In this document: positions 1 through 44,673 of the stretch, piece after piece
How positions within the stretch are numbered: the stretch's first letter is position 1
Layout of the letters: each line of letters starts with the position of its first letter
Origin: an uncultured Clostridium sp.
GTDB lineage: Bacteria > Bacillota > Clostridia > Lachnospirales > Lachnospiraceae
Reading direction: 5' to 3'
NCBI GenBank assembly: GCA_947644195.1
Contig: CANRZB010000031.1
Coordinates: 1-44,673 of the forward strand
DNA: 44,673 bases
Translations under genes and position numbers: made by a program
Notes under the pieces: generated by a model
What the model saw: the letters and a program-made list of their open reading frames with translations, nothing else
Told to the model about the DNA's origin: nothing
The model's database searches: none

Positions 1-59
1 AACTTATTAACCAAGTAGTCTTGATTGACTACACCATTATTATACTAGGAGTGATAAAA

Positions 60-1295
60 ATGACTTATCAAATTGACAATCAGGAAGTAGGTAATTATCT
101 TTCAGGATTAATTGAACGAGAATTTAAGTCTGCAAGACAGTTTTGCAGAGAATATCTTCGAACAGATGGAATATATGAACCTTCTGGAGAAGAGATACAA
201 AAAATGGCAAACCGTCTATCTCAAATAAAGAAAGGTGCAAAGGCGATTCAGATTTATGATCTACCAATTTTTTCAGAATTGCTTCACGTTTCTTGTGAAC
301 AGATATTAAGTGCCGGAAAATACGGTGAACCCAAAAAAAACAGAATGACAAATTTCACGGTTGCTCAATCACATAATCAAGATGAATGGATTGCCTACAT
401 TGGTGAGAAGGATATCCCCATCCTTAATCCAGATGAATATGGAAAAACTATATTGGATTATGCAATCATGTTCGGTAATTATGACTTATTAAAATTTTTG
501 GTCAATGAAAACTACATATGGTTTGACAGTCGAAGAGATCAAGATTATATTATGACATTTGGCGCGGGAACGAAGATTCAGCGTATTAAATTTGAGGAAC
601 GTGATAATGGTGTTTTTGTACGTAAGCCTGATATGGATGATTTACAATATAAACTTGCAACAGAGGATCAACTGAGAATGTATATTATCTCCTTTGCAGC
701 AGATCACAATGATTTGTCTATGCTGAAAAAATTGAGGGCAAGGGAAATTCCTGAATTATATTATAAAGCGCATTATTTGTCCTGTGATTGTCCGGATTTC
801 AATGTTCATTATGACAGAAACATGGTAAGTCATATTGCAAAATCCAGTAATAAAGTGTTAAATTATTTTACGGATTCGTTTGAAATTCGAGATCGGATTA
901 GATACAAGGACGGTAGCAACCGTAAGCATATATTTATGTTTCCTTACATCTCCCAACTGTTGGATATGTTGATTGAAAATGAAAGTCCTTTTTTGGAAAA
1001 AGCATTGGAAAAATCCATTGAACATAATGAGAGAACAAGGAAAAAACTGAAATCATTGATAAAGGAATCTGTTCATAACGGATGTTATTATGGAGATAAG
1101 TGGAAAAAAGAAGTTGCTTTTCATGAAAATGGAAGTATTGTTCATTTTCGAGATACTCTTTTGGTTACCGGCATCATTACCAATATAGCTAGAACAACAA
1201 AGAGATGCACGAATAATAGAGTAAATCTGCTGATCACAAAATTGAATGACTTGTACAATGGAATAAAACATATTACAGAAGAAGAGATAGAATAA
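60..1295 (+). CDS. Hypothetical protein with HTH-like N-terminus and ankyrin-like segment
   Basis: I do not recognise a named family. The frame can be extended to a TTG at 21, but the ATG at 60 has AGGAG at 47-51 with an 8-base spacer, so it is the better start (411 aa). The first ~85 residues look like a compact XRE-type helix-turn-helix segment of a kind common in Lachnospiraceae (it ends near the motif SCEQILSAG). A stretch near residues 125-155 (KTILDYAIMFGNYDLLKFL) has the helix pattern of an ankyrin repeat, and a second similar one (IISFAADHNDLSMLKKL) lies near residue 220. No signal peptide or membrane segment is visible. It converges on the carbamoyltransferase-like gene with only 36 bases between the stops. 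A DNA-binding or protein-binding regulator is possible; this is inference. Confidence 0.6.
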   Translation: MTYQIDNQEVGNYLSGLIEREFKSARQFCREYLRTDGIYEPSGEEIQKMANRLSQIKKGAKAIQIYDLPIFSELLHVSCEQILSAGKYGEPKKNRMTNFTVAQSHNQDEWIAYIGEKDIPILNPDEYGKTILDYAIMFGNYDLLKFLVNENYIWFDSRRDQDYIMTFGAGTKIQRIKFEERDNGVFVRKPDMDDLQYKLATEDQLRMYIISFAADHNDLSMLKKLRAREIPELYYKAHYLSCDCPDFNVHYDRNMVSHIAKSSNKVLNYFTDSFEIRDRIRYKDGSNRKHIFMFPYISQLLDMLIENESPFLEKALEKSIEHNERTRKKLKSLIKESVHNGCYYGDKWKKEVAFHENGSIVHFRDTLLVTGIITNIARTTKRCTNNRVNLLITKLNDLYNGIKHITEEEIE

Positions 1296-1331
1296 GGAGA
1301 AATTCTTTGCTTTATAATAGTGTTGATTTAA

Positions 1332-2183
1332 CTACTTTTGGCGGGGATCTTCTTCGTTCATGAAACAATAAATCATTATAGCCTGTTGTACCTCCAACAA
1401 ATGTTTTTTAAAATGATGACCGACAAAATAATTAGAATCAATGACATCTTCGGATACTTCCTCGCCGCGATAGAATGGTGGACATGGGTTAAAAATGGCA
1501 TTTTCATTTGCCATGTCCATAATATTTTTGGTAATCTGATAGTGTTCAAAATCCCCAAGTATATCTGCCGGTAATGAGTCTGTACATATAATATCTTTGC
1601 CTTTGACTGCTTCTTTTATCTCTCTAAATGCCCGTACCCCTTCCATTTCGTATCCCTTTGGACAGCATTGCGACAATTCAAATCCTAAAACATTTGCTGC
1701 CTCCTTCCATGAAAGCCCAATATTGCCGGATTTGCCACAGTAAAGGTATTTGTCTTTGGTAAAATCTAGCCTGATTTTAGATAATGAATACAGATCTGAA
1801 ATAATCTCGGTAGGATGATTACTATCGGTCATTGCATTGATGATCGGAACAGTCGAGTGCCGCATAAATTCCCTAATAACATCCATATTTCTATGTCTTA
1901 CAATGATAGCATCTGCCCAATTATTCAGGTATTTACAAACATCTTCCAGTTTTTCTTTTTTATCCAAGGTTTCTGTTGGAAATAATATTGACTGCCCACC
2001 TAGCAGATAGATTCCTTTTTCAAATGTTACACGAGTTCTAATGCTCGTATTGGGGAAAAATAATACAATGCTTTTTTCATTAAGAAAACCCTGAAATTTC
2101 CCTTCCTGTATTTTATCTGCTAAATAAAAAATTTCAAAAATATCCTCTTTCTTAATGCTTTGTATATCAATTAAATTCCTCAA
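1332..2183 (-). CDS. Ornithine/aspartate carbamoyltransferase-like protein, orphan
   Basis: Carbamoyltransferases move a carbamoyl group from carbamoyl phosphate to an amine. The carbamoyl-phosphate loop is recognisable at residues 47-51 (SIRTR followed by VTFEKG, matching SxRTRxSFE), and HPTE at 123-126 stands where the family usually has HPTQ or HPCQ. The C-terminal HCLP motif of ornithine carbamoyltransferase is replaced by NPCPPF. At 283 aa it is shorter than the usual 305-335. The start is TTG at 2183, supported by GGAGG at 2191-2195 with a 7-base spacer; no ATG is available nearby. No arginine, urea or pyrimidine genes are adjacent. The fold assignment is good, but the altered substrate motifs mean the acceptor cannot be named. 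Confidence 0.75.
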   Translation of the reverse strand: MRNLIDIQSIKKEDIFEIFYLADKIQEGKFQGFLNEKSIVLFFPNTSIRTRVTFEKGIYLLGGQSILFPTETLDKKEKLEDVCKYLNNWADAIIVRHRNMDVIREFMRHSTVPIINAMTDSNHPTEIISDLYSLSKIRLDFTKDKYLYCGKSGNIGLSWKEAANVLGFELSQCCPKGYEMEGVRAFREIKEAVKGKDIICTDSLPADILGDFEHYQITKNIMDMANENAIFNPCPPFYRGEEVSEDVIDSNYFVGHHFKKHLLEVQQAIMIYCFMNEEDPRQK

Positions 2184-2544
2184 TCCAGCACCTCCATCTT
2201 TACATTAATTTAATCTGGGATTTCACTGTTTTGCTTTTCTTTTTTTTCTTACGACCTCTGGTATTGCATTGCCCATCGCCACGACATAATACGTTCCTCC
2301 AAAAATATAATTACTAAAAAATGTGGCATGAATTTATGATAGCACATTCTTTGGTTTTTATCATTAGAAATTTCATTTTGATAATTCTGTTTATCGTATA
2401 GATTAATAAGTGATATTGATGTATAATCAGATGGAGCAGTTTATCTGCTATCGTCGGATTATTCAGTGGAAGAGCACCTTCTTAATTAGAGTTGCAATGA
2501 TTCATTAAATTTATATTATCAAAATTACATGGGAGATTCAAAGT
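2184..2544. other. Intergenic gap between divergent genes
   Basis: This 361-base gap separates the leftward carbamoyltransferase-like gene from the rightward radical SAM operon. Nearest the leftward gene it holds the HAD hydrolase remnant described separately. The rest is AT-rich and must contain the promoter of the operon starting at 2545. A TATAAT at 2422-2427 is the best -10 match, but no good -35 lies 16-18 bases before it, so I do not call a promoter. I see no RNA gene in it. Confidence 0.5.
2223..2308 (-). pseudogene. Remnant of a HAD-IIB (Cof-type) hydrolase C-terminus
   Basis: Read on the minus strand, an open stretch ending in TGA (2223-2225) encodes YYVVAMGNAIPEVV followed by a Lys/Arg tail. 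VAMGNAxPEV is the highly conserved C-terminal motif of Cof-type HAD-IIB sugar phosphatases, where it contributes to the acidic metal site and the loop after it. Only about 20-28 codons look homologous; the rest of the domain (about 240 residues) is missing and the upstream sequence is AT-rich with no recognisable motif. This is read as a decayed gene end left behind by deletion or by insertion of neighbouring DNA. The motif match is clear; the origin is inference. Confidence 0.5.
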
Positions 2545-3858
2545 ATGAGTGAGAAAAGCAGGGAAACAGACGCCTTTTATCAGCAGTATATGTACAGTTA
2601 TCCTCACAAGACCGCATACCGGACTTTGCCCGACCTGGCGATCCAGGATTACCTGCCCAGGCTGGTAGGGGCAGAAAACAGCCTGTATTTCCATATTCCC
2701 TTTTGTGAAGCCAAATGTGGATACTGCAATCTTTTTTCCGTGGCAGGGCGGAATCCGTCGTATATGGAACGCTATCTGGATGCAATGGAGGAACAGCTTG
2801 GGCAGTATCACTTAGAGGAAGACGTATTTTCTGACGTGACTGTGGGTGGGGGAACCCCTCTGATCTTAGAGGAGAAACTATTGGAGCGGTTGTTTTCTCT
2901 CATAGACAGGGGAATGGGGAACGTTTCAGACTATCCGGTCATCATAGAAACTTCCCCCAACCAGACGACAGAAGGAAAGTTAGAGATCGCCAAAGCACAT
3001 CATACGCAGAGAGTCAGTATCGGGGTGCAAAGTTTCCAGGAGGAGGAATTAAAACGGCTGTGCCGGGTTCATTCCGCAGAACAGGCGAGAAAGGCGGTTG
3101 CTTTGATTCGAAAGCAGGAGTTTGCCTGCATGAATTTGGATGTGATCTATGGGATTCCCGGACAGACGAGGGATTCCTTGGGGGAGACACTGCGGGAAGC
3201 CCTGTTTTATCAGCCGGAGGAATTCTTTATCTATCCTTTGTACGTGAAACCGGGGACGCCGCTTGCAAACCGGGGAGAGCGGCCTTCGGGCCAGACCCGT
3301 CCTTTCTATGAAATGATCCGGGAATATTTATTGTTCCATGGGTATGAGCAATATTCCATGAGACGCTTTGTACGGGCTGATGTTGCGGTAGTTCATCCAG
3401 CAGAAGCCTGCGGTTTTGGGAATACGCTTTCCCTGGGGTGCGGCGGCAGGAGTTATCTGGGAAATTTACATTTCTGCACACCATACTCCGTCCGGCAGAC
3501 AGAATGTATCCAGCGTTTGGATGCTTACATGGAGACAGAGGACTACACAAAAATATCCCACGGTTTTATTTTGGACGAGGACGAAGAGAAGAGACGGTAT
3601 GTGATGAAAAATATATTGTTTGCCAGTGGTTTAGATGCCGTAGAATATCATCGGATTTTTGCCGGGGATTTGAAACAGGATTTTCCGCTTTTATCGGATT
3701 GGGAAGAAGAAGGGTATCTGCGGGCAAGTGGGGGAAACTATCTACTGACGGAAGAAGGGATGGCGCGTTCGGATGCCTTGGGTCCGCAGTTGATTTCAGA
3801 ACGAGTGAGAGGATTGATGCGTGAATGGGAACACAGTTTTATTACCGGGGCTATCTGA
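2545..3858 (+). CDS. HemW/HemN-like radical SAM protein, resembles the STM4012 family
   Basis: A 437-aa radical SAM enzyme. The 4Fe-4S cluster motif CxxxCxxC is at C54, C58 and C61, followed by the GGGTP loop near residue 100 and a GVQSF strand typical of the coproporphyrinogen-dehydrogenase-like group. The C-terminal ~110 residues have the HemN_C pattern (a winged-helix-like domain ending in LTEEG). Proteins of this length with this layout are annotated in enterobacteria as the STM4012 family, which occurs next to a second radical SAM protein (STM4011), as here; I make this link from memory. A heme chaperone (HemW) role is the alternative, but the operon context and the overlap with a second radical SAM gene argue for a dedicated biosynthetic role. 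ATG with GGGAGA upstream; first gene of the operon. Confidence 0.72.
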   Translation: MSEKSRETDAFYQQYMYSYPHKTAYRTLPDLAIQDYLPRLVGAENSLYFHIPFCEAKCGYCNLFSVAGRNPSYMERYLDAMEEQLGQYHLEEDVFSDVTVGGGTPLILEEKLLERLFSLIDRGMGNVSDYPVIIETSPNQTTEGKLEIAKAHHTQRVSIGVQSFQEEELKRLCRVHSAEQARKAVALIRKQEFACMNLDVIYGIPGQTRDSLGETLREALFYQPEEFFIYPLYVKPGTPLANRGERPSGQTRPFYEMIREYLLFHGYEQYSMRRFVRADVAVVHPAEACGFGNTLSLGCGGRSYLGNLHFCTPYSVRQTECIQRLDAYMETEDYTKISHGFILDEDEEKRRYVMKNILFASGLDAVEYHRIFAGDLKQDFPLLSDWEEEGYLRASGGNYLLTEEGMARSDALGPQLISERVRGLMREWEHSFITGAI

Positions 3859-5261
3859 CTTCTTGTAATTATTCCTGTGAATATTGTCCATTTTCCAAAC
3901 GGAATATGACGGCAGAACAGGAGAAAAAGGATCGACAGGCCCTGGAGCAATTTCTTTGTCAGATGGAGGCGGAGACCGAGGAACATGCCTTACTGATCGT
4001 GCCCTATGGAGAAGCCCTGTTACATCCCTATTATTGGGAGGCGATGGCAAAATTCAGTCAAATTAGAACGGAAGTATATACTGGCTGCCAGACGAATTTG
4101 AGTTTCCCGGTGGAACAAATGCTTTCGCTATTTGCGTCCTGTGGGGGAGAGAAACAAAAACTCCGCCTATGGTGCACCTTCCATCCTTCTATGACATCGG
4201 TGGATGCATTTGTCAGTCAGTGCAGGAAATTAGGACAGGCAGGTATTACCTATTGCGCCGGTGCGGTGGGGGATCCCGAAGCGTTATCCTATATACAAAA
4301 ACTTCGGGAAGCATTACCGGAAGAAGTCTATGTTTGGATCAATCGAATGGAGGGTAGACAAATACGGTATCGTGATGAGGAAATTCAGAAATTCCAGGAG
4401 ATTGATCCCTATTTTCCTTTGGAGTTACAGCATCTGCGGGCAGACAGCAAGCAATGTAGACAATCGGTGTTCCAGGAAGCGGAGGGATACCGATATTTTT
4501 GCAATCTTCATGCGGCGCAGCCAGGTAAGGCTGCGGACAACCCTTCCTGCAAAAGAAAGGAATGCAGCTGTTATCTTGCCTATTGCAATCGTATTGACGT
4601 GAAGGAATTAGTATTCTTTGAACCCTATCCTGCTTTTCGGATTCCGGTTTATCCCAAGGGAATTTTTCTGGATGTTGACGGGACGCTGGTGGCAGAGGGA
4701 GAACGGTCACCTACGAACTCTATGGTAGAAAAAATCCGTTGGCTGGCGAAGAAAAGCAAGTTGTATCTGGCAACGGCGCTTCCTTTTTCGGAAGCGATGG
4801 CAAAGTGCAGGAACATCGCAGACTACCTGTCTGGCGGTGTGTTTGCGGACGGAGGACATATTCTGGTCTGGAAGCAGACGGACCAAGGGCAGAGGGAAAT
4901 TCTTTGGGAAGAAGTGAAAGGTGTCTCTGTTCTTCCCAAGAACATTCTTTGTCGTAGCTATCAGATCCGGGGAGTCGTGTACAAGTATACGCTGTTTTCT
5001 AGAAGAAAACAGGGGTGGCGGCCAGGCGAGGCCGAGGATTTGATTCGGGAGATTGAAAAGTCGGTCATTGACAGGAATACGATTCGAATTCACAGGGAGA
5101 AAAGACATCTTGGCATTACGAGTGCAGATGCAGATAAAAAAACAGGGGTTGAAATAATCTGTGACCGGGAGGGGATTGCGCCGGAAGAAGGCATGGCAAT
5201 CGGAGACGATGTCGAAGATCTGCCAATGCTGTCCCTGTTTTCACGGTCTTTGTATCTATAA
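3825..5261 (+). CDS. Radical SAM protein (STM4011-like) fused to a HAD hydrolase
   Basis: Two-domain 478-aa protein. Residues 1-270 form a radical SAM domain with CxxxCxxC at C14, C18 and C21, plus a Cys-rich stretch around residues 225-255 that could bind an auxiliary cluster. Residues ~278-478 are a HAD phosphatase: DVDGT with the nucleophile and acid Asp at 283 and 285, and GDDVEDLPML near the C-terminus, which is motif IV of the HAD-IIB type. The ATG at 3825 lies inside the previous gene, giving a 34-base overlap and suggesting tight translational coupling. The radical SAM half resembles STM4011-family proteins, the usual partner of STM4012. The linked phosphatase suggests the radical SAM substrate or product is phosphorylated; that is inference. 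Confidence 0.7.
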   Translation: MGTQFYYRGYLTSCNYSCEYCPFSKRNMTAEQEKKDRQALEQFLCQMEAETEEHALLIVPYGEALLHPYYWEAMAKFSQIRTEVYTGCQTNLSFPVEQMLSLFASCGGEKQKLRLWCTFHPSMTSVDAFVSQCRKLGQAGITYCAGAVGDPEALSYIQKLREALPEEVYVWINRMEGRQIRYRDEEIQKFQEIDPYFPLELQHLRADSKQCRQSVFQEAEGYRYFCNLHAAQPGKAADNPSCKRKECSCYLAYCNRIDVKELVFFEPYPAFRIPVYPKGIFLDVDGTLVAEGERSPTNSMVEKIRWLAKKSKLYLATALPFSEAMAKCRNIADYLSGGVFADGGHILVWKQTDQGQREILWEEVKGVSVLPKNILCRSYQIRGVVYKYTLFSRRKQGWRPGEAEDLIREIEKSVIDRNTIRIHREKRHLGITSADADKKTGVEIICDREGIAPEEGMAIGDDVEDLPMLSLFSRSLYL

Positions 5262-5274
5262 GTTGGTATCAGTC

Positions 5275-5326
5275 ACAGCCGTTTTTTGATGGGATCACAA
5301 GAAGGAAACCCAGGAAAAGCGGCTGT
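5275..5326. repeat. Inverted repeat after the radical SAM pair
   Basis: ACAGCCG (5275-5281) plus a T-run pairs with an A-run plus CGGCTGT (5320-5326), giving an 11-12 bp stem around a loop of roughly 29 bases that also contains GGG and CCC. There is no U-tract after it, so it is not a standard intrinsic terminator. It could protect or process the upstream transcript 3' end. Confidence 0.45.
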
Positions 5327-5376
5327 AAATGGTTACGGATGTAGAATAGAGTAGAAATTTAAAAAAGAATTTCGTA

Positions 5377-5405
5377 TTGCGAAATAATCTAATGTCTGAT
5401 AAAAT
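5377..5405 (+). promoter_or_regulatory. Predicted sigma-A type promoter for the PPTase operon
   Basis: TTGCGA (5377-5382), a 17-base spacer and TAAAAT (5400-5405) match 4/6 and 5/6 of the vegetative consensus. It lies about 75 bases before the PPTase start and implies that the genes from 5481 to 10582 can be transcribed separately from the two radical SAM genes. Confidence 0.5.
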
Positions 5406-5480
5406 GTTAATGGAAACATTTGTTATTTGCTTTCACATGGGATATCCCCATCATTTTTTTCAAAGGATAGGAGTATCGGT

Positions 5481-6428
5481 ATGGTTTATCTGTTGGAATA
5501 CGATACGGTGGGAATGATTCAGGACAGGCAGACGGAGCGGAAACGAGGCAGGGAGCTTCTGCGTTTTGGATTGGACAGACAGTATGGTCTGCGGGCCGTG
5601 GTTCGGCAGGAATCTGGCGAAAAACCTTACTTGGAAGGTGTATCCGGTATCTATTTTAATATCAGCCATACCAAAGGCTTAGTGGCATGCGGCATTGAGG
5701 AACAGGAGATCGGAATTGATGTAGAATGGATCCGACCGTATGACAGACGCCTGATGCGCCGCATCTGTACGGAAGAAGAAATTGCTTATATAGAAGACGG
5801 AAATAGGGTGGGGGAGCAGATAAAAAATGAGAGGTTCTTTCGGCTGTGGACGCTTAAGGAGAGCTATCTGAAAGCCACTGGGCAAGGGCTGGCAGTACCG
5901 ATGAAAGAGATCTCTTTTATCATGGAGGAGAATAACCGGGAGCAGATTTCAAGCAATCTGCCCGGCTGGACTTTTCGACAGTTCCGCTATGCCGGGAGGT
6001 ATCTTGTATCTTTGTGCCGACGTTGTAAAGAAACAGCAGAAGGCACAAACCAGCAAAGAAAGAGTATGGATGGACATGTAGAAATTGGAGGGAATGAAAC
6101 GATGACGTATGAAGAGATTTTTGAAAAGGTAAAAAAGTTATTTGAGCAGGCAGATGTGAGCGAGGTCAAAGAACATCTTGCCTACCAGTTTAATATCGTT
6201 GGAGAGGGCGAGGGTGCATTCTATGCTGAGATCCAGGATGGGAAGCTGGATATCCAGCCGTATGAATACTATGATAGGGATGCCGTTTTTATCTGCAAGG
6301 CGGAAGTTTTGTTTGGTATGATCTCTGGTGAAATTGACCCGATCAAGGCCTTTACGGTTGGAAAATTAAAGGTGGACGGCAGCATTGATAAGGCGTTGAA
6401 GTTAAAGGACTTTGTGAAAAAGAAATGA
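5481..6428 (+). CDS. Sfp-type 4'-phosphopantetheinyl transferase fused to an SCP2 domain
   Basis: The N-terminal ~210 residues are a phosphopantetheinyl transferase, which moves the 4'-phosphopantetheine arm of CoA onto carrier proteins. Metal-binding D80 and E82 (GIDVEW) and the WTLKESYLKATGQG motif (W123, K126, E127, K131) are intact. The last ~108 residues (from codon 208) read like an SCP2/sterol-carrier domain (FEKVKKLF..., YEYYDRDAVF, KLKVDGSIDKALKL), a hydrophobic-ligand binding fold. The frame is open back to a TTG at 5427, but the ATG at 5481 has AGGATAGGAG directly before it (315 aa). The likely client is the carrier protein at 8807. An SCP2 domain on a PPTase is unusual, and an internal start at 6102 may make the SCP2 part alone. 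Confidence 0.85.
   Translation: MVYLLEYDTVGMIQDRQTERKRGRELLRFGLDRQYGLRAVVRQESGEKPYLEGVSGIYFNISHTKGLVACGIEEQEIGIDVEWIRPYDRRLMRRICTEEEIAYIEDGNRVGEQIKNERFFRLWTLKESYLKATGQGLAVPMKEISFIMEENNREQISSNLPGWTFRQFRYAGRYLVSLCRRCKETAEGTNQQRKSMDGHVEIGGNETMTYEEIFEKVKKLFEQADVSEVKEHLAYQFNIVGEGEGAFYAEIQDGKLDIQPYEYYDRDAVFICKAEVLFGMISGEIDPIKAFTVGKLKVDGSIDKALKLKDFVKKK
6087..6104 (+). promoter_or_regulatory. Internal ribosome binding site and start for a separate SCP2 protein
   Basis: Inside the fused frame, GGAGGG (6087-6092) sits 9 bases before an in-frame ATG (6102) that begins exactly at the SCP2 domain (MTYEEIF). This is a textbook Shine-Dalgarno arrangement and would yield a 108-aa SCP2 protein ending at 6428, in addition to the full fusion. 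Confidence 0.5.
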
Positions 6429-6436
6429 GGTTCAGA

Positions 6437-7411
6437 ATGAGGAAAGGAAGATTACTGTTAGGTGCTGCTTTATTGGGAGCCGCCGGAGAAGTTGCGGTTG
6501 CCTCTTATTTTTACCGTCGTACGATGCTTCGCGGCAATGCGAAACGGGATCGAACGCAGAAGATGGCAGGCACGGATTGGGATCGGTATATTCCGACGAT
6601 CCGTGCTGCCAAGGAATGGCTGGCGGGGCAGCCACAGGAGGAGGTCTGGATCACTTCAGATGATGGGCTGAAGCTGTTTGGACGATTTTTTCCGTGCGGC
6701 AGTTCGACAAAAACCGTTTTGTGCTTTCACGGTTATACCAGTGAAGGTCTCAATGATTATTCTACACTTGCCCGGTTTTATCTGGAACATGGATTTAATT
6801 TGCTGATCGTGGATGAGCGGGCGCATGGCAGAAGCGAGGGAACTTATATTGGATTTGGCTGCCTGGACAGGCTGGATGCTAAAGTCTGGATTGATTATCT
6901 CGTGAAACGTATGGGAGAGGACAGCAGTATCCTGTTGCATGGAGATTCTATGGGAGCGGCAACCGTTTTAATGACGACGGGACTTTCTTTGCCAAAGCAG
7001 GTAAAGGCAGCTGTTTCCGACTGCGCATTTACATCAGCGTGGGAGGTATTTAGTGCTGTACTGAAAAACATGTATCATCTGCCTGCGTTTCCAATTATGC
7101 AGCTTGCCAACCGCATGGTTTTGAAAAATGCCGGTTATGAATTGGATGAGTGCAATGCCAGACGGGAAGTCAGGAAAGCAAAGATACCGATTTTATTCAT
7201 TCATGGCAAGAGCGATACCTTTGTTCCGTGCTCTATGGTGTATGAGCTGTATGATGCCTGTCGGACAGAGAAGAAACTGGTGGTTATTGAGGATGCCGGA
7301 CATGTGGAATCCTGTTACAAGAACCCGGAAAAATATGAGGAAGCGATCCGTTCCTTTATTTTTCCTATTATGGAAAGGAAGGATGCTTATGAAGACCAGA
7401 AAGGGATGTAA
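6437..7411 (+). CDS. Alpha/beta hydrolase, membrane-anchored or exported
   Basis: A hydrolase of the serine aminopeptidase/YqkD-like group. An uncharged N-terminal helix (about residues 5-25) looks like a signal anchor. The nucleophile elbow is GDSMG (Ser about residue 171), the acid is in GKSDTFVP and the base in DAGHVE, so the triad is complete. HGYTSEG before it forms the oxyanion region. The ATG at 6425 would give an ATGA overlap with the PPTase stop but has no Shine-Dalgarno; the ATG at 6437 has GAGG six bases upstream and is preferred. In this operon it could act as a thioesterase that releases product from the carrier protein, or as an acyl hydrolase; the sequence does not say which. 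Its end overlaps the next gene by 23 bases. Confidence 0.8.
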   Translation: MRKGRLLLGAALLGAAGEVAVASYFYRRTMLRGNAKRDRTQKMAGTDWDRYIPTIRAAKEWLAGQPQEEVWITSDDGLKLFGRFFPCGSSTKTVLCFHGYTSEGLNDYSTLARFYLEHGFNLLIVDERAHGRSEGTYIGFGCLDRLDAKVWIDYLVKRMGEDSSILLHGDSMGAATVLMTTGLSLPKQVKAAVSDCAFTSAWEVFSAVLKNMYHLPAFPIMQLANRMVLKNAGYELDECNARREVRKAKIPILFIHGKSDTFVPCSMVYELYDACRTEKKLVVIEDAGHVESCYKNPEKYEEAIRSFIFPIMERKDAYEDQKGM

Positions 7412-8792
7412 AGTATATCCGCTAACAGCAGCACAGAAATTACATTATTATTGTATGAAATATTGCCCCAAAAAACAGGTGTTAAATATTGGATCCGCAC
7501 TGACAATACAGGTTGACCTGGATTGGGATACCTTAAAACAGTCCATCCAGGAGGCGGTTGCCCGCTGTGAATCCATGCGCGTCCGCTTTGCGGAGGATAA
7601 AGAGGGAAATGTATACCAGTATATGGTAAAAGAAGAGACGGCAGAGATCCGGCATTTTGATTTTACCGGCTGGAAACCAGAACATGCGGATGATAAACTG
7701 ACAGAATGGACGAGTACGCCGTTTGAACCTTATGATACCCCGATGCATGAGATTGTAATGATTAAAATGCCGGATGGATTTCAGGGAATTTACATTAAAG
7801 TGAATCATCTTATTATGGATGCACAGTCTCTGATTGCATTTTTCAAAGATATCATTGAGTTGTATTGCAGTAAGGTCTATGAGGAAATTGAGTATCCGAA
7901 GGAAATGGCGTCTTATATCAAACAGTTAGAAAAAGATCTCGCTTATGAGGAGGGAAGCAAGGCATCTGTGAGGGACAGGGAATTCTTTGAAAATCTAATT
8001 GCCTCCTCCGAACCAATTTTTACCGATATCTATGGAACAGAAAAATTGGATCAAGAGCGGAAAAAGCGAAAGAATCCAAAACTGCGGGCGGCAACCAATG
8101 TGTCCGATAATGTGGACGCCAATATTAAAAATTTCTTTTTGGAGGAAGAACCATCTAGAAAACTGGCGGAATTCTGTGAGGAAAATCAGATCTCCATGAC
8201 TTGTCTGCTTCTGATGGGACTTCGGACCTATTTGCAGAAAGAGAACGACCAGGAGGATGTGTCGATTACGACGACAATTGCTAGAAGAGCGACCTTGTTA
8301 GAAAAAAGGTGTGGCGGTTCCCGGATTCACTGTTTTCCATTTCGTACCATAGTATCCAGGGACGATACGTTTCTGGAGGGAATCTACAAGATTCGTGATA
8401 TGCAGAACCAGTATTTCCGACATGCGAATTACAGTCCGTCAGAATATTATGCGTTCCGAAAACAGTATTATCATTTACTAGATGGACAGACCTATGAGCC
8501 GATTTCTTTGACGTATCAACCGCTTACCATGAAATATGATGGTCCGGGGCTGGATAAATTAGGAGATATTCAGTATAATGTTAAGAGATATTCCAACGGA
8601 GCGGCTGCACATACCTTATATCTAACGGTCAGTCATACACCGGACGGTAGGATGGACTTCTGCTTTGAACACCAGACTGGGGTTGTGACACCGGAGAAGT
8701 TAGAAAGTATTTACTATTATCTGTGCCGGCTGATTTTCCGCGGTGTGGAGGATTGCAGCCGCACAGTGGGAGAAATCATAGATTGGTCATAA
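7389..8792 (+). CDS. Free-standing condensation-domain acyltransferase
   Basis: A 467-aa member of the condensation/CoA-dependent acyltransferase superfamily, which joins a carrier-bound acyl group to an amine or alcohol. The catalytic HxxxD motif is H140-LIM-D144 (VNHLIMDAQSL), and the second half carries the expected latch region (SLTYQPL and NGAAAHTLYLTVSHT). It stands alone: no adenylation, carrier or thioesterase domain is attached. The frame is open from 7128, inside the previous gene, but AAGGAAGG (7375-7382) six bases before the ATG at 7389 fixes the start. The separate carrier protein and AMP ligase downstream should supply its donor. Whether it makes an amide or an ester, and with which acceptor, cannot be read from the sequence. 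Confidence 0.8.
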   Translation: MKTRKGCKVYPLTAAQKLHYYCMKYCPKKQVLNIGSALTIQVDLDWDTLKQSIQEAVARCESMRVRFAEDKEGNVYQYMVKEETAEIRHFDFTGWKPEHADDKLTEWTSTPFEPYDTPMHEIVMIKMPDGFQGIYIKVNHLIMDAQSLIAFFKDIIELYCSKVYEEIEYPKEMASYIKQLEKDLAYEEGSKASVRDREFFENLIASSEPIFTDIYGTEKLDQERKKRKNPKLRAATNVSDNVDANIKNFFLEEEPSRKLAEFCEENQISMTCLLLMGLRTYLQKENDQEDVSITTTIARRATLLEKRCGGSRIHCFPFRTIVSRDDTFLEGIYKIRDMQNQYFRHANYSPSEYYAFRKQYYHLLDGQTYEPISLTYQPLTMKYDGPGLDKLGDIQYNVKRYSNGAAAHTLYLTVSHTPDGRMDFCFEHQTGVVTPEKLESIYYYLCRLIFRGVEDCSRTVGEIIDWS

Positions 8793-8806
8793 TGGAGGGA
8801 TAACAA

Positions 8807-9031
8807 ATGTTAGAGGAATTGAGAGACATTATTTGTCAGTATGTAGAGGTAAAACCAGAGCAGGTTACAGAGGATGCCAGATTTATTGAGGATCTTGGAT
8901 TTAATTCCTATGATTTTATGAGTATGGTCGGAGAGATTGAGGAACAGTTTGACATTGAGGTGGAAGAGCGGGAAGTCGTCAATGTCAAGACAGTAGGGGA
9001 TGCGATCGAATATATCAAGTCTTTGCAATAA
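8807..9031 (+). CDS. Acyl carrier protein
   Basis: A 74-aa acidic carrier protein. The phosphopantetheine attachment serine is S34 in DLGFNSYDF, which corresponds to the DSL motif of ACPs but with Asn in place of Asp. The four-helix pattern and length are normal for a discrete ACP/PCP. It lies 14 bases after the condensation protein, with GGAGGG before its ATG, and 42 bases before the AMP ligase. This placement makes it the carrier for this cluster rather than the fatty-acid synthase ACP. Confidence 0.92.
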   Translation: MLEELRDIICQYVEVKPEQVTEDARFIEDLGFNSYDFMSMVGEIEEQFDIEVEEREVVNVKTVGDAIEYIKSLQ

Positions 9032-9073
9032 GGATTACAGGATTACTACAAACAAGGGAAAGGGAGGGATTGT

Positions 9074-10582
9074 ATGGAGGTTCAGACATTACAGGATGTT
9101 CTGGTACATAGTGCGGCTTCCTATGGGACACAGACAGCGTACCGGTATAAGGTAAAAAAAGAGATTGTGGACAAAACCTATGAGGAAGTAAAAAGGGATT
9201 CGATGGCAGTCAGCCGGATGGTGGACCATTTTGGTATGACGGGGAAACACATTGCCATTCTGGGGACGACGACCTATCAATGGATCGTCAGTTTCTTTGG
9301 GGTGACGAATAGTGGAAGTGTAGCGGTACCAATTGATGCACAACTTCCAGCGGATGCAATCTGTGAACTGTTAAATCGGGCCGATGTGGAAATGTTGTTT
9401 TATGACGAATTGCGGGCCGATGTCGCAGGCCTGGTCGGGAAAGAATGTCCACAGATCCAGCAGGTAGTCTCTTTCCAGGCAGCGGAAAAACAGGATGGAG
9501 TATGGTCCTGGGAACAGTTGCGGGCAGATCATCTGGGGGAATATCAGGCTGAAATTGATCCTGACCAGCTCTGTACGATCCTATTTACATCCGGTACGAC
9601 GGGAAAAAGTAAAGGAGTTATGTTATCCCACCGGAATCTGACGGATAATGCGATTTGTCTGGATATGAAGATTCCGGCAGGAACGGTAACCATGACATTG
9701 CTTCCGATTAACCATGTGTATTGCCTAACCATGGATATCATCAAAGGATTATACATCGGCGTGACCTCCTGTATCAATGATTCGATTATGCATGTGCAGC
9801 GAAATCTAAAATTATTTAAGCCGGATATGGTGTTACTGGTGCCTTTGGTCATTGAATCCATCTATGCCAAGCTCAAGGCAGCAGGGGGAATGGTCCCGAA
9901 GAAGATGGTGGCAAAAGCTGCTTTTGGTGGAAATCTACATACGATTTGCAGTGGTGGAGCCTATCTTGATCCGGAATACGTAGATCGGTTTGCGGAGTAT
10001 GGTATCACGATATTGCAGGGATATGGGATGACAGAATGTTCTCCGGTCATCAGTACGAATCTACCTTGGGATAACCGGAAGGGATCCGTCGGGAAGCTGA
10101 TGCCGAATGCGGAAGCCAAGGTAGTGGATGAAGAAATCTGGATCCGCGGCACCAGTGTCATGATGGGATATTATAACATGCCGGAGGAAACGGCGGAGAC
10201 ATTGGAAGATGGATGGCTTAAAACCGGGGATCTCGGCTATGTAGATGAGGATGGCTATGTCTATATTACTGGACGGAAAAAGAATTTAATTATTCTGGCA
10301 AACGGAGAAAATGTTTCCCCGGAAGAGATAGAAAACCAGCTTGCCAAAGAAGACCTCATTAAGGAAATTCTGGTTCGGGAAAAGGATCAGGTTATCGAGG
10401 CAGAGATCTTCCCGGATTATGAGTATGCCAAGAAAAAACGGTTCAAAGAGATCCGAGAGAGATTACAGGGGATTTTGGATGACTATAATAAATTCCAGCC
10501 TCCTTATAAGGGAATTCATAGTCTCATTGTCCGGGAGACGGAGTTTGATAAGACAACAGCCAAGAAAATCAAGAGATTTTAA
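9074..10582 (+). CDS. AMP-forming acyl ligase (ANL superfamily)
   Basis: A 502-aa adenylate-forming enzyme that would activate a carboxylic acid with ATP and load it on CoA or, here, on the neighbouring carrier protein. The P-loop TSGTTGKSKGVML is at about residues 172-184, YGMTECSP near 318, the hinge GRKKNL near 400, NGENVSPEEIE near 412 and the C-terminal catalytic lysine region (TAKKIKRF) ends the protein. It resembles long-chain acyl-CoA synthetases and acyl-ACP ligases more than amino-acid adenylation domains, so a fatty or aryl acid is the more likely substrate; this is inference. The start has AGGGAGGG upstream. It is the last gene of the operon; the palindromic element begins 29 bases after the stop. 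Confidence 0.85.
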   Translation: MEVQTLQDVLVHSAASYGTQTAYRYKVKKEIVDKTYEEVKRDSMAVSRMVDHFGMTGKHIAILGTTTYQWIVSFFGVTNSGSVAVPIDAQLPADAICELLNRADVEMLFYDELRADVAGLVGKECPQIQQVVSFQAAEKQDGVWSWEQLRADHLGEYQAEIDPDQLCTILFTSGTTGKSKGVMLSHRNLTDNAICLDMKIPAGTVTMTLLPINHVYCLTMDIIKGLYIGVTSCINDSIMHVQRNLKLFKPDMVLLVPLVIESIYAKLKAAGGMVPKKMVAKAAFGGNLHTICSGGAYLDPEYVDRFAEYGITILQGYGMTECSPVISTNLPWDNRKGSVGKLMPNAEAKVVDEEIWIRGTSVMMGYYNMPEETAETLEDGWLKTGDLGYVDEDGYVYITGRKKNLIILANGENVSPEEIENQLAKEDLIKEILVREKDQVIEAEIFPDYEYAKKKRFKEIRERLQGILDDYNKFQPPYKGIHSLIVRETEFDKTTAKKIKRF

Positions 10583-10604
10583 TATGGCGAAAGCGGGGGC
10601 AGAA

Positions 10605-10611
10605 CAGATTA
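10605..10611. repeat. Left target-site duplication of palindromic element copy 1
   Basis: CAGATTA here is repeated exactly at 11082-11088, directly outside the two ends of the inverted repeats. It is taken as a 7-bp target-site duplication (8 bp if the terminal A is shared). Confidence 0.65.
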
Positions 10612-11081
10612 TCACGGAAATCAATTTTCAAATGGTATCATTTACCGATAATTTCTGACAGGTAATTTTCTGTTATCCATTAAATTTTATCATTTACCCT
10701 GCTGTTTCGTTCAGACGTTTCCCTTGATGTCCTATGAGACAAAATTTTGCCCTGCCGTAGTGCAATAGCCTTTCGAAAGAAACTCTGCCTTGCAGTGACG
10801 TATCTGTGCGTGCCCGGAAGCACTGTCTGAACACACATGCAAACGTAGCATGTGGGGAGTATGGCGTACGGGCACGCCAATAAATAATACGGCACGCAAG
10901 GCAGACAGTTTTTTCGAAAGGCGTAAACTTGCCAGGCAGGGCAAATTTTGTCTCATCGGACATATCGGTATTTTGCGGACGAAACAGCAGAAGGGGTGGG
11001 GTAAATAATGGATAACAGAAAATAATCCATTACAAAATCCACCACAAGTGAAAGGTAACATTTGAAAATTGATTTCCGTGA
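10612..11081. mobile_element. Palindromic MITE-like element, copy 1 (470 bp)
   Basis: The whole element is an imperfect palindrome. Its ends are perfect 23-bp terminal inverted repeats (10612-10634 and 11059-11081, outer bases TCACGGAAATCAATTTTC). Inner paired blocks include the left-arm copies of GGATAAC, TGCTGTTTCGT, ATGAGACAAAATTT, GCCCTGCC, GCCTTTCGAAA and TGCCTTGC, all found inverted in the right arm, and an apical hairpin CACATGC-AAACGTA-GCATGTG (10834-10854). A 7-bp duplication flanks it. It has no transposase gene; open frames inside it are by-products of the palindrome. It fits a non-autonomous element moved by a transposase acting from elsewhere. As RNA it would form one very long hairpin, which would also end or protect the acyl-cluster transcript. 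Confidence 0.7.
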
Positions 11082-11088
11082 CAGATTA
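11082..11088. repeat. Right target-site duplication of palindromic element copy 1
   Basis: CAGATTA, the exact copy of 10605-10611, directly follows the right terminal inverted repeat. Confidence 0.65.
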
Positions 11089-11098
11089 TGCTGGGGAC

Positions 11099-11126
11099 TT
11101 GTAATTTTAGGGAAATATGGTACAAT
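11099..11126 (+). promoter_or_regulatory. Predicted promoter of the SCIFF peptide gene
   Basis: TTGTAA (11099-11104), a 16-base spacer and TACAAT (11121-11126) preceded by TGG, an extended -10 element. It begins 18 bases after palindromic element copy 1 ends and leaves a leader of about 70 bases before the SCIFF start. Confidence 0.6.
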
Positions 11127-11200
11127 AGCTTTATATGGCTGGAATTACCAATAGATTCTGCCACATACAATGACAGAAAATGATATGGAGGAAAATAATC

Positions 11201-11350
11201 ATGAAACATATTAAGACAGTGAACCGTGCAAACTTAGCGGCAACGGCAAAGAAAGGCGGATGCGGTAAATGCCAGGCTTCCTGCCAGTCCGCATGCAAGA
11301 CCTCTTGTACCGTAGGTAATCAGAAATGTGCAAACGAGGAAAATAAGTAA
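11201..11350 (+). CDS. SCIFF ranthipeptide precursor (six cysteines in forty-five residues)
   Basis: A 49-aa peptide. The leader MKHIKTVNRANLAAT and a core with cysteines at 21, 24, 28, 32, 36 and 43 are the hallmarks of the SCIFF family found in nearly all Clostridia. Known members are ribosomally made peptides in which the radical SAM maturase forms thioether bonds from cysteine sulfur to non-alpha carbons of other residues (ranthipeptides). GGAGG lies about 10 bases before the ATG. It has its own promoter, and its maturase follows after a hairpin, the standard arrangement. The biological role of SCIFF peptides is still poorly defined; quorum-like signalling has been proposed for clostridial ranthipeptides. 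Confidence 0.96.
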   Translation: MKHIKTVNRANLAATAKKGGCGKCQASCQSACKTSCTVGNQKCANEENK

Positions 11351-11403
11351 GGAAAAAGTCTTTTACTATGGTATATCCGTTAGTAGAGCAGCGAACATAG
11401 GAG

Positions 11404-11445
11404 TGGCTGTTGCAGGATCTGCAGCAGCCATTTGCCATGTTTTTA
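11404..11445 (+). terminator. Hairpin between SCIFF peptide and maturase (terminator/attenuator-like)
   Basis: TGGCTGTTGCAG (11404-11415) pairs with CTGCAGCAGCCA (11419-11430), a 12-bp stem with one wobble and a 3-base loop, followed by a T-rich stretch including TTTTT at 11440-11444. It would reduce read-through so that far more peptide mRNA than maturase mRNA is made. Confidence 0.6.
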
Positions 11446-11463
11446 TGGAGGATTAATATTATT

Positions 11464-12831
11464 ATGATACATAAATTCAAAGCAAAGGATATCAGCATTG
11501 TACTGGATGTGAATAGTGGCGGTGTTCATATTGTCGATGATGTCACGTATGATTTATTAGATCTGGTCGAGCCGCCGTTTCAGGCATCCTGCCCAGACGA
11601 TGTTTTGGTAAAACTGTCTGACCGTTACACAGAAACAGAGATTACGGAGGCCTATGCTGATATTTTGGAACTTCATCAACAACAATTACTGTATAGTGAC
11701 GACCGCTATGGAAACTTTGCGGAAACCGCAGTCGAGTCTCCGATCAAGGCATTGTGCTTGCATATTGCCCATGACTGTAATCTGCGCTGTAAGTATTGTT
11801 TTGCTTCTACCGGTGATTTTGGAACCGGACGCAAACTGATGCCATTTGAAGTAGGGAAGGCAGCCATAGACTTTTTGCTTGAACATTCTGTCGGCAGGGA
11901 AAACCTGGAGGTGGATTTCTTTGGAGGGGAACCTCTGATGAACTTTGAAGTGGTCAAACAAATTGTCGCCTATGCCCGTAGCAAGGAAGAAGAATATCAC
12001 AAAAACTTCCGTTTTACGATTACTACGAACGGCGTACTGCTGACGGATGACAAGATTGATTTTATCAACCGGGAAATGTATAATGCGGTGTTGTCGATTG
12101 ATGGCAGAAAGGAAGTCAATGACCGTCTGCGTACCAAAGTGGATGGCAGTGGGAGTTATGATACGATTATCGAAAAATACAAAAAACTGGTTCAGAATAG
12201 AGGAGATCAGGAATACTATGTGAGAGGAACTTACACCAGATATAACCTGGATTTTTCTGAGGATGTACTGCATTTATATGAAGAGGGCTTTGATCAGATT
12301 TCGGTAGAGCCGGTTATGGAAAGCCCGGATGTGGAATATGCCATCCGGGAGGAGGATCTGGACCAGATTTATGCAGAATATGATAAACTGGTTGACCGAA
12401 TTCAGGAGATTCGGAATTCCGGTGGCTCGATCAATTTCTTTCACTTTATGATTGATCTGGACCAAGGTCCCTGTGTGGTCAAACGTCTGCGGGGATGCGG
12501 CAGTGGTAACGAGTATGTGGCGATTACCCCGGATGGAGATATCTATCCCTGCCATCAATTTGTCGGGCATGAAGAATATTGTATGGGAAATCTGGAACAG
12601 GGAACCTTCCGGGAAGATATCAAGAAAGAATTTGCGGGATGCCATGTTTATTCGAAACCGTCCTGTCAGAAATGCTGGGCAAAATTTTATTGTAGCGGGG
12701 GCTGTAATGCCAACAACTATATCTTTAACGGAGATATTCATGATTCCTATGAATTGTCCTGCCAAATCATGAGAAAACGTCTGGAAAGTGCAATCCTGGT
12801 AAAAGTGTGTGAAACGTTGGAACAATCCTGA
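11464..12831 (+). CDS. SCIFF radical SAM/SPASM maturase
   Basis: Enzyme that installs thioether crosslinks in the SCIFF peptide. Residues 1-85 fit the peptide-recognition (RRE, PqqD-like) domain; the radical SAM motif is C105-x3-C109-x2-C112 (CNLRCKYC), followed by GGEPL. The C-terminal ~100 residues are a SPASM region with many cysteines (GCGSG, YPCHQF, CQKCWAKFYCSGGC) for two auxiliary 4Fe-4S clusters. At 455 aa it has the usual family length. The frame is open from 11410, but the ATG at 11464 starts the conserved N-terminus; GGAGG at 11447-11451 gives a long 12-base spacer. Partner: the peptide gene just upstream. Confidence 0.95.
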   Translation: MIHKFKAKDISIVLDVNSGGVHIVDDVTYDLLDLVEPPFQASCPDDVLVKLSDRYTETEITEAYADILELHQQQLLYSDDRYGNFAETAVESPIKALCLHIAHDCNLRCKYCFASTGDFGTGRKLMPFEVGKAAIDFLLEHSVGRENLEVDFFGGEPLMNFEVVKQIVAYARSKEEEYHKNFRFTITTNGVLLTDDKIDFINREMYNAVLSIDGRKEVNDRLRTKVDGSGSYDTIIEKYKKLVQNRGDQEYYVRGTYTRYNLDFSEDVLHLYEEGFDQISVEPVMESPDVEYAIREEDLDQIYAEYDKLVDRIQEIRNSGGSINFFHFMIDLDQGPCVVKRLRGCGSGNEYVAITPDGDIYPCHQFVGHEEYCMGNLEQGTFREDIKKEFAGCHVYSKPSCQKCWAKFYCSGGCNANNYIFNGDIHDSYELSCQIMRKRLESAILVKVCETLEQS

Positions 12832-12955
12832 TGATGGATTTTCATGAAGGAAATGAAAGGGGTTCGGGGCCAGCGGATCTCTGTTTTGGGCTGATTGCAA
12901 TGGAGTGAACGGCTGTGTTCTTGTCCTGGTTGAAGGACGGGTCGATAGGAGGAAT

Positions 12956-14122
12956 ATGATTGAGCAATTATCAAAGTGGTTGATTCCCCATTACAAAGAA
13001 TATGAGAATCCTCAGGTACGTCGGAAGTATGGTGTTCTGACGGGAGTGGTGGGAATTTGTTTTAATATCCTGTTATTTGGATTGAAATATTTTGCTGGCG
13101 TCTGGAGCGGGTCGGTGGCAATGATTGCAGATGCTTTTAACAATCTCTCCGATGCTGGATCTTCTATTATTACGATGATTGGATTTCAGTTTTCTGGCAG
13201 GGAACCGGATGCGGAACATCCTTTCGGTCATGGGCGTTATGAATATATTGCCGGATTTTTGGTTTCCCAGGCGATTCTGCTAATGGGGTTGGAACTTGCC
13301 AGAGGATCCTTTGCCAAGATTCTGCATCCACAGCCGGTAGAAACCGGTAATATGGTGTATGTTATCTTGCTTTTATCCATTGCGGTAAAAGGTTATATGG
13401 CAGCCTATAACCATAGAATTGGCAAAAAGATTCATTCTACGGCAATGCACGCGACAGCGATGGACAGTGTCAGCGATATGGTGGCAACTTCTGTTGTCCT
13501 GCTGTCCATGATTGTATTACAGCAGACTTCTTATAATGTGGATGGATATTGTGGTCTGCTGGTTGCAATTTTTATTCTATATACTGGGATACAGACGATT
13601 CGCGAGACATTGGGAACTTTATTGGGAACGAAACCGGACGCCCGTTTTGTGGAGCAGGTTTATGAGATTGTTTTGCGGCATCATCTGGTGATGGGGATCC
13701 ATGATTTGGTCGTGCACGACTATGGAGCCGGCCGCCGTATGATTTCGTTACATTTGGAGGTGCCGGGTGAGATCAATGTCTATGCCTTGCATGACATTAT
13801 CGAACATATCGAAAGTGATTTGGACCAGGAACTGGATTGTAAGAGTGTGATTCACATGGACCCGATTGAATCTGATAATGAAACGGTAATGGAACTGCGG
13901 GAGGCAGTGCAGCAATTAGTGCAGAGCTTCGATGAGCGACTCTCTATCCATGATTTTCGTGTTGTTCAGTGCCACCAGGGAGAAAACATGGTGTTTGATC
14001 TGGTAGTGCCGCAGGAATTGTCCGTGCGGGAGGAGGAAATCGTGGAACAGCTGGTACAGCAAATTCGTAAGCGATATCCTGCCTATGAGGTGGTTGTTAA
14101 ACCGGAACAGAATTATGTATAA
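12956..14122 (+). CDS. Cation diffusion facilitator family transporter
   Basis: A 388-aa cation efflux (CDF) protein that exports divalent metals such as zinc, iron or manganese in exchange for protons. Residues ~25-215 hold the membrane helices with the metal-site signatures AFNNLSDAGSS and HPFGHGRYEY; the second metal-site helix shows HATAMDSVSD. A cytoplasmic C-terminal domain follows, and its length suggests a second ferredoxin-like module. The ATG at 12956 starts the conserved N-terminus and has AGGAGG at 12947-12952, although the spacer is only 3 bases; the longer frame starts with GTG at 12905 without support. The metal cannot be named. It ends at a shared bidirectional terminator. Confidence 0.93.
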   Translation: MIEQLSKWLIPHYKEYENPQVRRKYGVLTGVVGICFNILLFGLKYFAGVWSGSVAMIADAFNNLSDAGSSIITMIGFQFSGREPDAEHPFGHGRYEYIAGFLVSQAILLMGLELARGSFAKILHPQPVETGNMVYVILLLSIAVKGYMAAYNHRIGKKIHSTAMHATAMDSVSDMVATSVVLLSMIVLQQTSYNVDGYCGLLVAIFILYTGIQTIRETLGTLLGTKPDARFVEQVYEIVLRHHLVMGIHDLVVHDYGAGRRMISLHLEVPGEINVYALHDIIEHIESDLDQELDCKSVIHMDPIESDNETVMELREAVQQLVQSFDERLSIHDFRVVQCHQGENMVFDLVVPQELSVREEEIVEQLVQQIRKRYPAYEVVVKPEQNYV

Positions 14123-14136
14123 TATTGAAAAACAAG

Positions 14137-14169
14137 AGGCGGATAAACGTTTTACCAGTTTATCCGCCT
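14137..14169. terminator. Bidirectional intrinsic terminator
   Basis: AGGCGGATAAAC (14137-14148) and GTTTATCCGCCT (14158-14169) form a perfect 12-bp stem with a 9-base loop between two convergent genes. A-rich sequence lies on the left and T-rich on the right, so it can serve both strands. Confidence 0.85.
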
Positions 14170-14186
14170 ATATATGTATGATTAGA

Positions 14187-14738
14187 TTACATTAAAGTTT
14201 CCAATAACATTGTGTTTGTCGGCAAATGCAGAACCGGGATGGCATGCGTTTCATCCCCATAGTTTATCTTTGAAAATTGGTTGCAGATTTGTTCATAGGT
14301 CTCCGGGGTGTATTTGAGTCCTAAGTTTTTAGCCAGCCGGTTAAAGGTAACCGGAGCCAGGCATTTTCCCCAGTCCTCCGCATCGTTATCTGACATGATG
14401 GCAGGTGTGATCTCTAAGGTTTGGCTGGTAGTCAGGTTATAGGCGGTTAATTGCAGATAACCTTCCTCATTCGTTGTAACCCGTACCTCGCATATTTCCT
14501 GGTCATTCTGTCGGAAATTCTTTTTCTTCAGATATTCCGAATCAATACAGGAAAGCGGATCCAGCATACTCATAAGCTGCCTACGGTCATGTGTAATTAA
14601 ATAGATCAGTTTGTCGATGCTCTGCTGGTTCATCACGTCACTGTCTACCGCATTTTTTTTATCAATTAAGAAAGATACCAGTGTGTCAATCTCGTCCTGG
14701 GTTAATAATGAATAGCTTTGATTCAGATTCGAATTCAT
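14187..14738 (-). CDS. Hypothetical protein with a FliM-like N-terminal peptide
   Basis: A 183-aa soluble protein I do not recognise. The start is secure: GGGGAGG eight bases before the ATG, and a near-consensus promoter upstream. Residues 12-20 (LTQDEIDTL) closely match the conserved N-terminal peptide of the flagellar switch proteins FliM and FliY (LSQDEIDALL), which binds phosphorylated CheY. The rest of the protein has no FliM domain that I can see. No flagellar or chemotaxis genes are in the window. The match may be functional (binding a CheY-like receiver) or chance. Palindromic element copy 2 sits just upstream of its promoter. Confidence 0.7.
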   Translation of the reverse strand: MNSNLNQSYSLLTQDEIDTLVSFLIDKKNAVDSDVMNQQSIDKLIYLITHDRRQLMSMLDPLSCIDSEYLKKKNFRQNDQEICEVRVTTNEEGYLQLTAYNLTTSQTLEITPAIMSDNDAEDWGKCLAPVTFNRLAKNLGLKYTPETYEQICNQFSKINYGDETHAIPVLHLPTNTMLLETLM

Positions 14739-14790
14739 AATAATACCTCCCCTATTTCATCACGTTTTTGTGTTTCAAAGATTTTCCCCT

Positions 14791-14819
14791 ATTATACATG
14801 GAAATGAGAATACTTTCAA
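14791..14819 (-). promoter_or_regulatory. Near-consensus sigma-A promoter for the gene ending at 14187
   Basis: On the minus strand TTGAAA (14819-14814), a 17-base spacer and TATAAT (14796-14791). The start codon at 14738 is about 45 bases after the expected transcription start. The left flanking repeat of palindromic element copy 2 begins 9 bases beyond the -35 box. Confidence 0.72.
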
Positions 14820-14827
14820 GTGGTTAG

Positions 14828-14838
14828 GGGGAAGTGAC
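14828..14838. repeat. Left flanking direct repeat of palindromic element copy 2
   Basis: GGGGAAGTGAC occurs here and again at 15422-15432, on the two sides of copy 2. It is a candidate 11-bp target-site duplication, longer than the 7 bp at copy 1. Confidence 0.5.
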
Positions 14839-14840
14839 CG

Positions 14841-15420
14841 AGGCAACAGCATTTACTTGTTGCCATTTACAGTTTTTGCCGTATGGATAATTTTGGGTTA
14901 TCCGCCATAATTCAGTATTAATCTTGCTGTTTCGTTCAAAAATTTCCCCTGATGTCCGGTGAGACAAAAGTTTGCCCTGCCGTAGTGCAATAGCCTTTCG
15001 AAAGAAACTCTGCCTTGCAGTGACGTATCTGTGCGTGCTCGGAAGCACTGTCTGAACACGCATGCACGGTTTGTAGTTTCTTTTTTCGGGCACGCTTGCG
15101 CTAAATTTCATACGCAGCGGTACCTAACGAGCTACAGGACAGCTCGTAAGTACCGGCGTATTCAAATTGCCCGCAAAAAAGAACATACAAACGTAGCATG
15201 TGGGGAGTTTGCGCACGAGCACGCCAATAAACAATATGGCACGCAAGGCAGACAGTTTCTTCAAAAGGCGTAAACTTGCCGGGCAGGGCAAATTTTGTCA
15301 CATCGGACATACCAAGATTCTTTCGGACGAAACAGCAGAATGAATGGGGTAAATGGCGGATAACCTAAAATTATCCTGCTGAAATGTATTACAAATAGCA
15401 ACAAGTAAATGCTGTTACCT
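14841..15420. mobile_element. Palindromic MITE-like element, copy 2 with nested palindrome
   Basis: Outer arms pair as AGGCAACAGCATTTACTTG (from 14841) with its near-exact inverse ending at 15420, followed inward by paired GGATAATTTT/GGTTATCC blocks. From TGCTGTTTCG inward, the left arm is nearly identical to copy 1 (the stretch GTAGTGCAATAGCCTTTCG and about 60 surrounding bases are unchanged). The outer arms differ from those of copy 1, so the family has a shared core and exchangeable ends. At the apex a second palindrome of about 120 bp is inserted. There is no transposase gene. Copy 2 and half copy 3 fill the 1044-base gap between the genes at 14738 and 15783; nothing else is seen there. 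Confidence 0.65.
15067..15188. repeat. Nested palindrome at the apex of copy 2
   Basis: Relative to copy 1, about 122 bases are inserted between CATGCA and AACGTAGCATG. The insert is itself a palindrome: TTTGTA and TTTCTTTTTTCGGG on the left pair with CCCGCAAAAAAGAA and TACAAA on the right, and the centre has CGGTACC...GTACCG enclosing ACGAGCT (15127-15133) and AGCTCGT (15141-15147) around a 7-base loop. A hairpin inserted exactly in a hairpin loop keeps the whole structure self-complementary. Confidence 0.7.
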
Positions 15421-15421
15421 T

Positions 15422-15432
15422 GGGGAAGTGAC
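15422..15432. repeat. Right flanking direct repeat of palindromic element copy 2
   Basis: GGGGAAGTGAC, identical to 14828-14838. Its last bases abut the first bases of half copy 3, so copy 2 appears to have inserted at the very edge of the older copy 3. Confidence 0.5.
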
Positions 15433-15653
15433 ACGGAAATCAATTTTCAACTGCTACCATTCCCTTGTGGTGGATTTTGTAATGGATCATTTTCTGTTAT
15501 CCATTAAATTTCATCATTTACTCTGCTGTTTCGTTCAGAAGTTTTCCATGATGTCCGATGAGATAAAATTTTACCCTGCCATAGTGCAATAGCCTTTCGA
15601 AAGAAACTCTGCCTTGCAGTGATATATCTGTGCGTGCTCGGAAGCACTGTCTG
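15431..15653. mobile_element. Half palindromic element, copy 3 (one arm only)
   Basis: The arm starts with ACACGGAAATCAATTTTCAA, like the terminal repeat of copy 1, and runs through TTGTGGTGGATTTTGTAATG, TTCTGTTATCC, TGCTGTTTCGTTCAG and GTGCAATAGCCTTTCG to GGAAGCACTGTCTG, where the similarity stops a few bases short of the apical hairpin. No matching right arm follows. This is a copy cut at its centre. The 130 bases after it up to the gene at 15783 show nothing further that I can name. Confidence 0.7.
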
Positions 15654-15782
15654 CGTTTCAGTATTAGACGGCATACATTAGAGAGGGTTGTAGTCTAAAT
15701 AAGATGTGGAATTATATACAAAGACATGGTATATTGTTAATGTTGTTGTAAGATATCAATCGGTGTTTGGAGAGAGGGAAAA

Positions 15783-16364
15783 ATGGAATGGAAACTAATT
15801 TCCATAGCAAGCTTAATTGTATTTTATGGTTGCTATTTTGTGAAAATGTTCTGTCAGAAAAGACAAGGAATACAGACAGACCAAATTGGAAAAGACAAAG
15901 TAGGTTTTGAGAAATTCGTGGAAGTTACAATGAAGATTGCGGCTATTCTTGTTTTTATAGCGGGACTTGTCAGCATTTTCATTGAAACGAGTCATAGTTT
16001 TACGGTTGTTCGAATCATGGGTGCAATAATGAGTGTTGGGGGAACCATTCTATTTATTGTTTCCGTATGGACTATGCGCGACAGTTGGCGAGCAGGAGTT
16101 TCCAAAACCGATAAAACGGAACTTGTAACAAACGGCATTTATCAAATTAGTCGTAACCCCGCTTTTTTGGGTTTTGACCTTTTGTATATTGGTACATTAT
16201 TAATGTTTTTTAACTGGATTTTGTGTAGCTTAACGATATTTGCGGTTCTCATGTACCATTTGCAGATTGTCAATGTTGAGGAAGATTTTCTGCTTGCCAC
16301 ATTTGGAAATGAGTATCAGCAATATAAGAAAAAAGTTTGCCGCTATATTGGCAGAAAACGATAA
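15783..16364 (+). CDS. Isoprenylcysteine carboxyl methyltransferase (ICMT/PEMT-like) family protein
   Basis: A 193-aa integral membrane methyltransferase. Four to five membrane helices are visible (about residues 5-22, 52-70, 78-98 and 140-163). The signature of the family is present: GIYQISRNPAFLGF near residue 118 (R-x-PxYxG type) and EEDFLLATFGNEYQQYKKKVCRYI near the end, with the E-E and G-x-x-Y-xx-Y-xxx-V pattern. Bacterial members methylate lipids or small molecules using S-adenosylmethionine; isoprenylcysteine itself is not expected. GGAGAGAGG lies before the ATG. It is followed 22 bases later by a broken acetyltransferase, perhaps once one operon. Confidence 0.85.
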   Translation: MEWKLISIASLIVFYGCYFVKMFCQKRQGIQTDQIGKDKVGFEKFVEVTMKIAAILVFIAGLVSIFIETSHSFTVVRIMGAIMSVGGTILFIVSVWTMRDSWRAGVSKTDKTELVTNGIYQISRNPAFLGFDLLYIGTLLMFFNWILCSLTIFAVLMYHLQIVNVEEDFLLATFGNEYQQYKKKVCRYIGRKR

Positions 16365-16386
16365 ACAAAAATTGACGGAGGGAAAC

Positions 16387-16917
16387 ATGATTACGCCTAA
16401 GTTAGAAACAGATAGATTGCTTTTAAGAGAAATCCATTCAGACGATACAGAAGCGATTTTTAACTGTTGGATGCAAGATGAGAATGTATCAAAGTATATG
16501 TGCTGGAAAGCAAGTGATGATATAAACGAAGCAAAAGGCTTTGTGGAATTTGAACTTGGAAATTTGGAAAATGACAAGTGGAATAGATGGATTATCGTTT
16601 TGAAAAGTACAAATGAAATCATAGGAACTTGTTTGATTTTTTTCAATGATGATGAGAGACATTGGGATATTTCTTACAATTTGGGAAAGAAGTTTTGGAG
16701 TAACGGATATATAACCGAAGCTATGAGGGAAGTTATCAAATTTGCGGTTGAAATCTAGAAAATACAAGAAATCTGTACAACATATGCGATAGAAAATTCG
16801 GTATCTGGCCATGTTCTTCAAAAATTGGGATTTCAATTGTTACAAGAAGTACCCTATGAATGTAATGGTGGAGATATAGTTACAACGGGAAGATATTGCA
16901 GATACAAAGCGAAATAA
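16387..16917 (+). pseudogene. GNAT N-acetyltransferase broken by an in-frame TAG
   Basis: The gene begins TPKLETDRLLLREIHSDD, typical of RimJ/RimL-like GNAT acetyltransferases, and continues to FAVEI where TAG (16756-16758) stops it after 123 codons. The same frame then reads on for 52 codons to TAA (16915-16917), encoding IQEICTTYAIENSVSGHVLQ and KLGF, which is exactly the conserved acetyl-CoA-binding C-terminus of the family. No frameshift is needed, so a single base change (for example from a Leu or Gln codon) explains it. The 123-aa product would lack part of the acetyl-CoA site and is probably inactive. Confidence 0.85.
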
Positions 16918-16976
16918 TTTCCGGTTTTTCCGGGTATTACATATAAAGGAATCGTAATTATGTGGAGGAAATTCAG

Positions 16977-17378
16977 ATGCATTTTATCCTAATGTTGCTT
17001 GTTACAATAATGGTTCCGACATGGTATATATATCCGAGTAGAATTATTTCTATGACATTTAATACATTCAGTCGCTCAATCACCATAAATAATGATAGAT
17101 GGGCTGAGGTTCTAATTGCAAAAAAAAATACATGGGGAATAACAACCGATCCCGACAAAAGGAACAAAATGTCAATATGGGGTGTTATAGGATATCTGGT
17201 GTTTCTTCCACAATTTATTTTCATGCTATATCATTGGTGGAGATATATAAGAACAGGTTCAGGACAGTGGTGTGAACCAGAACTTTTCTATCTGTGGGTA
17301 GCAATGCTATACTATGCGATTGCATTGACTGTAAAACTTAGGGAAGCAAATAAGTTTAGCAAAGGTGATATATGGTAA
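16977..17378 (+). CDS. Small membrane protein, unknown function
   Basis: A 133-aa protein I do not recognise. Hydrophobic segments at about residues 2-20 and 68-86 and a third near 100-118 suggest three membrane helices; a Trp/Tyr-rich loop lies between the last two. The ATG at 16977 has GGAGG at 16964-16968, eight bases upstream. It lies 59 bases after the broken acetyltransferase, and the base composition is AT-rich like its two upstream neighbours, which sets these three genes apart from the flanks and suggests they arrived together. Confidence 0.6.
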   Translation: MHFILMLLVTIMVPTWYIYPSRIISMTFNTFSRSITINNDRWAEVLIAKKNTWGITTDPDKRNKMSIWGVIGYLVFLPQFIFMLYHWWRYIRTGSGQWCEPELFYLWVAMLYYAIALTVKLREANKFSKGDIW

Positions 17379-17562
17379 TATATAGAGAGAATGATTTAAT
17401 ATATAGTATACATAATGAATTTGCATACAGCTAAAAAGATAGTTGTATTTTTGTAAAGATATATTCGCAGCGTGATATGAGAATGAAAAGCCGGAAAAAG
17501 GTTAAAACTATACTCCAGGTGCAGGATGGAGACTGTAACATGTTATTCTGGAGGACAACATC

Positions 17563-17787
17563 ATGAAGAAGAAAATTGAGGTCAGGGAAGTATCGGATAT
17601 CGCAAAACTAAAGAAGCAGGAGCAGGCAAAATGGGAAGTAGCGGTGGAGCTGGGACTGTTTGAACGGGTGGTGGAACATGGCTGGAAATCCTTGACTGCC
17701 AGGGAAAGCGGACGGATTGGCGGGATACTTTCTGCCAGAGCCGAGCAGAAGAAAAAGCAGACGAAAGAAAAAAACAAAAACAGTTGA
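17563..17787 (+). CDS. Small acid-soluble spore protein, alpha/beta type
   Basis: SASPs coat spore DNA and protect it from UV and heat, and are degraded at germination by the GPR protease. The family signature is clear: KWEVAVELGLFERVV (the GPR cleavage region, usually YEIAxE-x-G) and SLTARESGRIGGIL, matching TxxExGxxGG-type sequence. The 74-aa length is normal. The N-terminal 22 residues and a Lys-rich tail (KKKQTKEKNKNS) extend beyond the core. GGAGG lies eight bases before the ATG. It is a good indicator that the organism sporulates. It is probably transcribed in the forespore by sigma G, but I could not identify the promoter. Confidence 0.82.
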   Translation: MKKKIEVREVSDIAKLKKQEQAKWEVAVELGLFERVVEHGWKSLTARESGRIGGILSARAEQKKKQTKEKNKNS

Positions 17788-17868
17788 CAGGGAGAGTATG
17801 CTATTATACCTTAAGATAGTCAGAAAAGTTTGGGGAACGAAATGTGTGAGGAAAGTTGAGAGATCACG

Positions 17869-18750
17869 ATGGGAAGAAAAAAGGAATTCGAAGAAAAACA
17901 ACGCCATGGTACGGTGGAACTGCCCTTAGGGCTACATATCATGGAATATCCACAGGGAACGGATGCCATCTTTTATTTGCATTGGCACCAGGAGTTTGAA
18001 TTTCTGGTGGTGACAAAGGGGAGGATCCTGTTTGAGATTGAGGGGCGGGAATATCGGTTGCAGACTGGTGACGGAATCTTTGTGAATTCTAATTTGCTTC
18101 ATTCGGCCAGAACAGAGCATCAGGAGGAATGTGCTTTTTTTGCAGTAGACTTTTCTTATCAGATTCTGGAACAGGATATCCATAGCCGGTTTGCAAAACG
18201 GTACATCCACCCTATTTTGAATGGAAAAACCAGTTTTCCAGAATATATTTCTCCGGCAGAAGGAAACTGGCAGAAGCAGGTATTGCAAGCGTTAACGGAT
18301 ATCAGCGTCTGTCCGGAGAAAGATCTGGAACCTCATGCTTTGCTGGTTCGAAGCAGAATCTATCAGGTTTGGGATCTAATGATGCAGCATGCAGAAAAGG
18401 TGCATGATTCGGAGGAAGAGATCCGTTATTCTGAACGGTTGGCGCCAGTTGTGCAGTATATGTGTGAGAATTTTGCCTATGAGATTACCCTGGCGGAACT
18501 GGCAGAAATGATACCGATGAGTGAGGGACAGTTTTGCCGCGTATTTAAGCATACGATGAAATTGTCTCCCATGCAGTATTTGATGCGTTACCGGATTCTA
18601 CAGAGCTGCCGGATGTTGCAGGAAACGGATAAAAAGATTGGGGAGATTGCCAATTTATCTGGTTTTAACAATATCAGTTACTTTAACAAAGTCTTTCTCA
18701 ATATTATTGGATGTACCCCAAAGCAATACCGGGCAAACCGTAATTACTAA
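17869..18750 (+). CDS. AraC-family transcriptional regulator with cupin domain
   Basis: A 293-aa regulator. The N-terminal half is a cupin-type sensor (HWHQEFEFLVV near residue 38, GDGIFVNSNLLHSA near 68), and the C-terminal ~100 residues carry the two helix-turn-helix motifs of the AraC family (ITLAELAEMIPMSEGQFCRVFK and the GEIANLSGF...YFNKVFL block followed by GCTPKQYR). Such proteins usually sense a sugar or small metabolite and activate neighbouring genes. The nearest candidate target is the HAD phosphatase downstream. A TTGACA at 17784-17789 may be its -35 box, but the matching -10 is poor. Confidence 0.9.
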   Translation: MGRKKEFEEKQRHGTVELPLGLHIMEYPQGTDAIFYLHWHQEFEFLVVTKGRILFEIEGREYRLQTGDGIFVNSNLLHSARTEHQEECAFFAVDFSYQILEQDIHSRFAKRYIHPILNGKTSFPEYISPAEGNWQKQVLQALTDISVCPEKDLEPHALLVRSRIYQVWDLMMQHAEKVHDSEEEIRYSERLAPVVQYMCENFAYEITLAELAEMIPMSEGQFCRVFKHTMKLSPMQYLMRYRILQSCRMLQETDKKIGEIANLSGFNNISYFNKVFLNIIGCTPKQYRANRNY

Positions 18751-18862
18751 TACGGAAATGCCGGGAGAATTACGTTAAGAACAGAAGACCATTGAATTTG
18801 TTGTGCGGGATCAATGGTTTGTTACATCGAACCCATGGTGCCAACAGAAAAAGGAGAAAGCG

Positions 18863-19537
18863 ATGCAGTGTGTTGATAGATTGGAAAAAGCTCTGGAATG
18901 TTTTCTGGATAAACCATGTTTTATCTTTGACATGGACGGACTTCTCTTTGATTCCGAACAGTTATTTATGGAACAGCTTGCCGCTGTGATGGCAGACCGA
19001 GGATATCATCTGACCCGGGAGATTTATACCCATACGCTGGGGATGGCGGGAGAACCATTAAGAAAATACATGACAGAACAGTATGGAGAAAGCTATCCGT
19101 TTCAGGAATGTGGGAATGAAGCGCAAAGAAGAGTGATTCAGATTGCAGAACATATCGGGCTCCGGGTCAAACCACAAATCCGGGAAACACTGCAGATATT
19201 GCGTCAGGAGGAAAAAATCTGTGCGGTTGCATCCTCCACTAGGACGAAATATGTGGAAAAATATTTGGAGTACTCTGGACTCAGAGTCTTTTTTTCCATC
19301 GTGATTGGTGGAGAAAAGGTTTCTGTCTCCAAACCGGATCCGGCTATTTTTCTGCTGGCGGCAGAGCAATGCGGGGTAAGGCCGGACGAAGCTGTGGTTT
19401 TGGAGGATTCTGAAAACGGAATCCGTGCAGCACATGCAGCGGGAATGGGGACGATATGTGTCCCAGATTTGGTACATCCCTCCGAGACAGTTCGGAAATG
19501 GATTGACGTGCTGGTTTGCCCATCTACTTTGGTGTGA
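18863..19537 (+). CDS. HAD hydrolase, beta-phosphoglucomutase/sugar-phosphatase-like
   Basis: A 224-aa HAD subfamily IA enzyme with the helical cap. Motif I is FDMDGLLFDSE with the nucleophile and acid Asp at 23 and 25; motif II is ASSTR, the Lys of motif III is in SKPDP, and motif IV is LEDSENGIRAA. The layout matches beta-phosphoglucomutase-like proteins and small sugar phosphatases. The frame is open from 18803 but AAGGAG six bases before the ATG at 18863 sets the start. Together with the AraC regulator it could form a small sugar-response unit. Its last 14 bases overlap the end of the convergent membrane-protein gene. Confidence 0.88.
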   Translation: MQCVDRLEKALECFLDKPCFIFDMDGLLFDSEQLFMEQLAAVMADRGYHLTREIYTHTLGMAGEPLRKYMTEQYGESYPFQECGNEAQRRVIQIAEHIGLRVKPQIRETLQILRQEEKICAVASSTRTKYVEKYLEYSGLRVFFSIVIGGEKVSVSKPDPAIFLLAAEQCGVRPDEAVVLEDSENGIRAAHAAGMGTICVPDLVHPSETVRKWIDVLVCPSTLV

Positions 19538-20513
19538 CCCGTCGGATCAGTTCATTACAGGAAAGGAAAAAGACAGCCAGTGTTCCCGTACAAATGATAG
19601 ACGTTATGCCTAGGAGAAGCGTGGAGAGGGAACGGGCTTGTACATATTGGTAGATACATAGGATATCAAAAACTGCCAGAAGCAGTATCGCAAACAGAAG
19701 ATAGATGCGGTTTGTCAGCAACCGGGAGCGGACTTCCATATGGATGTCTGCATATAACCGGGGATCTGACAGCATCTCGGCTTCTGTTTTTTTTCGTTCC
19801 GCCAATATTGTGGTAGCTTTGTTTTTAATATATTGAGAGGCAGCAGCCTCCGTCTCCTCTTTGGGCCGTTTGGACAGAGTCAGAACGCCTACGGTAAAAT
19901 AGGTTAGCAAATGGCTGCTATACAGGACGTTATGGATTCCTGACAGAAATAAAAACAGGACGCACAACAGAAAGGTATTCTGTAAATTCAGGCGACGGTA
20001 CTGAGAGAGCAAAAATGGCCAGAAACGTATTGATAGCAAGGAGATGGCGAGAGCTGGCACGATGAAATGTAAATATTTATGTCCTTGTTTTGGGACATGA
20101 TTGCGGGAGATACAACGATGGCAGTAACTGCGGTTCCATTCCTTATAGCAGAACCAGGTCAGAACCATTCCTGGTATTCCGGAAAAGGATAGTCCTGTGA
20201 GGCCGGTGTGGAGCAGAAAATAAATTCCATAGCATAGAAAAAGGACGATACTGGCTTCCGTGCAGACACTTAGCAGGTAATACAGAGCAAAAAGTGGCTG
20301 CTGTCTGCGCAGAAGATCCTTACAGTATCGTCTTAAATTATTTCCCATCCAGGAGCGGAGCGGGATGTTCTGTTGTTCAGCAAAAGTAAGTTTTGTTTTT
20401 TCTGATTGAAGAATCTGGTCGATTTGTGTTTCCATCAGAAAAGTCGCCGCTTCTTCCTGGAAGTCACTCTCTAATTGTTTCATGGTATCCTGATAAATAT
20501 TCTGTGTATCCAT
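19524..20513 (-). CDS. Multi-pass membrane protein, unknown function
   Basis: A 329-aa protein I cannot place. A soluble N-terminal ~75 residues rich in Gln/Glu is followed by paired hydrophobic segments (about 82-105, 110-125, 150-170 and 180-200), then a soluble Lys/Glu helix (KNKATTILAERKKTEAEM) and two more membrane segments near 272-290 and 298-316. Two HRC motifs (SYCHRCISRNH) near residue 130 could bind a metal. GGAGG seven bases before the ATG. Last gene of a three-gene minus-strand set; its 3' end overlaps the HAD gene by 14 bases with no terminator between them. Confidence 0.6.
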   Translation of the reverse strand: MDTQNIYQDTMKQLESDFQEEAATFLMETQIDQILQSEKTKLTFAEQQNIPLRSWMGNNLRRYCKDLLRRQQPLFALYYLLSVCTEASIVLFLCYGIYFLLHTGLTGLSFSGIPGMVLTWFCYKEWNRSYCHRCISRNHVPKQGHKYLHFIVPALAISLLSIRFWPFLLSQYRRLNLQNTFLLCVLFLFLSGIHNVLYSSHLLTYFTVGVLTLSKRPKEETEAAASQYIKNKATTILAERKKTEAEMLSDPRLYADIHMEVRSRLLTNRIYLLFAILLLAVFDILCIYQYVQARSLSTLLLGITSIICTGTLAVFFLSCNELIRRVTPK

Positions 20514-20563
20514 CTCATGTCCTCCGTATGTTGTGGTCTTCCTGATCCTGTCAAACCAGTACT

Positions 20564-20848
20564 TTATTGTTTGGTATTCGCTTTGATAAATGGTTTGAGG
20601 TATTCATATTGCTGTCTGCCGGATGGCGATAAGTTTTCTAAAAATACCTGGGATAATATTTCATTTTCTTCGGTGGTAAAGGTAATATTCTGGGCTGCCA
20701 TTTGCTGCTTCCACTGCATCAATACGGGAAGCGCTTCCGTCAGTTTCTTATTCTGTAAAGCCTCGGTTAAAAGCAGTATCATTTTTTGTTTTTCGGGTTG
20801 TAGATTTTGAAATGCTTCATGATTCTGCCAGTTCGTTTTCTGCATCAT
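20564..20848 (-). CDS. Hypothetical small helical protein
   Basis: A 94-aa soluble protein, Gln-rich and probably all helical (NLQPEKQKMILLLTEAL, LPVLMQWKQQMA). The frame is open from 20908 but AAAGGA six bases before the ATG at 20848 sets the start; a second ATG follows directly. It overlaps the 3' end of the gene upstream by 32 bases and lies 50 bases before the membrane protein. It resembles its upstream neighbour in composition (both speak of a helical Q/E-rich C-terminal region), and may share an origin with it. No family recognised. Confidence 0.55.
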   Translation of the reverse strand: MMQKTNWQNHEAFQNLQPEKQKMILLLTEALQNKKLTEALPVLMQWKQQMAAQNITFTTEENEILSQVFLENLSPSGRQQYEYLKPFIKANTKQ

Positions 20849-21374
20849 ATGATGTCCTTTCTGGTGTTGAACACCTTTCATTATACATGATTTGTTGCAT
20901 CTGTTCAAAGATGGTTTTTTGTTCCGGGTTTAGGCGGGACAGGAGGAATTCCATGAGCTGGTTATGGTTTCCGGGTGGATAGCTCCCGGTAGGTTCCCCG
21001 GCCTGCATCAGGGGATGTGACTGCTGGAATTCCTGGTATCCGCGGAACAGCTTACCGGCGCGAATAAAGTTAAGTGCTGTCTGGATTAAGTCAGATTCCC
21101 TTGGGGAACAATATTCCTGGATATGCAGTAACATATTTTCTGGATCAGGCTGCATATTCTGCGATGCGCCAGATCCCTGGAATTCCTCTGGATTATCATG
21201 AAATTCTGCGGATTCCAGGGGATAATCGTTTCCGCCGGAAAAGCCTCTGGCTGTATTGATGAGTGCGTCGGCCTGCAACAGCATCTCAATGGCATGTCGG
21301 CTCTGTGGCATAACATATGGAATTGCAGCCCGCAGCATTGCCATATGGCGGTTATGTTCGGAAGTGGTTGGCAT
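20817..21374 (-). CDS. Hypothetical protein, first gene of the minus-strand set
   Basis: A 185-aa protein without a recognised family. An N-terminal helical region (HMAMLRAAIPYVMPQSRHA, then EMLLQADALINTA) is followed by a Gly/Asn/Pro-rich linker and a helical C-terminus (HNQLMEFLLSRLNPEQKTIF). The strongest Shine-Dalgarno of the area (AAGGAGGAG) lies before the ATG at 21374, so the longer frame to 21419 is not used. Its translated end overlaps the next gene by 32 bases. A hairpin sits directly upstream of the ribosome binding site. The three genes look co-transcribed; their job is unknown. Confidence 0.55.
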   Translation of the reverse strand: MPTTSEHNRHMAMLRAAIPYVMPQSRHAIEMLLQADALINTARGFSGGNDYPLESAEFHDNPEEFQGSGASQNMQPDPENMLLHIQEYCSPRESDLIQTALNFIRAGKLFRGYQEFQQSHPLMQAGEPTGSYPPGNHNQLMEFLLSRLNPEQKTIFEQMQQIMYNERCSTPERTSYDAENELAES

Positions 21375-21392
21375 AGATCTCCTCCTTGGATT

Positions 21393-21414
21393 GGGATGTA
21401 TTGGTGTACATCCC
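21393..21414 (-). promoter_or_regulatory. Perfect hairpin just upstream of a ribosome binding site
   Basis: GGGATGTA (21393-21400) and TACATCCC (21407-21414) form an 8-bp stem with a 6-base loop, ending about 5 bases before the AAGGAGGAG of the gene starting at 21374. It could tune translation or be a repressor operator. Confidence 0.45.
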
Positions 21415-21528
21415 CTCATGATTTCAATACGATTTCTTTACAGCATATGCAGCAGGCGGAACCGATATGCAGTGAGATTGTGCCTGTAGGATGGTGTCGG
21501 GAATGGTAGTTCCTTGTCATCCAAAAAA

Positions 21529-21556
21529 ATTGTATTCTGTTTCTTTCGACACACAA
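21529..21556 (-). promoter_or_regulatory. Predicted promoter of the minus-strand three-gene set
   Basis: On the minus strand TTGTGT (21556-21551), a 16-base spacer and TACAAT (21534-21529), leaving a leader of about 150 bases before 21374. The 379-base gap between divergent genes at 21374 and 21754 shows, besides this and the hairpin, only a GC-rich inverted repeat near 21598-21616. Confidence 0.4.
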
Positions 21557-21753
21557 TTAAAAATAGTTGGGCTAGACTTGTCTGTGTTTTGAACAGATGT
21601 GGGCTGTGCCCCATTTGAAAAATCACAAGACAGGAAAGGGGGTCATATGGTAAAAGGTAGGGACAAATAATTTTCAGAGTGGTTTCATTCTGAAATCATG
21701 TCATAGGAAAGAAAGCAATCAGAACAATAAAACGAAATTTAAGGAAGGGATTT

Positions 21754-22443
21754 ATGAGAACGAAACGTTATTTTTTCTATATCGTAGTAATCGCTGCTAT
21801 GATGTTTAGCATGAGTACACAGACAAAAGCTAAAATAAAAACGAAAACTACCGTAATGTATGTAAAAAGTGATGTTGACGTCAGAAGAAAACCAATCTTA
21901 AAATCAGGGAAAATCGGAAAAATCTATGCTCTGGATCCGGTAAAGACGATGGGCACGGAAGACGGTTGGACGAAAATACAGCATAAAGGCCAGACCCGTT
22001 TTGTCAAGCGGAAATATCTGACCAGAAAGAAACCTCGTTATGTGACGAAGTCTGCACCAAGAAATTCTTTCAAATCATATGAATCATACCGTCCCTTGCG
22101 ATACTCACAGGGGAGGTTGCAACGGAAAGCCCATACGGATGAGAATGGATTGCGAAAGGTAGGAAATCGCTACTGCATCGCCATGGGAAGCTATTATACG
22201 ACCAGAATTGGCTGCAAGATTGACTTGTTGATGTCCGATGGCGATGTTGTGAAGTGTATCCTGGCCGATCAGAAATCGGACCGGCATACGGACAGTCGCC
22301 ATCAGAAGCACCGGACGGACGGTAGCCTGGTAGAATTTATCGTAGATCAGCATAAATTGACCAGGCGGGTAAAACAATACGGTGATGTATCCAAACTCAG
22401 TCAGTTCAAAGAGAGTGTCCACAAAGTCAGGGTCTATCTATAA
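21754..22443 (+). CDS. Secreted protein with bacterial SH3 domain
   Basis: A 229-aa exported protein. An N-terminal signal sequence (FFYIVVIAAMMFSMS, ending near TKA at residue 27) is followed by an SH3b domain (residues ~33-90: VKSDVDVRRKP, GKIGKIY, GWTKIQHKGQTRFV). The C-terminal domain (about 115-229: RYCIAMGSYYT, then IDLLMSDGDVVKCILAD) resembles a module found with SH3 domains in Lachnospiraceae surface proteins whose function I cannot name. Binding to peptidoglycan is the likely role of the SH3 part. AAGGAAGGG lies before the ATG; an intrinsic terminator follows. Confidence 0.75.
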   Translation: MRTKRYFFYIVVIAAMMFSMSTQTKAKIKTKTTVMYVKSDVDVRRKPILKSGKIGKIYALDPVKTMGTEDGWTKIQHKGQTRFVKRKYLTRKKPRYVTKSAPRNSFKSYESYRPLRYSQGRLQRKAHTDENGLRKVGNRYCIAMGSYYTTRIGCKIDLLMSDGDVVKCILADQKSDRHTDSRHQKHRTDGSLVEFIVDQHKLTRRVKQYGDVSKLSQFKESVHKVRVYL

Positions 22444-22465
22444 GTGTTTTAGGGCAAAGAAAAAG

Positions 22466-22507
22466 GCAGCAATGATAGGTTTATTCCATCATTGCTGCTG
22501 TTTATTT
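22466..22507 (+). terminator. Intrinsic terminator
   Basis: GCAGCAATGAT (22466-22476) and ATCATTGCTGC (22488-22498) form a perfect 11-bp stem, followed by a T-rich run. It ends the SH3 protein transcript. The following 230 bases up to 22736 hold a near-palindrome GTAACCACTGTGGTAAC (22671-22687) that could be an operator, and nothing else I can name. Confidence 0.85.
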
Positions 22508-22735
22508 AGGGGAATTTATAGTAACTTGCCGTTGTTCCTATTTTTCAGGGTCAGAATATGATCCGGTTCCGCGCCCTTGCAGAGTTTCCGCAGTTATGTT
22601 ATTATTAAAAAGAATGACTAACTATGCCCTGATGAACTTGAGAAATAGGGCAATGAGGGATTGAAGTCAGCGTAACCACTGTGGTAACAGCGTAGACACA
22701 GAGGGATACAGCAACAACAGGAAATGAGGAGAACC

Positions 22736-23509
22736 ATGGACGAGGAAGCAGAAATATATCAGGGATTTGCAGAGAGTTATGACTTGTTTATGGATAATAT
22801 TCCTTACGATATGTGGCATGCCTATCTGCATCGTTTGTTGCAGGAATACGGAGTGGATCAGGGTATTGTGGTGGATTTGGCTTGTGGCACCGGGAGCATG
22901 ACCTGTCGGCTAGCGGCAGATGGATACGATATGATCGGTATTGACCAGTCCTGCGAGATGCTAGATATTGCCAGAAAGAAATGTCCAGATCATGTGTTAT
23001 TATTACAGCAGGATATGAGAGAGCTGGATTTATATGGCTCTGCATCTGCGTTTGTCTGTGTCTGTGACGGAATGAATTATTTGTTGCAGGAGGAGGATTT
23101 GCGGGCGGTCTTTCGCCGTGTCTTCCTGTTTTTAGACCCCGACGGAATCTTTGTGTTTGATCTGAAGACGGAGCATTTTTATAGCAGGCATCTGGGGAAT
23201 CGCACCATGACTGACCACCGTGAGGATGCTACGTTAATCTGGGAGAATGAATACCATGCAGATACCGGGATCAATGAGTATTTGATTACCATCTATCAGC
23301 AGGTTGATCCCAAGCGGGATTTATTTGAACGGGTGGAGGAGTACCATCAGCAGCGGGCGTATTCTACCGGGGAGGTCCAGAGGGCATTACAGGACGAAGG
23401 TCTGCAGTTAGAGGCAGTCTACGAGGCGTTTACCAGGAACCTGCCGGATTGTGAGAGTGAACGGCTGTACTTTATCGCCAGAAAAAAGGAGAAGATCTTC
23501 CCAGGATGA
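22736..23509 (+). CDS. Class I SAM-dependent methyltransferase
   Basis: A 257-aa Rossmann-fold methyltransferase. Motif I is VVDLACGTGSM near residue 45, then IGIDQSCEMLDIA for the acidic ribose-binding residue, QQDMREL, and VCVCDGMNYLL for motif IV; a beta-strand-rich insert (residues ~145-215) covers the substrate site. Substrate unknown. The ATG at 22724 is possible, but AGGAGA just before the ATG at 22736 favours the shorter form. It stands between a terminator and hslO; no partner gene is evident. Confidence 0.85.
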   Translation: MDEEAEIYQGFAESYDLFMDNIPYDMWHAYLHRLLQEYGVDQGIVVDLACGTGSMTCRLAADGYDMIGIDQSCEMLDIARKKCPDHVLLLQQDMRELDLYGSASAFVCVCDGMNYLLQEEDLRAVFRRVFLFLDPDGIFVFDLKTEHFYSRHLGNRTMTDHREDATLIWENEYHADTGINEYLITIYQQVDPKRDLFERVEEYHQQRAYSTGEVQRALQDEGLQLEAVYEAFTRNLPDCESERLYFIARKKEKIFPG

Positions 23510-23593
23510 TGAGAAACTACGTTTGTCTTGCCGGGGATGATCTGGGTTTATATTGGAAATATAGATAGAAATTACGGAATATAGGAGAATAAC

Positions 23594-24466
23594 ATGAAGG
23601 AAGATTATATAGTAAGAGGGATGGCAGCCGGAAAACAGTTGCGGGTGTTTGCAATTACTGCCAGAAATCTGGTAGAGCGTGCCAGGGAGATTCATCAAAC
23701 CAGCCCGGTGGCGACCGCTGCGTTAGGCAGATTGTTAGCTGCTGGCAGTATGATGGGCAGTATGATGAAAGGGGATCAGGATGTTCTGACACTACAGATC
23801 CAATGCGGCGGTCCCATTGGCGGACTGACCGTGACAGCGGATCATTTGGGCAGGGTAAAAGGTTACGTCAGAGAACCTCAGGTAGATCTTCCCTTGAATG
23901 TCAAAGGAAAGTTGGATGTTTCGGGTGCACTAGGGCCTGGTTTCCTCAATGTGATTCGGGATATTGGTATGAAAGAGCCATATAATGGACAGACACATTT
24001 GGTTTCCGGTGAGATTGCAGAAGATTTGACCTATTATTATGCGACCTCAGAGCAGATTCCTTCCTCCGTTGGGTTGGGTGTACTGGTGGATCAGGAAGCC
24101 AGGGTCAGGCAGGCGGGTGGATTTATTATTCAGGTTATGCCTTTTGCCGAAGAAACCGTTATTGACCAGTTGGAAGCTTCTCTGCAAAAGGTCGATTCCA
24201 TTACGGATCTCATGGAGCAGGGAATGAAACCGGAGGATCTATTACAGCATTTATTGGGAGATCTGGACCTGGAAGTGACAGACCGCATGGAGGTGCAGTA
24301 TTATTGCAATTGCTCCCGGGAACGGGTATTTAAGGCAATCGCAAGCATTGGCCGCAAGGATCTCGAAGAGATGGCAGCGGACCGGGAGCCGATTGAAGTA
24401 AATTGTCAGTTCTGTGGTTCCCACTATCGTTTTGAGACAGAAGATTTAGAGCAGTTATTACAGTAA
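23594..24466 (+). CDS. hslO: Redox-regulated chaperone Hsp33
   Basis: A 290-aa cytoplasmic holdase that is switched on by oxidative stress: in the reduced state four cysteines bind zinc, and their oxidation exposes the client-binding surface. The C-terminal zinc site is intact (CNC near 238-240 and CQFC near 271-274). The N-terminal domain shows TARNLVERAREIHQTSP, AALGRLLAAG and GGPIGGLTVTAD, all diagnostic. Length is normal. AGGAG precedes the ATG. It is probably a single-gene unit, since a new gene with a different role starts 34 bases later. Confidence 0.96.
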   Translation: MKEDYIVRGMAAGKQLRVFAITARNLVERAREIHQTSPVATAALGRLLAAGSMMGSMMKGDQDVLTLQIQCGGPIGGLTVTADHLGRVKGYVREPQVDLPLNVKGKLDVSGALGPGFLNVIRDIGMKEPYNGQTHLVSGEIAEDLTYYYATSEQIPSSVGLGVLVDQEARVRQAGGFIIQVMPFAEETVIDQLEASLQKVDSITDLMEQGMKPEDLLQHLLGDLDLEVTDRMEVQYYCNCSRERVFKAIASIGRKDLEEMAADREPIEVNCQFCGSHYRFETEDLEQLLQ

Positions 24467-24499
24467 GCAGGGGTATATTGATTAGAAAGGGTGTTGTAT

Positions 24500-26992
24500 A
24501 TGCCAGAGACCAAAGATAAAACAATACAGAGTGAGCAGATGAAACCCGGCAGGATCCGTTCCGCAATACGGACAGTTCTTCGTCCGGGACGCTGGGTATT
24601 TCATCACAAAAAGAAATGTGCCATTTGTGTGGCAGCAATTTGCTTCCTGTCCATTTTATTTGCCGTATTCATGGTGCGGGGGGAGATTTCCAGTGCTACC
24701 GCAGTAGGTGAGGTACATATTACCAGTGGATACTTAAATGTCCGCAAGGGACCTGGTATGAAATATAAATATCTCAAAGCAGGGGGAAAACAGGTTACTC
24801 TGCAGGATGGGAAACAGGTTACCATTCTCGCAAAAAACGGAAAATGGTATCATGTAAAATTTAAGCTGGCGGGAAAAGCGATGACGGGATATCTTCATTC
24901 TGCCTATGTCAAGGTATTGACGGGCAGTGTTAAAACTTATATTCCAGCCAAAATTTCCAAAGCCTCCGTTTCTCTTTATAAAGAGGCAGATGAAAAGAGT
25001 AATGTTGTCAAGTTGAATGGAGTCACATTAAAGCTGGCGAAAAAGGCCAATGTCAAGATCCTTTCCGAAAAGATTGAGAGTAATCAGAAATGGTATCGTA
25101 TTTCTACACAGAATGGCTCCAAGAAAATCAAGGGATATATCCGGGCGAAATATGTGAAAGTTACCTACAAAAAAGGGATGCCGGGTCGGGTATCGACCTC
25201 CGCTTCCACGCAGATGCTGTGTAAGAAAGCAGGTGGCAAAAAAGCAGTACAGGTATCTGGAAAGAATATTACATTAAATAACAACCGGCAGGTTACCGTA
25301 TTAGGGGAAAAGAAAGTCGGAGGAATGAAATATTATAAGGTTTCGGTACGAATCCGTAAAAAGGTGGTTCAGGGATATCTGCCGGAATATACGGTAAAAT
25401 TCGAGATTGTACAACGGGAGGAGCCGGGAGTGATACCTCCGGAATACACTTCTTCCGGGGCTCAGAAAAAATCGGCCACTAAGACCAGCAAGAAAAAGAC
25501 CAATACGAAGAAAACGGGAAATGCTTCCCTGACAGATGCACAGTTCCGAAGCAAAATGAAAAAAGTTGGTTTTCCGGCAGACTACATTACAGAGCTGGCG
25601 AAGCTGCACAAGACCTATCCAAGTTGGGATTTTGTACCGTTTAAGACAGGAATCAACTGGAATGATGCCATTAATGCAGAAAGTAAAGTGGGACTGAACC
25701 TGCTCAGCAATAACAAATCACCGGATTGGAAATCTACAGCCGCAGGAGCGTATGACTGGACAAAAGATACCTATACGGTATATGATGGCACAACCTGGGT
25801 GACTGCATCCAGAAAAGCCGTGGAATATTATATGGATCCACGTAATTTCTTGGATAGCCAGGGAATCTTCCAGTTTGAATTGTTAGAATACCAAAGCGAT
25901 GTACAGACCCAGGCTGGAGTAGAAAATATATTGAAAAATACGCCAATGCATAATGCTACCTTCCCTTATGCCAAAGCAAACGGCACAACAGGTACCATGA
26001 AGTATTCTCAGGCGTTTATCAAAGCGGCGGAATCTTCCAAAGTGAGTCCTTATCATTTGGCGTCGCGTGTAAAACAGGAGGTAGTCATCAGTTCTGTGAT
26101 GATGAGTAGTTCTGTATCTGGGAATGTGGCAGGATATCCGGGTATTTATAACTTCTATAATATTGGTGCAAACAATAGCGCCGGCGGTGGTGCAGTAGCC
26201 AAGGGATTGAGCTGGGCCAGCACAGGAAATACTTATCAGAGACCTTGGACAGATCCGTATAAGTCCATTGTAGGTGGTGGACAATATATTGGAAAACAGT
26301 ATATCAATGCTGGACAGAATACCTTGTATTTACAGAAATTTAATGTAACGGGAACTTCTCGCTATGATCATCAATATATGGCTAATGTAGAGGCGCCGAA
26401 CAGCGAATCCACAAAAACCTTATCCGCATACGGAGATACCATATCGGATACGCCATTGGTATTCTCCATACCGGTATACAATAACATGCCAGGGGCATCC
26501 TGTCCGATGCCTTCCGGTGGAGCAAACCCGAATAACTATCTACAGACCTTGTACATTTCCGGTTATGGATTGGATCAGCCGTTTGCATTGGGTGACGATG
26601 GCTCCCGGACATATACACTGTCTGTACCAGGAACGGTGACAGATATCCAGGTTAATGCAGCTCCGGTTTCTGCTACGGCTACGGTATCAGGAGCTGGCAG
26701 TTATCACCTGGCTTCCGGCCAGAATTCCATTACTATTACTGTCAGGGCAGCCAATGGAAGTACCAGAGATTATCGGATTGTTGTGACCCGTGGTACATTG
26801 ACCGGAAAGAAAAAAGCAGCGAAGAAGACTTCCTCCCAGAAAGAGGAGAAAGGACAGCAAAGCAGCGAAACGTCGGTAACGAAAACACCAGAACCGACGG
26901 CAGCGTCTGCGGAACCACAGTCGGTTACTCCGGCGCCTACCCAGAGTGCGGAACCAACAGATGCAACAGATTCCAAGGGTGCAGAAGACTAA
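24500..26992 (+). CDS. Cell-wall N-acetylglucosaminidase with SH3 domains
   Basis: An 830-aa surface enzyme expected to cut peptidoglycan glycan strands. Order: N-terminal cytoplasmic tail and one membrane segment (about 42-58); two to three SH3-type repeats (about 70-290; the first is TSGYLNVRKGPGMKYKYL); a Lys/Thr linker; a GH73/LytG-like glucosaminidase domain (about 350-640, with YMDPRNFLDSQGIFQFE and the AxSRVKQE and FYNIGA motifs); a cadherin-like beta-sandwich (about 675-765); and a Thr/Pro/Glu-rich tail. It has no LPXTG motif, so anchoring is by the N-terminal helix. The ATG at 24500 has AAGGG upstream. It forms an operon with the cohesin-like protein 12 bases downstream. Confidence 0.85.
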   Translation: MPETKDKTIQSEQMKPGRIRSAIRTVLRPGRWVFHHKKKCAICVAAICFLSILFAVFMVRGEISSATAVGEVHITSGYLNVRKGPGMKYKYLKAGGKQVTLQDGKQVTILAKNGKWYHVKFKLAGKAMTGYLHSAYVKVLTGSVKTYIPAKISKASVSLYKEADEKSNVVKLNGVTLKLAKKANVKILSEKIESNQKWYRISTQNGSKKIKGYIRAKYVKVTYKKGMPGRVSTSASTQMLCKKAGGKKAVQVSGKNITLNNNRQVTVLGEKKVGGMKYYKVSVRIRKKVVQGYLPEYTVKFEIVQREEPGVIPPEYTSSGAQKKSATKTSKKKTNTKKTGNASLTDAQFRSKMKKVGFPADYITELAKLHKTYPSWDFVPFKTGINWNDAINAESKVGLNLLSNNKSPDWKSTAAGAYDWTKDTYTVYDGTTWVTASRKAVEYYMDPRNFLDSQGIFQFELLEYQSDVQTQAGVENILKNTPMHNATFPYAKANGTTGTMKYSQAFIKAAESSKVSPYHLASRVKQEVVISSVMMSSSVSGNVAGYPGIYNFYNIGANNSAGGGAVAKGLSWASTGNTYQRPWTDPYKSIVGGGQYIGKQYINAGQNTLYLQKFNVTGTSRYDHQYMANVEAPNSESTKTLSAYGDTISDTPLVFSIPVYNNMPGASCPMPSGGANPNNYLQTLYISGYGLDQPFALGDDGSRTYTLSVPGTVTDIQVNAAPVSATATVSGAGSYHLASGQNSITITVRAANGSTRDYRIVVTRGTLTGKKKAAKKTSSQKEEKGQQSSETSVTKTPEPTAASAEPQSVTPAPTQSAEPTDATDSKGAED

Positions 26993-27004
26993 GAGGGGGA
27001 CATT

Positions 27005-28165
27005 ATGCGATTGGAAAACAGCAGAAATCAGCCGGGAATGATCTGGCGGTTGCTGGGGATAGTAATAGGGATTCTGTTTGTGGTAACGGTGGGGATGGGG
27101 TGGAATACCGTCAATGCATCGGCTGCCGGAGCGAATATTACCATCCATACCAAAAATACAACAGTTACCGAGGGGGATACCGTCTATCTGTTAATTACCG
27201 TAGAATCTTCCGGGGGAATCTCCGGGTTTGAGGGATATTTCCCCTATGATAACCGGGTGCTGCAATTTCAGACCGGTGGAAGCGTTGTATACGGTAATGA
27301 TGATGAATTTCGTATTGTGGATGTAGAGCGGACAGGAACGGAAAAAAAGATCAAATATTCTGTGAAATTTCGGGCAAGACATGAGGGGAATACAACGATA
27401 ACCCTGAAAAAACCATATAATGTATTTGGGAAAGATACCTCTGAAAAATTGTCGGTATCTTATAATACGTTGACGATAGTAGTCAAAAAAAAGGAGAGTG
27501 GAGATAACACGCCGTCGCCGACTCCTGATGGACAGAAGGCTCCCGAAAAGCAGCCGTCTGTGTCACCGGAAGGTCCGTCGCCGTCTCCAACTGCCACTCC
27601 GAAGAAAAAGAAAAAAAAGAAGGCAAAGGCTACTGCAGTGCCGGAGGAAACGCCTGAAGTGCCAGGAAAGGCGCAAAAGGTGCCAAAGGGTGGCGTGCAT
27701 GCCGTGAATTCCAAGAATCATGTGATCGTCTATGGTTCCACTTCTCTTCAAATTGTGGAGCCGGAAGCAGCGCAGATTCCACAGGGGTTTGGGAAGACGG
27801 AACTGGATCTGGATGGACAGACGGTTCCGGCCTATGCTTTAGAAAGCAATACCGAACACACCTATGTGCTTCTATATGGAAAATCCGGGAATCAGGAACG
27901 GTTTTACCTATATGATAAAGAGCAGGATCATTTACTGCCCTATGACCAGGTCCGTGCCTGGTACCGTAGCAATACGGATGGGATTGTTTCAGAAAAGGAA
28001 TCCCAGGCAGAGCTCAGAGCGAAACGGCTGCAGTATGTGGTGGGGATTCTGTTGGCATTATGTGCGTTAATGCTATTGGCAGTGATTACCCTGTTTATGA
28101 AATATAAAGGGTTGGATGCTGAGAAAGATCTGGATTCTGATCAGGAATTGGACGATGAAGATTAA
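27005..28165 (+). CDS. Membrane-anchored cohesin-like surface protein
   Basis: A 386-aa protein with an N-terminal signal segment (about 13-38), a cohesin-type beta-sandwich (about 42-160: VTEGDTVYLLITVES, GISGFEGYFPYD, LSVSYNTLTIVV), a Pro/Thr/Lys linker (about 165-225) and a second extracellular domain, then a membrane helix near residues 342-364 and a strongly acidic cytoplasmic tail (DLDSDQELDDED). Cohesin domains bind dockerins in cellulosomes, but cohesin-like folds also appear in cell-envelope proteins, and no dockerin is seen here. GAGGGGG precedes the ATG and it follows the glucosaminidase by 12 bases, so it may hold or position that enzyme; inference. Confidence 0.75.
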   Translation: MRLENSRNQPGMIWRLLGIVIGILFVVTVGMGWNTVNASAAGANITIHTKNTTVTEGDTVYLLITVESSGGISGFEGYFPYDNRVLQFQTGGSVVYGNDDEFRIVDVERTGTEKKIKYSVKFRARHEGNTTITLKKPYNVFGKDTSEKLSVSYNTLTIVVKKKESGDNTPSPTPDGQKAPEKQPSVSPEGPSPSPTATPKKKKKKKAKATAVPEETPEVPGKAQKVPKGGVHAVNSKNHVIVYGSTSLQIVEPEAAQIPQGFGKTELDLDGQTVPAYALESNTEHTYVLLYGKSGNQERFYLYDKEQDHLLPYDQVRAWYRSNTDGIVSEKESQAELRAKRLQYVVGILLALCALMLLAVITLFMKYKGLDAEKDLDSDQELDDED

Positions 28166-28215
28166 TCGGAAGCGAGAAATACGGTCTATCTGATTGGGAT
28201 AATTTGTATAAAGTT

Positions 28216-28233
28216 TGTCCTTACATAAGGACA
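28216..28233. promoter_or_regulatory. Perfect palindrome upstream of clpC, possible operator
   Basis: TGTCCTTA-CA-TAAGGACA, an 8-2-8 perfect dyad 64 bases before the clpC start, next to a TATAAA (28207-28212). It is not the CtsR heptad repeat (GGTCAAA), and no ctsR, mcsA or mcsB lies next to clpC. Confidence 0.5.
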
Positions 28234-28296
28234 GAAGACAGGATGTGTGAGAGGCATCTGGAAAATTCTGAGAGTGAAAATGAGGAGGCATGAGAC

Positions 28297-30750
28297 ATGC
28301 GGAAACGTTATACCGGAAGCGCCGAAAAGGTATTGGAGAATGCGGGAAAGGAAGCACTTGGGAAAGGGCACAGTTATATTGGAACGGAACATTTGCTTCT
28401 GGCGCTTGCAAAAACGAAGGGAGTGGCTTACGAGGTATTGAAAGCAAATGGAGTATCCGTAGAAAAATTGGAAGAATTAATGGAAGAGCTGATGGTATCC
28501 GAGCCGTCTGTTTTAACAAAGGAACGAGGGGAATTTACGCCCCGTGCCAGAAAAATATTGGATCATAGTCTGGCAGAAGCGGAGCGGCTGGGAGCGGAGC
28601 AGGCTGGAACCGAGCATATTCTCATTGCTTTACTCAAGGAGACAGATTGCATAGCCGTTCGTTTGCTAAATACCAAGGGAATTAATGTACAGAAATTATA
28701 TATTGATGTTTTGACAGCATCCGGGCAGGATATGACCAGTGCAAAAAATGAATATATGATGCAGAAGAACCGCAAGACAAAGTCTGCAACGCCAGTGTTG
28801 GACCAGTATAGTAGGGATTTGACTGCGTATGCCAAGGACGGCAAACTGGATCCGGTCATCGGCAGAGAGACAGAGATTGACCGTGTCGTACAGATCCTCA
28901 GCAGAAGGACCAAAAACAATCCGTGCCTGGTCGGGGAGCCTGGTGTGGGCAAGACAGCAGTGGTAGAAGGTCTGGCGCAGAAGATTGTGCTGGGAGATAT
29001 CCCGGAGACCATTCAGAACAAGAGAGTATTGACACTGGATCTATCTGGAATGGTTGCGGGTTCCAAATACCGGGGAGAATTTGAGGAGAGAATTAAGCGG
29101 GCGCTCAAGGAGGTTACCCAGTCGGCGAATATCCTTTTGTTTATTGATGAGATTCATACCATTATCGGTGCCGGCGGTGCAGAAGGCGCTATTGATGCCG
29201 CCAATATCTTAAAGCCATCCCTGGCCAGGGGAGAGATTCAGTTGATTGGCGCCACAACCAGGGAGGAGTATCGAAAATACGTTGAGAAAGATGCGGCACT
29301 GGAGCGGCGTTTTCAGCCCATTGATGTCAATGAGCCGGACGAAGCAGGCAGCATTGCAATCCTAAAGGGACTGCGGGAACGGTATGAGGCCCACCATCAG
29401 GTGGAAATCAGCGATGCCGCATTGGTGGCTGCCGTGAAAATGTCAGAGCGCTATGTCAGTGACCGTTTTCTGCCGGACAAAGCGATTGATGTGATTGATG
29501 AGGCAGCGGCCAGGGCTTCTCTGGGCGTCTATCTGCCATCGGCAGAGCTGCGAACGTTGGAACAGGAGAAAAAGGACCTGGAAAGACAAAAGGAAGATGC
29601 CATTCAAAAAGAGGATTATACGTTGGCGGGCGAACTGAAACGGCAACAGCAAACCGTGACCGCCAAAATAGAAGAGATTCAGGAGAAAGTACGCACCGAA
29701 CGGGAAAAGAAAAAAATCTGCGTGACAGAGAATGATGTAGCGCAGGTCATCGCGGAATGGACCAGGATACCAGTACAGAAGTTACAGGAGGCGGAGACCG
29801 AACGGTTAAAACATTTGGAGGAGATTCTTCATCAACGTGTGGTTGGACAGACAGAAGCAGTAGAAGCTGTTTCCAAGGCAGTCCGCAGAGGACGTGTGGG
29901 ATTGAAGGACCCTAACCGCCCGATCGGTTCGTTTCTGTTTCTGGGGCCGACCGGTGTGGGCAAGACCGAATTATCCAAGGCACTTGCAGAGGCAGTTTTC
30001 GGCAAGGAAAACGAGATCATCCGGGTAGATATGTCGGAATATATGGAAAAGCACAGTGTTTCTAAAATGATCGGCTCTCCTCCGGGATATGTTGGATACG
30101 AAGACGGTGGGCAGCTCAGTGAGAAGATCCGCAGACACCCTTACTCTGTAGTCTTGTTCGATGAGATTGAAAAGGCGCATACGGATGTATTTAATATTTT
30201 ACTTCAAATATTAGAGGACGGTCATGTAACCGATGCCCAGGGGCGGAAGGTCAGTTTCAAAAATACGATCATTATTATGACTTCCAATGCGGGTGCGCAG
30301 CAGATTATTGCACCGAAACATCTGGGATTTGGTTCGGGTGGTGATGAAGCCGCGGATTATCAGAAAATGAAAGACAGTGTCATGGAAGAAGTGAAACGTA
30401 TTTTCAAGCCGGAATTTATTAACCGTATTGATGAGCTGTTGGTATTCCATACGCTGACGGAGGAAAATATCCGGGAGATTGTCAGAATTCTACTAGATGC
30501 CTTGAATAAACGGATCCGGGCACAGATGAGTATGGAGCTGGAGGTGACTGATGCAGCGGTGGCTCACCTGGCAAAAAGCGGTTTTGACAAGACCTATGGT
30601 GCCCGTCCTGTGCGGCGTGCCATCCAGACGCAGATTGAAGATGCACTGGCGGATCGCCTGCTTTCAAATGAGCTGGCTGCCGGGGACCGAGTAAGGGTGG
30701 ATTGTCAGTCGGGAGAGACAGGGCAGCTGATTTTCCAAAAGATTTCCTAA
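28297..30750 (+). CDS. clpC: ATP-dependent Clp protease ATPase subunit ClpC
   Basis: An 817-aa AAA+ unfoldase that feeds proteins to ClpP and helps disaggregation. Order: double Clp_N repeat (1-145), first AAA+ with Walker A GEPGVGKT near residue 213, UVR-containing middle domain (about 415-455, [20 protein letters not shown]), second AAA+ with Walker A GPTGVGKT near 550, and the D2-small domain. The ClpP-docking loop is HLGF, a variant of the usual L/I/V-G-F. In many Firmicutes clpC sits in a ctsR-mcsA-mcsB-clpC operon; here it is alone. GAGGA precedes the ATG. An inverted repeat starts right at the stop. Confidence 0.97.
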
Positions 30751-30791
30751 TACAGCGAATATAGAGTTTCCGTTATTTAGTATTCGTTGTA
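30751..30791. repeat. Inverted repeat directly after clpC
   Basis: TACAGCGAATA (30751-30761) and TATTCGTTGTA (30781-30791) pair through 11 positions with one wobble around a 19-base loop. It starts at the base after the clpC stop codon. No T-run follows, so it is a weak terminator candidate or a stabilising 3' end. Confidence 0.45.
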
Positions 30792-30849
30792 CCTGTCTAA
30801 GGCAGGCCTGTTGCCGGAGGACAGAAAACAGTAAAAAATACGAAAACTA

Positions 30850-30879
30850 TTAGCAAATGATAGAAAAATGTGGTATGCT
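30850..30879 (+). promoter_or_regulatory. Weak promoter candidate before the 31002 gene
   Basis: TTAGCA (30850-30855), an 18-base spacer and TATGCT (30874-30879) with a TGG extension. It would start the transcript for the 31002-33138 genes. The leader of about 115 bases has no riboswitch that I can recognise. Confidence 0.35.
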
Positions 30880-31001
30880 AGAAGAAAGGATCCAGACTCC
30901 TATTAAGGCTTTTAGAAAAAGCAAGACTGAGAGAACGAGGAGGACGTGGATACAGATAAAAATTACCATGTAATTGCAAAGATACATGAGGAGGATTAGA
31001 T

Positions 31002-31415
31002 ATGGCTGGTATCGCAGACTTGATTGCAAAGGGCAACGACGGAAGTTTAAGTTTTGGCAACTATGAATTGGACAGCAAGCAGAAGCGATCTGATTTTGAG
31101 TTTGAGGGAGATCTCTATAAAGTTAAGACGTTTAAAGAGATTACAAAATTAGAGAAAAATGGATTGTTTGTATACGAATCGGTACCGGGGACTGTGGTTA
31201 CAGAAATGAAATTTACAGATCAGCAGGTTACATTCCAGGTAGAGGGATGGGAGGATTCTTCGATTACGCTGGAATTGGAGCCGGAGACAGAATACGATGT
31301 GACGATTGCTGGAGCTGCGATTGGCAAAATGAAGACAAATCTGGGTGGAAAACTGGTGTTGAGTGTGGAAATGGACCCAGGAAGTGTATATGAGATTAAG
31401 GTGGTAAAGAACTAA
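31002..31415 (+). CDS. Conserved hypothetical protein upstream of radA
   Basis: A 137-aa soluble protein. Its N-terminus GNDGSLSFGNYEL and the block DFEFEGDLYKVKTFKEITK are strongly patterned, and proteins like this are widespread in Lachnospiraceae, sometimes labelled endosialidase in databases, a label I would not trust at this size. The C-terminal half is beta-rich (YDVTIAGAAIGKM, KLVLSVEMDPGS). AGGAGG precedes the ATG, and radA begins 2 bases after the stop. No catalytic motif is visible. A small beta-sandwich scaffold or chaperone are possibilities. Confidence 0.75.
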   Translation: MAGIADLIAKGNDGSLSFGNYELDSKQKRSDFEFEGDLYKVKTFKEITKLEKNGLFVYESVPGTVVTEMKFTDQQVTFQVEGWEDSSITLELEPETEYDVTIAGAAIGKMKTNLGGKLVLSVEMDPGSVYEIKVVKN

Positions 31416-31417
31416 AT

Positions 31418-32797
31418 ATGGCAAAGGCAAAAAACAAAACAGTTTTTTTCTGTAAAGAATGTGGATTTGAATCCCCGAAATGGCTGGGACAGTGTCCTGG
31501 TTGTAAGGAATGGGACAGCTTTGTGGAGGAACCGGTAGTGAAATCAGCTGCCGGTCGTCCCGTGTCGGTTTCGGAACATAGGGAACCCTCTCGGCTATCG
31601 GAGATCATCATCAAGGAAGAGACCAGGATGCGGTCTGGGATCGGTGAACTGGACCGCGTGTTGGGCGGCGGCATCGTGACCGGTTCGCTGGTTCTGGTTG
31701 GTGGTGATCCGGGGATAGGCAAATCCACTTTGCTTTTACAAATGTGCCGGGAATTGACGGCGCAGGAACATGATGTTCTATATGTTTCTGGCGAGGAATC
31801 CATCAATCAGATCAAGATGCGTGCGGATCGGCTGGGAGAATTCCAGAGGGAACTCTTTTTGCTCAGTGAGACAGATCTGGATGTGGTGGTAGACATTGTC
31901 ACGAGAAAGAAACCGGAAGTCGTTATCATTGATTCGATCCAGACCATGTACCGGGAAGAACTGGGATCGGCACCGGGAAGCGTAGGGCAGGTTCGGGAAA
32001 CGACCGGAACTTTGATGCGGCTGGCAAAAAGTCTGCCGGTTACCATCTTTATTATCGGACATGTGACGAAGGAAGGCGTAGTGGCTGGCCCCAGGGTGCT
32101 GGAACATATGGTGGATACGGTACTCTACTTTGAAGGAGATGGCGGGGCTTCCTACCGTTTTCTTCGAGGTGTCAAAAATCGTTTTGGTTCTACGGATGAG
32201 ATTGGTGTCTTTGAAATGCGGGGAGATGGATTAAAAGAGGTTCCCAATCCTTCAGAATATATGTTGCAGGGGAAACCAAGCCAGGCGCCCGGGTCGGTGG
32301 TGGCTTGTTCTGTGGAGGGGACACGGCCAATCATGGTGGAGGTGCAGGCGTTAGTTTGTCAGACCAGTTTCAATCTTCCGAGAAGGACGTCTGCCGGAAC
32401 AGATTATAATCGGGTAAATCTTTTGATGGCAGTGATTGAGAAGCGTATGGGAATTCGTATGGGAGACTGTGACGCATATATCAATGTGGCAGGCGGGATG
32501 CGCATTAATGAACCTGCTTTGGACCTGGCCATTATCATGGCGTTGCTAACCAGTTATCGAAATCAATCGTTAGACGATGAAACCATTTGCTTTGGAGAGG
32601 TAGGTCTGACGGGAGAAGTCCGGGGTGTTACCATGGCGGAACAGCGGGTTGCAGAGGCTGCCAAGATGGGGTTCGAGCGTTGTATCTTGCCCCGAGTGAA
32701 TGAACGGCAGATTCGGAAGCTGTTAAAACCGGAGCAATTAGGGGGATTGCAGCTGGCAGGCGTTGAGAGCATCTATGAATTATTGGAGGTGATCTGA
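31418..32797 (+). CDS. radA: DNA repair protein RadA
   Basis: A 459-aa RecA-like ATPase that extends and resolves recombination intermediates. The N-terminal C4 zinc finger (CKECGFESPKWLGQCPGC) is intact, the Walker A is GGDPGIGKST near residue 93, the RadA-specific KNRFG motif is present (VKNRFGSTDEIG) and a Lon-like domain with EVGLTGEVRG ends the protein. Length is normal. It starts 2 bases after the upstream stop and its own stop overlaps the next start by one base, so the three genes are translationally linked. Confidence 0.97.
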   Translation: MAKAKNKTVFFCKECGFESPKWLGQCPGCKEWDSFVEEPVVKSAAGRPVSVSEHREPSRLSEIIIKEETRMRSGIGELDRVLGGGIVTGSLVLVGGDPGIGKSTLLLQMCRELTAQEHDVLYVSGEESINQIKMRADRLGEFQRELFLLSETDLDVVVDIVTRKKPEVVIIDSIQTMYREELGSAPGSVGQVRETTGTLMRLAKSLPVTIFIIGHVTKEGVVAGPRVLEHMVDTVLYFEGDGGASYRFLRGVKNRFGSTDEIGVFEMRGDGLKEVPNPSEYMLQGKPSQAPGSVVACSVEGTRPIMVEVQALVCQTSFNLPRRTSAGTDYNRVNLLMAVIEKRMGIRMGDCDAYINVAGGMRINEPALDLAIIMALLTSYRNQSLDDETICFGEVGLTGEVRGVTMAEQRVAEAAKMGFERCILPRVNERQIRKLLKPEQLGGLQLAGVESIYELLEVI

Positions 32798-33138
32798 TGG
32801 AAGAGTCGGAGACACGGGAAGCAGTGGAAAAAGTGATCGGTCGGATGAAAAATCTGGTCAATAGTCTGGAACAGATGTCATACGATTCCATCAATACAAC
32901 GGACCGGCTGCTCAATTTATTAAACCGCGCCAGGGAATATAACCAGGTCATTCGGGACGGCGATTTGGAAGAGCGGATTGCGGCCAGCGAAGCGATTGGA
33001 GAAATCTTAGATGAATTGATCCGTACCTCTTTTCAGGTCAATAATTTATCCCATCAGTTAGAAGTAGAAACCGTGTCCCAGAGGGATACGTTGGAAAGTA
33101 TCTGTCAAATTATAGATTATTTGTATTCTCTGTCTTAA
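32797..33138 (+). CDS. Hypothetical coiled-coil protein downstream of radA
   Basis: A 113-aa all-helical protein with no recognised family. The composition is acidic and rich in Glu, Asn and Arg (VEKVIGRMKNLVNSLEQM, then RLLNLLNRAREYNQVIR), compatible with a coiled coil. The ATG overlaps the radA stop by one base (TGATG). Translational coupling suggests a role with RadA, but this is only positional evidence. The 239-base gap after it before aspS holds no terminator or T-box that I can identify. Confidence 0.65.
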   Translation: MEESETREAVEKVIGRMKNLVNSLEQMSYDSINTTDRLLNLLNRAREYNQVIRDGDLEERIAASEAIGEILDELIRTSFQVNNLSHQLEVETVSQRDTLESICQIIDYLYSLS

Positions 33139-33377
33139 TTTCTGCGTGTTATGTGAGGTTTCAAGAAGGATCCGAATAAGAGGATGAACCGGAAAGATTC
33201 ATAGATTACTATCAAAAAATTAACTGGAAAAAGATGGATTATTGTTGCCAATACCAGGTTTTCGGTGTAAGATAAGCGGAGGATTTGTGTTTGCGCTGTA
33301 ACACGCCTGTTTGCTCTATGACTGTGATGCAATTTACGAAATAAGAAAGATGAATACAGCGCAGAAATGAGGATAAC

Positions 33378-35192
33378 ATGGCTGAATCAATGAAGGGACT
33401 GAAGCGTACCTGCCGATGTGCCGAATTAGACGAACATAATATTGGAGAAACTGTGACCGTGATGGGCTGGGTGCAAAAGACCCGGAATACCGGTGGACTG
33501 ATTTTTGCGGATCTCCGTGACCGTAGTGGTCTGCTACAGATTAATTTTCAGGAGGAAAGACTGGGAGCGGCACAGTTTGATAAGGCATATAAGCTCCGCA
33601 GTGAACATGTCATTGCAGTAGTGGGGGAAGTAGCAGCCAGAGAAGGCGGCGTCAACAAAAATCTGAAGACGGGTGCGATTGAAATAATGGCAACGGAACT
33701 GCGGGTACTGTCAGAATCTGAGACACCGCCGTTTCCGATTGAGTCAGATTCCAAAACGAAAGAAGAATTGCGATTGAAATACCGCTTCCTGGATCTGCGC
33801 CGACCGGATCTACAGCAGAATTTGATGATGCGAAGCCAGATTACAACCTTGATCCGGCAGTTTCTGGCGGACGAGGGATTCTTGGAGATCGAGACACCGA
33901 TGCTGACGAAGAGTACCCCGGAGGGTGCGCGCGATTACTTAGTACCCAGCCGGGTACATCCGGGGAATTTTTATGCACTGCCGCAGTCCCCGCAGTTATT
34001 CAAGCAGTTGTTGATGTGTTCTGGATATGACCGATATTTTCAGATTGCCCGTTGTTTCCGGGACGAAGATTTGCGTGCAGACCGGCAGCCGGAATTCACA
34101 CAGGTTGATATGGAGTTATCTTTTGTAGACGAAGAGGATGTAATGGACGTCAATGAGCGCCTGCTGCAAAAGATCTTTCGTGAGATTTTAGAGGTAGAAA
34201 TTTCACTGCCAATCCGCCGGATGACCTGGCAGGAAGCGATGGACCGTTTTGGATCGGACAAGCCAGATCTACGTTTTGGTATGGAATTAAAAGATGTATC
34301 CGATGTGGTGCAGGGCTGTGGTTTTGGCGTGTTTACTGGTGCGTTGGAAAACGGGGGTTCCGTCCGGGGAATCAATGCCAAGGGACAGGGAGCAATGCCT
34401 CGGAAAAAGATTGATGCCCTTGTCAAATATGCTAAGGATTTTGGGGCAAAGGGTCTGGCCTATCTGAGTATTCAGGAGGATGGCACCTATAAATCCTCGT
34501 TCGCCAAGTTTATGACAGAGGAAGAATTGCAGGCGTTGGTAGCTGCGATGGATGGGGAAGCAGGAGATCTTTTGCTGTTTGCCGCTGATCAGAATAAGAT
34601 TGTCTGGGATGTGCTGGGGAATCTCCGCTTGGAAATTGCCCGTAACCTGGAATTGCTCGATAAGAATGACTATCAGTTTGTGTGGGTCACCGAGTTTCCG
34701 GAATTTGAATATTCGGAGGAACAGGGACGCTATGTGGCGATGCATCATCCGTTTACCATGCCGATGGAAGAAGATATCCCGTTGTTAAAGGATCATCCGG
34801 AACAGGTACGTGCACGTGCCTATGATATCGTGTTAAATGGTACGGAGCTGGGTGGCGGTTCGGTTCGTATCCATCAGGATGATGTGCAGGAGACAATGTT
34901 TGAAGCGTTGGGATTTACCAAGGAACAGGCGGGAGAGCAGTTTGGCTTCCTGCTAGAGGCATTTCGGTATGGAGTGCCGCCACATGCAGGACTGGCCTAT
35001 GGATTAGACCGGCTGGTGATGTTGATGGCAAAAGAAGATAGTATCCGGGATGTGATTGCCTTTCCAAAAGTGAAGGATGCCTCCTGTCTGATGACAGAGG
35101 CCCCGAATGTAGTGGATGGAAAGCAGTTAGATGAACTGTGTCTGGAGATCCGGGAAGCGGAAATCGCAGATGGAGGGAAGGCAGAGGTATGA
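33378..35192 (+). CDS. aspS: Aspartyl-tRNA synthetase
   Basis: A 604-aa class II aminoacyl-tRNA synthetase. The N-terminal OB-fold anticodon domain (VTVMGWVQKTRN...GLIFADLRDRSG) is followed by motif 2 (FRDEDLRADRQPEFTQ), the GAD insertion of bacterial AspRS (residues ~290-420), and motif 3 (GLAYGLDRLVML). The length and the presence of the GAD insert fit the bacterial type. The gap upstream does not show the AGGGTGG core of a T-box. GAGGA precedes the ATG; the stop overlaps the next start by four bases. Confidence 0.97.
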   Translation: MAESMKGLKRTCRCAELDEHNIGETVTVMGWVQKTRNTGGLIFADLRDRSGLLQINFQEERLGAAQFDKAYKLRSEHVIAVVGEVAAREGGVNKNLKTGAIEIMATELRVLSESETPPFPIESDSKTKEELRLKYRFLDLRRPDLQQNLMMRSQITTLIRQFLADEGFLEIETPMLTKSTPEGARDYLVPSRVHPGNFYALPQSPQLFKQLLMCSGYDRYFQIARCFRDEDLRADRQPEFTQVDMELSFVDEEDVMDVNERLLQKIFREILEVEISLPIRRMTWQEAMDRFGSDKPDLRFGMELKDVSDVVQGCGFGVFTGALENGGSVRGINAKGQGAMPRKKIDALVKYAKDFGAKGLAYLSIQEDGTYKSSFAKFMTEEELQALVAAMDGEAGDLLLFAADQNKIVWDVLGNLRLEIARNLELLDKNDYQFVWVTEFPEFEYSEEQGRYVAMHHPFTMPMEEDIPLLKDHPEQVRARAYDIVLNGTELGGGSVRIHQDDVQETMFEALGFTKEQAGEQFGFLLEAFRYGVPPHAGLAYGLDRLVMLMAKEDSIRDVIAFPKVKDASCLMTEAPNVVDGKQLDELCLEIREAEIADGGKAEV

Positions 35193-35698
35193 CAAGAGAG
35201 CAGTATTTATGTGTCATGGGATGGATTCGTGGCAAAAAATACGGAATTGCATGTGTCAAGTGGTCAGGTAAGATTATTACTTATCTGACCGCCTTTGTCT
35301 ATGCTGCCGCAATATTCTTTTTGGGATGGCAGAGAGATCTGCGGATTCTTCCGTTTCTATTCGTTCCTGCCCTTTCTTTTCTTCTGGTCAGTGTGTTCCG
35401 GGCGCGTTATGGCGCTGCCCGTCCCTATGAAAAATATGGATTTACTCCCTTAGTACCTAAGGACACTCGGGCGAAATCTTTTCCGAGCCGTCATGTGTTT
35501 TCGATCTTTGTTATTGCTTCGGTAGTTTCCTTTTTGTGGTTTGTTCCAGGAGTGCTTCTTTTGCTGCTGGGAGGAATCCTGGCATTTCTGCGTGTGGCGA
35601 TGGGAGTGCATTTTCCCAAGGATGTCCTGGCAGGGGCGATGATCGGGATCTTTTGCGGTTGTATCGGGATGGAGCTGTGGATGTTATGGGGGCCCTGA
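35189..35698 (+). CDS. PAP2-family phosphatase, membrane-bound
   Basis: A 169-aa integral membrane phosphatase of the phosphatidic-acid phosphatase type 2 family. The three active-site motifs are present in order: RARYGAARPYEKY (motif 1, variant of KxxxxxxRP), PSRHVFS (motif 2; the family usually has PSGH, here Ser-Arg-His) and RVAMGVHFPKDVLAG (motif 3). Four membrane helices are visible. Substrate could be undecaprenyl diphosphate or phosphatidate; undecided. The ATG overlaps the aspS stop as ATGA. Confidence 0.85.
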   Translation: MTREQYLCVMGWIRGKKYGIACVKWSGKIITYLTAFVYAAAIFFLGWQRDLRILPFLFVPALSFLLVSVFRARYGAARPYEKYGFTPLVPKDTRAKSFPSRHVFSIFVIASVVSFLWFVPGVLLLLLGGILAFLRVAMGVHFPKDVLAGAMIGIFCGCIGMELWMLWGP

Positions 35699-35889
35699 GA
35701 AATTGAGAGGTAACAAAGAGTTCTAGCTACTATGGTAGAGATTTTGATTGATAGTTTAATCAACAAGATGGGGAATTTCTTACTGGCTGTAGGGGATATT
35801 ATTAACCATAAATATATTGTAGTAGAATGGATTAGATGATTCAAATGCAGCTTGATTTTACAAGAGAATGGAAAAGGAGGATTTGCTAC

Positions 35890-38037
35890 ATGGATAGGAA
35901 GCAGGAAAAAGAACAGGGAAATGCCAGTCATGTGGTAATGTCTCTGTCTTTGCTGTCTGCCCAGGATCGGCAGGAGTTTTTAGAATGGGTGGAGAAAAAG
36001 AATTCTTCCGGTCAAGTCTGTCATGTGCATGTGGTGAGGGAGGAAACAGATGCGGCTGAGTTGCGTACCGAAATGTATCCCTACTATTTTTTTGAGGGAA
36101 ATCTCAGTTTCTGGCAGATGATGTTTCGTTCTGGTAAGGCACCTCTCAGCGTTCAGAAAGTCTTTCTCTATGATTATCTCTGGAAACTGGAAAACAGCGT
36201 TTTATGGCCCTATCATTATGCGTCGGATCGGTTGCAGGCGGCAAAGGAGCAGATGCATGCCTTTTTGAATGAGATTGAGGATGCGACCATCCTGGAACTT
36301 CCGGGAGTTGAAAGTTTTCATCGCTTTTATTTGATCCAGCAAAAGACGACAGGGCAGACGCAGGTAGAAGCGATGCCCGGAAATCTTCAGATTTTGCGCA
36401 ATGGAAGTCCGGTTTATCAGGCGCAGAAGATAGAAGTGGTATTGACGAAATTTAAGATTACAAAGCAAAGGATTCGTTTGGTCGCCTATCTGAAATCTCC
36501 GATTTTTAATTTCTGTGAGGCGCCTACGTTATGGATGGAGCAAAACGGGGATAGTGACCATTTGGTGCAAATTCCTCTGATGGATTCCTCCTGGAATTAT
36601 TATCATTGTAAGGAGCAGACCAATCATTTTTATACTTTTGTTCTGACGGTAGATAGTAAAAAAATAAAACAGTTTCATTTCTATGTAAAATGTAGGGAAA
36701 TACTGTTTGATACGTATTTTTATTTTATGCCTGAGGTGGTTTTTAATAATCAGATCAAATGCTATCGGTATTATCAGGGAAAACGGGTTTTCCGGTTTGA
36801 CCACAATACCTTTCTGGTGGAGAAAGCAAATGCAAAGCAGGCAGTGAACTACCAGACGGGGATCGAAAAACAATGGGAATCTGATCATCCGGAGATCATT
36901 GCGTTACGTCAACAGATCCGGCAGGAGAGGAAGAATAAGAGGCGGATCTGGCTGTACTATGACTGCAAGGGCGTGTATAAAGATAATGGATATTTGCAGT
37001 TTGTCCATGATTTTGGACAGGAAGACGGCGTAGAGAAATATTATGTGTTAAATAATGAGTGGAATACTTGCCAGGAATTGTTTACAGAGGAACAGAGCTC
37101 CTATGTGATTCCATTTGGAAGCGATCAACATAAAGTCTTGTACTGCCTGGCAGAGCAGATTATTACAGCTTATATTGAGAAGAATAACTACCAGCCTTTT
37201 ACGGATCAGGAGTATTCCCAGGTAATGGATGTCTCGGTGATGTCTTCTATTACCTATTTACAGCATGGTGTGTACCATGCCGTGATTCCCTGGAAATATT
37301 CTTTGGATCGTTTACAGGTAGACCGCAAGGTGATTTCTGCCCGGATGGAACATAAGCAGGATGTGGACACCCATTGTTTTACGGAGGAGCAGGAACTGAT
37401 GGCAGGGATGCCGCGATATGATTTTATGGATACGAGAAAGAAGCCTGGGCGGAAGATTTTATATGCCCCATCCTGGCGTAAGTATTTGGTGGGCAGGAAG
37501 GATCAGGAATGGGTGACCAGGGAGGATTTCTTTCTGGCATCTAAGTTTTATCAGGAGACATCGAAATTTTTGCAGGATCCTGCGTTGCTCGCCTGCTTGA
37601 GAGAGCATGGATATACGTTAGAGTTTAAGTTACATCCGATTCTGATGCGATATGCCGGCTTGTATCAGCTGGAGGATCAGGTGGTCCGCATAGCAGATCC
37701 CGAAGTGCGGGAGGAAGAATATGCGATCTTTATTACGGATTTCTCTAGCTATGTCTTTGATTTTGCATATTTGGGCCGTGCCATTCTGTATTTCTTTCCC
37801 GATGCCGAGGAAATTCGTTCCGGTATGAGTGATTACCGGGAATGTGTTTTGCCGTTCCAGGGAGGGATTGGAGAATACGCAGATCAAGCGCAGGATGCCG
37901 TGCATTGTATTTGCCAAATGGTTCGCCGCGGAGGGAAACCGGGATGGATGCGCCGCAGGAGGATGAAGAAATTATTTTATCATCGGGATGACCATGCCAG
38001 GGAACGGATCTATCAAAGCCTGATCAATGGGATCTGA
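35890..38037 (+). CDS. CDP-glycerol glycerophosphotransferase family protein
   Basis: A 715-aa enzyme expected to polymerise glycerol- or ribitol-phosphate for teichoic-acid-like polymers. The C-terminal ~350 residues are the catalytic domain, with LYAPSWRKYL near residue 520 and FITDFSSYVFDFAYLGRAI near residue 615 (the family's ITDYSS motif). The N-terminal ~300 residues lack a recognised domain; they may be an accessory binding part. The frame opens at 35836, but AGGAGG nine bases before the ATG at 35890 sets the start. No CDP-glycerol synthesis gene is near. The 191-base gap before it holds no obvious promoter. Confidence 0.85.
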   Translation: MDRKQEKEQGNASHVVMSLSLLSAQDRQEFLEWVEKKNSSGQVCHVHVVREETDAAELRTEMYPYYFFEGNLSFWQMMFRSGKAPLSVQKVFLYDYLWKLENSVLWPYHYASDRLQAAKEQMHAFLNEIEDATILELPGVESFHRFYLIQQKTTGQTQVEAMPGNLQILRNGSPVYQAQKIEVVLTKFKITKQRIRLVAYLKSPIFNFCEAPTLWMEQNGDSDHLVQIPLMDSSWNYYHCKEQTNHFYTFVLTVDSKKIKQFHFYVKCREILFDTYFYFMPEVVFNNQIKCYRYYQGKRVFRFDHNTFLVEKANAKQAVNYQTGIEKQWESDHPEIIALRQQIRQERKNKRRIWLYYDCKGVYKDNGYLQFVHDFGQEDGVEKYYVLNNEWNTCQELFTEEQSSYVIPFGSDQHKVLYCLAEQIITAYIEKNNYQPFTDQEYSQVMDVSVMSSITYLQHGVYHAVIPWKYSLDRLQVDRKVISARMEHKQDVDTHCFTEEQELMAGMPRYDFMDTRKKPGRKILYAPSWRKYLVGRKDQEWVTREDFFLASKFYQETSKFLQDPALLACLREHGYTLEFKLHPILMRYAGLYQLEDQVVRIADPEVREEEYAIFITDFSSYVFDFAYLGRAILYFFPDAEEIRSGMSDYRECVLPFQGGIGEYADQAQDAVHCICQMVRRGGKPGWMRRRRMKKLFYHRDDHARERIYQSLINGI

Positions 38038-38043
38038 TGGGGA

Positions 38044-38505
38044 ATGGAAGGTGGTTTCTTGAGGAATACAGAAAGTAGATATGGAATTCCAGGGATTGCC
38101 AGGGTGTCCAGAAAGATGTTTTATATCGGTTTGTTTTTGGGAGTGTTGGGATTACTTTTCCTTCTGTGTTTGTTGTGTTTGGGAATTGATTTACGGGAGA
38201 TATTACCGCCTTGCAGCCTGTATTCCCTGACTGGTTTTTACTGTCCGGGATGTGGGGGAACCAGGGCCTGCTATGCTTTGGCGCAGGGGCATATTCTGGA
38301 AAGTTTGAGGGCACATCCGCTGGTTCTCTATCTGGCAGTGGGTTATGTCATTTATATGGTGTCCCATTTGTTGGACATCATGACACATGGCAAGATTCGT
38401 GGATTATATTTCTGTCCCTATTTCTGGTACGTTGGAATTGGTATTCTTCTGGTTCAATTCGTAGTAAAAAACATTGCGCTGTTTGCGGGATATCATCTGT
38501 TGTGA
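38044..38505 (+). CDS. DUF2752 family membrane protein
   Basis: A 153-aa membrane protein of the DUF2752 family, identified by the diagnostic CSLYSLTGFYCPGCGGTRA near residues 57-75, whose three cysteines are conserved. Three membrane segments (about 25-45, 95-115, 128-148) flank it. Function is unknown. ATG at 38044 has only a weak GGGGA upstream; TTG at 38059 with AAGGTGG upstream is an alternative start five codons in. It follows the glycerophosphotransferase by 6 bases. Confidence 0.82.
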   Translation: MEGGFLRNTESRYGIPGIARVSRKMFYIGLFLGVLGLLFLLCLLCLGIDLREILPPCSLYSLTGFYCPGCGGTRACYALAQGHILESLRAHPLVLYLAVGYVIYMVSHLLDIMTHGKIRGLYFCPYFWYVGIGILLVQFVVKNIALFAGYHLL

Positions 38506-38533
38506 GGATGGCAAGTTGGTTTTATTACAGGGA

Positions 38534-39748
38534 TTACCATGCCTGGAGGGTCTGGATCAGGAATTCTTTCCAAAAAGGATGTTCTGGTTCCAGGGCATCG
38601 GGTAATTCGTAGAAACAGAGTTTGTCCCGGTATATCTGCAAAAAGACGGGGGTATCCTGGGGAGAGGAGAAACGGTTTGCCCGGTATTGCGCCAGCGCAG
38701 GGAGAAATCTGCCCTGTTTGCGTTGATAGCAGGTGGCAGCAGTTGCTTTTTTCCGATGCGAGGGCTCTACAAATTCTGCAACGCTTCTATGAATGGCCTG
38801 ATCTTCGGAGGGAAGATAAAAATATTCTTTGGGATCGGGCAGAAAGAATTTCAGTTCTGCCGTAATGACCGGAACATGAAGTGTACCCGTATTGGTATCC
38901 AGATCCAGAATACAATGATCCGGCAAGACGTTAGATGTCAGATCTTTGCTCTCGGGAAAGGAATGAGACAGGGATACTGATTGCGGCAGGGAAGCATCGT
39001 GCTGGAATGTTAGAATCAGTATGGATTCAGAATTCTCCGAAGATGGTGTCAGTGCAATATGGGTAATCTGCAAATGGTCTTTTAATTCAGGAATGACATT
39101 AAATAGATTACGGTATTGTAGCATGCGGCTTACGGTCAGCATCCCTTCCATATCGTCATGGTTATGTAACAGCAGGAAATGTTCCAGCTTTTCAGCCTGA
39201 TCTGGATGTAACAGACGATCCTGCATATACTGGCTGTAGACGGAAATTAACTCTCCTCCGGTAAAGGTATCTTTTCTGGCAATTCCCATCCAGCGTTCCA
39301 GGTCTGTCTGACCTGCCTTGGCAATGCCAAGCGTTTTCTTGAGGGGGCGAATCTGCGCCAGTAAATCAATGGAACGGCTCCCCGTAGTATCCTGCAATAT
39401 TTTGACGGCGTGGTTAGACAACTCGATATGATATTTTTCAGCTTTATGAAGCAGATATGGAATGTCAAAGGTTTTTCCATTGAAATGGTATAGTGCTTCG
39501 TACTGCTCCAGAGTATCGAGAAAAAGGCGGATCATCGCCTCTTCCTCTCGGTATCTATCGGCAAACCACTGGGTAATGACCCAGATTTTTTCTGCCGGAT
39601 CATAAGCCATAACGCCAATCAGGTACAGGGATGAGGCACGCGGGGATAGTCCGGTGGTCTCAATATCAAAGAACAGGCACTGTTCCTGCGGATGTGTAAG
39701 TCGGATTTCTGGCAAAGGCGCCGTGGCCGGTGTGGTTATTGTTTTCAT
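38534..39748 (-). CDS. YprB-type ribonuclease H-like (DEDD exonuclease fold) protein
   Basis: A 404-aa protein with the RNase_H_2/YprB domain. The first acidic pair is FFDIETTGL near residues 28-36, a second Asp is in FNGKTFDIPYL near 116, and the region NHDDMEGML supplies the late acidic residues. This matches the DEDD 3'-5' exonuclease fold. The C-terminal half (about 240-404) is less conserved, beta-rich and has no clear catalytic motif. Function in Firmicutes is not settled. It is transcribed towards the DUF2752 gene, with 28 bases between the stops. Confidence 0.8.
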   Translation of the reverse strand: MKTITTPATAPLPEIRLTHPQEQCLFFDIETTGLSPRASSLYLIGVMAYDPAEKIWVITQWFADRYREEEAMIRLFLDTLEQYEALYHFNGKTFDIPYLLHKAEKYHIELSNHAVKILQDTTGSRSIDLLAQIRPLKKTLGIAKAGQTDLERWMGIARKDTFTGGELISVYSQYMQDRLLHPDQAEKLEHFLLLHNHDDMEGMLTVSRMLQYRNLFNVIPELKDHLQITHIALTPSSENSESILILTFQHDASLPQSVSLSHSFPESKDLTSNVLPDHCILDLDTNTGTLHVPVITAELKFFLPDPKEYFYLPSEDQAIHRSVAEFVEPSHRKKATAATCYQRKQGRFLPALAQYRANRFSSPQDTPVFLQIYRDKLCFYELPDALEPEHPFWKEFLIQTLQAW

Positions 39749-39977
39749 GTGGGTTCCTCTTTTGAATGAGTGTAATGAGTTTTTTTTATTATAGCAGATA
39801 ATTCTTGACTTTAAAATGAATTTTTCTTTTTATCCAATCTTTGTTCCTAATGAATTTGCTCTTTTGTTTCCTTGTGCCTAAATGGGGGAGTTTATGCTAT
39901 ATGGATTGTGTTATAGTATAAATTGTGTTAAAGTAAAAAAGATGTATATTTATCTATATAATAATAGGAGGCTAATG

Positions 39978-42900
39978 ATGAAAAGAATTATATCTGCTTT
40001 GTTAATATTGGCATTGTTAAGTTCCGGTTTACAGGGAATCAGAGTTTTGGCAGAGGGGAAAGAGCAGGAACAAGAGGATAACGGAAAAGGATATGAAGTA
40101 TCATTTACCGTGGATCAGACTTGGAATGAAGGCTATCAGGCTACGGTATCAATACGAAATACGGGTAAAGAGAGGATGGAAAACTGGTGTCTATCATTTG
40201 CCATGTCTGATAACATTACCAATATTTGGAATGGTGTTATGCTTGCTTCCACAGATGGTCATTATACAGTAAAAAATGCAGAATGGAATCAGGATATTCC
40301 AGTAGGTTCAACGGTTTCTTTTGGTTTTACGGCAGAGGGAAGCCAGAAGAGTATGCCATCTGAATTTGCATTGCAGACGACCCGGTGTTTGGTAGATGAC
40401 AAGCAATATCAGGTGGCCTATTCTGTCCAAAATGATTGGTCGGATGGCTTTACAGCCAGTGTGACAATTACCAATGTTTCCAGTGTTAGAATAGAGGATT
40501 GGAGATTGGAATTTTCTCTGGGGCACAAGATATCCCAGATCTGGAATGGTGAGATCCTAAAAGATCAAGGTGGGCAATATGTCATTGGTAACGAAGGATA
40601 CAATGCGAATATTCTTCCACAGCAATCGGTAACTTTTGGATTTCTTTGTGAGCGAGGAGATAGTGGGATAGTGCCGAACCAATTTATTTTACATCATTAT
40701 AAAGCTGTTGGGATGCCGGTAGAGACAACGAATCCAGCAACCGAAGAACCAGACAAAGGAGATTCTGGAAAAGAGGATTCCGGATCGGAGAATCTGGATA
40801 CCGATGAGTATGATGAGACCTATCGGAGTGAAAGTTTGACAGAGGACAATGCAGGTGAGTGCGTACATATTGAGTTTCAACCAGGAAATACAGAGCGTTG
40901 CGTGACGGATGATATTACTCTAGTCAATGATGCAGAAGAAAGATATCAAGTGCAATGGATTTCATCTGATGAGGAGGTTATATCTCATACAGGTAAAGTA
41001 TCCAGACCGGAGAACGACCGCTCAATTGTAATGACAGCCATTATAAAAGGTAATGGAGAGAGCGTGAAACTTTCCTTTTCCTTGGAAGTACGGGGGAAAA
41101 TTACAATTAATGTATCGGATATAGAAGATTATAGCCTGGAAGATTTAGAGGAGCGAAATCGGGACAATGAAGATTATGAGGCGCTGGTAAACGATTTTGG
41201 TTATCTTCAGGAAGTATATGGTAATTACAGTGATTTTAAGGTGAATTCTTACGAAAGTGCTTTGTATGCTCTGTATCATGTGAAGTCTGCGATTGGCATT
41301 ACCAATCCGTTTGCGGAGTTGGTTCCTTACAGGACTTTTGTTGATGATACAGGTTATACATTTCAATTTGCCCAGACAATTCAGGGAATTCCTACTTTTG
41401 ATAATATCATTACGGTTGCATCTAATGCAAAAGGAGAAACGGACTATTTGAAATCCAGCTATTATCCCGTGGAAGTCATTATTTCCACTATACCGCAGAT
41501 TTCCTGTGAGGAAGCAGAAGCTATTTTGGAGGAAAAATATGGAACCATTTCAGTCAGGGAAGAAAATAAAACTAAAATCTGCATTGTAAATTATTATGGA
41601 CATGTTGATTTGGCCTGGAATATCTGCTGTCAGGTTGATAGCAAGCAGGAAGATGTGCCATCTGGTCCATATCGTTTTTTGGTCGGGGCAGTAGATGGGG
41701 AGATAAAATTTCATAGTGAGTTATCCAGCCATTCGACTACGGTAAAGCGAGTAAAGGCTTCCGGGAAAGATTTGGAGGGAATCGAACAGATTTTTTATGT
41801 ACAAAAAGAAATAAAAAAGATGCTTTTTTCCACAAAGTCAACGTATTCTTTGAGAGATCCTTTGTTTCATATTACAGTCACCGAGGGGGAGTTACGAAAA
41901 AATACGGAGGATAAAATAGATGAAGTAAGAGAAGTAATTACCAAGGGAAAAAATAGCTGGAAACCTGTCGAAGTTTCTGCTATTTATAATATGAAAAAAA
42001 TCTTAACCTTTTATTACAAGAATTTCAATCGGGTATCCTATGCTAACAATAATCATATAGAGAAAAAGTATACTTATCGGTACAAAACAAAATTGGGACA
42101 GGGAGGAGAATCCAGGGTTTGTTTGGTTGAAGATTTGAAAAATAATTCCTATTGGGATGGTGAGTATCACGGTATTCGTATTGGGGTAGGAGATGGAAAA
42201 CAGCTTGTGTGTGTTGGTAAAAATGGCAAGATAGAAAGACCTACTCCTAATACCGAATTGAAAAAAAACAGTTATGCCCTTTGTCGAGACATTCTCTGCC
42301 ACGAATATACGCACGGGATTATGGTTAATGATACAAATCTGGATGGATATGCAGGAATTCCAGGTTCTATTAATGAGGCATATGCGGACATTGCAGCATG
42401 TTTTATGGATGGTAATTGGACGGTTGGAGAAAAGATTGGAATGAAACAACCTGTGCGTGACATTAGCAATCCAAACTGTTGCTACACGGCATCAGAAGTG
42501 GAAGGAGATTATTATGTGGATCCGACAGATTATAAAGTAAATAGAGGAGGTAAACATTCAAATTCTACTGTAATTTCACATGCAGTCTATTTAATGGTAC
42601 AAAAGGGAATTGCCATGTCTGATTTGCAGGATATCTGGTATAATACCATCCGAGGTGGCTTGGATTCTAAAACAAATTTCTATAGTGTTCGTAAGCTGTT
42701 TCTGACTTCCTGTAAACGTCAGAAGTATTCTGATACTAAGAAAAAAAGTTATGAGAGGATCATAAAACAAGCCTTTGATACTACGAATGTTACAAAATCA
42801 AGTAGTAATCACAGATATAAACAATATACAAAATTACAGGATCAAAATTATTATTGCAATGGATATTTCCGAAACAACATGATATTTCAGGGAAAGGTGG

Positions 42901-43883
42901 TAGAGGCAGATGGAGATGTGATTGTGGGAAATAATAAAATTTTATCTGGGGTTCGGGTGTCAATCCAGGATCTAGAGGGCAGGGAGATTGGCAAGCAAAT
43001 CACAACAGACTCAAAGGGCAGATATCAGTTGGATTCCAGGTTAGGTCATGCTTATGCCATTACGTTTCAAAAAGAAGGATATCAGGAGGAAATAATGTAT
43101 CTATCAGATATTAACGAATTGCTTCAGCAGGAGTATTATTGTGATACGGTAGAATTAGTTCCCCAAAAGGGTTTCAGGTCAGGTGGGGCTGTAGGAACAA
43201 TATATAATGCTTCCAATAAGAGATCGATATCAGGATTGCAACTCTTGATACGCAAGGGAATCAATAATATATATACAAAAGTATATGATAGGTTAGAAAC
43301 GGATCAGTACGGAGAATACTATTTTAGCAGTATAGAAGCGGGGAACTATTGTGTAGAAGTGGTCGGAACAGAGAAATATGAATCTACATTTTTTAATATT
43401 AAAGTAGAGAGAGGAAAAGTGCTGGGGCTTCAGGACGGCTACATTTCTTCTGTGTTAGATCACAGACAGATGAGGACTGTCCTGACCTGGAGTGATGCGC
43501 CAGAAGATTTGGATGCGCATATGTTGTGTAAGTTGTCGAATGGCAGAAAGGAAGATGTAAATTATAATAACAAGGAATTCAATCTTCAAGATAAAAAAAT
43601 ATCTGCTTTGGACATAGATGTTACCAATGGCTTTGGACCGGAGACTGTGACATTATACTATGGAAAAACAGGATGGTATCATTATTTTGTACATCAATAT
43701 AGCTCGGACGGTGGGCTAGAATCCAGCAATGCTTCTGTTCGTGTTTATTTGCCAGGAAAAGCACACCCATCTTATACCTTCCATGCACCAGTGGGCCAGG
43801 GGAAATATTGGGATGTTTTTCGGTATAACAGTGCCACGCAAAGGATGGTTCCTATTAATCAAATAAAAAACAAAATCGAATAA
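39978..43883 (+). CDS. Secreted M4-type metalloprotease with two CBM2-like modules
   Basis: A 1302-aa exported protein. Order: signal peptide (1-25); two consecutive CBM2-type sandwiches (about 38-135 and 143-245, each with the WN-x-G-Y/F and NIWNG/QIWNG patterns); a Ser/Asp/Glu linker; a propeptide region (about 385-600, YTFQFAQTIQGIPTFDN); a thermolysin-type domain with zinc site H775-E-Y-T-H779 and E800 in GSINEAYADIA, plus GGKHSNSTVISHAVYL with the transition-state His; two carboxypeptidase-regulatory/Cna-like repeats (about 965-1130); and a C-terminal YfaP/DUF2135-like sandwich (TWSDAPEDLDAHM). The frame opens at 39882; AGGAGG six bases before the ATG at 39978 fixes the start. A weak promoter TTGTGT-17-TAAAGT lies at 39906-39934. 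Confidence 0.85.
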   Translation: MKRIISALLILALLSSGLQGIRVLAEGKEQEQEDNGKGYEVSFTVDQTWNEGYQATVSIRNTGKERMENWCLSFAMSDNITNIWNGVMLASTDGHYTVKNAEWNQDIPVGSTVSFGFTAEGSQKSMPSEFALQTTRCLVDDKQYQVAYSVQNDWSDGFTASVTITNVSSVRIEDWRLEFSLGHKISQIWNGEILKDQGGQYVIGNEGYNANILPQQSVTFGFLCERGDSGIVPNQFILHHYKAVGMPVETTNPATEEPDKGDSGKEDSGSENLDTDEYDETYRSESLTEDNAGECVHIEFQPGNTERCVTDDITLVNDAEERYQVQWISSDEEVISHTGKVSRPENDRSIVMTAIIKGNGESVKLSFSLEVRGKITINVSDIEDYSLEDLEERNRDNEDYEALVNDFGYLQEVYGNYSDFKVNSYESALYALYHVKSAIGITNPFAELVPYRTFVDDTGYTFQFAQTIQGIPTFDNIITVASNAKGETDYLKSSYYPVEVIISTIPQISCEEAEAILEEKYGTISVREENKTKICIVNYYGHVDLAWNICCQVDSKQEDVPSGPYRFLVGAVDGEIKFHSELSSHSTTVKRVKASGKDLEGIEQIFYVQKEIKKMLFSTKSTYSLRDPLFHITVTEGELRKNTEDKIDEVREVITKGKNSWKPVEVSAIYNMKKILTFYYKNFNRVSYANNNHIEKKYTYRYKTKLGQGGESRVCLVEDLKNNSYWDGEYHGIRIGVGDGKQLVCVGKNGKIERPTPNTELKKNSYALCRDILCHEYTHGIMVNDTNLDGYAGIPGSINEAYADIAACFMDGNWTVGEKIGMKQPVRDISNPNCCYTASEVEGDYYVDPTDYKVNRGGKHSNSTVISHAVYLMVQKGIAMSDLQDIWYNTIRGGLDSKTNFYSVRKLFLTSCKRQKYSDTKKKSYERIIKQAFDTTNVTKSSSNHRYKQYTKLQDQNYYCNGYFRNNMIFQGKVVEADGDVIVGNNKILSGVRVSIQDLEGREIGKQITTDSKGRYQLDSRLGHAYAITFQKEGYQEEIMYLSDINELLQQEYYCDTVELVPQKGFRSGGAVGTIYNASNKRSISGLQLLIRKGINNIYTKVYDRLETDQYGEYYFSSIEAGNYCVEVVGTEKYESTFFNIKVERGKVLGLQDGYISSVLDHRQMRTVLTWSDAPEDLDAHMLCKLSNGRKEDVNYNNKEFNLQDKKISALDIDVTNGFGPETVTLYYGKTGWYHYFVHQYSSDGGLESSNASVRVYLPGKAHPSYTFHAPVGQGKYWDVFRYNSATQRMVPINQIKNKIE

Positions 43884-43905
43884 TTCTATGTGATGTTTTA
43901 TCGAA

Positions 43906-43933
43906 TAGCAGGAGGGAAGCCAAATGGAATATT
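43906..43933 (+). repeat. 28-bp direct repeat, first copy
   Basis: The 28 bases holding GGAGGG and the ATGGAATATT start of the next gene are repeated exactly at 44521-44548. Confidence 0.9.
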
Positions 43934-44523
43934 TTCAGTGGAAAAGAAAGATTAAGGTCTGTGCAACAGTACTTTTGTTGTTCTGTGTTGTGCTTTTGCC
44001 GTGCCTGTTCCATGAAATTGTAATTTATCAAAAAGAAAATTATATACCTGTTAAAACTAAATTTCATATTAGAGAAATTTCGGAAGATCAAGAGGTGCTG
44101 ACTGTCAGTATATGGTCGGTTGGATTTAATATGGCTAGCATATGTTACATGTTTATAATGAATAAAGAAGGAAAATGGAAGTTAGTCAATGAGAAGGAAA
44201 TATATCCTTTGTATGATATCTATGATAACTCGTTTTCTTATAGCGCTATTTTACAGGATGAAACGATTCCCTGGCAACAAACGAAAATTACAATGAATCA
44301 AAAATTATTGGAACGGGCAATGAACATGCCTGATTTGGAATCACGATGCCGACCAGTATATGCTGACGAACGGGCAGAGGGGCTAGTATGGCATCCGACC
44401 CAGGGAAGGCGTCACATGTTCTACCATGGTAATCCTATTAAAAAAGATTATGCCGTGTTATATATACAGAAAAAACTCAGCCAATTAGAGTCTCTTGGAA
44501 GGCAGGCACTTGGAGAGGAGTAG
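43924..44523 (+). CDS. Small membrane-anchored protein downstream of the M4 protease
   Basis: A 199-aa protein with one N-terminal membrane segment (about 10-32, KVCATVLLLFCVVLLPCLF) that may be an anchor or uncleaved signal, then an extracellular domain I do not recognise (FHIREISEDQEVLTVSIWSVG, NKEGKWKLVNE). The start has GGAGGG upstream and lies 40 bases after the protease. It could be an inhibitor, chaperone or substrate-binding partner of the protease; this is positional inference only. Both ends are marked by a 28-bp direct repeat. Confidence 0.7.
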   Translation: MEYFQWKRKIKVCATVLLLFCVVLLPCLFHEIVIYQKENYIPVKTKFHIREISEDQEVLTVSIWSVGFNMASICYMFIMNKEGKWKLVNEKEIYPLYDIYDNSFSYSAILQDETIPWQQTKITMNQKLLERAMNMPDLESRCRPVYADERAEGLVWHPTQGRRHMFYHGNPIKKDYAVLYIQKKLSQLESLGRQALGEE

Positions 44524-44548
44524 CAGGAGGGAAGCCAAATGGAATATT
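44521..44548 (+). repeat. 28-bp direct repeat, second copy
   Basis: Exact copy of 43906-43933. It begins with the TAG stop of the gene at 43924, includes the same GGAGGG ribosome binding site and ATGGAATAT, but a TAA follows after three codons. Confidence 0.9.
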
Positions 44549-44673
44549 AATACTTCCCTGTATCCACTGTGATCTCGTAGATGCTCTACCATGAAACGCT
44601 GTGATTGATATCGCTGTGGTTTGACTTTCCCCATTTTTTGAAATCCAATCATCCAAAAGCCTCTATACCAAAG
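44549..44673. other. Unassigned window end
   Basis: The last 125 bases carry no recognised gene on the plus strand. On the minus strand one frame is open to the window edge (FWMIGFQKMGKVKPQRYQ and onward), but I cannot link it to a family and it may be chance. Confidence 0.25.

Follow-up and report, generated by a model that had tools for sequence, protein, structure and literature searches.

A very likely operon for fatty acid amide biosynthesis by stand-alone NRPS-like proteins in an uncultured Clostridium sp.

Fatty acid amides from separate enzymes

Gene clusters for fatty acid amides (FAAs) in gut Clostridia are those of Chang et al. (2021 Nat Microbiol), which is cited in PMC13142362, PMC10191378, PMC11500036 and PMC11565975. 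According to PMC13142362, FAAs of gut bacteria act on human GPCRs, and the Oaa pathway of Coprococcus eutactus uses OaaA, OaaACP and OaaC to produce oleoyl aminovaleric acid, with OaaC joining an ACP-bound fatty acid to a free amine. The same text describes OaaC as a homodimer that hides the carrier site and that carries an insertion with a helix at Gln214-His224, and it states that starter condensation domains act on a carrier-bound acceptor. The RzmA starter condensation domain is part of a rhizomide synthetase, whereas the protein described below is a single-domain protein.

The window analyzed here is a stretch of 44,673 nucleotides, contig CANRZB010000031.1 of an uncultured Clostridium sp. 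Five genes at positions 5481-10582, encoding a PPTase-SCP2 protein, a hydrolase, a condensation protein, an acyl carrier protein (ACP) and a ligase, lie on one strand, and ORF coordinates together with Pfam matches confirmed the places that the original prediction had assigned to them. We consider it very likely that this region is an operon for FAA biosynthesis and that it belongs to the NRPS-like systems with stand-alone proteins. The assignment is based on homology, gene order and conserved catalytic residues, and the reaction is read by analogy with OaaC. Compared to modular NRPSs, in which the domains reside in one polypeptide, condensation, adenylation and carrier functions are encoded here by three separate genes, in agreement with the predicted absence of a modular NRPS or PKS.

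The assembly logic of the original prediction, namely acid activation, carrier priming and loading, and acyl transfer, fits these data, as does an acylated amine as the product, but its claims of a novel pathway and of radical SAM membership do not stand. That prediction had recognized no pathway with this gene content; the gene content is, however, that of the class of Chang et al. clusters as PMC13142362 describes them, where free-standing ligase, ACP and condensation proteins of gut Clostridia are a known FAA maker. A wholly new pathway is ruled out by this published pathway kind and by the homology to OaaC. A literature search for work on Lachnospiraceae that brings together a condensation domain, an ACP and a sterol carrier protein found no paper.

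The condensation protein and OaaC

The free-standing condensation protein (7389..8792, + strand; PF00668, 1.4e-39) matches OaaC of C. eutactus (PDB 12KH) over its full length with an E-value of 1.2e-99 and about 38% identity; OaaC was the one characterized member, and the only protein of the Oaa set, in the sequence comparison. Residues 6-463 of 12kh_A aligned to residues 8-465 of the window protein at 337.5 bits, and the next PDB sequence scored 30.6 bits. The rows of a fold search, whose library ends on 2026-04-08, did not include 12KH. The region of the OaaC insertion helix aligned to OaaC without gaps in all 45 proteins compared, and an AlphaFold monomer model predicts the helix at residues 218-226 of the window protein.

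The motif of the window protein, NHLIMDA, keeps the catalytic His140 and Asp144, with Ala in place of Gly directly after the Asp. The second His and the sixth-position Asp, the two positions called highly conserved in PMC13142362, are kept in 18/18 OaaC-type and 56/56 window-type motifs. That paper gives the OaaC-like motif as (D/H)HxxxDS, from which the window motif departs to the letter, with Asn first and Ala last. The first position in the window clade (n=56) is D in 31 motifs, N in 21 and H in 4. Furthermore, the Ser of the motif is not invariant, since 58% of the FAA set reported in the paper lack it, and Ala is found in 36%. Measured against the motif as described there, that of the window is a deviation in which no defining trait is lost.

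The window resembles the Oaa system in having a free-standing ligase, ACP and condensation protein and in keeping the catalytic His/Asp and the insertion helix, while it differs in its low identity, its separate clade and its motif (NHLIMDA compared to DHRLMDS in OaaC). In a tree of the window-type proteins with 17 OaaC-type loci and OaaC (the partial locus L040 was left out), the window clade is the sister clade of OaaC. Rooting was on two outgroups, the modular NRPS locus L039 and one of six further loci, the other five having no stretch longer than 250 residues. The two groups differ at 66 positions that are conserved in each, the motif being among them. Directly behind the catalytic His, 18/18 OaaC-type proteins have Arg, and 52/56 proteins of the window clade have Leu or Met, so the amine used by the window protein need not be aminovalerate. 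Among 397 genomes sampled from the family to which the window belongs, 39 had a member of the window clade, judged by an identity of at least 53%.

Conserved core genes, accessory proteins and neighbors

Linkage was counted in 45 condensation-gene loci, comprising 27 window-type and 18 OaaC-type loci without L039. An independent set of 29 window-type loci from 26 genera consisted of the best-scoring matches besides the window; 28 lower-scoring matches were outside the SCP2 count, and L072, which is the same place as L021, was left out. Of 61 genomes, 27 had matches, and 20 stretches were taken with longer flanks. The alpha/beta hydrolase (6425..7411, +), which is esterase-like with an N-terminal hydrophobic helix, is linked in 40 of the 45 loci. 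The ACP (8807..9031, +; PF00550, 2.9e-13), with Ser34 in DLGFNS, is linked in 44/45, and its Ser column holds Ser in all 44 aligned ACPs. The AMP-forming acyl ligase (9074..10582, +; PF00501, 3.1e-66), the putative enzyme for transfer of fatty acids to the ACP, is linked in 42/45. Its ATP-site pattern occurs in 42/43 frames and its C-terminal KIKR-type lysine motif in 41/43, the exceptions being a contig end and half of a split frame. The ligase frame is split in L030, and a 19 kb stretch around the ACP of the relative L021/L072 contains no ligase. The genome search for the gene order found hydrolase-condensation-ACP-ligase again in many other genomes; the gene set is therefore more than a chance grouping, relatives do not have the core genes dispersed, and this order is a conserved operon.

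The first gene of the window operon is less constant. An Sfp-type PPTase, predicted to prime the ACP (5481..6101, +; PF01648, 2.8e-18; top PDB match Sfp, 2.4e-13), starts at ATG 5481 with AGGAG upstream and shares a single open frame, ending at 6428, with an SCP2 lipid-binding protein (6102..6428, +; PF02036, 5.2e-12). An ATG at 6102 opens the SCP2 part in frame, with GGAGGG, read by eye, 9 bases upstream of it; SCP2 is probably also translated from this start besides being part of the fusion. The fusion had been predicted and is indeed one open frame in the window, but it was seen nowhere else: SCP2 is a separate gene in relatives, PPTase and SCP2 form two overlapping frames in L042 and L044, and the fusion was rejected as a family trait. 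By profile, the PPTase is present at 4/27 window-type and 3/18 OaaC-type loci, and it was found at 1/29 further short window-type loci and 3/3 loci of another family; it is an optional neighbor that is often missing from the locus. The sole other PF01648 match of the genome is an AcpS-sized frame of 142 aa on contig C21. SCP2, in contrast, was found by profile at 20/27 window-type loci (the training set) and 0/18 OaaC-type loci, and at 28/29 loci of the independent set. Both sets together, an SCP2 gene lies ahead of the hydrolase in 48 of 56 window-clade loci.

These accessory genes bear on an alternative that we regard as unlikely, in which the acceptor is not an amine or is large (a lipid, glycan or peptide), the condensation protein is a cell-envelope acyl-ACP acyltransferase, and SCP2 and the hydrolase serve lipid remodeling. 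The frequent linkage of SCP2 together with the hydrophobic helix of the hydrolase would suit such a function, as would the 66 positions that set the clade apart and the published Oaa set, which PMC13142362 describes as comprising three proteins. However, homology to OaaC extends over the whole condensation protein, the hydrolase is also present in 13/18 OaaC-type loci, and no glycosyltransferase occurs among the Pfam-checked flank families found in at least 4 loci. Those families include TetR regulators of two kinds (10 and 15 loci), MatE, ABC transporter, histidine kinase and DUF6612, as well as shikimate-pathway enzymes, a cytidylate kinase-like family, HD domain and elongation factor G; families antisense to core genes were taken as shadow frames and stood outside the Pfam check. 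The flank families that were identified among those present in at least 4 loci encode regulators, transporters and housekeeping functions, with no conserved amine-making gene among them.

The original prediction had also placed two radical SAM genes and a phosphatase in the same unit. The two radical SAM genes are present, one of the STM4012 family (2545-3858; NF006067, 491.7 bits, cut-off 380) and one of the STM4011 family (3825-5261; NF038073, 263.6 bits, cut-off 200), but the phosphatase is a domain of the second protein, since its C-terminus is a HAD domain (PF08282). It is very improbable that this pair and the HAD domain belong to a larger pathway in which they produce or alter the acid or amine for the line to join. 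Their adjacency on the same strand in the window genome speaks for it. Against it, tblastn at E<=0.01 gave no match for either protein in 77 loci, of which 44 are related loci with longer flanks, 31 of these having at least 5 kb upstream. Moreover, a full condensation match and an STM4012-family match above the cut-off occur together in 10 other genomes, and in all of them the two lie on different contigs. A 219-base gap (5262-5480) with a stable hairpin (z -5.1) and a promoter-like site divides the pair from the operon. On the evidence of the related loci and the separate contigs, the pair was rejected as a part of the system and is a separate unit. The promoter-like site is a candidate extended -10 promoter for the operon (5377..5405, +; TTGCGA-17-TAAAAT with TG), a consensus match only; 18 such sites occur in 5150-11250 compared to a shuffle mean of 12.3. 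In PADLOC, the PPTase/SCP2 protein, hydrolase, condensation protein and ligase had no match and the radical SAM proteins had weak matches.

The dlt operon, consisting of DltA, DltC and DltB, has a discrete ligase and carrier in common with the window, but its transfer step uses the MBOAT protein DltB, whereas transfer here would be by the condensation protein. The predicted lack of DltB holds, as a scan of ten proteins (2545-14738) found no MBOAT match. A role of the window genes in D-alanylation of the teichoic-acid type or in ordinary fatty-acid metabolism is highly improbable despite a ligase and carrier like DltA/DltC in principle and an ACP just under the fatty-acid ACP cut-off (68.6 bits, cut-off 71): the top-scoring ligase model, an acyl-CoA ligase one, falls below its cut-off (265.8 vs 476), and the condensation protein has, to our knowledge, no place in either process.

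Proposed mechanism and biological meaning

In the FAA biosynthesis proposed for the window, the PPTase would convert the ACP into its holo form, and the ligase would turn a free fatty acid into acyl-AMP and transfer the acyl group to Ser34 of the ACP. The acyl-ACP would then be bound by the condensation protein, and a freely diffusing amine would attack the thioester with the aid of His140. This attack would both form and free the amide, so a thioesterase would be unnecessary. The hydrolase had been predicted to carry out a release step, which is likewise unnecessary because the amine frees the product in the OaaC scheme published in PMC13142362. Instead, the hydrolase may act at the membrane to liberate fatty acids from esters, and SCP2 may be a carrier of hydrophobic substrate or product.

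The pathway kind is already known; the form in the window also has SCP2 and the esterase-like hydrolase. The SCP2 gene sets the window operon apart from the Oaa set. A tentative reading, which we put forward as possible but rather doubtful, is that a second, widespread FAA system is present in the window, one that supplies and carries its own substrates through the esterase-like membrane hydrolase and SCP2 and whose amines are of another class than omega-amino acids. The hydrolase of this second system would liberate fatty acids from lipids of the diet or the host, and SCP2 would keep either the acyl chain or the amide product in the cytosol. If so, SCP2 would serve an NRPS-like line as its dedicated lipid chaperone, which is a role that we know of from nowhere else.

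In 2025, Elmassry et al. reportedly made FAAs from disease-associated Clostridia clusters. The gut bacterium from which the window comes probably couples fatty acids with small amines through separate genes, as judged from its sequence. The link to OaaC lets readers of genomes put a name on an otherwise puzzling gene set, and SCP2 and the hydrolase are two accessory proteins that may be new to experiment. Since the lipid-binding partner is conserved across a whole clade, more FAA producers and other amines are to be expected.

A gene block probably of the fatty acid amide kind

The predicted five discrete genes, all reading in one direction, were confirmed in the window. On the forward strand, a PPTase (5481–6101) and SCP2 (6102–6428) share one open frame, and they are followed by a hydrolase (6425–7411), a condensation protein (7389–8792, its start picked by eye from the GGAAGG ahead of ATG 7389), an ACP (8807–9031) and a ligase (9074–10582). 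Two overlaps of the kind found in operons occur here: the SCP2 frame runs into the start of the hydrolase gene, which in turn runs into the condensation gene.

The sole strong match of the condensation protein among PDB sequences is 12kh_A (337.5 bits, residues 8–465), the second-best sequence scoring only 30.6 bits. The data section of PMC13142362 identifies 12KH as OaaC, the Coprococcus eutactus protein that joins ACP-bound fatty acids to free amines to give fatty acid amides (FAAs). According to PMC13142362, the ligase, ACP and condensation protein of FAA systems are separate proteins, and the in vitro products are oleoyl, palmitoleoyl and lauroyl amides of aminovalerate or GABA. The original prediction had found no known pathway with this gene content; the same kind of genes is described in PMC13142362 as FAA systems, and the pathway kind is already known. 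Among the papers listed by a full-text literature search, the two primary papers on the clusters lying outside it, one dealt with the enzymes of the FAA pathway, namely PMC13142362, the main text of which contains no word starting with sterol or hydrolase.

At the position following Asp the window protein has Ala, as do 36% of the 127 FAA condensation proteins in PMC13142362; Ser occupies it in 42% of that set and Gly in 17%. The first motif position is Asn in the window, whereas it is D or H as the motif is written there. The OaaC insertion aligned without gaps in all 45 proteins compared with OaaC, and a helix at residues 218–226 is predicted at the insertion site in the model of the window protein (mean pLDDT 88.8).

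Recurrence of the core genes

The gene order was sought in a set of 45 loci, comprising 25 from named genome contigs scanned with the window protein, 19 from other genomes, and the window; L039, the twentieth of the second batch and a modular NRPS, was left out. Contig titles in the 25-locus scan covered Lachnospiraceae, other Clostridia and candidate genera, including [Clostridium] citroniae at 76% identity. The predicted core order recurs: of the 45 condensation genes, 44 have a linked ACP, 42 a linked ligase and 40 a linked hydrolase (at L029, on the opposite strand and downstream). The contig ends at the place of the missing ligase at L038 and of the missing ACP and ligase at L049. In genome G008 (locus L072), no ligase was found within the 19 kb stretch carrying the ACP. 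The gene that follows (L072, 3690–5336) was identified by eye as that of a membrane protein whose C-terminal half resembles spermidine synthase.

Among 397 evenly drawn genomes of the window's family, 57 had matches at E≤1e-20 (50 of 334 genera), at least one of which, G194 with a 1428-aa frame, resembles a modular NRPS. The matches fell into groups of at least 53% identity (39 genomes, including the window's), 32–40% (16 matches) and 25–30% (3 matches), with G200 having one match in each of the first two groups. In an order-level draw of 392 genomes, 33 matched at E≤1e-30: 30 of the same family and three of one other family.

Four loci (L048, L052, L054 and L056) carry DAHP synthase, prephenate dehydrogenase and EPSP synthase genes of the shikimate/tyrosine pathway upstream of the FAA block; this set of four is too small and its members too related for the genes to count as a sign of an aromatic amine.

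Accessory and neighboring genes

Loci are called window-type or OaaC-type according to the clade of their condensation protein. By profile, SCP2 was present at 20 of 27 window-type loci, which form the training set of this profile, as it was built from linked SCP2 proteins. An independent count, in further window-type loci drawn from the best matches in the 397-genome draw, gave 28 of 29, for an overall 48 of 56. The profile matched at none of the 18 OaaC-type loci, at least three of which (L022, L024 and L040) have less than 200 bases of upstream sequence. The linkage is no strict rule, as SCP2 is lacking in the near relative L041, where the PPTase directly precedes the hydrolase, and in three loci of the other family. 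SCP2 domains also turn up away from these loci, 52 of 61 genomes having one, and a second in the window's genome lies in a 344-aa frame. Because the domain is common, it is its linkage, rather than its presence, that is telling.

The PPTase is a recurrent yet optional part of the locus. By profile, it is present at four of 27 window-type loci (the window, L041, L042 and L044), at three of 18 OaaC-type loci (L023, L032 and L035) and at all three loci of the other family, where it lies between ACP and ligase. Among the 29 further window-type loci, one (L096) has it, at the border of the available sequence; distant PPTase genes would escape this count because upstream sequence is at most 1,500 bases. 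PF01648 has two matches in the window's genome, the PPTase at 5481–6101 and an AcpS-sized one. A second PPTase fusion in an operon of the FAA kind is found in L126 of the other family (7174–9258), where a single open frame of 695 aa holds both PPTase (PF01648, 84–178) and ligase (PF00501, 208–558).

The two radical SAM genes directly upstream (2545–5261), of the STM4012 and then the STM4011 family, overlap, and the second is fused to a HAD domain. The original prediction included them in the gene order to look for in other genomes, a proposal that did not survive comparison: across 77 loci (44 related ones with longer flanks, 31 of these having at least 5 kb upstream of the condensation gene, and a remainder short or from elsewhere), tblastn matched neither protein at E≤0.01. 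Of 61 genomes, 14 have an STM4012 match above the cut-off of the model, and 11 of these also have a full condensation match; only in the window's genome do both lie on one contig, an argument weakened by the fragmented assemblies. The gap that separates the PPTase gene from the radical SAM pair contains a stable hairpin (5275–5326; −30.6 kcal/mol for 5262–5345, z −5.1), which is not a standard terminator because no T run follows it.

On the 3′ side, the ligase gene adjoins a repeat of about 470 bases (10612–11081, 14864–15376 and 15432–15653), which looks like a miniature inverted-repeat element, having 34-base inverted ends that are 88% complementary. It has 87 matches in the genome, many partial and with both strands counted because the repeat is partly palindromic; the only full-length ones are the window's own copy. 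A Cys-rich SCIFF-like peptide gene (11201–11350, by eye) and a radical SAM/SPASM maturase (TIGR03974, 705.7 bits) follow within 11201–12831, an ordinary pair in Clostridia. On the reverse strand, 1332–2183 encodes an aspartate/ornithine carbamoyltransferase-like protein (PF02729, PF00185) of 283 aa, a family whose members are usually longer.

Two clades of condensation protein

A FastTree tree with two outgroups separated an OaaC clade of 18 proteins, including OaaC (support 0.992), from a window clade of 56 (support 0.987). The clades differ at 66 positions, each conserved at 85% or more within both. The residue following the catalytic His is Arg in all 18 OaaC-type proteins, whereas the 56 window-type proteins have Met (33 proteins), Leu (19), Arg (two), Lys (one) or Phe (one) there. 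This difference of Arg versus Met or Leu, read from the aligned residues, hints that the amine may differ between the two clades.
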